Assembly: GCA_025201365.1 (NCBI GenBank) | Contig: JAIXMF010000015.1 | Coordinates: 372,001 to 436,000, forward strand | Direction of reading: 5' to 3' | Origin: Syncephalis plumigaleata | Taxonomy: Eukaryota > Zoopagomycota > Zoopagomycetes > Zoopagales > Piptocephalidaceae | Length of the DNA: 64,000 bases | Shown here: positions 1 to 64,000 of the stretch, piece after piece | Layout of the letters: each line of letters starts with the position of its first letter | Position numbering within the stretch: the stretch's first letter is position 1 | The notes under the pieces: model-generated | Databases searched by the model: none | What the model was told of the DNA's origin: nothing | The model's input: the letters and a program-made list of their open reading frames with translations, nothing else | Program-made: the position numbers and the translations under genes

Positions 1-1471
1 CCCGTCGTGGTATGTCACAGGAACAACAAGAACAATGATAGTAATGGACACTAGCTGACTTATTAATGATTGCTCGATAGCTGGCAAGTCTACTATTTGA
101 CCACAATGTCCCGTGTATTAACCATGCTGTATCACTATTTGTACATTTATTCCGTCAATAGTTGGTATGTTGTCAGTTTAATAATGATCCCATTCAATGT
201 GCTAACTGTAATATAATCATGCTCAATCCTCATGTGTGTGTCTATTCCGATAGTCGAACGTAGGTTTGCCGATCAATAAATAAACCACCTGACATGCTAC
301 TAATCATACTGCCATATCGACACGGTACATGGATCAATAGGCCGTAAGTAGTAGTCATACCATGTTGATCATACCATTCAATGAGCTAACACCATCCATA
401 TGGAATTATTCCACAAATAGGTGGTACGTATGACTACCATGACCTATCAATTGATGTACTAATCGTAGCCTATTGTTTCATTGTCCATCGATGATTACCG
501 ATAGCTCGTAAGTTCATGTATATCAAATGGCTATTTTGACGTGCTAATCACATCATAATGTTTATTCTACATATTGGCTTGTTAGCACAAAAAGAAGGTA
601 AAATAGTTTGTTGACTATAATGACTACTATGCTAATAGTAATATAAACCAAATGATATGTGAATGCATTTTCAAGAGCCCGTAAGTCAATATTTTGATTG
701 CAATGAATGAGGTACTGACTATGATATGGCACATAACCTACGTATGTTTCTGTGTGATAGTATGTAAGTTACCATCCTTATTGCAATGAATGATGCACTG
801 ACTACGATATGACACGCGATTTACGTATGTTTTTGGATGATAGGACGTAAGTAATCATTCTGATTGCAATGAATGGGGTACTGACTACGATATGACACAC
901 GGTTTACGTATGTTCCTGCATGCTAGACTGTAAGTTGCCATTTTGATTACAATGAATGAGGTACTGACTACGATATGACACACGATTTACGTATGTTTCT
1001 GTGTGATAGTATGTAAGTTACCATCCTTATTGCAATGAATGATGCACTGACTACGATATGACACGCGATTTACGTATGTTTCTGTGTGATAGGGCGTAAG
1101 TGACCATCCTTATTGCAATGAATAATGCACTGACTACGATATGGCACACGATTTGCATATGTTCCTGTATGCTAGACTGTAAGTAATTATTCCAGTCGTC
1201 CTCTACGATATATTAATCACAATACAATACACGCTGATTGAATGATAGGAATAAGCGGTAAGTAATAATTCATAATAATTCAAGTAATAATCATACCCAT
1301 ACTAATCCATTATGATTACAGGACAAGACAAGGACATCATCAAGTAGATATTATAGGTATTCAAGTCAAGAATGGATTGGTGCAAGACCCTCTAGTGTCC
1401 ATGCCATTCAAGTCATTATTCCTTGGACCAAGAAATATATCTACAAGATCATTCAATCATTTATTGAATAA
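1..1471 (+). CDS. putative 3' part of a micro-exon gene
   Basis: Sixteen consecutive intron-like segments, each beginning GTAAGT/GTATGT/GTACGT (one GC-AG at 84) and ending mostly in TAG, fill 10-1321. What lies between them is tiny: 81-83, 162-164, 254-259, 341-343, 421-423, 505-507, about 586-597, about 678-680, 761-763, 844-846, 927-929, 1010-1012, 1093-1095, 1176-1178 and 1249-1257. All these sizes are multiples of three. Joined to bases 1-9 they read through without a stop, one codon per exon for most. If 1249-1257 is skipped, the frame continues from 1322 to a TAA at 1469-1471 (49 further codons, rich in Ser, Tyr, Ile and Lys). If it is included, a TAA falls inside it. No protein family is recognised. 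The start would lie upstream of the window. Translation is inference; the splice-signal spacing is seen directly. It could instead be a spliced non-coding transcript or a decaying minisatellite. Confidence 0.35.
681..1178 (+). repeat. six-copy 83-bp tandem repeat made of intron plus one codon
   Basis: The segment is exactly 6 x 83 bp. Each unit holds an 80-nt intron-like stretch (GTAAGT at its start, an ACTGAC branch-like site in the middle, TAG at its end) followed by 3 nt. The 3-nt spacers read TAT, GAC, ACT, TAT, GGC, ACT. Units 1-3 resemble units 4-6 in order (endings with TGATAG, then GATAG, then TGCTAG), so part of the array probably arose by doubling a three-unit, 249-bp block. Upstream segments 10-680 have the same layout and similar length but share little sequence beyond the splice signals. 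Confidence 0.9.
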
Positions 1472-2232
1472 ATATGTCGTATTCTGACCATCACATCGAT
1501 GATATAAATGTAGTTGATTATTCATGTAGATGAAACTACCTGATACTAACAACTGGCATTCTACACGATAGTTGGACCAGTGGCTGGTAAAAGGGATGCA
1601 CGAGAGATCATGGTACAGGGTGATCATGCAAACAAGTCAAACGGATACTGGCAAGCTATAGCATTCCTGAGCATTACGTCAAGGTGGATAACAAGAGCAA
1701 GGAATAATACGAGTAGTACACGCTTACATTGCGATAATCGATCATGATCAAGATGCTTTATTTTGTCCTAGTATACGTTTGTGAACACACTCGTTTGTTT
1801 ACTCGTTTATTCATTATTTGCGTATCTATTGCCGTGGCATTAATTGATGCTAACAATGTTCGTTAGTACACTCATTATTCGCCATTCATAATTATCGGTT
1901 AGCATTGTCATTCTGTATAGTCATTGTATATCTAGTTGTATACACGTAGTCAAGTCCATTGCTGGCTATATTCCAATGACGAGCACATCATATTGCTGCA
2001 GTACATTAAAAGCTATAATAATATTGTATCGAATAGTGAATATGTTTTATTGATGATGAAATCATTAAATCATAGAGCGATATCAGTAGTTGTATGGTCA
2101 TGCTATGCAAGTGTCATCACATTCTCATTGTCTATATGATTGCTAATCGATTCAATGACATATTAGCATTTTAGTAGAATGAATCAGCTACTGCTCGGTA
2201 CTTACCGTATACTAATAGTGTATCGATTATAA
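1472..2232. other. spacer between convergent transcripts
   Basis: AT-rich DNA between the micro-exon array and the convergent kinase gene. An open stretch of 67 codons around 1936-2139 starts with a non-ATG codon and resembles no family, so I do not call it. No tRNA, element or clear repeat is visible. It probably contains the two 3' ends. Confidence 0.5.
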
Positions 2233-3490
2233 CTAGAGAGTACGTGGCTTTAGTCCTCTTAATGCTCGCATAGGAGAGGAACAAGTAAACCGGTCGAATT
2301 TTAATGTGTACCGCGCTTTAAGGAGATAATGTATTGCAGGAATAGCTGCATTTACGTCACCTAGTTCTAACGTGACATAACTTGCAGATTGTCCAGGTCT
2401 TCCTAAACGAGCTTGAGGTTGCATAAATTTTTCTAAATAGTCTTCCGCCGATTCTTTCGTTACTTTATAATTAGAAGCAAATGGATTTCCCAATTCAGCG
2501 TTGTTATTAGGAACAAACACATTTAAAAAGCGTATTATCATATTGCTAAGCTTCTCACAACTGGCGTATTGTTGACGTGGATTGGACGATAAATATTGCA
2601 TGTCAGCGGGATTGATAGGAGTCCAATCATCTTCTTTTCTAGGTATAAATGTTCCATCCATATCAATGATCTTTACACCGGCTATTCTACCAAGGGAGTT
2701 TTTTTGTATCATAATATCTGCATTTCATAGTTAGCATATTTCATTATTATAATGCTTGCTTACTTTTCGGAAACATATCATGATGGATAAGGTTGGCATT
2801 GTAAAGGTAAATCAAACCTACAAAGCAATTAGTTAGCATGCAATACCAGTAATCATAATGCTTACCTCTTATAATACCAGGTAATATTTTGGCTGCAGTA
2901 ATAAATGCTTTAGAAATGGTATGTCTTCTGAAGTAATCATCTAGAGTTTCACCGCGGATATAGTTGTAAAGATGACAGGCATATCGTATATCATCATTTC
3001 CATCAAAGCCAAATTGATGCAATGGAGTAATGACATTATGTCGGCCTATTTTGTGGAAACCCTTCAAATCCTTCTTTGCTTTCATCATTTCCTATTTTTA
3101 CGTTGTACGATGAGTGAGGCTATTCGACTAATAGATCAATGTATTTACTCTAAATGCACTGGATTCACTAGATGTCGTGTCGCATTTCATAAAGGCATCG
3201 TGTTTCTTCCAATTTACGCGAGCTAGTCTAGAACTTCCACCATCTTCACCGCCCCAGCGTATATTCGATAGTCCAAAGTCATTCTTGTTTGTCTCAACGT
3301 ATTGCTGGACAAAAGTACGAAGAAGAGTGTTATCGCCTATTAACAAGTTAGCAGATATCAGATAGATCACATATGAATAGCTTGCCATTATCTTCGAAAA
3401 CACCATGAGCTGAATGAGCGCTGGGTAACTGGGATAACAGTGCAAGAGCACAAATGCAATAACCAATGTAGAATGTGGAGTTACTCGCAT
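2233..3490 (-). CDS. secreted-type divergent protein kinase
   Basis: Four exons (3149-3490, 2866-3091, 2764-2817, 2233-2717) joined by GT-AG introns of 46-57 nt give 1107 nt, an uninterrupted frame of 368 codons. The N-terminus is hydrophobic (MRVTPHSTLVIAFVLLHC), suggesting a signal peptide or anchor. Kinase landmarks follow in order: a Gly-rich WGGEDGG, a Lys in AFMKC (VAIK-like), the helix-C Glu in REMMKAK, the catalytic loop HHDMFPKN split exactly by an intron, and the metal-binding DMDG in place of DFG. Lys, Glu, HxD, Asn and the second Asp are therefore all present, so activity is plausible. Substrate is unknown. An alternative 5' end is possible: an open frame to about 3704 could supply another signal-like segment through a GC-AG intron near 3355-3405. 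It converges on the micro-exon array. Family placement beyond kinase-like fold is not possible by eye. Confidence 0.75.
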
Positions 3491-3702
3491 ATTGTTCGTT
3501 ACAGTCTAAGAGCAAAGAAGTGAATGTATTTATGTTGTGTGTGTAAATAAGAAGAGTATAGTGAGCTATCGAATTGTTCACGGCAAATGGCTGCTCATTT
3601 ATAGATGAAAGGCCGATGGTTACGGTGTTAAAGCGTTTCTTAACCGACGTACCGAATAAATACAGCATGGCATTTCGCCATGTGTAGTAGCTAATTATAG
3701 AC

Positions 3703-3823
3703 ATTGAATGACATTAGGGTACTGACTTTATTGCAAATCAGCATGGATAAAGGCCATAATAGATCTTGAATGCTATTAGGGTCCTGATTATATTGCGGCT
3801 AACGTGAATAAAATCCATAATAG
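3703..3823. repeat. two diverged copies of a ~60-bp direct repeat
   Basis: Two adjacent segments (about 3703-3763 and 3764-3823) share the skeleton TTGAATG...ATTAGGGT.CTGA..TATTGC...GTGAATAAA..CCATAATAG. The copies differ at many positions, so the duplication is old. They lie directly upstream of the kinase gene. No function is evident. Confidence 0.6.
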
Positions 3824-6745
3824 TGTAATGAATTCAGCCGCAATTGAAACATGCATGATTGATATTGAAATGGAATGGAATTCGATTTAATTCCAATAAT
3901 AGCACGATCAACATGATGCATTGGTATGCAACTAGCTAACATTAGAGCATACGAAATAATAGAAAAGTCATTGAATACATTCCAATTATGATGGCAATGA
4001 CCATTAAACCATTGTTTCTACTTGTAAGCCATGCTGTCATTCAGTTATAGTTCGTGATTCAAGCATTAGGTAGTAGTAGTCTATTCATGTCAATGCACGC
4101 ACGATCACGTCAGATGATCAGTATCTATTGTGTTGTTCGATGATTTGCTATACAATTCATTACAATGACTACAGGTAAATATACATCCATCGACATTAAT
4201 GCATAATCAGTGAGTGGATGAGTGATATATTCTAGTTGACTGCATACTGCTGATAACTGAATATGAATGATAGGAATAGCAGTAGTAGTAGCAGCTAGTT
4301 GTATTGGTTGAAAGCAGAGTATGTTCAATAGAGTGTAGAGAATACAGCGATATGTATGAAGTTGATATGGTGTTTATTGGCTGAATGAGAATAGAAGCAG
4401 AGAGACAAGTAGTATGGATAGTAGTAGGAGTGAATATAACAAATGAGCACATATGCTTATAGAATACAAACAAATAAACAAATACCAATCTATTAACAAT
4501 CTATTAATACCATGCTAATGCCGTTATTACCTTCTATTAGTGCCATGTTAGTTATTGATATATACTATGCAAATAAAGATATAGCCATCATATAGGATTG
4601 CCTCGGCACATTTACAATATGCAATACAATGTCAGACAGTAACACTACAAATACAAAGTGCTAAGCGACGCGAACGGTAATAGCCAGCGCGGATATTATG
4701 TATGTACGTGTACTTTCACAACGCACGAGTAGAAGGCGTAGTGTTCGTTACGTATACATGTCACAATTAGAGGAACAAACAGCACTGGTTAGTAATTAAC
4801 ACGAGTACCGCGTACTTGCATATATTTATAAAGCACGAGTAAGTAGTGCAAAGCAGCGAGTGGAGACGTTGTATGCTGGCAAGCAAGTGTGGTGCCTAAT
4901 GCACAACGCGAGTGTTACGTATGCGTACGTGTCCCACATACTACAAGCAATGATCAGCAAGTCAACGTGAATAAAGTGGTACAACGTAGCAAGCAAACGC
5001 TGTGAATAAAGAGCATGGCATGAAATAATAGAAATACACGAGTGAGGACAAGGGAGTGTCGCAAGCAAGTAGACAAGGGAGCGAGAAAGAGAGAACTGAA
5101 TAGAGGATAGATCAGTATGAAAGGCCAGTGGGTATATGCCACGTTGCTCGACAACGAATAACGAACCAATTACTACACAGCGTGAAGAACAAAGTGTGCT
5201 TATGACAGAGCATACAGATTGGAGTGAGGCTGCCGACGAGTAGCGATACAAAATACGAGTACGCGACATACAATCAACATATTCGACAAGTAGTCATTGG
5301 CAAAGCGGTAGACTAGACGGGAATAAGACGACCGACCGAGAACAACACAAAGACTAGTAGTATACGCTTGCAGCTAAGCGCAGCCTGTATATGACTGTAG
5401 ACGAAAGTGGAGTAAGAGGAAAAGCATGAGTTGTAGTGGTGTATGTGTGTCAGAGGACGAATAAAAGAATAAAAGCAGTAGACGAGTGAGAATATGTGCG
5501 TGAACAGCGAGAACACAACGTATGAGCGATATGGCAGCTAATGCGCTGGTGGAATAGTTAGCAAGCACGATAAAATGAATATACTGATAAACATAGTCGT
5601 GATCGTACAGTACATTATCTAGCCAGGATAACATAGCGCGAGTTTGGAAAAGTGCGCCACTGACTTCAACAGCAAGTAATCCTACCAGTGCATTGAAAAA
5701 CAACACCTACGCTATGCGAACAAGCAAGTAATGCATGCCGTTTAATAGTACGATCTTTAGCATTTTAGTGCCAGCTTGCTGGTCGATTAACGTGCAAATA
5801 CGTATAGAAATAGACTGGACACTTAGTACAAGTAGCAATGATACAAATGTAAGTTGATAAACAAACATTGTTATTAGCAGTCAACACGCGTACCACGCAC
5901 ACTTATATAGCTTGGTAGATTATAGGTCAAGATTGCTATGTCTGCGCGATTGAACAGTCTACGCTGATAAGTAAAGGCGCGGAGCAGCAGTAGTGAGCAG
6001 GAGCATTATGTATAACTACGGATCTGGGTAGACTATGAATAAAGTCCATGTTTTGAACATGCTCAACCATTACGGGCCCGCCAACAAAACTCACTGCGTA
6101 CTAGCAACTACGTCACGAGAACGACTGTTTGAATGACGAAGAGAAGGAGGGAAAGACGTAAGCGGTAATGGAGTTATGGAAAGGGAAAGGGTAAATACAA
6201 GCGATAAAGAGTGACTGCATCCTGCTAATATCCTTGCTACACTAAATTACTAGGCTACCGAACACATGCAATCATGCGGGTTGTTCACCTATGACTTTTC
6301 ATATAACGAATCGATGAACATATGAAGCATCTTGGTACGCAAGCATGAGCAGCGTGCATTGTTCTATGGCAGAATTGGTTATAGGGATAATGTTTGCAGT
6401 GACGCTATTCTGCGTGGCGGTCATTGCTCAACAAAATGCGCCATCGAACATTGCTAACCATGCGATAATAGTCGATGGCTAATAGTGAAGTAAGTGGATA
6501 TTGGTACTATATCGTTCATCATTTGCCGTGCTGCTAACTAGTCATGATAACGTGATAGCGTGTTAATAAAATCGGAATAGTATTTGATAATTCCATAGAA
6601 TTACGACGTTAACTAGCTTACGACAAGTAGCTACTCAGTGTTTGTTATGATGACAATGACAACTTTCTTTTACTTAGTATTTATATCGTAATAGTCTATG
6701 TTTACTAATTAATTCATTTATTAAGCATAAAATATTTTTAATGAT
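3824..6745. other. long spacer without a supported gene
   Basis: About 2.9 kb between the kinase gene and UTP6. Several open frames on the minus strand (4125-5706) are Ser/Leu/Tyr/His-rich, lack conserved motifs and overlap one another, so they look like chance frames. The part from about 4660 to 5950 is noticeably enriched in short recurring words such as CGAGTA, GCAAGCAAG and TACGTGT, and two stretches (near 4795-4840 and 5877-5920) look like degraded copies of one another (AACACGAGTACCGCGTAC-like). This may be an eroded repeat. Confidence 0.4.
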
Positions 6746-9445
6746 TTAGTGATTGTAGAGCGCTGCTTGATAACGCTCAGCAAAACCAGCTCGATCTTCT
6801 AGAACACGCTCTGCTTTGCTATAAATATCGGCCGCTTGGTGGAATCGTCCACCGCTAAGATGCCATTGGATATACGACATCCAAATAGCTATTACATCGC
6901 GATGTAAGCTGTCAATGTATCATGTCATTATGATGAACGTACCTTCATCGGCAGTATTTGTTTGTAGCATCCGATCAAACAGCCAGTTGATACGTTGTTC
7001 CGCCACACGATCGGTATTAAGCTCTGATTCATTTTGTTCTATTTTAATACAGTGCTCGTAAAGTTGTTTAGAAGCTGGTACCGCGTTAACAATACTAAAT
7101 GTGTTACGTGGGGGGTTAGTATCAGAAAGTATTATTACGCGTCATTTCCTTATTAGTTAGTTAGTTAATTACCGATCTACAATCAATCGCATTCTATTTA
7201 GTCCTTGATGCTTAAACGACCAGTCAACGAGTTGAGTCTGCACTAGCGCACATATTTCCTCGGCAATTGTATGATCATTGGTGCGAACATGGCCTAACTG
7301 CGCAGTGGAATGCAACACTGCCTCCTATGTAATATAAGTATAACTATTGTCATTGATGAATCATATTACTCAACCATGTATTCCTGCTCCACTTGTTCTT
7401 CATTAATTTCGTCATTACGCCAAAGCAATTCTATTGTCGTGAGATAACCGCGCCAAAGCGAGCTCGAGGAGGGCAATGCGTCAATGCAGCTTGATATTCG
7501 GCTATCAACATAGAATAAGCTACTGCTACACACATGTATGTAATACTCGTATGGTTACCTAATCGTTGTCTATCGGAAACAAGTCCCAATCGTTCTATCC
7601 ATAACTTCTCGTCATCTCGATAACGATCGGTGGCCAGTACAGCTATTTCCATGGCTATTTACAACGTGTTAGTATTAGACTAGTTACCATGGTATCGGCT
7701 CACCTTTGACCGTATCCTCGAATATCGATTTAGTGAATTGAATCCATTTTACATAAAGATGCGCTGTCGTTTGCTCGTGATGATGAGCATGTTCAAACGC
7801 CTCCTTCATTGAACCAATAAGATATTTACGAACATTCTCCTCATTGGATTTACCAAGTTGTTTCTCCAAAAACAATACGTAATGCTCGCGAATCTCACCG
7901 CTTTGAATGGTCTATACATATATGCGCGATTGGTATGCAATTCGATAGATTCAGTCTGTAATGATTTACCTCAATAGCCATCTTGTAATCCTTTACGCAT
8001 TTGCGTAAGCCTTCAATAAATGCCACCGTGTCCGGAAGTGCTCCGTTTAAATGACGCTCCGCTAATAATGCCTGTGCCTCAACTTTACCGCCGAAATCAT
8101 TGGCAATGCTATAGTTGTCATGGTTAAGATCATGTTACATATAGCCCTAATCATTTCCGTTACCTTTCGTAAATTTGCATTTGTCCATTGGAGAATTTCG
8201 GAAACTGCGCATAAACATCCAGGAACTGCTTCCTAAATTGAAGATCATTTGGTATCTCTTTTCTCCAGCGTTAATCATAATGCAACGTATAACAATGTCA
8301 ATATCACCTTTTATAGCAAATTGGTACACAATTCTAGCGATAGTTCCTTCTAGCAAACTATTATCTGAATCATCAGCTTGTGTTGATGCCGCTGCCGTTC
8401 TATTGATGAGTTCCTTATGTTGCGCCTAATAACGATGATGATGATGATGATGACGTATTCGTTAGTTATGCGCTTTTTATTAATCATACTCGATGCTTAC
8501 AGATGCTGGTTCCTTCGGTTCAGCAATATCAAACTGGATCATATCCCGGTTCAGGTCATCGTTGTCGTTCGTCGCATCCATTGTGTTCGTTTCGGATTTG
8601 CCGGTTGATTCAGAAGCCTTGCCAATACCTAGAACCAATCGACGTCGTCGAATCATTTCCATATAGGCAAGCTCGAGACGGAAATACTCGATCCAAAGCT
8701 CTTTCGAGTTACTATTGAATCGTAGACCGCGTTGCATCATTGCTATCGATTGAAACGACAACTCCATTAGCCTTACTCGTTACCATTCCGTTATATTGAA
8801 CGTTAGCTTACCACGTGCAGCAACAATACTGCCATTATCTTCGAACTCCCAGGCAGCAGCGTAGATCCACAATAGCGGCTTAGTTGGATGTAGTTGCAAT
8901 GCACGCGCAAGTGTTTTACTTAGCACACGCGTTGCCTTCTTACTCTTAAGATATTCGGTATACTGAAGCCATAACTTGACGTCACCGTGAAATCGATTGA
9001 CCGCCCGTTCGTATACTTTACAAACACGCTGTTGACCGGAATAGTCACCACGCGAGGTCTTTCCTAACTTGCCATTCTTGAACTCTACACATTCCTCGAT
9101 TACTACGCGTGACACTTTCCCGTATTCCACCGTGTCTTACCTGTACGACTACGACGCTCCTTGATTAGTTTATCGAGATTGTCCTCATACTCTATGTAGC
9201 GTAGGAAATCAATCTTATGCGGCTGACGACGCTTTATCGAATACTCGAACTTGGTGCGTCTTTTAATAATAGAAATTCGTTCCGTCTAATCAAAGCATGA
9301 ACGATTAGTTAGCCTGACTTCCTTGACTAGATGGGAACTAAAGACAAAATGCAGTATAACATACCTTGCTAATAATATTACGTTCCTCTAGGTCCTCCAG
9401 TTCGGGGACCATGTCCTCCAGGTAACGCTGTATAATATCCGTCAT
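6746..9445 (-). CDS. UTP6: Utp6, U3 snoRNP/SSU processome HAT-repeat protein
   Basis: Utp6 is a component of the 18S pre-rRNA processome (UTP-B subcomplex) in the nucleolus. The N-terminus beginning MTDIIQRYLEDMVPELEDL, the following ERISIIKRRTKFEYSIKRR and the basic LIKERRSRTG segment are typical of the family. HAT-repeat motifs follow, for example LWLQYTEYLK, LWIYAAAWEFEDNG, MMQRGLRFNSNSKELWIEYF, LQFRKQFLDVYAQFP and LWRGYLTTIELL. Exons (minus): 9365-9445, 9141-9285, 8812-9084, 8501-8742, 8308-8425, 8164-8257, 7970-8108, 7704-7911, 7559-7654, about 7375-7500, 7173-7324, 6943-7094, 6746-6888. All junctions keep phase except the one between 7559 and ~7500, where the frame is off by one nucleotide with no alternative splice site. 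The gene is recognised with high confidence and this break is probably a sequence error. Start chosen at the ATG that begins the conserved N-terminus. Confidence 0.92.
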
Positions 9446-9921
9446 GGTGTTCAAGTGGCAATTCAAAAGAAATATATATGATTGAGGTTAGACGAAGAAC
9501 AAGCACCGAAATTAAAAAAAGAAAAAAATAATTACTATTCGGCTTCATTGGATGTCAATTGGGTCAATTCACAATCATAATTAATGATGCGTGTAACATT
9601 CGCCATTATCTTTGATGTAATGATGCGAGATAATCCATTGTTTGTAATTATTACTAATTGATATGTTCAAGTATCGTATGGCAAGAGTAAATACAATCAG
9701 ATTTGTGTTTATTCGAGTAGTAAACACTTTGTTATGATGATAATGACGATGATAATGCTCAATGTTAAATGGGATTTCCCCACAGCATGATATGCACTTT
9801 CAACGTCATAGTCGATACACATTTGACATTGAATGCCAGCACTCGCTTTGTTATACGTTTCCCCTGAGTTGACATACTATACATGGATAACATCATATGC
9901 CAAGGTGATGCTAATCACACC

Positions 9922-10057
9922 TAGGATGGGCACTAATAGAAGTGGATACTGGAACAAGAAAAGGGGCTAATATTGCCCAGACTTTTACAAATGTAAAGCC
10001 AGACCGTTCAAGGTTGGTTACCAGCGAGTATAGCCGTGTAGGGAGAAGCCCATCCTA
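9922..10057 (+). ncRNA. candidate structured RNA closed by a 10-bp stem
   Basis: A perfect inverted repeat, TAGGATGGGC at 9922-9931 and its complement at 10048-10057, encloses 116 nt. Inside, short hairpins can be drawn: GGGC/GCCC around TAATATT (near 9975-9990), CTTTTAC/GTAAAG around AAAT (near 9995-10012) and ACC/GGT, TGG/CCA pairings (10013-10026). The layout resembles a multi-hairpin RNA domain. The sequence lacks the conserved cores of TPP riboswitch, tRNA, snRNAs, SRP or RNase P that I can check by eye. Orientation is unknown; plus is arbitrary. Confidence 0.3.
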
Positions 10058-10950
10058 TACCACTAGTACGGCCATTGTCGATCAAATTGTGAATGGTAGT
10101 AAAAGCGAACAAAAGTAGGCTAGACTTGATCGTGATACGTGCAAGCAAGATACGTTGCAATTGCAATCTGCTGTAAGCGAATTAACCTATTGTATATATC
10201 AATCGTATTGGATAATAATCATTCTGACAAGACTAATAATCAAAATGCGTAATCTAAGAAATCGACATCATTATGAATTTGTAACGGTCTACACTGCAAT
10301 TTCCCCAGTTACTGAGCCCCTTTTCTGATTGCAAATATAAAATAATAAACCAAAGTAGTCCACCTATTTATTTATGTATATCTCGGCAGAACGGAGAAAT
10401 GAAGAAATGCATGAGTCAATGATCTATTGCTCGACGCTAATTCTAAATTGTACATTAGGAGCAAACGGTACAATTTATTGATCATCTAGGCAATGCATAC
10501 TATTTACTAAAAAGCATTGAATATACCGGAAAAAATATTGACACGTATACTTGACAACATGCGGACATGCCCCACATGTATTCTTGATTGTTGACCTTCT
10601 ACTATTACTGATGCTACTACTACTGTCATTACTATTACTACTATTACTACTACTACTACCCCTTGGTCAGCTGTCACCTTGCGTGTTGCTGCCCTTACCT
10701 CATGTGTGCGTGTGTGTGCTTGTGTGTGTGTATGTCAAGTCTCCTTTGCGTACATCAGGTAGCCATGACATGCCACTCCTGTAAATTATTTCTTGAAGTG
10801 AGCAAGTAAGCGGCAATGTAATTACAGCATTTAATGCTTGTTATGCCTGTGACGAAATACACGCTTCTCTCCTTGGGTCTTATGTTGTGTTTCGGCGTGA
10901 CTGGCTCCTTGGTAATGAACACGATAATTCTTACTAATAACCTTATCGAA

Positions 10951-10981
<31 letters not shown>

Positions 10982-10983
10982 TT
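10951..10983. repeat. (TC)n simple repeat
   Basis: A nearly pure TC dinucleotide run in the upstream region of the 11269 gene. Pyrimidine tracts of this kind recur before several start codons in this window (for example near 13670, 25330 and 59205), so it may be part of the leader or promoter. Confidence 0.85.
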
Positions 10984-11268
10984 GTATAACTCCATAAAAT
11001 ATAAATATATAACAATCTAGAGTTTCTATTTCACTACTAACGCAAAGTAGTAAATATCGTTAGCAATCAATCCATCTATCCATTTATCTATCTATCTATC
11101 TATCTATTTACTTTTCTTTCTTTCTTTCTTCTTCCTGTTCCTATCCCATTCGTCGTGTCAACGATCATCATCATCGTCATCATCATTAGTTACTCATTAT
11201 TTATCATATCGAGTGACATCTTTCTTGACGGTAGTTTAAGCTTGATACACATTCGTTGATTCATTAGT

Positions 11269-11946
11269 ATGTCGGTCGTTACCACTGCTTTTTGTACCTC
11301 GACCCGAGCTGGACCACAAACAGCACGTATTTATCCGGCGACAAATGGTCATGATACTCGTGCCGGCACCTTAACATTGGTGGCAACACCATTATCCGAC
11401 TCGATCGATGCTCGCAACTCTACTGCTCCAATGTCGTGTCACGATGTAAAATTCAAACCAGCCTCGTCCTTGCCATTACGACAAACTAGTCGTCTACCTG
11501 TATTTGCGCAAATTACCGATGAAGAACATCGACGTCAATCGCAGTTGCTATTGGCACGACTGCTACTAGAGGAATTCAGCCTGTTGCTCGTTGATCTTAG
11601 ATTGGCTCATAGTCGCTATCTGGAACAATTGGCCATGCTCGAGAAGCAGCGCATCTCGCCATTCCGACTTCAGAACGCGGAGGGTCTTGTCGTCAATAAG
11701 AAGGCCACGAGCTATGCCTTTGAAACGATCACCATGGCCGACCAGCTAATAAGCCGTACGCTAGCGTGTCAGTCGATCCTGAGACGATGCATCATTGCTG
11801 CTGGTCGACTAGAAATTGGTCTATGGTCCGAGGGAATTAACGAGCTACTACGCGGTATACGACAATTCCTATACACGCGCCATTGGTCTGTCTCGGCCGA
11901 TGCCACTCGCGTTGTCATCAAAACAGCGGGCAGTGCATTTTGCTGA
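11269..11946 (+). CDS. helical protein of unknown family, paralogue of the 25747 gene
   Basis: A single exon of 225 codons. The first ~70 residues are low-complexity. From about residue 75 (RLPVFAQITDEEHRRQ) to residue ~190 the protein is predicted by eye to be mostly helical and rich in Leu, Arg and Gln. This part aligns without gaps to residues 95-152 of the protein at 25747-26637: both have RLP[VI]F, a Thr, EExRR/ETRR, LLARxL, a conserved Glu, Asp and a LExLExxR-like ending followed by Pro. A second short match is ADQL followed by an Arg. I do not recognise the domain. The neighbours (UTP6, a DNA element) give no hint. Start: first ATG after a pyrimidine-rich leader. A real gene is likely because the paralogue conserves protein sequence. 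Confidence 0.75.
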   Translation: MSVVTTAFCTSTRAGPQTARIYPATNGHDTRAGTLTLVATPLSDSIDARNSTAPMSCHDVKFKPASSLPLRQTSRLPVFAQITDEEHRRQSQLLLARLLLEEFSLLLVDLRLAHSRYLEQLAMLEKQRISPFRLQNAEGLVVNKKATSYAFETITMADQLISRTLACQSILRRCIIAAGRLEIGLWSEGINELLRGIRQFLYTRHWSVSADATRVVIKTAGSAFC

Positions 11947-12354
11947 TAGCTAGATGATACCATTTTAGATATTACTATTCCTCCACTCTTGCATATAGCC
12001 ATTCCCCGTGCACCTATAATAACTATTAGACATCTAACTATTCTATTGTATTTATTACGCGAATCATCTACCATTTTAAATAAATTCTATTCGCTGATGG
12101 ACAACAGTCAAGCCATCAATCCTGAATTGCTACCACTACAGTATTTTCTAATGCAATGGAAACCATCTACTGGAAACTAAACAATACTAGTGTTTACATA
12201 TCGATACGTCCTTTTTTCTAGCCGGATCAGTAGATCCCATTTCTCTCTCCGATAAACAGTAATGAAACTTATTATAACACATTTGAAATTGTTACTTGAT
12301 TTGTACTATGAAACTAATTTATTATACGCAACACAGCAATGAAACCTGTATTTA
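11947..12354. other. 3' flank of the 11269 gene
   Basis: AT-rich DNA with several CAATGAAAC words and probable polyadenylation signals (AATAAATTC near 12078). A 63-codon frame at 11989-12180 has no recognisable features. The region ends at the TA that borders the inverted-repeat element. Confidence 0.5.
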
Positions 12355-13519
12355 CAGGCTTTTTCCATCCAATTTGCGCAGTTAGCCTTCTGTTTTATGA
12401 ATAAATAATGATGATGTTAACACTTACCGGCCTTTTGAGCCCCCTGCATTCTGTTTCCCAGCCCCCTCTGGAGAAGAACTGGGGTGGTTGACGATACAAC
12501 CCCGGTAATTTGTTATTTGTTGTTTGGTTCCTCGATGTCCTTGTCCTCCTTGTCTTGAATGATTGGAAGCAACGACACTTGGATGAAATTGTGTTGGAAC
12601 ATCGGTTCCACTACGAAGGCATTTGGTGATTTGAATGAAATCCAGACGAGCAACCATAACCCCGATTCCACAAACGATACTCGTATCCTTTAACTTGCAT
12701 GTCCTCTTAATCATTGTTTCGATGTGTGCATCTAATAGAATAATGAGTTAGTATACTGTAATAAATATCAAAGTGTAATGAGGTATACTTACCGTAAGGG
12801 ATCATGACAAGTAGTAGGACACTTTCTCATTGATAGTGTGGGAGCTATGGTTGCTCGATTTGCTCAAGCACAATGTGCAAGCGATATACAATAAGGTAGT
12901 GTAAGTAGAGTGTAATAGGGACGATTGAACTGGAAGATGAAGATAAGTTTATTCAATTCGTACAAAATAGGACCCATATTTATAGTGGATAATGTAACAT
13001 TATTCAATATTGAAACTATGGTGAGTGTTGAAGGGACATGGCTGTAATACCAACATAGACACCAATCTCATGATGCAGGAATGGTTGGGGGTAATAATGA
13101 GCAATAAGAAGCGCATCTCAGAAAGGATTACGTATACCTCTAGATACATTTCATCAGTGGTGTTACCTTCAGGTGCTCAAAAAAGGAGGATCAATGCATC
13201 AAAGTGGCACAACTCCAAAGGTTCAAGAAATGAAGGATCAGTGCAACAACGAGGATCAAACAACAGAAAACAACTTATCCGTGATTGTTATCGCTTTGCA
13301 TCCAAGATATGTAAGTTCTATCAACATGTCTATTATTTGTTATCACTAGTTGTAATATGTGATATCGCGATCATTAACATTTCCCTCAACTGCTAGGGCA
13401 ATGACAACTACTCAATGATAATAGCAGTGTGATAATGATGTTAACAATTGTGTTAATCTATTTATTAATAAACTGCAAACGTTAAAGGATAAATGCGCAA
13501 ATTGGATGGAAAAACACTG
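12355..13519. mobile_element. DNA transposon-like element with TIRs and TA target site
   Basis: The left end (from CAGGC at 12355) and the right end (…CACTG at 13519) form inverted repeats sharing TTTTTCCATCCAATTTGCGC. Both ends are flanked by TA (12353-12354 and 13520-13521), and the tips are CAG/CTG, as in the Tc1/mariner-pogo superfamily. Weaker similarity continues inward: GATGTTAAC occurs in direct orientation near both ends. No transposase (no DDE/D motifs) is visible. Two internal frames (12424-12714 minus, 13025-13396 plus) are unrecognised. At 1165 bp it is best viewed as a non-autonomous derivative. It sits between two genes without disrupting either. Confidence 0.7.
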
Positions 13520-13740
13520 TATGTTATGTTTTTGTTAACTCTCTTTATTATTCCACACATTCCTTCTCAATCCATTGTCACTTTTGTGCGTCTAACCAAT
13601 TCTGCCTGCCTGCCTTGACGCTCATGCCTACTCCTCACCATTCAAAAACATATTAACTCGTGCACCACACTCTCTCTCTCTCGCTCTCTCTTTCTTCTTC
13701 ATATTACTGTCATTTCTTTCCAACTTTACCATTCGTTATC

Positions 13741-16700
13741 ATGTACCAGTCCAACTATTCTAATGCCAATCCCAACTATGCAACGCCAATGCAACAGGGA
13801 GCACAGCAACAGCAGGTAATGAACCAGCTTGTTATGCGTCCTGTACCGGGAACTGGTCCGCCAGCCGGTAGTGGTCCAGCTTACGGCTTGCCCACCACAG
13901 GTGAATAAGATGAACTAGACTACTTGCGCGCACACTATTCCGCTAACAAGCAGTGTTATCTGCACGTAGAACCGCTTAATTTCCTACGTCCTTTGGACCA
14001 AAGAAAGTTTGAACAACTATTTGCCGGTGGCTCCTTAGATGGTCTTCGTATTGCAGGTAAGCAATAGCACTGCTTCCGATAATATAACTACAAACTATCT
14101 CTGACGATTACTTAAAGGTGATGCAGCTCGTGATATTCTACAGCGCTCCAAATTGTCGAATAGCGCACTGGCGCGTATATGGTAATGATTATACAGGCTG
14201 CAATATATATTATAAACTCGCATAATATTAATAATGGTATTGAATGTCGCAATCATGCGCATTATGAATAGGTCACTGGCCGACACTCGAAACGCTGGCT
14301 CGTTAACTTTCCTGAGTTTGCCGTAGCCATGTATTTGACGAATCTGGCCGTGCAAGGCAACGATATACCGAATCAGCTACCGGCAAAGGTTCGCGATGAA
14401 GTTAGTCGTATAATGAATGCACCGGGCGGTTTAGTGCGTGTCACCGATAGTGGTAAGGGCTTAAATCCACATGGACGCCTCTTACGGGACCGGTGCAAAT
14501 GTCGAACATGCAAGTGGCTCCGGTGAATACCTTCCAACAGTCAGCAATGCCACCACCACCGCCTAGTAGCATTTCATCTTATAGCACGATTAGCGGCAGT
14601 AGCAACTATACGAATCAACTGCAACCATACCAAGCACCTGCACTGTCGAATACAATGCCGAACAACTTTATGCCAGCATCATCGAGCAATGCTAATGTCC
14701 CATGGGCGGTAACACCAGAAGAGAAGGCCGCCTATGATCAAGTGTTTTCCGCGTGGGATACCCGTGGCATTGGCTTCATTTCCGGGGAAACGGCCAGACA
14801 AATCTTCGGCCAGTCAGGTTTGGGCCAGTCGGCATTAGCGCAGATCTGGCAGCTAGCCGACACTCAGAATCACGGCAAGTTAAACGCAGACGAATTTGCC
14901 GTAGCGATGCATTTAATTCATCGTGCATTGGCGGGTCAGCCGGTGCCATATCGACTTAGTCCGATCTTATACCACCTTCAACACGCGATTTAAGCAGTTC
15001 GGTAAGCTCGCTCAAGAACTCGCTCGTTCAAGACATTGTACAACAACGACATATGAGTGCAGCTTATGGTGGCAAGTTTGCCGGAACCACCAGCGGCATC
15101 AATAGTCCCTCGGGCTCGATGCGTTCCCAGTACGGCGGGAAAGGACGCGACACGGATGACTGGGATAGCGTGTATCGTCCACCGCGTATGGGCGATGTTC
15201 GCAAACTAGACGACGACGATTTGTTCAATGAGATCGAGTCATCGGGCTATCGGTCGGCCAATCGACGTAAACCAGCACCGCGCCGTAAGGCCGATGATCC
15301 CTGGGGTAATCTACGCTCGACCGCCGAGCGTTATGGCACATCCTCTTTATCGGGTTCAGGCGCATCTACACCGTTAGACGAGAAGGAGGGCTCGGGTAGA
15401 GCATCGCAAGAAACAATTGCCGAACTAAGGAAACAACTAGGAGAACAGCGAATTCTGTTGGAAGCACTATCCTACTCGGCTGGAGATGCAGACGCGCAAT
15501 ACGTGACCGACGATGAACGAAAAGCTCGCGACGATATGCGTGAAGTTGCCATGAAAGTACGGGAACTTGAGAAACGAATTGCCATTGCAGAAGGTGCACA
15601 ACATCTACTAGAAGATAAAGATTCCGAGGTAGCAACATTGGGTATTTCACTCGATAAAATGGATCTAAGTAAGTTTACTCCTGCCGCTGTTGCTGAGAAT
15701 ACCGAAGGCAAGTTACCCGCGACCACATCCGAATCGGCATCATTAGCACATCTGGATTCATCATCATCATCATCATCAAAGGTTGACGCCGCTATCACCG
15801 CATCACGTACCTCGTCCACCTATAAGTCTTCTCCACCAGTCTCGGCCACTTCATCGCAGGGATCAACACCATTGACATCTTCGAAGGCATCCGATCCAGA
15901 TGCTATTAAGAATAGAGCAGCAGAGCTATTAGCACAGCGTATGGCCGCATTAACAGGCAAGTCCATTCCTGTGCAAGCGGCTAAGCCGGCTGAACCGGAG
16001 AAACCAGCAGTGCAGGAAGTGTCGAAGGAGCCGGCAAAGGATGCAACACCAACAATGTCGAGCTTACTTGCCTCGGCTACCACCAAGGAGGAGCGACAAA
16101 AGATCATCCAAGAACAGGCGGAGAAACGTATGAAGGAACGGGAGAGATTCCTACGAGAAACGATGGGTAACCGTTTCCCAACCTCGCCAACACCATCGCA
16201 AACCGCATCAACAGATGGTGCATCATCTAATGCTACTGTCACCAACACTATTACAGAGAACAAGGCTGAACCAGCAAATAAACCCGAGGAAACGGCGGCA
16301 GCATTACCAGCTGTTGCTGGTAGTAATAATCCATTCCGTAGCATGGCCACTGCTACTATCACTTCCAATACGCCGGCGGAAGATGACGAGGCAGCTGCTC
16401 GTCGTAAAGAAGAAGAACAAGCAGAGGTGGAAAGACAACGTGTCGCAGCTCGTGAAGCAATGTTGAATAATGCTAAAGCAGCCAGAGAGCGTGCGCAACA
16501 AGCAGAGAAAGAAGCATTGCAACAAGCGGCCAGCACCTATCGACCTAGCGGTGCGACATCGCCAGCAGTATCTACCGCCACGGCATTCGATGTAGTTAAA
16601 GGTACCGAAGCTGGTCGATCCTCCATGGCAAATGATCGAGATGCGATAGCCGAGGCTGCACGTAATGCACGCGCACAAATCTCGGATGCATTCAAGACGC

Positions 16701-17386
16701 AAAGCTCCGAGAGTACTCGCTCCTCTGCTAGTGAATGGGACATGGTGAATAAGAATGAGGCACCACTTGCACCCGGTTCAAGTGTTGACACCAGGAAGGA
16801 TGACGTGGATGCTGCTGTAGCATCTGCCACATCAGCATTATTCGGTGGAGTAAGCACGGGTGCATCCACAGCTACGACTCACGCCACTAATACTACTAGT
16901 AGTGTATGGCCAGGTACGTATTATTGCTATTGTTATTGTTATTGTTATTACAACGCATAACTAATATTATGACTAGGATCATTCGAGGCGCGTGCACTCT
17001 ACGAGTATACAGGACAGAATGCGGATGATCTCTCACTTGCCGCGGGTGACGTCATTCTCGTACAACCTTGCGCTGACACAACAAGCCCCTGGTGGTTTGC
17101 ACGTAAACTAAAGGGTGCTAACATTGGTGCTGAAGGCTGGTTCCCGATCAGTTATGTAGAACGACTTGGTGAAGGTACGTCTACTAGCAGTGCCGGCGCA
17201 TCATCAGTAGCTGTCATAGGGCGTGGTCAAATACTCTATGAGTTTGCAGCGCAGGATGCCGGAGAGGTAAGCGTTGCCGCAGGACAAACAGTCGACGTAC
17301 TGAATCGCAACGACCCCGATTGGTGGCGTGTACGATACAATGGGCAAGAAGGCTTGGTACCCGCAGCTTATGTTCAACTCGAGTAG
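13741..17386 (+). CDS. EH- and SH3-domain endocytic scaffold (Pan1/intersectin type)
   Basis: The predicted protein has two EH domains, a long Ala/Ser/Glu-rich and partly coiled middle, and two C-terminal SH3 domains. EH1 spans the exons from 13970: PLDQRKFEQLF, LARIW|SLAD and FAVAMYLTNL are typical. EH2 (about 14700-14960) has a helix-loop-helix with DTRGIGFISG and FAVAMHLIHRAL. SH3-1 (16977-17170) contains ALYEY and WWFARK; SH3-2 (17215-17386) contains LYEFAAQD and WWRVRY. Such proteins organise actin assembly and coat formation at endocytic sites. Exons: 13741-13900, 13970-14056, 14118-14181, 14272-14452, 14515-16913, 16977-17386. A one-base frame change near 14945-14966, just before the conserved DLIPPSTRDL, has no usable intron and is probably an indel. 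Fungal Pan1 usually lacks SH3 domains, so the layout is closer to animal intersectin. Confidence 0.88.
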
Positions 17387-17763
17387 TATCACAATATCTA
17401 TCTTATTATAGCAAACAATTTACATTCTCTTTATTTGATTAAACAATGCGTGCATATGTGTGTATTCAATATAGAAATGTCCCAGTAACCTTTACTATTA
17501 TTTTATCGATATTCTAATGAAATATCACAACAAACAATATACAAGTCATTTATCAACAAACAATAACAATAACAATAATGCATTGACTGAGAATGAATGA
17601 TACATTACTGATTGCTCTGTTTTTTACGTGTACTGATACAAACGTTTATTATGATGATTTTAGTAAGAATCGCAATAAACAACACGAATAACAATATGCG
17701 CTCAATATACAAAAGAGAACGAGGAGAGAGAAAAGAGAAGAAAAGAGAAGAGAGAATGAAAGA
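17387..17763. other. spacer between convergent genes
   Basis: 377 bp of AT-rich DNA between the 3' ends of the EH/SH3 gene and the minus-strand gene. It contains CAATAA/AATAAC runs that could serve as polyadenylation signals for either transcript, and a purine-rich GAGAAAAGAGAA stretch near 17720-17755. No gene is seen. Confidence 0.6.
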
Positions 17764-20700
17764 TTAGGCACCGTCAAAACCTTCGAAATGCTCCATTTGA
17801 ACTAGTGTACCATATTCACTCTGTGACCATCTATCGGTATTGTTGCTGCTTACGTAACTGACGGCAGAAACATTCGATATTGGACGAGAGGCATATAGAT
17901 TAGATCTAGGTCGACGACGTCTAATGGATCGGTATCGAATTGATCCCGAATGACTAGGTGAAGTCATGGAGGGATTGCGTTGTTGTTGTTGTTGTTGATG
18001 GTGATGATGATGATGATGATGGGTGAATGTAGATGGCGCATTGGCGTTGAAAAAGCCACGACGCCAACTACCGATAATAAGCATGCGCAACTCATCCGCT
18101 AGACTAGGTGTGATCAGTTGCGTAGCATGTTCATTGCTGTTGCTGTCTACATTGGATACTGTCCTAAGTGTAGATGAATTAGAGTTAATGGGCAGATGCT
18201 TATCACGTTGATTTGGCATCAAAGAAGAGGATGTTGCTAGACTTGATCTTTGTAATAGTTGACGAGCAATAGTATTGGATGGTATCATAGTAGCATTCGG
18301 TAAAGCTTTAACAGTTGATATTGATGTATCTATTGACTGATGATGATGATATCGAGATGGAGATGAATGTCGCAAGTCAGACCAGCGTCGACGATTCATG
18401 CTGGAAAAGCGTAGACTAGCGGCTTCTACGGTAGATGTATATTTCCTTACGCTACTGGAGAGACGATGACTGCTAATGGCAAATCCATGGTAACTATTAG
18501 GACGTGTCACATGTCTAAAAGTGGTGTCCTCGTAAAGTGAGGATCGACTACGACGACCGCCATAATGTTTACCACTACCCTTTACGGTAGATTTCAAGGG
18601 ATGTACACTTTGCTGTTGTTGCTTGACCAAATCTAAAGGCTGGCCCGGCCGATTATTAGGTAGCATGGTTGTTTGCGGGTATAAATCACTATATTGGTAC
18701 ATGGTCGCATTGCCCGATGACCGCGGAGAAGCGGCGATCATTAGGGCAAGACGAGTTGCACTTAGTCTAGCATGTAAGGTGGCAAGATGACGACGTGTAT
18801 GTTGCTGCTGCTGCTGTTGTTTCGCCAATCCTGCTTTGCCTTGATGTAAATCGAAAAGAGTTGGGGAGATTTCACGCCATCGACTCATCATATCTTCGCC
18901 GTATAAAAGACTCGGCGAGGATAATGGACGAGGTTGCTGTTGCCGTTGCTCTTTAGCGCGAATGGAATTATTAGTGTTCAATAAAGTTGGTATAGATCTT
19001 TTACTGGTTAACACGGTAGACTGCATTCCTAAATGACTGGTAGCAATCCTGGTGGTCTCGCTATAGCTTGCTAGTTGCGAAATAAAATGATTAGAATCCG
19101 TGGATTTCACGGTGATCGACTGCATCGGTTCGACAGCACTCCATGGTCGTAGTAGATGGCGCTTAAGGTCCGTGCTACTATCGACGCTGGAGAGACTGTT
19201 TATCTTTTGTCGAAGCATATGAGATGGATGGCCGAAACCATCGGTGGTCGGCCAGATTGAACGAACACTGGGTCGAGCAGGCTGTCGTCGACGTACATTA
19301 CCATTATGCTGATTGCTACTACTGAAAGCGGTAACAAAACTAGCATCGCTAATGGTATGTGCACCGGAATTACCACCACTGCCAACATGTCGATGATAGT
19401 CACTCGATGATGATGGCAATGACGGTGATGCTGCTGATGATGGTGATGACGATGATAGTAATCCATGATCATCATCATCACGACTACGAGCGAACCACGA
19501 GAAGATACGCCAGCTACGTCCTACAGGCTGCGGACGACGACGAAAACTACCCGCTACATCATTCTCGTCTGCATAAGAGACGGGACGTGAAGCGGTAGCA
19601 GCAGAAGTAGTGTAAGCACGCGCGCGTGTTTGACGTGATCTACCCACTTGCTCAGAGGTAGATTCGGAGGATTGCATGGCCAACGCTCGTAGTAGATCAC
19701 CGCTACGAGACTTGCGATACGATGCTTGTGCTGTACTCGTTGAATCGGCATAAGCGTGGACGTTAGATCCGGTTACTTGATCGATCACCGGTTGTTGATT
19801 TGGAAACTCGTTTTATAGTCGTTTACGGTGGATGTACGACCGATGGATACCACGGGTTCAGAGTGTAATGCTGTCACGGCAACTGAACTAGCGGGAGATA
19901 AACGAAGTCTACCGCTACGTGTTCGCGTAATACTTAATTGACTACGACGGTTACGCTCGTTGCGTGATAACTCGAATGGATTTGGTGTGGGCGTGGATGG
20001 TGTTTCAACATCGGGAGAGGCGGTCATGTGAAGTGGCGAGGTATGTGGGCCATCCATCGTTGCGGTATCAATGACTAATGGCTTGGATGGACCTTCCACT
20101 ACTTCAACGTTATCGACAATGGATGATGTGGCATCGACTATGCTATTATCGTACATTTCAACATTCTGTTCACTAGCATCAGGTGCGTCGTCGAGTATTT
20201 CTTCTTGTTGCTCCAATGGATTAGCCGATACTGAATTATCTTGCTGAATAATGGGATCACTAGTTGACAATGATTGCTGATGATCTAATGCTTCAACGGT
20301 CGGTTGTTCATCAACGGTAATCGGCCGATCTTGTTCCTGGGCTAGTGCAGTATTGTCGGCAGCCACTTCCACTTCATCGACTAGCATATCTTCTTTTACA
20401 TCGGGTACATCGCGTAAAGCTGCCGTTACCACGGGTGAGAGGACCATGGCTGAATCAAGGCTGTTTCGTGATTTTAGCCGTTTCAATTCTTCCTCTGCCT
20501 CGGTGAATAACACGTCAACATCCCATCCTCGGTTGTCGCGTTCATTCATGATGCTGACCCGCTTGTCTGCCTCGAGTGCCACTTTACGTCGGCGTAGCTT
20601 CCTTACTTTTGACTTCTTTTCTGGCATGCCAGTACTGCCACTAGCAGAGATCGAGTCGTTCATGCTGCTTTCCGACACGTCACTCTTCTCCGACAGTGAT

Positions 20701-21197
20701 GGTGTCGTGTTCTTCTTGCGTATAAAACCGGATACAACATTACGTAATCCACTATTACTGGATGTTGAACTGCGGCGTGTTTCAGGCGAGGAATCACCTG
20801 CTACTAGGGTTTTTTTACTATCAGATTTGCCGAATAGTTTCTTGTCTCCAATTAATGGAAACTGTTGTGGTAACGAAGGCATGGTGATTGAACGCGTCCT
20901 AACCAGTCTGGAGAACTTGTCGGAGGCGGATTTTTCAGGTGAATGTGATGATGCATGATCTGCAGCAGTAGTAGTTGCAGTGGTGATAGTGGTGGTGGTG
21001 AAACTATCTGCACGATGGCGTTGCTTCGTGGAAGATAACGAGGATGAACCAACCGCCGGCAAGTAGCCAGAGAATCGACGAGTAAGCATATTTCGAACGG
21101 ATGCTGCCCTGGTAGGTATGATTAAATCATCCTGATCCGTGTCAATATCACGTCTTTGCTTATTGGCAGTAGAATCTTTTGACGATGTAGTAGACAT
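17764..21197 (-). CDS. large Ser-rich disordered protein of unknown function
   Basis: Two long frames abut: 19785-21197 (470 codons, starts at an ATG) and 17764 to about 19800 (some 675 codons, no ATG at its upstream end). They overlap by a few bases, off by one nucleotide, and the second has no start of its own, so one gene with a frame break or an unresolved intron near 19780-19810 is most likely. The protein is rich in Ser, Thr, Arg and Gln, with poly-Gln and poly-His runs near 17975-18025. Short conserved-looking islands are basic: SVRNMLTRRFSGYLP near the N-terminus, KVRKLRRRKVALEADKR in the middle, and SWRIFSWFARSRD after the junction. These could be phosphorylation or membrane/actin-binding islands in a signalling protein; I recognise no domain. 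Confidence 0.65.
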
Positions 21198-24100
21198 TTT
21201 TCAAGTAAACACAATAGAAGAGGGTTGATGTAATAGCGGTATCGTTAAGCTATATTAAAACGTAACATATAGATGCGACTACAAGGGATAATTATAATAA
21301 CAATATGAACAATGTCGATATTCCTAGAGTATTGACATCAATTCAAGTGCACGTACACAAACAACATATATATAAATAAATAAGGTTAAACGAAAGGAAA
21401 AGAGAACTGAGCGTGGAACAGAGACAACGGAGTTTGAACGAAGAAAGGGAAATAACAATAATAATAATATGCGGTAAACTGTAGTCGATACTAAAATGCC
21501 AGCCTTAGAGGAAATAACGGAGCACACGACATACGCGTACACGACAGTTGTTTTACGCACACGTATACAAAAAGAAAAAGAAAACAACAGCACCAACCGA
21601 AAGAAAGAGAAGTGGAGAAAGAAATATGAGAAGAGAAGAGGAGAGGAAAACTAAAAAGAGAAGAAAAGAAAGCTTGATCGTAGTCACAAATGAGCGGGAA
21701 ACTAGGCTAAATAGTAAAAGGGAACAGAAGGTATATACAACGAGCTGCAAGATCAATCATGTGAGCAGTATTGTGGTAACAACGGGTATAGCATCCGTTT
21801 TTACGTCTACGAACTAGAAAGTCGTCATAAGTGACAAGTGACAAGTGACAAGCGATAAAAAGTGGACACGATGCCATTGTACGGCCTGCAGGTCCGCCCT
21901 TTTTCCTACATTGTTTAAAACATACCAAGAAAAAGAGAGAGAGAGAGCACTTCACCATGTGTGTGTAACTGTGCGGCCTATCTGCTGAGTTATCCGGTGA
22001 CCATGCAAGCGACCGGACACATACATACAGCACACCCTCGTTCATACAGCACACACGCATGCTACGTCAACAATGGCATGGTCGTTTCTTTAGTAAGTAA
22101 GCAAGTAAGTAAGCTATATCCTTTGCATGCTAATGGACATGTCGTCATTGTTACTCGTATACGTGGGTAGATAGGCAGTACTTATTGCAGCTGTTGATGC
22201 ACCTTTCCTCTAGGATGACCTATGTACAATGGCTTACGCTACAAAAGTATAGCTCCTCTCTAGTTAGTCAGCGTTACTCTACCGGTACAAGTGGAACCCT
22301 AATGAATGAGTGAATTCACTCTCTGTCATGGTTGACTACTAGGCCTGCTGATGATCAGCTGATCTCGTCATCATCGGTCATTTCGTAATTATCCGTATGA
22401 GACATGCACACTTTAAAGCTTATACCACAATGATCGGTTTATTGAATGCTCAAATAATAAATAATGATGTTGTATATCATCATAATACATCACTGTCATT
22501 GATAAAGAACAAATATAACTCATTTGATGATTGTTAATACGTGTTAGCTTCGCAATATAATCATTGATTAGTTGATGATGAATTGTCATGTAACATTAGA
22601 TACATTCAATGGCAGTTTCACAATGTACAATAGTATCACAATCCATGTTGATTTGCTTATACTGTTGCCATGTCTGCATGGAACTTACTAAATACGAAGA
22701 ACAATGATGGTCATGGATGTTCTGCGTAAGAATATATAGACATTACTTGGGAATATTTTGTGTATAGATTAAGCAGTAGGCGAGGCTAGTTCTCCGAACA
22801 GAAAAAAAAGACTTTTCTTCTTCGCCTTCCTCGACGCGTTACATGTAGACAAAAAAGAAATACTTGGTCCCATTTCTACTGTGGCCTATTCGAGACATGT
22901 GTCGCAGTTGTAATGTGGTCCTACAATCTGCCATTTATAGCTGGACCATCGTTGAGTTGCCATCTTTGCTAGAGTCGACCACCTGCGAGAGCCGAATAGG
23001 GAAACATTCGTTCCAAATACACATTGACTTGAAATGCCGCTCCTCGTCAAGCAGTACGGTGTGCGTTTGTGCATATGTGCGTACGTGTATTGATTATCGC
23101 TTACAGTCACTGGTATGGAATAAGGAGAACACCTACCAGATGGAGATAAAACTTGTATGTGTGTGTGTGTGTGTTCAACAATGATGTATATCAGATGTTT
23201 CAACGTACCCATTATTCTATTGGAATGTAGTAATCACTAGTTATTGGGATGGTCTAGAATCAACCATTTAGCTCATCCTCTGGTTAGTGACTACTAAACC
23301 ACACTTGATGTGGTCACTTCTTTATATTCCCATATCAATAAGTGATTCCATTGGACATACACTCTATTCGTATTTGTATAGATGTATAGATGGGTAATAG
23401 TCACTACTGCTACACCTTGACGCTGAGTAACAATCATATGATTGTAAATGTCTCTATCTTCTTCATCAAGCAGGACAAATTACATCGTTTAGTCACGTCA
23501 AGAAAAAAGAACGACTCATTTCGTCCAATGATACACGGCCACTTTGACAACGCCGCGATAAAATTATACTAAAAACCTTCTATTGCCACACGTGGCATGT
23601 TCAACTCGTGTTGCATACCCCGACCTATCCGAAAATGGTCACTTTTAGTATTTACGATGGCAAGCAAATGGCTTTTTAAGACACGGATGAATTTGCCATT
23701 GACGCCATCTCGCTTTCTTTTCTCCACATCGAGACAATCCCAGTTTTGTCCTTTCCTGCTTTTTTTCGCTACTACTACTACAACCACTACTATTCTACTA
23801 CTCTATAACGCTACGTAACGACTACCATACATTTACTTATTTCTCTACAAACGTTGGATTTCCTAACTCGTACGATTACACGACATTTATGATTGGATAC
23901 TAGTGTGTGTGGTGCTCTTCTTTTTTATCTACTTGCTTTTTCATTCAACGTAACGATAAAGCAAAGAGAAAAACAAGCAACATCACATCAGACTCTTCCT
24001 TCTTCATATCTATCGTCCTATTATCAATCGTTGGTTTATTTCTTACGCTTTAGATTACGTTAACGACTTTTCTTGCTATATTTGCTGCTTTGTTGTCTCG

Positions 24101-25746
24101 TGAAGCAGGTAAGTAAATAATCCTTGTTGTTGTTGTCCTGCGTACTTTTTCATCATTCATAGCACGCATCGTATAATGTCATGCTACTATTATCGTACGA
24201 CTATTGCTGCTTTGAACGATATAGATGCACCCCTTTTCTTTCTCTTGCTAGTTAGTCCATCATGCATCGGTGAATGCAAAGCATCATAAGCCGTGTTTAT
24301 CTGGCCTATTCCTTTTTATTCATGCCATGATACATTGCATTGTATTGTGCGCTGCACCATGCTAAAGGTGAATGCAGTTGTAGCGGCATCCCACATCTGC
24401 AGCGTGTGCCATTGCATCCTAGCTGTTCATTATCACTTTCCTTACCACCATACAACATTCCTATTCTATCCTAGGTGTGTGTGTGTCATTCTCATCTAGT
24501 ATCTCTCTCTTTCTAGCAACGCTTGATGCATAGGAACTGTGAGCAATACGCATGTACTGATCGTCTCTGCAATGATTGATGCAGTCATTATCGTCTAATG
24601 TTGTAAGATGATAGTTCGATGGTGGCACTACACTTGCTCATACAATGCATCTAGTATAGTTGCTGTATTACCATTATGAAATCTTACCTGAATTACACAA
24701 TGTCGGCAATGAACATCATTCTATTGTATGGTTATCTTGTTCTCCCTTTACCTACATCGACCATGATGGTTGTGGTCATAGGGAATGCTTCAGGAACATT
24801 ACCCGATGCATGTCGCTGCTATAATGTCTCGCCTTTGTCGGTTGCCCCTTTTCTTTCTTCAATAGACTGCGTACAACTGCGTCTAATCCCTCGCTACTCG
24901 TTGAACATAATGATCGTTGACGCTACAGGTGTATGCCACTAGCATGACCATACGATACTGGCCAATATCGATCTTGTTCTATAAATCGCCGACTAATCCT
25001 GGTAACAGTCTACTGCTAGTGGAACATTAATCATACCTTTTACTTTGTTTATCTGTTTGATTTGTTTCTATTCTCGCCTATTTGTGTGTCATTATTGTTG
25101 TTGCACACTATCCTTTTCTATCCATTCGGTTGTCCTATATTATCTCTGTTCAGTATTCGGTGTATATCTTTGGACGATATATTCTCTCTCACCATATCAT
25201 TGACACTATTGTGTACTAGTCCATCTACTTGTCATCTATTTTACTTGAACTCTCTACATTGTATTTGTTAACATCACCTAGAAGCAATCCTAACTATTGC
25301 GTGTGCATACTCGTTTGTTTATTGCAAACATCCCTCTCTCTCTTTCTCTCTATCCCGCTTTCTCGCTTCAGAGCAATCTATATTATTCATTTGTGAATCG
25401 TTTACCTTCTACGCTTTCGCATCTCCTCATTGTATTCAAGTTGTTTTAATTCATTTGCCCTACTAAGCTACTTTATCGCTTAGCAAGCTCGTCTATTCAT
25501 TGACACTCATACAGCATCACTCAACTAACATTTGACCTGTTTCTTTTTACTCAAGTTATCTTTCATTTATAGCAGAATTCCATCACCACTATCATCAACA
25601 ACAACGACACCGCGATATTACCGATACTACTATTTACTATTCCATCCTAAAGAACAATACAGCACATAAACGACTCGTATTATATCTCCTTCTACACTTC
25701 TACACTCCTTCTACAACTACAGTCTCTCTATCCTATTTTTGTCATA
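21198..25746. other. 4.5 kb divergent upstream region
   Basis: Lies between the minus-strand gene ending its 5' end at 21197 and the plus-strand gene at 25747. Many short frames on both strands have no recognisable content. On the plus strand a consensus donor (GTAAGT at 24109) and a pyrimidine-rich acceptor (CGCTTCAG ending about 25371) could bound a leader intron of ~1.26 kb for the 25747 gene. Short satellites occur: GTGTGTGTGT near 23158-23172, and GACAAGTGACAAGTGACAAG at 21833-21853. No RNA gene or element was found. Confidence 0.5.
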
Positions 25747-26637
25747 ATGACTATGTTCAATTCTCAGCTTACACCAGCTCAGGCCGAATTGGCCAACCAT
25801 TCCCCTGCCTACAAGTCAATGGTACTGTCATTGCCACCGTCACCTACTAGTTCGGTGTCATCCTCCTCCTCTTTCTCCTCACTCGAAGCACTTGGCAATC
25901 TATTGACTATTGCCCAGTCCCATATTACTACGAAAGATACATCATCATCATCATCATCATCCATTGTAAACTCAAAGATCTCAGAATTAGATGGTCAATA
26001 TCAGCAACATCAGCAACATCATCGTCGTCGACTTCCCATTTTCGTTCGTTTAACCGAACGTGAAACACGTCGTCGTCAACGTATTCTACTAGCGCGTGCA
26101 CTCATCGCCGAACTCATCACACATCGTCGAGATATCATGCACTTTAAGCGTATTCATACCAATCGTTTAGAGGAACTCGAGCATGAACGTGTAGCACCCA
26201 TGGAAGCTGCTGCTGCTGCTGTTATGGCGGCGGCTGCCGCATCTGCTCCCCCTCCCAGTGCCAATGGTCGACGTTCCGGAGCGAGTGAGCAGCAAATTAA
26301 CGGAAAGACCGCACGAGCTGCCGCTGCTGCACGCCAGCGAGCCCGTCTCTCGCCCGCTGAACTCTCCAAGAATCGTGCGCTATCTGAACGTGCAGTCGCC
26401 GTACTCCAAGCAGCCGATCAACTTGAGGAACGCGGCCGTGAACTACTTCGCATGGCCAAATCCATCATTGCCATTGAGACAGGCAATCATCAAATGGTCG
26501 AGCCTGTCATCGCCATGGCTGGCGATAGCGACGATGAAAGCGATGCTAGCATGTCTGACAACGGCAGCGATGACACCTCCTCGATGAATGGCGGAGCATC
26601 AAGTGTCGGACAAGTCGTGGCGCAACTCGATAACTAG
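25747..26637 (+). CDS. helical protein of unknown family, paralogue of the 11269 gene
   Basis: A single exon of 296 codons. Residues 1-90 are Ser/Gln/His-rich and disordered. Residues ~95-152 (RLPIFVRLTERETRRRQ onward) align without gaps with the 11269 protein. An Ala-rich insert follows (about residues 155-200, with poly-Ala encoded by GCT/GCG/GCC repeats), then a second helical part with LQAADQLEERGRELLRMA, again similar to the 11269 protein at ADQL. The C-terminus is acidic and Ser-rich. Unlike the paralogue, it has the Ala-rich insert and a long acidic tail. Function unknown; Arg-rich helices with an acidic tail might suggest a nuclear or nucleic-acid partner, but that is speculation. Start: the first ATG after a long pyrimidine-rich leader (TATTTTTGTCATA before it). 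Confidence 0.78.
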   Translation: MTMFNSQLTPAQAELANHSPAYKSMVLSLPPSPTSSVSSSSSFSSLEALGNLLTIAQSHITTKDTSSSSSSSIVNSKISELDGQYQQHQQHHRRRLPIFVRLTERETRRRQRILLARALIAELITHRRDIMHFKRIHTNRLEELEHERVAPMEAAAAAVMAAAAASAPPPSANGRRSGASEQQINGKTARAAAAARQRARLSPAELSKNRALSERAVAVLQAADQLEERGRELLRMAKSIIAIETGNHQMVEPVIAMAGDSDDESDASMSDNGSDDTSSMNGGASSVGQVVAQLDN

Positions 26638-28599
26638 CTCTTACGGTGGAGCGACTACGCAACACTACAGCCGATTTCATCTGTGCTTATCCTGCATAAT
26701 GATCTCTCTCAACTAATTTATGTCTTTTTACTTTGAGTATATCTACGTAGATACTCATCATAAGCAACAGATTGGCTTCCTACTCTTCTCTTATTTGCCT
26801 TTTAATCATAGGGTAGTCTACCATTCTTTGCTACTTTTCTTACTACTACAATGTCCGATGCCTTCTTTCTTTCCATATTTCTTTTTTTCCCTTTTAACTT
26901 TCTCTACATCTACCCAACATACCCATGTACCCATGGCACTAATGCTTATAATAATTACACCCTTACCCATCCGTAGAAACTACTGCCTAACGACTCGTGC
27001 TTACCGTTTCTATTGATGAGAGAGTAGGGTTGTAGCCATAGTTTTGAACGAATAAATCATAGCTACATTATAACAAAATGACAACAATCATACCATTTAT
27101 TATTACGTATTATGATGTAATTGAAGATGGATATACGTGTAAAAGCCAACCCAACTAGGATGGTTCTGCCTAGTCATTCTACGAGTTTATAGAACAACTG
27201 TATAGCAATGAAACAGCCAATCAATGGCTGCCGCACTGTTCACCCAACGTGCTGGCCTAATTAGGCAATCTGCCTCTACTCATCCCAATGGCCGAGATAA
27301 TAATGAGTGTCTCGTTGAGGAAGAGCATACACGCACTCGTAGAAAGAGGAATAGAGAGAGGACTAGAGAGAGAGAGCCACTAAACAAATACCACACCACA
27401 CTCACACGGTGAACATGACGCGACACGAAACTACTGTATTACTTTAGTTAATATCATTTCTTCTTCTTATTCTACTTCTTACTCTTGCGCTCTGTCCATT
27501 GCTCACTCTTTCATTTACCTTACTCTACCTTCGTTATTATTATTACTACTACTACTACTACTGTCTATTTCTATCCTTTGTTACCTTGTCTCTATCTCCT
27601 CTCTCTCTCTTAGTCGAGTTATTTCTTCTTTATCGTGAACCACTCCTTTACTCGTCATCCCTTATATGCTCTCTACGCTCACTTAAGGCAACCCTTGTGA
27701 TTATTATTATTCAACAGTGGTGCCAGTACCCATCCCTCTATCCTTTCCTATAAGCTAGCTGACAGTGGAACGCTTAGACTACGTGTTAAGCGACGCCATC
27801 TAGTGTACGTCACCGACATTCTACTGCCTCTACTACTATTCTTATTATTGTTGTTGTCTCTTGTTTATATCGGTTGATCCGGCCAGGTACGTTTCAGCAA
27901 TTACTACTGCTACCACCATCACCATTACTGCTACTGCTACTATGCTACTGCTACTACTGCTACTACTGCCACGGGTTTCCGACCACACCACTGGTACCTC
28001 AGGGGCATTAGCAAGTGTCTGGCTCTCCTTTATTATTGATGATAGCAATGTCTTTTATGCCGTACAAAAACGATATTGCTTTTGTGTATGCGCGCAACTC
28101 TACCAACACCTGACTCTTTTGTTCCATTGATGGCACGTGATTCATGCGATTATTTTTCTTCTTTATCATTCTTGGCGATTTACTTTTCTAGTGTCAGCTT
28201 AAAAAACGAACACATCTCTCTCTGCTTCACTCTTGTATAATTAGCTGGTGAGCATTGGTTTCGATAATAACCATCGAGCATACATAGTGTGGGATAGAAT
28301 GGGTGGCATGTTGTGAAGGAAAGGGACGTGATAGCTTATGAACGGGTAATAGTAGTGGTAATAGTAGTCATTGCGTACTGCCTAACCAAGAGATTAGCAT
28401 GGTGTTCCTAGCTTAGCTATTGTAATCTCGTTCAAGTGGTAAAGCGATATTTACTAGTTAATCAACATGACGTAGAATAGATATTAGCTAATCACATTAC
28501 TTTGTTTATTTGTTCATTCATACAGCTTCCAATCGAGATTAGTCGGCATTCATCCGTAGGGATAGTCGACCAATCCATCAACCGTCTTCTACTCACAGC
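26638..28599. other. intergenic/leader region before the zinc-finger gene
   Basis: Nearly 2 kb without a supported coding frame. It carries simple sequences: GAGAGAGA near 27350-27385, a TTATTATTACTACTACT tract at 27533-27562 and CTACTGCTACTACTGC at 27935-27970. A donor GTACGT at 27887 with an acceptor TACAG near 28525 could define a 640-nt leader intron of the zinc-finger gene. Frames at 27499-28130 are made of these repeats. Confidence 0.5.
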
Positions 28600-30860
28600 A
28601 TGGCGATGTTTTCATTTACAATGACGTCGATGGCGCGTGGTACGCATGGTCTTCGACGCAGACAGACACATCGTAACTCGCTACTTCATATCGACGATTC
28701 ATCCGCGAGTACCGGTCCTTCAGCCGTATCTTCATCGCTTACCAATAGTAATAGTGGCAATAGTGCGAGTGAAGGAAAGGTCAACCAGCATCTCTCGCAT
28801 TCGTTGACTAAATACGCGACACCTGGATTTACACGCTACGCCATTCCTATTCGTTCCTACATGCCACATCGTCGTCGTCGTCGACCCGCCCTCATAAAAC
28901 CGGCAGCACGTAATGCAACCTCCGAGAAACTATTGAAATGTCGTCGTATGTTCTCAGCATTGCACATTAGCTGTACGCCCACAGGTGCTGGCACTACTAA
29001 ACGCGATACGAAGCTACATCGTCAACAATTGAAGAGACAGCGTCGACTAGAACAGCGTCGACTAATACGTTCACTTTATAGTCATCGTCAACAGTCAAAA
29101 TCATTAGCTGCTGCTGCTGCTGCTGGCTACAGTAGAAATGAATCCAATCGGATCTCATTCGACTGCCACCACTCAATCACCATCCATCACACCTCGATTA
29201 CATGTTACTCCATCTGTACCTATCGGCATACCTCGTGCCAATACACGAACAGAAGTAGAACATTTACATACACCGACATCGTCATCTATTGCCAACTCAT
29301 CTGTACCAATACTATCGCCCGATTACTTCCTAAAAACAAAAACAAACACGGATCAGTTGTCCGAATTATCGGCCTCACCGCTCGATGTACTCCTCATGGC
29401 TGCAGCCATACAAGATGCGCAAAGTGGTGATGATTTGGATGTCAATACAACTGATGCACCGGCATCCATTGCATCAAGTAGTGATGTTGAAATAGAAGTA
29501 GACGACGGTCTACTCGGCATGGAAATGGAAATGGACACAGACACGCCTGAAATGAAGGCTGCCGCCTCTTCACTATCCAGTCTCATGCAGCAATCGGAAC
29601 AGACTAGTCTGCAATCGACGATGTCTAGGACAAAACCACCGCCACTACATTTCCTCTTCTGTCATTGCGGGCAGTATGCCCAATAGTGGTTGGGATACTC
29701 ATGCTCATGCTAGCATGACAAGGCAGGGAAACCACATGTCCAATAATGGTGGTACTAGTCCAATGATCAATCATGGTAGCGCCTTTAAAACGACCTCTAA
29801 CCTGTCATCTAGTGCACCTAGTGATTCTAGTCTATTCGCCTCAGAGGGTATCGCCAATGATGCACGAAGGCCTTTTGTTTGTCGCTACACGGATTGCAAC
29901 AAAGGATTTGCTCAACTGGCACATTTACGTATTCATGAACGTGCACATACGGGCGATCGTCCTTATGTGTGTTCATTCGACGGATGTGGTCGTGCATTCT
30001 CACAACATGGTAACTTGAAGGTAATCATCTATGTATAACTAGATAATCAATAGCTAATTAGTTAATGATGACTATGACAACATGTAGACACATGAACGAC
30101 GTCACACGGGTGAGAAACCATTCAAGGTAAGTTTTATCGATTAGAGTTACTTGACAATTCAACTTGTATTAATCACTCATTACCGTCTAGTGTATGTTTC
30201 CCAATTGTCGTAAAGCATTCTCGCAACAAGGCAATCTACGCACTCATGAACGAATTCATTTACGAGTACGTCCCTATCAGTGTCCACACTCTGGATGTGA
30301 TCGATCATTTAATCAGCGTGGTAACTTGAAGGTAATCACGATAGTATATATATATATATCAATGAGCATGACAACTTATCCTTTATTATTTACATTAGAC
30401 ACATCAATTGAAGATGCACGGCTGGTATATGGACCCTATTATTATTGAATCAACCGATGCCAGTCTACCTGAATTGCCAGACTCGCCTACTTCACCTACT
30501 TCATCGATTGGATCAACACTACCACCAGAATCACCATCTGCCACTCTTCTTAATAATTACTCGATGTTAAACACTAGTAATACTTCTATTAGTAGCAATA
30601 CAGATCATCAACAACCATTGGGATTATCTTTAGTCAAGGCATCTAGTACTACTGCTGTTACCACGACATTCATGTCAACACCCGAGTTATCTAATAACAA
30701 TAATGACAACAATAATGACACTAACAACAACCACGATCATGATCCTAGCAATAACAAAACAGCTCAATTACGCATGCGTGCCTTATCTGTTACTAGTGAA
30801 GAGGTACAGTTACTGGCACGTATGAAAATAGTAGCAGAGCGACGCTTAAGCATATCGTAA
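28600..30860 (+). CDS. Azf1-like C2H2 zinc-finger transcription factor
   Basis: Four adjacent C2H2 fingers (CX4C...HX3-4H) are split over exons ending at 30020, and at 30088-30126, 30191-30331 and 30399-30860. Finger cores: [53 protein letters not shown] and [18 protein letters not shown], with TGEKP-type linkers. Tandem fingers with QxGNL helices are typical of fungal Azf1-type regulators of carbon/energy and cell-wall genes, so a nuclear DNA-binding role is likely. The N-terminal ~360 residues are basic then acidic ([18 protein letters not shown] may be an activation region). The reading frame changes twice there (about 29100-29190 and 29620-29675) without good introns, so the N-terminus is uncertain. 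The C-terminus is Ser/Asn-rich. Start at 28600 follows a pyrimidine-rich leader. Confidence 0.85.
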
Positions 30861-31321
30861 CTCACACCTCTAAACATAACAATGACGTGTTTATTCACTT
30901 ATTCATTCCTATTTCTCTTTCTTTCTTTCTTTCTCTTCTCTCCTTAGTGATTATTTTGCATTACAGAATGTCGAACTGTTTACATCAATTAGTCCTTTAT
31001 TTCCTCTTTCCTCTTTTTGTAAACATGAGATTCCCTTATAGGGGTAATTTCAATAAAAAATATGGACTTATGGATTTCTATAGCATGTTGGTTACAATAT
31101 TGTTATACTAAAAGTAGATTGATTTATTATAGCATGCTTGCATGGAAAAGTAAGGATAAGAGTCATTTGTTTGCAAGTATGCCTAGAGAATAGCACAATG
31201 GTAGTGGTACATGTAAACATGCTCACACACACTAGAGAGTTGTAAGTGACTGTATCGCAACCTTGCGATGTCTGATGGCTATGTGGTGGTTAGCGTGTAC
31301 GAGTGATATATCGTCGATACA
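30861..31321. other. spacer between convergent genes
   Basis: 461 bp separating the zinc-finger gene from the minus-strand peptide gene. It is T-rich with AATAAAAAA near 31050, a likely polyadenylation signal for the upstream gene. A 74-codon open frame here lacks any motif. Confidence 0.5.
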
Positions 31322-31489
31322 CTAGTAGGCCATCTTTCCAGCAAATACTTTGTCTGTAGTGCGTTTCTTCAACAATAAACGACCCGGTCCAGTGATACCG
31401 GCGTCTTGGGCCTCTGCAGCCTCGGATATGGTGACCACGGCAGAGATGACTAGTAAGACTAGTAGGAATTCACGTACGCTATTGAACAT
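31322..31489 (-). CDS. 55-aa secreted peptide precursor with Kex2-type site
   Basis: A single exon of 55 codons, ATG at 31489 and TAG at 31322-31324. Residues 5-24 form a hydrophobic core (EFLLVLLVISAVVTI) preceded by a short charged start, and AEA at 25-27 gives a good signal-peptidase site. The rest, about 28 residues, begins QDAGITGPGR and contains LLLKKR, a dibasic/tribasic site of the type cut by fungal Kex2, followed by 13 residues ending KMAY. This is the layout of a small secreted peptide or pheromone/effector precursor. No homologue is recognised. A tail-anchored or single-pass membrane peptide is the main alternative. The frame is short, so chance cannot be excluded, but the ordered signal-peptide features argue for a gene. 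Confidence 0.55.
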   Translation of the reverse strand: MFNSVREFLLVLLVISAVVTISEAAEAQDAGITGPGRLLLKKRTTDKVFAGKMAY

Positions 31490-32446
31490 GGTGGCAGGCA
31501 GTAGTAGATGTTATGCTAAAGCAGTGAAAGAAGATGATTGCTAAAAGGCAAAGGCAAACGAGGAACGAGGAGAACGAGTTACGAAAAGGTAAAGGCAACA
31601 GCCAAATGGCACTGATACATTCGAAACAATAGAATAAAAGGGGAATGCATGCCACTCGATACTCGCCCACATGTGCTTCACCACTATAGATCACCTGACA
31701 TGACTGAATCATACAACAACAACAACAACAACAACTAGTACGACGACGACATACAGCAAATGAAGGATTACATCTTGGCATAGTCTAGAATGCTACACAG
31801 ATGATCCATTCAATCATCTCTAACTGATAGAGTGAATGACATTTCAGTTATATATATACATATATAAATAGGTAGGATGACTATTCCAATGACAATGTGA
31901 CCACCACCTGGTTGATCACTGTAGCAATACTGATAGATACAATATATCGTATTTCTTGATATTCTAGTTGGATGTTCGGTGTTTAAACCGTGTTGATATT
32001 CAACATTTGACGAGTTGTTAATTTATGTCAACTTTTGCACACTTCACCGTCTTCTCTTCTTTCTCCTTTCTCGTATCTGTTCACTTTCAATACGTGCACA
32101 CTCGGTTCTTGTCCTAGTCAAAATAACTAGCCAACTTTCTCTCGTTTGGCTTGTGTTTGTTCGTCTTTTCTTTTTCCTCTTCTTTTGTTCTACGTTCATC
32201 ACAGTAACGACTATTATTACTCGTAGTTTATTGTGTTCATTGCTTTAATACTATCTATTTACCTATTACTATATTACTATTACTATTACTGCATTGAAAC
32301 CCGTTATTACTATTACTATTATATTGTAGCCCTCTTTTCCCGCCTATTTTTCTCTTGTTTCTGCATATACATACATATACCTATCTACGTTTATCTACTT
32401 CTTGTGTACAGTTTAATATTTATATTTGAATTTGATTGAATCATCA
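31490..32446. other. divergent upstream region
   Basis: Between the minus-strand peptide gene and the plus-strand gene starting at 32447. It holds CAACAACAACAACAA at about 31716-31733, a TATATATATACATATATA stretch near 31850-31865 that may be a core promoter, and T/C-rich leader sequence with TATTACTATTACTA repeats from 32265 to 32320. No supported gene. Confidence 0.5.
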
Positions 32447-35400
32447 ATGGCGCAACCTGGTCAGAATCTACGAGATGTTTCGTTTAGTTCGTCTTCATCT
32501 GATTCTACTCACGCTGCTATGACTCGACAACGTTCTATTAGTGGAGACAAGGTGCGTAAAACTGTGGAGTACTTTGAATCCACCGAAACAGCAGTCATTA
32601 GTGAGGATGAACGACCCGTCTCTCCCAACTCAGCGGAGCGTCGACCCTCCGTAAGTCAGAAGTTACGCGATAAAATGAAGGAGCTGGCATTGGCCATGGA
32701 TCAAGATACGACATTAGTGCCGGTGCCGGAAGTGACAGAGTCGACGAAAACAACTGCTACATCTGTTATTGTGGAGGAGCCAGCTTCTAGTCCAGCACCC
32801 ATGTCTATCATCACTAATCCGGCCATTCTAGCATCGACCTCGTTTGCCTCATCGTCATCAGCGACGGCAACGAGTCCATCTTCATCGGCAGGTGTTTTTA
32901 GTTCGACTCCTCGTCAAGTGGTAACCACACCTGAATTCGATCGTTATTTGGAGAAACGTCGATTGGAAGCGCAATCCACGACGGATGCAGACTCATTAGA
33001 ATCGCCCATTCCTATATCACCGGCAGATGTGGCACTGCCCTCGTCAGCCTCATCGATGGCCGAGTCAAGTGTTGCCAGTCCATCTAAACGACAAAGTGAC
33101 TACGAGGGGCCATTGTCAGATCATATGTTAAGCACGCTAACCGAAGAGGAGACGGACTACAGCGACTTGACATCACCACGATTCTCGGGTGCATTCCACA
33201 CGGCAGCCGATGGATCTATCGTGACGGGTGGTACACAGAAAAGTCAATCATCATCATCTGCCGTACATGTGGCACGAGTTAGTAAACTACTGCCTGTGCT
33301 TAAAGTATTTCAAAAGCCTACGAAACACGATAAGCCAGCCCGATCACTTAAGGATCGACACTCGATCAATTCATCTAATGAGGATATCAATCGTAGCTGG
33401 AGTGGCTCATCCTCCAATGGATCTGGACGGTCACAACAATCGCGTAAACGAGGATTCCTACCATGGCAGCGTAAGAATAAGGAAAAGAGAGCGAAGAATA
33501 AGCAAAATAAGCGTTATTCGGAGGCTGATCCGGCCATTGTAGCCATGGAACAACAGCATACCAGTAGCGATGTCACTCAATCACCGACAAGTGTCACTAA
33601 TGCGGATGCGAATGCTGCATCACCATCATCACCGCCATTTCAACGTGTATCAAAGGGTAAAGAACGGGAAGACGTGGTTGAGGTAGCCTCTGATGGATCA
33701 TGGGTTACCGATCGTTCAGAGTCATCCGGTGAAGCCGATCATACAGGATTAGGTGAGGAACTGAGTCGTAATATTCCAATGGATAAGGTACCACCATCTA
33801 CCTCATTGAATACCGGTAAAGTAACGAGTAATACAACGAAGGTAAATGAGAAAGTACGACGACAATCATCGCGTGATTCCATTAGTTGTAGCAGTTGTCT
33901 TGAATACGCGGCATCAACAACACATCATGAACATCGTCGACCTCGTTCGCGTGCTAGTTCATTAACAGATCTACGACATAACTATTCAAATGATCGTTTA
34001 TCGGAACATCATTATCACGCTTATCCACATGATACATCGAATGAACCAAATCGTCGTTTCTCAAGTGATACAGCCGAGACTAGATCGTTGGATAGAGCGC
34101 TGTCACAGAATGAACGACATCGACGATCAATTCGTTGGCGTTCTGATGATCATTACAGCATTGCTTGGCGTGATGCTACGGCAGCTCGTGGTGATGGTAG
34201 TCGGGTAGTCGTGATGGTCATGGTGGTGGTGGAGCAAGACGTCATAGAGGCAATGTCGAGCAGTACTGGGCAGATCGTACATTCGATGATCGTGACTCGA
34301 GATATCCATCCACGAGACGTACACATCAATCGACGGCGATGACCGCACGACGACCACGTCTAGATAGTCGTGGTTATGATGTAATACCGCCATTACCATC
34401 AAGATGTGAGCTATGCTTTGAATATGCTCGCGAGTATCGTGTACTTCCGTGTCAACACACGTATTGTCGTACTTGTCTACAGCGTATTATAGATGACGAG
34501 AATCTACGTCAGCGTTCATGGTCATCGCTACCGCATCCGCATCAAACGATGCCACCTCCACCACCGGCCTACCTTAACAATCTAATGATGCCTGCTCCAC
34601 CTGGTTCAATGATGATGCCAGGACGACCACCCTTTGCACCTGGTCTACCCATGCCGGGATTCTTTCCCCAATCCATGCCTACACCCGGTGGCTATCCCAT
34701 GGGCGTAGGATCCATCTATCGTCCAGGTGGTCTAGCATCACCACCACCGCCACACTCCATGATTACCTCGGGTATCGGTGATCAAGGTGAGGACGTCACT
34801 CTACAACGTATGGAGGAAGGTGAAGTGGCAGTCAGTGATGTGGAAGATGATGGCACGCCAGAACGACGAGACGTAAACGAAATCGCGATACAACGTCGGA
34901 TAAAAAGGATAAAGCAAGAAATGAGATCATTCCACCGGTAGTTCGTCTACCTAATAGGAAACGACTCTATCTACGATTAGTGCAACTGATAGCGGCTATC
35001 GGTGCCTTTGGCTTCCTAGTCAGTGCAAAACCGGTAAGTTAAACCGTTGATTGATAAAAAGAAAAACGACTCATCGTTATGTGGCATTATGTGTGTACAG
35101 CATTCCAATTCGGATGGTCCACCCTTTGAAGATCGCTCTGCCATCTACTTTTTATATGTACTCGCCGCTGTATCATTCTGTTTAGCAATGGCACACGTCG
35201 TCTACTTTTACCTACGACTGAAGCGAGGACGTGCCAAATTTAATCAGTGGTATATCTGCGGTATTGATTTCTTTATGTTCCTCTTCTGGGGAGCTGAAGT
35301 GGGCGTGTTGCTATCTAAAAACTCATGTCCCAGTGGCACCTATAATGGCTGGTAAGTTAGAAAGAAAGTAAGCAAAGAAGCAAGCAATATGTACTTATGT

Positions 35401-35587
35401 GGTGATACGATCCTATAGGTGTACCTTCTTTAATGTAGCTATATTTTGGGGATTTGCCTCGTTTATCGGACATGGTGTGGCTACCGTATGGGATCTAACG
35501 GGCATCTGGATTGCATCACGTCGACGAGCACAACAACGCCAACAGAATGAACTACAAACACGTACCACGCTCGATCCAGATGATTAA
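32447..35587 (+). CDS. disordered protein with half-RING and C-terminal MARVEL-like tetraspan
   Basis: The first ~580 residues are Ser/Thr/Arg-rich and disordered. A cysteine motif follows at about 34400-34480: CELC, 11 residues, CQH, CRTC. This matches the first six ligands of a C3HC4 RING, but the last CxxC pair is missing. A Pro/Met-rich segment comes next, then four hydrophobic helices: LYLRLVQLIAAIGAFGF before 35033, and three in exons 35101-35351 and 35419-35587 (IYFLYVLAAVSFCLAMAHVV, GIDFFMFLFWGAEVGVLL, FNVAIFWGFASFIGHGVATV), as in MARVEL proteins. The tetraspan part has no ATG of its own, so it is best read as the C-terminus of the same protein. Frame changes by one base occur near 34200 (the downstream frame, RDGHGGGGARRHRGN, is clearly the coding one) and near 34865. 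ATG chosen at 32447; the frame is open a few codons further without an ATG. A membrane-anchored adaptor is inferred. Confidence 0.65.
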
Positions 35588-36905
35588 GTAATGTAGCATG
35601 CTATACACCAATCTACTACTACTATAATTATTCATTTATACTATTCATTTATTTATCATACATAATAGTATGGCTATGCTATACAACCATAATATAATTT
35701 ATACCGTTAATACATAGTATATATATTGCTTTGTCATTCTTTTACTTGATCACACTTGATCGTGTTCAATGTTCATCATGTATTGCCATCCTATCCTTAT
35801 AAAGAAAGTAGGAATGCGTGTTCAACTGTATAAATATAGAAAAAGAGCGTGTGATCATTGATCATCACTCCATTCCATATCGAATTAGCAAATACAAAAT
35901 ATACATTGCGTTGTTTTCCTTTACTCATCGCATCCAATAGAATGTTTACTGAACTGGCACTGCTCTATTATACAAGTAAATGATATTCGTAATGATAACA
36001 CAATGTAACTGTAGAGCGTAAACTAAACAGGTTATGCCAACTAAACTTGCTCTTCCCTTTTCTGTCTAATCAACGCTAATTCATTCGTCATATGCCAAGC
36101 AGATCAATTACTACTACAGCAATCGCTTAATGTAATGAACAACTAGATGAATGAACTCGTGGCGTTTTTCTTTTTTCCTTTTTCTTCTTCTATATTTACA
36201 CTCATGTCATTCATCGTGTATTGCTTAAAACGTTGAATAACGCGAAATGATCAACACCACGTTCTAATAAAGGAATAGACTGATAATGGACCACACACGT
36301 ACACACACATGCATGCCTAGCCCAATAGACTGTGTATATTTCCCTCCCTTCTACAGTTTGCGTTGCTTGCCTTAGTCTTTTCTTTTACTGGACCATGAGC
36401 GTGTCCTACAATGTCTACTACTGCTACTGTTATTGCTACTACTAGAATCATGCACTTACCGCATTCGGTAAATCGTTGAACTATACAACGCGGTATACTG
36501 CATCAACATTGGTTACAGCCCGCATGGTAATGTTGACAATCGACAAACAATGTTAGCTTTCTCTCTCTCTCTTCCTCTCTATAGGTTGGTTGGTTGCTTT
36601 CTTGTCTGTTGACTTGTACATCCGCGTATAAAAATGCACGTCTAGACTGTGCGTTAAAAAATGCACTACGCGCCACTCATCATCGATTTGTTCCGCTTTC
36701 TTCTTTTACTTCTTCTTAATCATAGCAATCATTTGCTATTCGTTGTTGCGGTTACTGTTGTTATTGTTACTGTTACGCCACAACATTTCCTAATTCGTTA
36801 TCCATAATAATATCGTTGTATAGATTTATTCATTCCCTCTCTCTTTACTTTACTTTAATACACGAACACCACTAGACTAGTGTTCCTTCTTATTACTTTA
36901 TTACT
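35588..36905. other. intergenic region
   Basis: 1.3 kb without a recognisable gene. It holds the 3' end of the tetraspan gene (AATAATAG, TATATATTG near 35665-35730) and a T/C-rich leader before 36906. Short satellites include CACACACATGCATGC near 36301-36315 and CTCTCTCTCT near 36560-36580. Confidence 0.5.
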
Positions 36906-37879
36906 ATGCTAGGCGAAGAAACTATTGGCAATAATGTTGTGGGCTATGCGCAATGGAGCCTTATCACCATTACTAGTGTGATTGGTGTGTTTGCCATAGC
37001 TCATTTAATTCGATTTGCTCAAACAAAAACAAGAGCACACGTTCTTCTATCGATATTTCTAATTAGTAAGTGAAATGAAATTATTGATATGAATAGTGCT
37101 AACTGATTATTATTACTATTATTACAGTATTGGCTGTACAATTTGGTTTGGCTATTCGTGCATCAATGCCGATATCTAAGTTCGGTAGCCGAGATATTCA
37201 GTAGAATAGTAGCTACCATGCTTATTGCCATCTGGTAAGTAATAGCAGTAGTAGTATATACACATCATCAGCATTTACTAATACGAATACAATTAGGGCA
37301 ACATCAATGCGTGATCAAATCAGTACGGCTCATATGTCATTGGCTAGACGTGTGGCGTACTCCTGGCTATTATTCTACTTTATTGCTGCGTGCATCACAC
37401 TAAGCGTGGCCATCTACATCGCATCGACTGATGTTGCTCATCCTTTAAGCATATCCGTTCTCTGGCTGGTAGCATTAGGCATTGCACTATTGGGTGATTT
37501 CTCACTCATTCTACTTACACTATGGCTGCATCTTCGTATGAAACAAGACGCATTTGCTGGTCGGAGTATTAAGCGTATGGTAAGCACATTATATCTCAAT
37601 TTATGATGATGATGATGATGATTGACATTGACATTGCTCTATTTTATTCACTTGTAGCAATTGCTTCGATTAAGTGCACTATTCACGCTATTGTGTATTA
37701 GTAAATTCGGTGGATTGTTCAATTTGTCCATTATGGAATTGGTGCCCTATCTTTTGTTCCATATGCTTTTGTTAGTGAACAAGCAAGCCATCTCCGGTTA
37801 TGAGATCGAACCAAGTGAACTCGCCGACAACACTATCCTTCCACATGATGTCAATCTCGATACAAAGGAACATGTCTAA
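36906..37879 (+). CDS. seven-helix membrane protein, receptor-like
   Basis: Four exons (36906-37065, 37128-37234, 37297-37579, 37658-37879) encode about 257 residues with seven hydrophobic segments: SLITITSVIGVFAIAHLI; VLLSIFLILAVQFGLAI; IFSRIVATMLIAIWA; WLLFYFIAACITLSVAIYIA; ISVLWLVALGIALLGDFSLI; LLRLSALFTLLCIS; MELVPYLLFHMLLLV. Seven helices with a short N-terminus and a polar tail recall a G-protein-coupled receptor, but I see no family signature, and loops are short. The frame shifts by one base in exon 2 around 37185-37205 (GSRD to EIFSRIV) without a splice site. Start: the first ATG in frame, after a TTTATTACT leader. Confidence 0.7.
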
Positions 37880-38424
37880 GTGAAGAAGAAGAAGTGTAGC
37901 TAGTCGTTTATAATCAATTCATTTAATATTATTACCACATTATTATTATATTAGTTATATTATTATATAATAAACATGTTACGCTTCGTTTATTCCAATA
38001 TCTATATAAATAAGAAGGAAACTACTATTCAACTCCTAATGAAGCATGAGCAAACAATTATGACGAGAGAGGAGATTGACGGAAACTGGATATGATCCAT
38101 ACAAATGGAACTACGACATTTTTACCGCCCCTTTTCCGATTTTCGTTTATCCGTTCACTCGTTTTGTTGGCTGGTTGGTTGGTCGTTTGGTTTGTTTGTT
38201 TGTTTCCTTCGTTAACGCGTTTACACTACTGCAATTATAATCACTGGCGTACTACGCTTGCTTGTACTCTACCTGACTACTATTTAACTATCAATATCCA
38301 CTGCATTAGCTTGATACTGCCTGTCTATTCGTATGAAATTGCGTGTCTATTTATCAGTTGAGACAACAACAACACGCTGTTGACACGAAAAACTGAAAGG
38401 AAAATACGCGCATACACATACGCA
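37880..38424. other. intergenic region
   Basis: 545 bp. The beginning is AT-rich with TATTATATAATAAAC, fitting the 3' end of the seven-helix gene. The remainder is T/G-rich (GTTGGTTGGTCGTTTGGTTTGTTTG near 38166-38200) and probably holds the promoter/leader of the BRCT gene. The frame at 38092-38361 has no motif. Confidence 0.5.
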
Positions 38425-41400
38425 ATGGATGCCAATGGCATATCGAATATCTGCAGGAATGACAGTGCCATTACGGTTATTAGTACGGCAAATAACGAGA
38501 ATATTCCTTACAGCGTAAACGATAAATCAGAAGGGCTACTCATTCAATCGGCGACAAGTGTATACGATCATAAAAGGTGAGATAGCTTGCAAGCTAGTCG
38601 ATGCATACACTCGTGTATTGACGAGCATGTATGCCTAGTTCTACGGATAGTACGTCGAATAAACAGCCACCACCATTGAAGGGTGTTCGTGTATGCTGCA
38701 CGGGTTATGGCGTACAACAGCGAGTAAGTGAGCCATGCTTAGATTGATGATCGACTAGTATACTATAACAACACTTTATATGTGTATGCACATACATAGA
38801 CATCTATCTATACGGTTGTAAGCCGACTGGGCGGTAGTTGTGTTCGTGATCTTACCGACGATACTACTCATTTGATTGCTGGCACGACGGATAGCGAGAA
38901 GCATAAGGTAAAGATTGGAACAAAGAGTGTCCCGAAGCTTTCTCCTCTCTCTTTACTGATGCACTTGTATATTCTAGGTGGCAATATCCAGAAACATACC
39001 CGTTGTTAAACCGGCTTGGTTGTTCACATGTAAAAAACTATACATGAAAGGATTACCGGTGGATATACCAGCAGTAAGTGCATCTAGGATGAGCACATCA
39101 TCGTCGATGAATCTCTATGGTATACTTAGATGTGACACTAGTTGACGAAAGAGTTTACGGTCAAGCTATTGAGTTACAAGCACATTTGTCTTACAGGACT
39201 TGATATTGGCAAGTAGTAATAGCCATGATATAGCTGTAGTGGATGAGCGGTGTACTAATGACGATTGCCATTGCAACAGATGAACGACAACGATTGCAAG
39301 ACTTGATTATGCAGCATGGTGGATGCTATGCCGCTGATCTAGTTCCCAATTGCACGCATCTTATTGCATCGATATCCTTTTCTGTTTACTTGTTTATCTA
39401 CTCGTTTGCTTGTTTGTTTATACCCTTGACTGCACTATTTGTTATACATAGGACAAGGAATCAAGTATCAATATGCGATAAAATGGAAGATCAATATAGT
39501 GAACGTCGATTGGCTCTATGAATCCATTAAGCAGCAGGGTAAGCAAGATATTATAACTGGAATAGTTCGTATTAATTGTAAGCGATTAGTTTGTCTACCT
39601 GAGGCAGACTATCCGGTACCGTAGTGGAATCAACACCTGAAGCAGAAGCCATTACAGCAGAGGAGGATCAATCACGCGTTATACGACAAGGCACGAGACA
39701 CCTCGTGCCATTGCAGCTTCACGCCGATCCTCGATGACCGTCACTACCCCGACTAAATCACGTCATAGTACGGTGGCTATGGAAGAGAAAACAAATCTAC
39801 TAAAGGATACGTGCATGATGCTGGGTAAAGCATACGCGGAACAAGCGAGTCAGAATTGAAACAACTAGTGGTGCAACATGGAGGACGAGTCACGTCTACC
39901 TTTGAAGTGGGCATCACTCATTATCTACTACCATCCTTGGAGAGTATCACTGTAGAGTAAGGATAATCATAGTCAAATGTCATCATGACATGTCTAATCA
40001 TAATCATGATAATGATTACAGGGATCGTAATCGTCTACTGGATTGTTCATGGCATCCCAAGCCGGTTATCGTCAAGGATGAATGGATTCGTATGTGTAGC
40101 CAGTTGAATAAGCTGCTGCCTATGCAATCCTACGAGATTATGCTACCTGCCTCCATGTCACCCACCGGCATGACCACTAGAAAGCGTCCACTTGTCCGTC
40201 CTATGCTACGCGGTAAAACGGCCATTGTCAAGCGATCAGGTCCATCAAGCTTTGGCATTCATGACTTTTACCAGAATATCATAGAAGATCATGGTGTAGC
40301 CGGTCAATTGGATATTAGCATGCTAGCAGTCAAGCAAATGAGCGTGTTATCCACGCAGGCACCACATCGATTCAACCAGAATGTACCATTAACATCTACG
40401 CCATCAGGTAAGAAGACGATAACCATGTCAGCAGATCATTGTTATAATATGTTGATGAATAGTGTCACCAATGACGAAGACTAAAGATGGTGTATTCAAT
40501 GATTGCGGCTTCTTGATCATGGGCTTCAATGAGACACGCGTAAGTATTTTTGTATATATTTATTCATATCTATCTAATAATACATTGATTCGTAGAAATC
40601 AACACTAAAGACAGCGATAGAAGAAGTGGGCGGTCATGTAGAAATGGCACCTTCATCGTGGTTGCAATGGACACCACCTCAACCAGATCGTCGCTGGTAT
40701 ATACTTGTACCATTTGTGAGGTAAGCTATATGAGGATAACATTTGTATCATTTGTACTAATGAATAATCACATTCACAATAGTGATCCATCACAAATACC
40801 TACGGGTACTTTCAAGATAATCACTGAATACTGGATTGAGCGTTGTTTGACGGTAGGCACCTTTAATCTAGTCTCATATTGCTATAAACTAATAATATCA
40901 TAATAGGATGAGAAACTATGTCCAACACAAGCGTGTATCATGTATCAACCGTGTAGTATTAAACTACCCTTACCAAGTAAGTACAACTATCTAATAATGA
41001 TGATTATGTTATTGCTTCTAACATACATGATAGCATTACGTGACTTTGTCATTAGTACTACAGGCATTGAGGATGCATTGTTAAGCGATCAGATAAAACG
41101 ACTTATTGGTGATATAGGCAAGTATTGAGTACATATTAGTAGTAACGTCTATAGTAATAATACAATGGTAAATAATAGGTGCACGTTATGATGGATGTTT
41201 CACAAGTAGACATCCACTATTAATTTGCGGTAAACCATCGGGTAAGAAATACGAACACGCTCTCAAATGGAAGACACCGTGACCACTGTACATTGGCTAT
41301 ATGATGTGATACGTACGGTAAGTTTACAGCAAAGAATGAATATATGAGCGTATCTAATGGACGATGTTGATGTATTAGGGGAAAATACCGAATCCTGCTA

Positions 41401-42276
41401 AATTCCCCATCACATCACAGTCCATCTCACCTACAAGTCATCGTAGTTTCTCTGCCACTCAGATATATCCTGTAACGTCATCATTATCAGCGAGTAAATT
41501 AGCAACAACTGTTAAACGATCTGGTAGCGTATTTATATTAATAATTGACATTGATATAATGACTAACTGTGCTGTTATAGCATCCATACCTATTATTTCT
41601 ACAACACCTGTAGTGAAACCGACATTTGTTTCCATTAAACGACGACGCTGTCCTTCACCCAGCACAGCCATAACAGAACTGTCTCAGCAATTATCGCCAT
41701 TTGTGACTACTTCATCTACTGTAGTGTCTGATACCTCGTCTACAACGACGACTCATCATCATGATAGACAAAAGAAAACACCATCACCCAAATTAACTAC
41801 TGCTACTACTACTAATGTGCGTCTAAAATCTGCACCACTCAGTGCTAATGACATATTGAAAGATCTAATGGAATCGATGCAAGGTTACACGGTAAGAGAT
41901 ACAATGAACTATGCAACAATCATGTTTATTAGTCAATCTATTGACAATCCTATAACACTAGAACAAGAGTCAACCGTGTAGTTTCCCGTATACGGTAAGT
42001 ATCAACTCTAGATTATACAATCAATACAATGTAACCTGTTTATTTTACGTATTATTGATAATAATGTGATACTATTAGTCGGAAGCAATGGCACCTACTC
42101 AATCCTCATTGGCAATGCCACCACCCATTTCTACCTCTAGTAGTACTGCAACACCAAGTAATGTCTCATTGGGACCAGTCACGTATGAAGAAGCGCCAGA
42201 GACCAAGGCAGCCTTTGATCTTATACTCAAGGGACTTCAAGCCAATGACACCAGTGTACCGAATGAATCACCATAG
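38425..42276 (+). CDS. multi-BRCT protein, Dpb11/Rad4/TopBP1 type
   Basis: At least five BRCT-like units are visible across many short exons: unit 1 at about 38680-39075 (LKGVRVCCTGYG, SRLGGSCVRDLTDDTTHLIAG, VVKPAWLFTC), unit 2 at 39240-39540 (IMQHGGCYAADLVPNCTHLI, YAIKWKINIVNVDWLYESI), unit 3 at 39820-40130 (ELKQLVVQHGGRVTSTF, KPVIVKDEWIRMC), unit 4 at 40490-40860 and unit 5 at 41035-41320 (FVISTTGIE, LKWKTP, VTVHWLYDVIR). BRCT repeats of this number and spacing are typical of the replication-initiation and checkpoint scaffold Dpb11 (TopBP1 in animals), which binds phosphorylated Sld3 and checkpoint proteins. The C-terminus is Ser/Thr/Pro-rich. Several junctions need one-base adjustments (for example near 39615-39700 and 39860), so the exact protein cannot be stated. 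Rtt107-like identity is the alternative. Confidence 0.8.
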
Positions 42277-42643
42277 TGTTTGCAATGTTGATCATACCAC
42301 CACCACCACCATTAATATAATAGTAATAAAGCCGTTTTTGTATCCATATACTAATATATACGTATTCTATAGTAATAATGAGATATGGAATAGGATTGGA
42401 GAGTGCCTTTAATGAATATGCTAGTGGTTGACAATAACATTACTTGTGTTCTGTATTATTGATACGTTCTAGACGTGGACTGTGTAGACTAGTAGTTGCT
42501 GTACTGGTGGATCTCTGTGTAGACAGTACTGTATCAATGCTTGTAGTGCCACTATTGGAAGTGGTGCCTGACTTTTTATTTCCACTAATAGATGGTAATA
42601 CAGGATCTGACTTCAATCTTGATGGTGTAGACGGTGCTAAACT
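42277..42643. other. spacer between convergent genes
   Basis: 367 bp between the 3' ends of the BRCT gene and the TMEM41-like gene. A 67-codon plus-strand frame overlapping the end (42444-42647) is not supported. CCACCACCACCACC and AATATAATAGTAATAAAG occur near 42298-42330, the latter a plausible polyadenylation region. Confidence 0.5.
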
Positions 42644-43847
42644 TTAATAACTAGTATCATCTTCGCTGTAACGAGTAATGGGTGTTGTTTCATTGATACT
42701 GTTGTCGTTATTGAGTGAGTCCTCGTCATTGTCATCATCGGTAGAATTCATGTAACGCTCCAGTACAATAGGTAATAATGCGATGAGACCAATTAATACA
42801 AGTGTCATGATATTGCCTAGTGTTAATAGATGGTTAAGATCCTCTAATTGCGGGAGCATCTTGCCAGCCTGTACATGAAGTAAAGAGGGTGGCATTACAC
42901 CTGATCATCAATAGGATTAGTAGGCAAGTCATCATGGGATGGAATAGTGCCACTACTTGATCAGTACACTTACCGAAGAAGGTGCCAAAGAAAAATATAC
43001 CAACTGGCACGCCTAGATGAGGAGCAGCGAGATTAATGAACCAATTGGGCAGTAAAGGGGTAACACGTAGAAATATAATATAATTAAAGAGGTGGTTCTT
43101 TTGTCGACTCAACTAGGTACGCGAGTCATGGTTAATACATAATATACAGTGTACGGTATATGATATGAGGATATACCTGGTATTGCCATTGATCCATTTT
43201 CTCTCCTAATAACGAATGGATAGCATGGCCTGCCAAGTATTTCGATAGAAAGTAGCAGTTGGTAGCGCCGACAGCCGTGGCCTATAGCATTAGATAGAGC
43301 GATTGTTAGTAGAATGATATGCGCCATCTATGGCAATGCAATACAATGCTTATTGGCACTTACAATGGCAACGTAGAATACGCCGACAATCACGCCAAAT
43401 AGAGCGCCTGCCAAAACACTTAGCATGATACTGCCAGGAATAAGAAAAGTCTGTAAACTGCATGGTTGTCGTATATGAGTATTAATGGATAGCAATAACG
43501 ACAAATAACTTACAATACGTAAAGACTAACGAATGCAATGGAGACACGAATATAATGCTGATCTGTATAGTCGTTCAAGTAGCGGCCAAGTATTTTGAGA
43601 TCGTTCAACGTGCGAGGTAATTTCAATTCTGGTGGCCATTCTCTAGCGACATATGATATACGAGTAAGTAACCTACTGTATGCGTCATACGGTAGATAGG
43701 CTGCACTTACCCGTGCTTATTATGAGGAAGCGTGGTTTGGAAAACAACGAATAACCATGCGATAAAGAGAACAGCCGCCAACAGTGCGAGCAAAGCGGAT
43801 AGACCAGCCTGGCTAGACCGTCGTCGCTGTTGTGCCGATAGTTCCAT
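42644..43847 (-). CDS. VTT-domain membrane protein, TMEM41/Tvp38 type
   Basis: Six exons (43711-43847, 43514-43642, 43364-43457, 43177-43281, 42974-43112, 42644-42900) join in perfect phase to 861 nt, 286 aa. The N-terminal helix is ALLALLAAVLFIAWLFVVF. The VTT (SNARE-associated Golgi) core is clear: FLIPGSIMLSVLAGALFG, ATAVGATNCYFLSKYLAG, LRVTPLLPNWFINLAAPHLG and FFFGTFFGVMPPSLL. LRVTPLLPNWF with GVMPP matches the TMEM41 group, ER phospholipid scramblases involved in lipid mobilisation and autophagy in animals. The C-terminus has another membrane helix (TLVLIGLIALLPIVL) and an acidic Asp/Asn/Ser tail. Divergent from the DUF4359-like gene, 326 bp apart. Start is the first in-frame ATG. Confidence 0.9.
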
Positions 43848-44173
43848 GCACGATTAACGTATAATCAAACTAGCGATAGAAGAGATGTCGAAAGGGATGG
43901 CAGCGGTAAGAGTGCGAGGGAGAGAGAGAAACAAGAAAATGAAGAGGAAACAAGCCGTGACTACTAACAATGAATTATGATCAGCATTAGCAGCAGCAGC
44001 AATGTGTGTGATATCGCACGAGAGTAAAGCAATGAAAGCCACAATGCGTTTAGCACGAGTGTGTTCCTGCTCTAGTCTTCTTCAACGCTTATTGCCACTC
44101 TTACTATTATTGCATACTCTTCTGCTCTGCTCTATCGCTGTTGTATTGTTCTGTTCGTTTACCTGATAGCCAC
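43848..44173. promoter_or_regulatory. divergent promoter region
   Basis: 326 bp between the start codons of the TMEM41-like gene (minus) and the DUF4359-like gene (plus). It should hold both promoters. No TATA box stands out. An upstream ATG at about 44045 opens a short Leu/Cys-rich frame that ends near 44165, possibly an upstream ORF of the plus-strand gene. Confidence 0.45.
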
Positions 44174-44640
44174 ATGATTGGTATGCTCTTTTCTCGTAAT
44201 GAGACACTACTTATCGTTGCCATCTTGGCTTTACTGACTAATCCTTCCGAGGAGAGATTCCAACGACAACTGGAACGTCATTTGAACCGGTAAGTGTGTA
44301 ACCACCACTAGGCTACAACTCTCCTTTTCCTCCGCGAGACTCCTTACAAACATACTAACAATAACAATAATAATAGACAAGGTCGTCATTGGATAGAGAG
44401 TAAATTTCTATCGCATGCTACGACGATTGCCCATCGACGAAAGGTAAGCTAAATAACGCGAACTAGCTTAATGCAGGGATAAGCCTACTGAACTACGATA
44501 AACATGCATCTGTATTGTAGGATTTTCGATTCTTTTCATTTGTACTAACAGAACCTGAAGTGCCCTATCATTTCTTTGGCATATTCAACTACTGGATACC
44601 GCTGCCCAAACTCATTAGACGACGACGTTTTGATTATTAA
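44174..44640 (+). CDS. small DUF4359-like protein
   Basis: Exons 44174-44289, 44377-44443 and 44521-44640 join in phase to 303 nt, 100 aa. The N-terminus is a hydrophobic segment (LLIVAILALLTNPSEERFQ), then a charged helix region, then DFRFFSFVLTEPEVPYHFFG and WIPLPKLIRRRR. The order hydrophobic start, TNPS, amphipathic stretch, and a FFSF...GIF motif resembles DUF4359 proteins, small membrane-associated proteins of unknown role known from bacteria and some eukaryotes. The link is by memory of motif order and needs a profile search. It shares a promoter region with the VTT gene. Confidence 0.6.
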
Positions 44641-44844
44641 TAAAAAGGAAATAGCAATGTTGATTCTTACGGAGGCATTCCATTGTATCATTACCGCTAT
44701 ATCTACCAATGAAGTATCGCGCCTCGTATAGTTTGTAGTAGTTTATTGTTCTTTAGAGTGATCAAATATATTTACCATTTCGCTTTGTCTATGAGAGTAC
44801 GATAGATCTCGCGTCATAACAGATTCAACAATACGGAATGTAGT

Positions 44845-45119
44845 TTATTGCGTCTCATTGCCGCGGAATCGTTTACGCATATCCAGCTATACCGTCTAAT
44901 GTTAATAGAAGTGCAGCAAGTATCGTCATTCTTACTTACGAGACCACGTCGACAATCGAAATAGCTTTTACGAATGGCTAGGCAGCGTTCCGGCAATGTA
45001 TTACGTAGCTGCTCGTCTTGCAGACATTCTTGTACCGAGTGACGCTGCCGCAACACGCAGTCCGACTGTAGTAAGCAATCAATAAGCTTTTGTCGAAGTT
45101 CTTTGCACGAGGACGGCAT
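44845..45119 (-). CDS. PET191: Pet191/COA5 cytochrome c oxidase assembly factor
   Basis: Exons 44940-45119 and 44845-44886, joined through a 53-nt GTAAGT-TAG intron, encode 73 aa. The sequence MPSSCKELRQKLIDCLLQSDC starts with the family motif. Cysteines occur at 5 and 15 and at 46 and 56, two CX9C pairs forming the CHCH-type fold, plus C21 and C32. The second exon gives LDMRKRFRGNETQ, matching the family's VDMTKRFTGN-like end. Pet191 is imported through the Mia40 pathway to the mitochondrial intermembrane space and is needed for complex IV assembly. An ATG 11 codons upstream is in frame, but the internal MPSSC start fits the family best. The protein is shorter than yeast Pet191 (~108 aa), which has a longer tail. 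Confidence 0.93.
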
Positions 45120-46048
45120 AGTGGCAAGCGTCGAGACACGGAATGACAATCGTAAGCGGAAGAAGGAGAAAAAAATGACGATTCCGATGAAAGGCGATTA
45201 ATTTTGGTATGGTGAATATCACTATTACTACGAATGGATCAGTATGTAACTGCTTGCTGTTTCCTTCTAGTGATCAACATTCAAGTAGAAACCATTAGCC
45301 GTATGAGATACTATTGCCATCAGCCGTATATTGAATATGAATTGCAGGTAATTGCTGCCTTTGATGTAATATCATTCTATTGCATTGTATTCGAGATATA
45401 GCTCAAATGATGTTACTTCTAATGATGTTCAGTTATACAATGATAGTATGTGAGTTTCTCATTATTCTTTGTATTCTACATGTGTCCTTATTCCATGTAA
45501 CACGGCCAAATAAATGACTGCCATAGCTGTTTAATTGGTTATTCCTATTGTCACATCATTACTTAGTACCTATGCGCTAATTAGTATGCAATGGCATCTG
45601 CATTAAATTACACCGCTTTGAACTAGACCTAATTGATAAGGTTGGCATGCTAAATGCACAGCGAATAATGCCGATTCGACGGCGTACATCATGCCATGTA
45701 TTACACTTTGTAGTTGCCGTATTAGGCGGCAATTGAGCAAATTATTTGTGAAAATGACGCATTTATTTTTAGACCTCAAAGGCAGCAAGTTAGCGCCAAT
45801 CTATCACGCAGTCATGCCGTTGTCATTGTCCTTGTTCGTGGGTAACGCAAGCGTGACAACATGTCAACATCTGCCATGCGTCAACGTATAAATAGCCAAG
45901 CGAAATTGACAATAAACATACAATAATTGACTCACTACCCCTTAGCATTTAGCATTTTGTGTTTTATATCGTTGACCTTGAGCATTCCATTGTTTTATTA
46001 CTTTTGTACCAACTATCGCAACATCGCAACAACCAGATTATCTTTAAA
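45120..46048. other. intergenic region
   Basis: 929 bp between divergent PET191 and the SOD gene. No tRNA or element found. Small frames at 45603-45891 are not supported. CGTCAACGTATAAATAGCC at 45880-45898 has a good TATA box (TATAAATA), about 155 bp upstream of the SOD start codon. Confidence 0.5.
45888..45895 (+). promoter_or_regulatory. TATA box of the SOD gene
   Basis: TATAAATA lies 150-160 bp upstream of the SOD ATG at 46049 in an otherwise moderately AT-rich stretch. The leader would be roughly 120-130 nt. This is position- and consensus-based only. Confidence 0.45.
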
Positions 46049-46687
46049 ATGATGGGTATGAAGGCACTCCTATGCACTGGCCTATTGGCATTGGCCCTCG
46101 TTGGTTCTACCGCGATGGCTCGTCCATCACCCGACACTACACCGGCATCTGCTCCTGCTACCTCTAACAACAGCGATGCACTGTTAGCCACGCCACCGCT
46201 AGCATTAAGAAGGGCGATGTGGAGGGATTCATTCTATTCGTCTCGTCGCTATCAGCAACCACCGTGTTTGGTGGTGTCACTATTGGCAACTTGCCAGCTG
46301 GCGAATACTCGTACCACGTACACGAGAAGCCAGTGCCAGAGAACGGTGACTGCGCTGCCACCGGTGGCCACTATGATCCTCACGCTAAGAAAGGAGCCAA
46401 GTGCACCAAGACCACACTGACTGACTGCGAGATCGGTGACCTTAGCGGTAAATTCGGTAAACTCGTATTCACCAAGGAACAAGGACAACAAGGGCAAGTC
46501 CGATAAGAAGAAGGACGACAAGGAAGAAGCAATGATTCTTTTCGAGGATCCCACCCTCAAGCTATCCAATGGTGCTAACGGTATCGTGGGTCGTTCCATC
46601 GTTATTCACAATCCAGCCGGTGATCGTATTGCTTGCGGCAATATCGTGGACAACTCGTTCAACCTTGCTAACATGGTTAAGAAGTAA
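46049..46687 (+). CDS. secreted/surface Cu-only superoxide dismutase (SOD5-like)
   Basis: Begins with a signal peptide (MKALLCTGLLALALVG, cleavage near AMA). The SOD fold shows VTIGNLPAGEYSYHVHEKP (copper-binding HVH), then CAATGGHYDPHAK with another copper-binding His, CEIGDLSGKFGKL, VGRSIVIHNPAGDRIACG. CEIGDLSGKxGKL and the spacing of the Cys residues match fungal Cu-only SODs of the SOD4/5/6 group, which are extracellular and lack a zinc site. These enzymes convert superoxide to peroxide and help resist host or environmental oxidants. A Lys/Asp-rich insert (KGKSDKKKDDKEEA) follows the FGKLVF segment and is unusual. The frame changes by one base near 46180-46195 and near 46480, with no introns there. 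Family assignment is firm; the exact protein is not. Confidence 0.87.
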
Positions 46688-46884
46688 AAGCATATAAAAT
46701 AATAAAGTTATCGTGTCTATTCTAGTACAATATACTCTACATACTGCTTTACTACAATATAATACAATATAACATACTTGCACATAGTAATAAGCTATAA
46801 AAACATAAAATTTTTCTATTTTTGAAATTTGGCCATTTTTTACCATCTACTATAGATATGTAAAAATACGCTCCAAAAAAGCGC
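46688..46884. other. 3' flank of the SOD gene
   Basis: Short spacer between the SOD stop codon and the tRNA. It carries AATAATAAAG (46699-46708), a likely polyadenylation signal, and an A/T-rich run before the tRNA. Confidence 0.5.
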
Positions 46885-46954
46885 GCTGTAGTGGTGTAGT
46901 GGTATCACAAGACGTTGTGGCCGTCTTAACCCTGGTTCGATTCCAGGCTACAGC
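46885..46954 (+). tRNA. tRNA-His (GTG)
   Basis: A 70-nt cloverleaf: acceptor GCTGTAG/CTACAGC, D arm GTGTAGTGGTATCAC, anticodon arm AGACG-TTGTGGC-CGTCT with anticodon GTG (His), short variable region, T arm CCTGG-TTCGATT-CCAGG. The internal A-box (TAGTGGTGTAGTGG-like) and B-box (GGTTCGATTCC) are intact. TTTTT at about 46965 fits a Pol III stop. No intron. It lies between SOD and MAU2. Confidence 0.95.
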
Positions 46955-47075
46955 AATGATACCATTTTTGCTTCTTTCTTTTTTGTTCCTTTTAGATTCT
47001 GCGCGTCTTTTTCTCGTTTATTTTTTAATTCTTGCTTAACGAACATTGTATAACTCGCTAGACGACAAGTGAGCT

Positions 47076-49671
47076 ATGACGGAACTACCTTCGGCATTGT
47101 CGCCTCACGAAACGATATGGCGGTTGGCTTCCGCTTACATTAAGCATGCCAAACAACTTGTACCGTTTCTAAATACTCATCCAAAGACCGCGACCATCGA
47201 GTATCAGCGTGATATACTTGCCGCTATAGCACTGTTAAAAAGTATACTGTCGGGTAGTGTCGCACGTCATGCAACGTCTACTGAATCAACAAGCTATCAC
47301 TCGGGAGTAGCTGGCGGTAATCTGTCAACTATCGTAGAGATAAAAACGCGATATAAACTAGCGCGTATTTTCCTCGAACACACGGAGAATGACGAGGAAG
47401 CAATAGGACAAGCAAGGAAACAGTAAGTATAACTGCAGTGTCGTTTATTATTATGCTTATCAATTATGATAGATTCACTTAGCGCGAGGTGTAAGTAAGC
47501 GAGTAATACATATGAAATGATATATTTATATAGATGGCTGCTATTTTACTTTCCAGATCTCAGGAATGGAACAGATATGTATGGGCGCGTATGCAGTCCA
47601 AATCAAGATACAAATACGTCAGGCCCAGTTTCGAATGGCTAAAGCAGCATTACGGGAAGCGCAGAAAGAATCGGAAAGGTAAGCAGAAGTGCCAGTCGTT
47701 GTATAGCAGAAGTAGCAAAGTAATCGATGATTCATTATTTCTAGACTCGGACTACATGGCTGGTATTATCACTTTATTGCATTACAGTTAAGGTTAAAGT
47801 ACAAGGAGATGTCGAGCAAAGACAAGCGTGTATTCACCGCACAGTTATCCATTCTGGCCGATACTATTGATTATGCGCGTGGTAATAAGCATGATGCTGT
47901 CCAGGTAACTAGTAAACGAATAGTGTTATTATTCTTGTTTATTAATCAGCAACTATATACTGTAGACGATATTCTTGCTGTTACGTGCGCATTATGGACT
48001 ATTGGCTAATGATGAGCGTGCTACGAGACAAGCACTTGATGAGGCAAATGTATGCTTATCGGAGGATCTCGATGATATGCCATTACACACGAGCATATCC
48101 GAGACGGTTCGTATGGCTCGACCGCATAATGGAACATCGATCATGCACGCACGCTACTATTTACTACGTATACTATATGGATTGCACTATGGAGATGCCA
48201 AAGCAGTGTCGATATCATTACAACAACTGCGAGATATATTCAATTGGTGGACATTGGTGAATGCAGAATTAGCAGAACAGGATAAGCATACGATTACTTG
48301 TTACGAAATGAAGTAAGTGCACGTCTAGTACTAATGTATAATGCACTAATATATATATTATATTGTAATGACTAGCATGTAATGCAAATATGCGCATAAC
48401 ATGGCTGTCACGTCGACAAATAATGACATTCGGCAACTACTTGTTGGCCATTGCTTACCATCAGACATCGAGTCAAACAGCTCACGAATTGATGATAAGT
48501 GGTATAAGACAATTGATAGGTGGGTTATTCATTCTTTAGTGCATGATAAGTATACTTACATTACGATCTAGTAACATCAAATGGAATACAAGGTGAGCTA
48601 TCATGATGCATTCCTAGCTGTATTGTGCCATTAACCTGTTTGGCAATTAGAGCAAACATCAACAGCTATGCCATATTCCGTAGTATGGTATGACAGGATG
48701 CGAGCACACTACTGGCTATTACTAGTAGATGTTTACTTGGCTAATAACAGCATCGACAAGGCTACTAGTGTAAGTAATAATGGTCATATTTACGCAATTA
48801 AATAGTTACACGTCCATTGATGAATCAATGAATAGGCATGGGAGACGGTTACTGTTTGGTGTCGACATAGGAATGCATGGTCGTTGTTTAGCAGTCAACT
48901 AGTATTACGCTACGCATGGATAATGCAAGCAACCGGTAATGTGGATAAGGCAAAATACTATTACGGAATACTGGTAAGCACATCTGCTGTAGGATTATCT
49001 CCATAATGCATTGACATCTAATCTAATATGGCTTGAATGTATGAAGCAACAATGTAATACTACCAGCACGATTGCTACATTATGTAATTCATTATTGGAT
49101 CTAGCCAATAGATCTAAAAGCGGCTTCAAATTGCCTACCGATATTGATGGCTCATCATTGACAGCTACTCAACAAGTAGTAACAAGCTTAATGGGTAGCT
49201 TTGAGGATCTTCCACGTCAAAAGAAAAAGTAAGTAACAACTAGACAACTGAGTGAAGTAATAATGAGTTGCTCAACAACATTGATGTTTAGACAACGATT
49301 ACAAAGTGCACTATCCTTAGCGAATACTACGCAAACATTCAGTTGCATCGATTCATTCTAGCACGTCTAGCCGAGCTATACTATTCCGTAGCAGATGAAG
49401 AAAGTATAAAGATGCTAAGTGCCGCTTACCATCTGGCATGTACATCAAATGATCACCTATTGTCTACAGTAGTAGTCGGTCGATTAGCAGGTAAATACAA
49501 TTACCTATTAGTGTGATTTGACTAGTATAATGTCAACGATGTATTAACGTAATCACTATTATAGATCTACATCGTCGACATGGTCGAAAAGAGACGGCAG
49601 ATCATTTGTATCAGCAATTGACAAAGCATAAACATCAAGCACATCTACAATTAACAACTCATCCTATTTAG
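47076..49671 (+). CDS. MAU2: MAU2/Scc4 cohesin loader subunit
   Basis: TPR-like superhelical protein that pairs with Scc2/NIPBL to load cohesin on chromosomes. The N-terminus has LASAYIKHAKQLVPFLN and TRYKLARIFLEHTEND, matching the TPR start of Mau2/Scc4. Downstream segments include QFRMAKAALREAQKESER, IALQLRLKYKEMSSKDK, ARYYLLRILYGLHYGDAK, MRAHYWLLLVDVYLANN (about 48700-48740) and LADLHRRHGRKETADHLYQQ near the end. At least nine exons occur; first donor at 47423, last exon ends with TAG at 49669-49671. Some junctions do not keep phase by eye (notably around 47530-47560), so the full protein is not reconstructed. It converges on the CENP-A gene, 121 bp away. Confidence 0.85.
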
Positions 49672-49792
49672 CTGGCAAGCCTATATATGTATGTATATGT
49701 ATATGTATACATTCTCAATAAAGAAAATATATCAAGCATAAAATCAAAAGTTCATGAGGAACAAATACAGTTGATGGAGATGAAATGGACTA

Positions 49793-50484
<692 letters not shown>

Positions 50485-51963
50485 TGTACTATTTATATAT
50501 GTATGCATATGCACGAATATTCATAGATAGTCAGTCAGCGATGCAGTGTATCAAGTCTTCGTTATATTCATTGAAGCTCAAGTCATTACCGTTATAATTG
50601 ATATAGATCACGATAGATTCGACTAGAGTATCAGTTAAAGGAAATAGAAAGAGACAGCTAACGAGTTGTGTGATTCAATAAAACGAACAACCAGCCTATC
50701 AACGTGTTTGTAAACAAAAAAGCGGCTGCTTATTACGATGATACAAATGGACATTTTTGTTACTTGAACCAATCCTTATTTCTCAATCTTCTTTACACAC
50801 CATTCGTATCGTGTAGCAACATGCACCCACAGACACTCCTGTGTATATGTGTATGCGCGTGTACGTGCGTGCGGTTGTATTTTCTAAAGTTGCTGCATCT
50901 TGCGAACGGGACGAATAATGCCTGCAGCTAGACTGGACCACTATATATATGTATATATATATGTACTGAGGGATATTCAATATGAAACAGTAATCGTCTA
51001 TTAATGTTGTTGTTTGCATATGATCATATTGCTACTATTGCTTTCTTTTTCGTACTACCATCATTGTGGTTATTTACAGGGTTATTTGCAGTTTTACATT
51101 AATTATCATAGTAATAAGAGCAATAGCAGTTGTCACTATTATTCTACTTGTTTCATGCATCCACCTCAATCTACTTCATTTATTCTTAATACCTTTGCTA
51201 TTTAAGTTAAAAAAGTGCCACTATTACTCTTTGCTTTTTTGTTCAGTAGTTTAACTTGCCTTATACTCTAACTTTGTACGTGCGTATATGCAATAATCTC
51301 CTTATCCTTTTATTCCTCTTTCTTATAGTACAAGTATCTACTACTCTTAGTATCTAATATACACTTGTCTGTTCTCTTTCTTTCTTACTCATTTAGTCGT
51401 TATTTATTGTAGTGCAGGTATACCTGTTCATCATCACTACTATTCGTTATATATACATATATATTATAGTCTCTAATCAGTTCTATTTTATCTCGCTATT
51501 TATTTTATTTTATTTTGCGTAACAGCTTGTTGATCTTGCAGCAAGCGTTGCATAGAGGCTGCTTTGGCGTGTGAATGAGCAAACGAATGAATAGCCTTTT
51601 GTTGACATAGACCTACAGACTTTAAACGGTTAGCACGCATATAACAGTCGCGCGTGCTGCGTGCCTTCTTCTGTTCTTTTTTATCCTCACTTGCACGCTA
51701 CAGAACCGTCGTCTTTACTATTCCGTTCTATCTGCCACGATTACCTGCTAGACACGTATAGTGAACCTTAATACAGCGACACACTCGTACTCTGCACGCT
51801 TACTCACTCACTCCTCTCGTCATTCTCGTTTCTACTATTTATACACCATATACACCATAATATTACAGATTAGCGTTCTAGCTCCGACCATCTGCTAATC
51901 AGCCAACCCACCAACTAACCCACCAGCTAGCTAGCTAATTAATACTCGTAGTTTCATAGCTCA
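50485..51963. other. divergent upstream region
   Basis: 1.5 kb between CENP-A (minus) and the kelch gene (plus). It carries TATATATATGTATATATAT at 50942-50960, a T/C-rich leader and a CTAGCTAGCTAATTAAT stretch just before the kelch ATG. Open frames of 62-94 codons are Tyr/Leu/Cys-rich and have no motif. No RNA gene seen. Confidence 0.5.
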
Positions 51964-54900
51964 ATGCCGCAAACATACACTGGTGACTCGTCTAGACCCG
52001 GTGTCACTACACCGAATCCTCGAACACGGAGTCAAACGGCTGTTCAACGTATATCAGTAGATGAATCGACTCAGTCTCCGTTATTTCCGGCCACCTATGC
52101 TCCTCCTTTGTCACCATCGTTAGAAGTGGCGGGAGAGATGCATGACGGCTATGCTGCTTCCGAGGCGCATCGCACTCCGCGTCCACGATCAATGACGGCG
52201 GGACCACAGTCGAATGTGCGGTATCATAACCCGTCAACTTATTCGCCGAGATTGCATTCGGAACGATTTCGTTATGTGGGAGCAGCAGCAGCAGCCACTG
52301 TAGTAGCAGCCGAAGTACAAGCTGCAACCAACAATACAAGTAATCATTATCATGAATCAAGCATGCATACATCTAAAGACTATCACTCCACTACTAATCA
52401 TGGTCATAATCAACATACTAATTATCTACATCAGTATCATCCCACACCACTTGATAAACGCGCACTCTCTGCGGAATCACCAATTAATATCGTGCCTAAC
52501 GGAAGGCGTCCGTCAGGAGGTAACCTGAAAAATCCACGTGTCCAAATCACCACCAATCAAGGTGGAGGCTCTTACTCGCCTCATTCGCCAACATCGTTGT
52601 CACCGACAAGTGGCATGGCTAGTTCGCCACGCGGCGATCGACGTTGGCGCGAGAGACGTAACAGTAATGGCAACAACACTCGTATGTCACCCACGCATGA
52701 TGGTCATTTGTACGACATGTCAATCACTGCCGCATTACAGCATACATCTCCATCTGAATCTGATCAGTCACGCGGCTATTTCGCATCAAATGGCCAACCA
52801 CAACAGCAGCAACAACAACAGCAACAGCATCATCATGCAAAGACATCATCACATCAGCGCGTAGAAGTCTAGATTCTAGTAGGGAACGAGCTATTATTGA
52901 ACATTTTGCACCACGTACCGATCATCATGGACATCTTATGCTTCTTCCTCTTCACAAACACCTTTACATGATCATTCTAATAGAAGTACAAATCGTGAAC
53001 AAGAACAACATCAGCAACAACAACAGCATCATCATAATCATCGTCATCAGCAGCATCATCGACAACATCAACATCGTGGTTCTGGTCCAGATCATTCGGC
53101 AGCAAGTGCAGCCACTACAACTACAGAAGGGACTGGACGTATAATTGGCGACAGTAATGTATCGCGCGCCCCTTCTTTACGAGCGGTGGCAGGAGGTAAT
53201 GGACAAGGTTCAGGTCCCGGTCCAGGTCCAGGCATTGGAGGAGAATCCGCCATTAATGGTAATGGCAGTAATAGTAGACCGCCATCAGTGCCAGCATCGC
53301 GTAGAACGTCTATTAGAACGGAATCCCTATTGCTGACCAGTTGCCCGCCATTAATCATGTGAGACAGTTGTCATTAGTACAATTTGAAAGGACACTTGAA
53401 ACAGATGAACCTATCACGCGTTCCACTTCAAGCTTAACGCGTAAGTATATTGACAGAGTAGATAAGAAGCGGTAGGAGTGCGAATGTTGATGTAGCCAAG
53501 AGAAGGGTGGAGGGTGCATGAGTGGGAATCCTATTTGTTTCCAAAATGGAACGACGACAACTCTATTATGAACAGCTAGGATGAATTAGGAGTGTGTGAT
53601 ATGTGTGTGTGTAATGTGTGATGTGTGTGATGTAGACAAACGCACATGTTAGTGACTATTTGTAATGGGTGCCTTGGACATTTTCACTATGCTATGGGAT
53701 AATGTGTGATTAGAGAATGAGAGAGAGAGAAAATAGAGAACACGCCTAGCCAGCCAGTCAGCTAGTCAGAGAGAGTGACTCCTCTCTCTTTTCTCTATTT
53801 CCCTTTATTCCGAACCTGTTCTTACTGTCATCTGCCATTCACGCAGCATTGATCCTTAATTCATTATCCAAATAAGCAAACATACATACGTATAGCCAGT
53901 CCTATCTGGTAGTTCGTAATTAATATTATTTAACAAAAGCGATCGGAAACAAAGAGAGTGGCTAGCTCGGTAAGCATACTACTAGTCCTATAAGAATATA
54001 GGAGAAGGAGTAGCAGCGGCAGCTATCTTGACGGGTGAGGTGGCTATTGAACGGCATTCCTTCGTAGAGATGCCACATTCTTGTTTCCTGACAGGATGAC
54101 TTGTTGAATAGTATTTATTCCGAGATGCAACACTGTTGTATCTTTTATATATGCATTGAATATGGTGTAATTGCTTTGCTAAACGAGTAACACTAACCTT
54201 TTCGCTCTCTATTAGATACACGCGGTATGGCAAGCCAAAGTGGTAATGTCGGCTCACCAATGAGTATTGGTCAAGGGCATGTCAGTAGTGGTGCCGCTAG
54301 TGGCAACAACAACAACAACAACGGTCCTACTACGAGTAATCATAGCAACAGCAATAGTATTAGCTCGCATACAAATCGACGTGCTTCATGGCGTAATAGT
54401 CCAAGTGCGATAGCCTCGCTAGGAGGACGTAAAGATAGCGAATCGAGTGATTTTAGCACACCTAATCACTCGCCAGTCCCAATCCTAATCATGTAGCTGA
54501 ATCGAGTATTATCATCAATGGTGGTACTAGTATCACCACCACTACACCTACTAGTTATACCTCCTCGCCCAATACTACAATTACCGCTATCACATCGGCT
54601 ACAGTGAATGGCGCGAGTACACCCACGGGAATGAATGGTTATACCATGGGATACAATAATGGTACAGCAACGGTGGTAGAGGAAATGGATCTCATGGATC
54701 TAATGGAGCAGCACAGTAGGAGTAACAGCAGGAGCAGGAGGTATATTGACCATGAGTGGAGGACAGGCACCCGCACCAGTACCGGCACTCTACTGGAGTA
54801 AAGCGGCTACATTTGGCAAATCACCGCCTAAAGCATTACGCGCTCACACTGTAACCGTGGTCGGTGAGCGACTCTTCGTGTTTGGTGGATGTGATGCACG

Positions 54901-55822
54901 TGTCTGCTTCCACGATCTCTACATCTTTGACGCCGACACCATGTACTGGTCGAGACCACAAACGCGTGGCGACATACCACGCAACTGTCGTGCTCATTCG
55001 GCCACCCTTGTGGGACGACAGCTGTTTGTATTCGGAGGAGGAGATGGTCCCAACTACTTTAATCATCTATATTTATTGGATACAGGTAAGCTAATGGATT
55101 GTAATGTTGATTTATTTACACTAACGCCATGATTAATAGACACATTAACATGGCGATTAGCACAGCAAAAAGGTGATATACCAGGACCACGTCGTGCACA
55201 CACCACCTGCTACTTTGACGGGTATCTCTATTTATTCGGCGGTGGAGACGGTGTACGCGCTTTGAACGATGTCTACCGATTGAATACGCGTGATCTCAAC
55301 AATCTAGAGTGGAAACAGCTGCAACCCAAAGGTGAACCGCCTATTGCGCGTGGCTACCACACGGCCACACATGTAGGCAGTAAACTGGTGGTGTTTGGTG
55401 GATCCGATGGACATGAATGCTTCAGCGATGCACACGTTCTCGATTTAGTGACGTGCACTTGGTATCCACTCCTGTTGAACGAGGCAATACCTCGTTTATC
55501 GCACACGAGCACACTGGTAGGGTCTTATTTATTTGTTATTGGCGGGCATGACGGCGCAAAGTATTGCAACGATGTGCTTCTGCTCAATCTACTCTCCATG
55601 TGCTGGGAACGTCGACGTGTCTACGGACGACAACCCTCAGGACGCGGCTATCACACGTGTGTCCTATACGACTCGCGTCTCTTCGTCTACGGCGGTTACG
55701 ATGGTCAATCTGTATTCGACGAGGTGTGGATACTAGAATTATCAGCAAGCGCTTATCTACCGCAAATTAGAGGATTTGAGATTGCTGAAATAGACAGTCT
55801 TACAGATGAGCCAGTATCGTAA
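51964..55822 (+). CDS. kelch-repeat protein with disordered N-terminus
   Basis: The C-terminal ~350 residues (from 54746) form a kelch beta-propeller: repeats with LRAHTVTVVGERLFVFGG, CRAHSATLVGRQLFVFGG, RRAHTTCYFDGYLYLFGG, ARGYHTATHVGSKLVVFGG, RLSHTSTLVGSYLFVIGG and GRGYHTCVLYDSRLFVYGG, each with the conserved Gly-Gly and a downstream Trp. The last intron is 55086-55139. The N-terminal part (51964-54740) is Ser/His/Gln/Asn-rich with poly-Gln/His and poly-Asn, and carries a 775-nt intron (53441-54215). Fungal relatives act in signalling or cell polarity (Ral2/Tea1/Kel-type), but the exact partner is unknown. Frame changes near 52870, 53360, 54480 and 54740 lack splice sites and are probably indels, since the downstream frames are plainly coding. 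Confidence 0.85.
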
Positions 55823-56722
55823 TCAAAGGTAGTAGACGCAGCAACAACAACAACAACACTGGTAGTAATCAGTATTACTAATTTATCCAATAGTCAATAA
55901 TGATGAATAACTAGCAGATAATAATGATCCTACTTGATGTAGGGTCATTACGAGTGTTTAGAGACAATACACACGATCTCTACACGCGTTATTTATTCAT
56001 CATTATCGAATATCATTGTGAGCATCATCATATTACGGCAAATGATGATGATGTTTATTGCACTTTTCTTATTTGACAATTAACAGTAGATACAGTCTAA
56101 TCTCATTCTTTATCATTTGCTATTATAGCATTACAATTTAGCTTAACTTTATTGCGTGTTTTCTTTATCTCTCCTCTCACTCTCACTTCCTCTCCCTCTT
56201 TCAATCGCAATTGTTACGCGTATTCCTTTGTTCAATAAGGAGAACATCTGGTTTTTGATTCCATAAAACATTAATTCAATCCTTGTATTCATTAATACTT
56301 TGGTTTATTAAATGCTCGTGAAACAATCATCTAGCTATACTCCTACTGTTATCATCATTATTATGCATTGATATATCGCGTGTTTACAAGTATTGCATAT
56401 AATAGCAATCTATCTTGTACTGGTTGATCAATGTAGAATGTCATTACTGCATTAATTAGCCAAATTGGCTTACTCTACCCGTTTAACCTTTGTTTACACC
56501 TCTAACGACTCATTATCCTCTATGGGTGACTTCTCCTTTAATACATATATCCACCCTGTCATAATAACAATACTGATAACAGCCCCTTAGGGCAGCTCCT
56601 TTTACAATAAACAAGTAGATAAATAATAGTCCTACATTAAATATCGTATTTTGTAACGGCCGTTTAATCGTGATAAACCATTATCTATTATCTCTTATTG
56701 TTATCATCTTTTGTTATTAACA
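55823..56722. other. intergenic region
   Basis: 900 bp with CAACAACAACAACAAC just after the kelch stop codon, AT-rich sequence and a CTCTCCTCTCACTCTCACTTCC stretch near 56167-56195. No supported gene or RNA. It probably holds the promoter of the deacetylase gene. Confidence 0.5.
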
Positions 56723-58036
56723 ATGCGCCTTCTATTTAGCAGACATTGTTATTTAACAGAGTTATTTACTACCAACTCTGCATTATTAATATGGCTATCA
56801 TCATCATTAGTAGCAGTGTCATTATGGACAAGTGGTACTGATGCTACGAGTATTGTTCCAACACTTGGTGAGCATCACTCGAATGGACAAGTGGCACGTT
56901 CTCCTATGGCCCTTAATCATGGCTCATTACTTGCCTTATTGGAGCGACGTGCGGCTACACCAGGCCAACGATGTGGTACCGACAATCATCGACAGAAATG
57001 TGCGACAGGACAGTGTTGTTCCCCATATGGCTGGTAAGACTGGAGAACAGCAAAAGTGATATGGCGTGTGTGTGCGTGTGTGCTTGCCATTATTATATTC
57101 TGACTATCGTGTTTTCAAACCACTATTGCTACATACACGATTCTAGGTGTGGTGTAACCGCTAAACATTGTGGACATGGATGCCAGCATGGTTATGGTAA
57201 ATGTAACGAAGGTGAACCCACAAAAGAGCCATCGCCACCATCGCCATCGCCATCACCATCACCGCCACCACCAAATGATACTGATCCTCGAGATGAACCG
57301 GGCAATGAAGGTAATGCTGGTGGTGATAATCCAGGCCTAGTGTTATATACGTGTAAATTGCCACGCTCATTTGCCATGACATTTGACGATGGACCAGGCA
57401 AGGTAAACAACGGTTAGAACAGCTAGATACACATTGTAGTAACACTATTCGTAGTTATTTGATAGGGTGATTGATACACTGGATCGATTGAATGTGAAGG
57501 CGACCTTCTTCGTGAATGGCAATAACGTGGCAAATCTACACGAGCCAGCTGATCGTAAGAAATTATGGCGCGCCTACCAATCTGGCCATCAAATTGCGTC
57601 GCACACCTATTCGCATGCCGATTTGGATCAATTGAACGACGCAGGCATACGCGACGAGATGGAGAAACTGGACCATATCCTCAAGAGTATCATTGGACGT
57701 CGCCCCGTTTACATGCGACCACCGTATGGTAATGCCAATGCCAACACACAACGCACGCTCAATATGCTTGGCTATCGTATTGTTAATTGGAATATCGATA
57801 CATTGGACTGGCAACATCCGCAAGATGCGCAAGCCTCGTTAAAAGCCTATCGCGAAGCATTGGATCGCGTGCCCACTGATCGTAAAGCGTCGTTCATCTC
57901 GCTACAGCATGATATTCAGCCGTCCACCGCGACAAATCTCATTGAAGATGCGGTACGACTTGTGCGACAACGTGGTTTCCGACTAATGCGCGTAGACGAG
58001 TGTATGGGTGATGCCAACGGTGCCTATCGCCCATAG
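56723..58036 (+). CDS. chitin deacetylase with CBM18 chitin-binding module
   Basis: A carbohydrate esterase family 4 enzyme that deacetylates chitin to chitosan in the fungal wall. A signal/anchor segment (LLIWLSSSLVAVSLW) is followed by a Cys-rich CBM18 (hevein-type) module: RCGTDNHRQKCATGQCCSP, intron, then CGVTAKHCGHGC. A Pro/Ser linker follows. The catalytic NodB domain shows TFDDGP (catalytic base and metal Asp), HTYSHADLD (metal His pair), RPPYGN, DTLDWQHP and LQHDI. Exons 56723-57033, 57147-57402 and from about 57466 to 58036. At the last junction the donor is phase 0, but the acceptor leaves one extra base, and the few residues normally between TFDDGPGK and the IDTL helix appear to be missing, so a small exon or an indel is likely. 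Confidence 0.9.
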
Positions 58037-59740
58037 CAAGCAAGAAAGCAAGAAAGCAAGAAAGCAGGAGGATGAGGAGGCGGGTAGAAAAAGGCAATGT
58101 AGAGGAGGGATGAGCGAATAAACAGATATTGGATATCGCTTTGTGTTGCCTATGAACCATGTATAGCATGGGCACCTAATGTGTTACCATTTCCATCATT
58201 GATACATTTATAGTTTGCCTGTGACTGCAGTAATAATGACAAGCGTAAAATGTTCTTTATGATGTATCGATGATTCAATCGTACATGTCTTGTATAGCTT
58301 TTATTCTTCCATCTAGATTGAAGCAATAGACAATGACCATGTCCATTGAATAACATAGGCGATACTCGTCATTCTACTAGTGAACCGGTTCTTGGTGTAT
58401 GAAAACAGATAGAACAGGTTATATCATTAACCATACGGGATATTTATCCTCTTGTTAGTTAGGCGAGTACATACACACACCTACACGAGTAAAAGGTGCC
58501 TGAACTATGGAGAGTCATCTTCTTATGGAATGATAAAACGCATAATAGAAAACTGGTTTCTTCTTTACAGAGATGATTAACATATGACACTTAATGCTAC
58601 ACACTCTCGCCTATACAAGTGTACAACCAATGATTATGATAGCTGCCATCATCATACGGGTTTGTATATCTATAATTAGTATGCATTTTATTCTATTATC
58701 TACTTATTAGCAATGAGGGGATAGTGTGATGTATGATCTGCGTTATTCATTTAGTTTGTCATACCAAAAGAAGCGTACGAATAAACTTGTATTGCACATC
58801 TACGTTTGATTCCTTTTTACGTTGTTCTGCAGATATCATCTATTCCTATTCCTATACACATATACGATTATATGGTAATCAGTTGAACCACAAACCACTC
58901 ATTATAGCAGGCTACATGTGTATCTCTCCATTTACTGCATTATCTTCTATTAAAGCGCATTGGCCAAAAAGAACCGAGTAAAGCCATTATTGCATTCTAA
59001 GAACACGTGGGTTGGCTAATAGACAGCGATGATGGTCGTAATGTCGGGCGGACAATCCTTGCACTACTTGTACAAGCGGTATTGGATTAAAGAAGAGTGT
59101 CGAGTCGCCTATTTTGGATTAGGCACGTTCAATGGTTTCTTTTTAATTTGATGCGAGTCCGCTTTATTTCGCCTTCTTTCTTTCTTTCTTTCTTCCATTC
59201 TCTCTCTCTTTATCTTTCTCGCTTTCTTTTACGGTTTAACGAATCTCACCTGACGTATTTAGTCTATGTAAACCACTGCTTTAACGAACAAACAACCAAA
59301 CAACCAAACAAACAACCAAACAATCCAAAACGCTTACCTGCACCAGTTGGTATAAAAGTGTAGTGTATCTTGCTTCTCTCACCTGTTACTGTTATCACTG
59401 CTTCTTCTACTATTTCTTATTTGTACCCGTTCACTTGCCCTTCTGTTTATCCACCGTTGAATATACCATAACGTCTAGTATTCATACGGTTATCGCATCA
59501 GAAAAGAAAGTAAATTAACGTCTTCTTTCCCCTTAACTTGCGATTATTCTTGGATATCGTTTGCAGGCATTCCCGTAAAGCATTGTCGTGCCTGCTACTG
59601 GTCTAGCATACTTGTTCGACAACATCTTTTTACAAATAGATATCCATATCCCTCCTCCTCCTCTTCTTCTTCGACTTGCTGTTACGCTTCACCCATTCAC
59701 CTCTTCACCTCTTCATATCCATATCATCCTTGTCATCATC
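58037..59740. other. intergenic region
   Basis: 1.7 kb. Right after the deacetylase stop codon is a GCAAGAAAGCAAGAAAGCAA repeat. Further on are a CTTTCTTTCTTTCTTTCTTCC tract (59175-59197), AACAAACAACCAAACAACC (about 59285-59320) and a C/T-rich leader before 59741. No gene is supported. Confidence 0.5.
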
Positions 59741-60850
59741 ATGCCAATTCCTACACCTTCTGTCCATCCTGCTGACGCCTCACCCGATCATAGTCCTTTA
59801 CGTCCATTCTCTCGCTCTGCTATGACGGGAAATAACGAACGCGGTATCAATATACCATCCACCTCTACCACACCCATTCCTACGTCATCTATGGCTCGTT
59901 CGCTCGATCGTGATTCTATCACTACCGTCTACAGTAGACCATCCAGTGATGGCACATGGGCAACACGCTTTGACGTGGTCGCATCATCGTCGCCGTCATC
60001 CGCCTCGTCTGCCGAGAATCATCCTCGCTACAACAATGTAACCGCCAGTGCTACTGCCACCAGAGTGGATGGCGAATCTTCTTGTGGTACTGATGCGCAT
60101 GTACAACAGAACATTCCATTGGCTACACCGGTTGCCGCTCACGTTACCACTGCAACACCTAGAACAATGATGACGACGACCACTATGGTAAAACAACCAC
60201 AACCACAACCACAACCATTTCCTCATGATTCCTCGTCTGACGATGAGGATAACAAACAACAACAACAACACGCTCATGCTACTGATCTCCTTGCACTACG
60301 TCAACAATTGAATGAGGCCGAGTCAGCCCTTATTGAGAATGTATCACAATGGCAATTCCACTGGCATGAGATGGCCGAGGTGGAGCGTCTACGTCGTCTC
60401 GTACGTGAATCGGAACAACGAATGGCTCTTAACAACTCGTCATCACCATCAGCAGCAGTAGCTACTACTACTACTACTACTACTACTTCACGTAAATCCC
60501 TATCACGTAATAATAGTAATAGTCGTCGTGCAACAAAGATGGCTGCTGCTACACGTCGTCGTTCCAGCAGTTATGGTCAGACACACATGCCAATGGTGGG
60601 TTGTCTACCATTGAACTTCACCTCAGGATTTCGACGTAGTATAGATCGTGCCTTTTCTAATCCACGTCGTTCTCTTGAAGATGAAACAACTACTACCACT
60701 ACTACTGCAGCAACACGTCATCCATTGTCACATGCTAATGATGATCATCATGCCCGTTATCCAGTGAATGATCAGAGTAGTAATGCTGGTGGTGTAGTTG
60801 ATATTGCCAATAGTCCAGGTCAATCTGTGCCTGGTTCACGCATTCTATAA
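59741..60850 (+). CDS. disordered protein with a central coiled coil
   Basis: Single-exon frame of about 369 codons from the ATG at 59741 (the frame is open further upstream without a better start). Most of the sequence is Ser/Thr/Pro/Gln-rich with poly-Gln, poly-Thr and QPQPQPQP runs. An amphipathic helix with heptads (LLALRQQLNEAESALIENV, WHEMAEVERLRRLVRESEQR) lies at about 60280-60425. After it are basic clusters (TRRRSSSYGQ, FRRSIDRAFSNPRRSLEDE). Unknown function; coiled coil with Arg/Ser sites resembles cytoskeleton- or kinase-related scaffolds, but no homologue is recognised. Confidence 0.65.
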   Translation: MPIPTPSVHPADASPDHSPLRPFSRSAMTGNNERGINIPSTSTTPIPTSSMARSLDRDSITTVYSRPSSDGTWATRFDVVASSSPSSASSAENHPRYNNVTASATATRVDGESSCGTDAHVQQNIPLATPVAAHVTTATPRTMMTTTTMVKQPQPQPQPFPHDSSSDDEDNKQQQQHAHATDLLALRQQLNEAESALIENVSQWQFHWHEMAEVERLRRLVRESEQRMALNNSSSPSAAVATTTTTTTTSRKSLSRNNSNSRRATKMAAATRRRSSSYGQTHMPMVGCLPLNFTSGFRRSIDRAFSNPRRSLEDETTTTTTTAATRHPLSHANDDHHARYPVNDQSSNAGGVVDIANSPGQSVPGSRIL

Positions 60851-61234
60851 TGTCAATCCATTGTAGTAGTTACATATCATTATCATTATCATTAATAGTG
60901 ATCCATTAGAGAATGAATCATATAGTCATATATATATACTATGGTTTCTCGTTCATTTGTTGTTGTTGTTGTTCTACGTGAATCCATACCAACTATCAAT
61001 ATTATTATCGTGTTGCTAGTCGTAGTGTAGTCAATAAATATTGTCGTTTTATATCATTATATTAGGTTGTTATATAAGTAATAAAGTATTCATTATTCAT
61101 AATAATCCATTCTGTATAGCAACTATTCACGCGTATTAATAGTGATATAATAGAGTATTTATATGAGTGTATGTGTAAGTGAATGAATTACGCCTATGAT
61201 TACTCGTTGTTGTTGTTGTCACCATTACTATAGA
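60851..61234. other. spacer between convergent genes
   Basis: 384 bp of AT-rich DNA between the 3' ends of the coiled-coil gene and RLI1. TATATATATACTATGG near 60928 and AATAAATATTG near 61033 may be termination/polyadenylation elements. Nothing else seen. Confidence 0.55.

Positions 61235-64000
<2,766 letters not shown>

Follow-up and report, generated by a model that had tools for sequence, protein, structure and literature searches.

Chains of one-codon exons in a predicted secreted-peptide gene family of Syncephalis plumigaleata

A gene at the start of the analysed stretch of DNA (64,000 nt, here called the window) is divided by 16 successive introns, and most of the exons between them are a single codon long. 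This gene of a Zoopagales fungus is very probably protein-coding and belongs to a secreted-peptide family whose codons would be joined by splicing, as judged from the sequence of the window and of its paralogs. Genome-wide, one-codon exons appear to be used by the hundred, with as many as 47 in succession.

Layout of the window gene

Window positions 10–1321 are the intron-rich part of one plus-strand gene (Table 1), with the predicted product MKLSAVLAIAVAVVAVASLVAVEAKPALARRAVVERRAPQKEEPYDTYGTE. Exon 1 would encode a signal peptide and a dibasic site, followed by exons of 3–12 nt in phase 1. A 5-nt phase adapter would lead to the phase-0 one-codon exons of the mature peptide, and the last tiny exon would supply TAA ahead of a 3′ UTR intron. 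The predicted spliced sequence from ATG to GCG measures 94+33+5+18+9 nt. Signal peptides in this gene and its family were called by eye, and the dibasic site closing exon 1 is putative and presumably Kex2-like, cleavage being predicted only.

Internal exon lengths in the frame-aware model were 3, 3, 6, 3, 3, 3, 12, 5, 3, 3, 3, 3, 3, 3 and 9 nt. The initial annotation had described a 16-intron chain with one-codon exons, which both this model and the chain search against resampled sequence (below) confirmed as real. It had also taken every internal exon for a multiple of three. This holds for 14 of the 15, but the exon put at "about 3" nt is the 5-nt exon AGCCC. Its acceptor is the first AG to lie well beyond the branch site, and a length of 5 nt fits the frame. 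Because this exon shifts the phase, the later triplet exons are whole codons. Across 22 family models, the same place held a 5-nt exon in 16, a 2-nt exon in two and none in four, which were irregular models.

Fifteen introns have GT donors (GTAAGT in 10 of the 16 introns) and one has a GC donor (84–89). The distance from branch A to acceptor is 26–48 nt in introns 1–15, and 42 nt in the six repeat-type introns. In the ordinary 54-nt intron of the window's Kelch gene, a single example judged by eye, ~15 nt separate the branch site from the acceptor, in line with the earlier remark that ordinary introns here have nearer branch sites. For intron 16, an acceptor at 1356 was rejected, as intronless copies join TAAGC[AG] directly to GACAAGACAAGG, which begins at 1322.

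Table 1 Features of the window gene. Positions are those of the window.
Feature	Position	Strand	Remarks
Exon 1	−84 to 9	+	94 nt, start 85 bases upstream of the window; last 9 nt are 1–9; predicted signal peptide and dibasic site, MKLSAVLAIAVAVVAVASLVAVEAKPALARR plus 1 nt; ends in phase 1
Intron 1	10–80	+	GTATGT..TAG, 71 nt
Exon 2	81–83	+	CTG, 3 nt; contiguous in intronless paralogs
Intron 2	84–161	+	GC-AG, 78 nt
Exon 3	162–164	+	TTG; contiguous in intronless paralogs
Intron 3	165–253	+	89 nt
Exon 4	254–259	+	TCGAAC, 6 nt; contiguous in intronless paralogs
Intron 4	260–340	+	81 nt
Exon 5	341–343	+	GCC; contiguous in intronless paralogs
Intron 5	344–420	+	77 nt
Exon 6	421–423	+	GTG; contiguous in intronless paralogs
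Intron 6	424–504	+	81 nt
Exon 7	505–507	+	CTC; contiguous in intronless paralogs
Intron 7	508–585	+	78 nt
Exon 8	586–597	+	CACAAAAAGAAG, 12 nt; a second acceptor would give a 3-nt AAG exon, frame also kept
Intron 8	598–675	+	78 nt, donor GTAAAA
Exon 9	676–680	+	AGCCC, 5-nt phase adapter (phase 1 to phase 0)
Six units	681–1178	+	each an 80-nt intron plus one codon exon
Codon exon, unit 1	761–763	+	TAT
Codon exon, unit 2	844–846	+	GAC
Codon exon, unit 3	927–929	+	ACT
Codon exon, unit 4	1010–1012	+	TAT
Codon exon, unit 5	1093–1095	+	GGC
Codon exon, unit 6	1176–1178	+	ACT
Intron 15	1179–1248	+	70 nt
Last coding exon	1249–1257	+	GAA TAA GCG (stop codon)
Intron 16	1258–1321	+	64 nt, GTAAGTAATAAT..ATTACAG, in 3′ UTR; end by eye and from intronless copies
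3′ UTR exon	1322–1490	+	start GACAAGACAAGG common to intronless paralogs; 1490 nominal
AATAAA	1467–1472	+	in 3′ UTR exon

Rfam (gathering threshold) and tRNA scans gave no hits in the micro-exon region of the window, and Pfam gave no match above the curated cut-off in seven family proteins. Elsewhere in the window, two imperfect copies of a ~60-nt sequence lie downstream of the gene (3716–3840, by eye), and 46885–46955 is a tRNA-His gene (GTG anticodon). The Kelch-repeat protein is encoded at 54737–55801 and shares 79% identity with a Thamnocephalis protein where the two align; the best match of the stretch 55133–55822 is also from Thamnocephalis (85% identity).

Extent of the family in the genome

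With exon length left free (1–60 nt), window positions 1–1400 yielded a chain of nine scored introns. Chains found by the same search never exceeded two introns, either in 200 first-order Markov resamples or on the two strands of the remaining window. At locus L025, the chain had 27 introns, compared with a maximum of two in 100 resamples. Scored chains were used in place of a crude chain finder, which had returned false chains of 4–6 introns with 6–12-nt exons.

Patterns were counted genome-wide in the 32.6-Mb assembly of Syncephalis plumigaleata (Zoopagales, Piptocephalidaceae). Two successive codon exons with perfect donors (TAGNNNGTAAGT-N65-90-TAGNNNGTAAGT) occurred at 865 places (reversed-pattern control: 2). 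The exon-1/intron-1 junction CGTCGTGGTATGTC was found at 90 places and the stop exon with the last intron at 63 (controls: 0 each). The signal exon had at least 150 matches (150 of 174 candidates scored), intronless members included. Near-duplicate contigs are counted in all these matches, so gene numbers are lower.

The stretches analysed were 19 around the top DNA matches, one upstream of the window and seven more. The loci come mostly from the top of the match list and are therefore a non-random sample. The 393 training introns had a GTAAGTTA donor, a TACTAAC branch, a TGTATGATAG-like acceptor and a mode length of 80. In chains of at least 10 introns, with exon length again free between 1 and 60 nt, 438 of 464 exons were exactly 3 nt long; after removal of near-duplicate loci it was 302 of 323.

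A frame-aware search gave 22 models; the start motif found no gene in L013, and an extra start in L022 has no model. Thirteen models end in the tiny exon TAAGC[AG] and nine are incomplete or irregular. The longest runs of 3-nt exons were 47 (L022 and L035) and 45 (L023 and L025). The L035 model has 72 introns, its tail being uncertain because of irregular 1-nt exons near its end. In the window gene and in the family, a putative signal peptide precedes a long series of micro-exons, most of them symmetric. The initial annotation had regarded the run introns as one family, which holds, with an extent that it underestimated: the window gene is one short member of dozens of loci.

The family also has members without micro-exons (L029–L033, L036–L048), which share its signal exon and often its 3′ UTR. 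Their mature parts vary widely and, by eye, are His-rich, Ser/Pro-rich or coiled-coil-like.

Splice signals, coding evidence and unit copying

The run introns, each ~80 nt long, carry the signals expected of GT-AG introns: a GTAAGT-like donor, a TACTAAC-like branch site ~42 nt before TAG, and almost no AG between branch and acceptor. In 341 introns there were 47 AGs between branch and acceptor against 619 expected. The shortage upstream of the branch was less marked (244 observed, 584 expected). Since AG is rarer there as well, part of the depletion is general, and shared intron ancestry makes these and similar counts non-independent. A simple rule, that the acceptor is the first AG lying 12 nt or more beyond the branch, held for 295 of 304 introns and, applied by eye, also gives the 5-nt exon of the window. 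The rule was scored on 14 of the 22 models (L010, L016, L017_3870, L019, L020, L021, L024 and L035 were dropped; L018 was kept although its last exon is irregular).

In the donor comparison (11 of the 22 models), 54 of 300 codon exons ended in G, whereas 238 of 300 donors read GTAAGT; the exonic part of the donor is thus not kept, and the intronic part is. Comparison of four pairs of loci showed 5 differences in 882 donor-hexamer sites and 422 in 9559 intron-interior sites (p = 3e-11). In 60 introns compared with mononucleotide shuffles, the mean folding z was 0.28 when the whole intron was folded and −0.21 for its 43-nt tail, so a hairpin bringing branch and acceptor closer together is not indicated.

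As every run intron has a complete set of signals of its own, the exon need contribute little. It seems unlikely that both ends of a 3-nt exon are recognized simultaneously. From the signals we infer the order and efficiency of splicing, while the self-sufficient introns, the codon exons, the frame and the stop can be read directly from the DNA. The initial annotation had expected recursive or intron-defined splicing, a view that the sequence supports. Removal would proceed by intron definition, one intron at a time and in 5′ to 3′ order; with each intron excised, the codon would come to form the end of the growing upstream exon, and the next donor would then be used. The arrangement of splice sites is compatible with recursive splicing. 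Such genes offer a natural test of the minimum exon size with intronic signals, of 5′ to 3′ order, and of accuracy over 50 steps.

Several observations bear on whether the codons are joined into a product. No stop was found among 438 triplet exons in an unconstrained parse, against 13.5 expected from position-specific composition. In 15 non-redundant loci (of 20; five near-duplicates were dropped), it was 0 of 302 against 8.8 expected (P = 1.3e-4). The frame-aware search forbids stops and was therefore excluded from this test. The pattern C..CC..C occurred in the joined mature part of six genes, out of about 18 distinct ones at the loci examined (L022, L025, L027, L028 and L034 in the frame-aware models, L021 in the unconstrained parse), and in all six each of its cysteines has its own exon.

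When four of five locus pairs were pooled, codon exons also diverged less than introns: 6 of 396 codon-exon sites differed, and of the 9559 sites in intron interiors 422 did (p = 0.003). For the pair L018/L028, the values were 2 of 108 and 257 of 2645. The other three pairs, taken singly, had no clear slowing (0/141 vs 32/3214, 3/96 vs 82/2328 and 1/51 vs 51/1372). The fifth pair, L024/L027 (codon exons 3/27, introns 198/1029), was left out because its chain is interrupted. Relative to L027 (C68), L024 (C193) has about 1.6 kb of extra DNA inside the micro-exon chain. Exon 1 differed at 6 of 94 sites in L015/L016 and was not slower than introns.

Seven exons of the window gene together carry GTCGTG-CTG-TTG-TCGAAC-GCC-GTG-CTC, a string that occurs uninterrupted at 13 places elsewhere (up to three mismatches, four exact; control 0). 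At eight of these (L041–L048) it is in the family frame and gives RR-AVVERR or close variants. It is in another frame at L036, L037, L039 and L040, and no start was found for L038. L030, at the same place as L036, reads the whole joined structure through into the 3′ UTR; a search with one codon-order pattern found no parent gene for it. A protein search of the genome found no intronless copies of two mature Cys peptides, an absence that is uninformative by itself. The intronless copies may be reverse-transcribed copies, or descendants of an intronless ancestor.

The deposited GenBank protein P0126 (BDF22DRAFT_685769, partial) is matched exactly by a spliced path on L025 with 42 introns, 39 internal one-codon exons and a final AAG. 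Near its start it keeps part of intron 2, which replaces the TCG exon. P0134, on L020, runs through eight successive one-codon exons out of the model frame and past the stop; a zero-length step upstream makes its beginning provisional. Both proteins suggest that automatic annotation misreads such genes. A family profile search had 30 matches at E up to 0.01, 19 of them from S. plumigaleata. A related signal peptide is found in P0140, P0141, P0144 and P0147 (jgi or ena records); the first two continue into what is apparently the same intron 1, so relatives may share the architecture.

Stop avoidance, the common cysteine pattern, slower codon exons in the pooled pairs, intronless paralogs and the deposited protein support the coding reading of the one-codon exons. 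A variant in which the coding run is mostly or variably skipped, so that codon exons are rarely included or appear in varying subsets as combinatorial peptides, is unlikely. The splice sites of the chain are alike, skipping of a one-codon exon preserves the frame, and the P0126 path lacks five codons of the model (TGC, CCT, TGT, CGG and one of GAG/GAA). Four of these have GTAGGT or GTAAAT donors and the fifth GTAGAT (or GTAAGT, if GAA is the one omitted), while a GTACGT donor is kept. Real skipping and ab initio prediction would account for these omissions equally well, and the deposited models may be ab initio. A fully skipped product needs no codons, so their conservation, in a fixed cysteine framework and with less divergence than introns in the pooled pairs, speaks against full skipping.

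Even less probable are relic genes, formerly spliced and now mostly pseudogenes that gather units. The interrupted copy L024 and the nine irregular or incomplete models fit this picture, whereas the conserved donor hexamers argue against it, as do the 13 models open to TAAGC[AG] (in a search that forbids earlier stops) and the lack of stops in the unconstrained parse as well. A minisatellite-like tandem repeat merely resembling introns, with the triplets as unspliced spacer, has very little left in its favour: TRF calls an 83-bp repeat at 697–1184 and the run introns do form one family, yet the first eight window introns fall outside its profile and have the same splice signals, the joined product is constrained (no stops, the cysteine pattern, slower codon exons in the pooled pairs), AG is depleted, and the joined string is contiguous in intronless paralogs.

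Under the preferred reading, joined coding exons, the units themselves appear to be copied. Window positions 681–929 and 930–1178 are a three-unit duplication, identical at 221 of 249 positions, with the codons TAT GAC ACT and TAT GGC ACT. L011 and L012 differ by an 83-nt gap, i.e. one unit. L025 contains two copies, 1.6 kb apart, of a 137-nt stretch that spans almost two introns together with the intervening codon; the copies are identical at 135 of 137 positions and lie beside different outer codons. Long relatives exist for 418 of the 419 introns in 12 models, and for 97 the best relative is in the same gene. Introner-type mobile introns occur as near-identical copies across unrelated genes; on this point the analysis covered the 64-kb window, where a core-intron profile built from 312 introns matched only seven introns, at 681–1235.

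From this we infer that copying of units, each an intron plus a codon, lets genes acquire, drop or exchange individual residues. Homologous introns would let units duplicate, vanish or move, so that secreted peptides could evolve residue by residue without frameshift; the family thereby suggests a route for peptide evolution one residue at a time. With exons almost universally symmetric and splice sites alike, regulated or noisy skipping could yield many peptide variants per gene. Tentatively, and at slightly less than an even chance, we regard these genes as a codon-per-exon system in which one intron plus one codon is the unit of heredity and splicing.

Comparison with known systems

The genus Syncephalis lives as a parasite on other fungi, and Syncephalis pseudoplumigaleata is listed among mycoparasites in PMC6784888, the main text of which does not mention introns and exons. 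A role of the peptides in the interaction with the host fungus is our guess from the signal peptide and the cysteines. Among the literature matches listed (titles and abstract beginnings, with few subscription papers), neither chains of one-codon exons nor this family was described. The nearest architectures known to us are the micro-exon genes (MEGs) of Schistosoma and the bicycle genes of aphids.

According to excerpts of PMC10526429, MEG exons are mostly 15 nt long (6–81 nt, in the abstract 3–81), with 10–20 per gene, and the introns are 0.1–5 kb. The fungal genes resemble MEGs in their predicted secreted products, their many successive tiny exons, mostly multiples of three, and their organization in gene families. 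Unlike MEGs as described there, with 6–81-nt exons and long introns, the fungal family has as many as 47 successive exons of exactly 3 nt, set between mutually homologous introns of only ~80 nt. No schistosome was among the 30 profile matches, in a word-based search that distant relatives can escape.

Internal exons of bicycle genes are longer than the fungal one-codon exons. Bicycle genes are putative effectors with ~17 exons per gene, and a "megacycle" gene has more than 100 microexons; almost all internal exons are in phase 2 (PMC9168663, in excerpt). The likeness lies in a putative effector family with many small internal exons. In the fungus, the exons are one codon long, in phase 0 and between homologous introns; the two systems were compared by description only.

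Exons this short have precedents in plants. Very short exons are regarded as difficult to splice, since the factors bound at their two ends would get in each other's way (excerpts of PMC4674806 and PMC8378409). Exons of 1–3 nt can be spliced (excerpts of PMC4674806 and PMC8831610), and standard read mapping can break down on exons of this kind (PMC8831610). For the single-nucleotide exon of Arabidopsis APC11, recognition of both ends at once was argued to be unlikely, and intron definition with stepwise or recursive removal was proposed (PMC4674806). Those plant microexons, as far as these excerpts describe them, are isolated tiny exons in ordinary genes, whereas the fungal chains would form most of the protein. 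At the ratchet points of recursive splicing, acceptor and donor adjoin and are used in turn, much as proposed here (excerpts of PMC8605326 and PMC6110457). Ratchet points divide long introns, whereas each step in the fungal genes would leave a codon behind.
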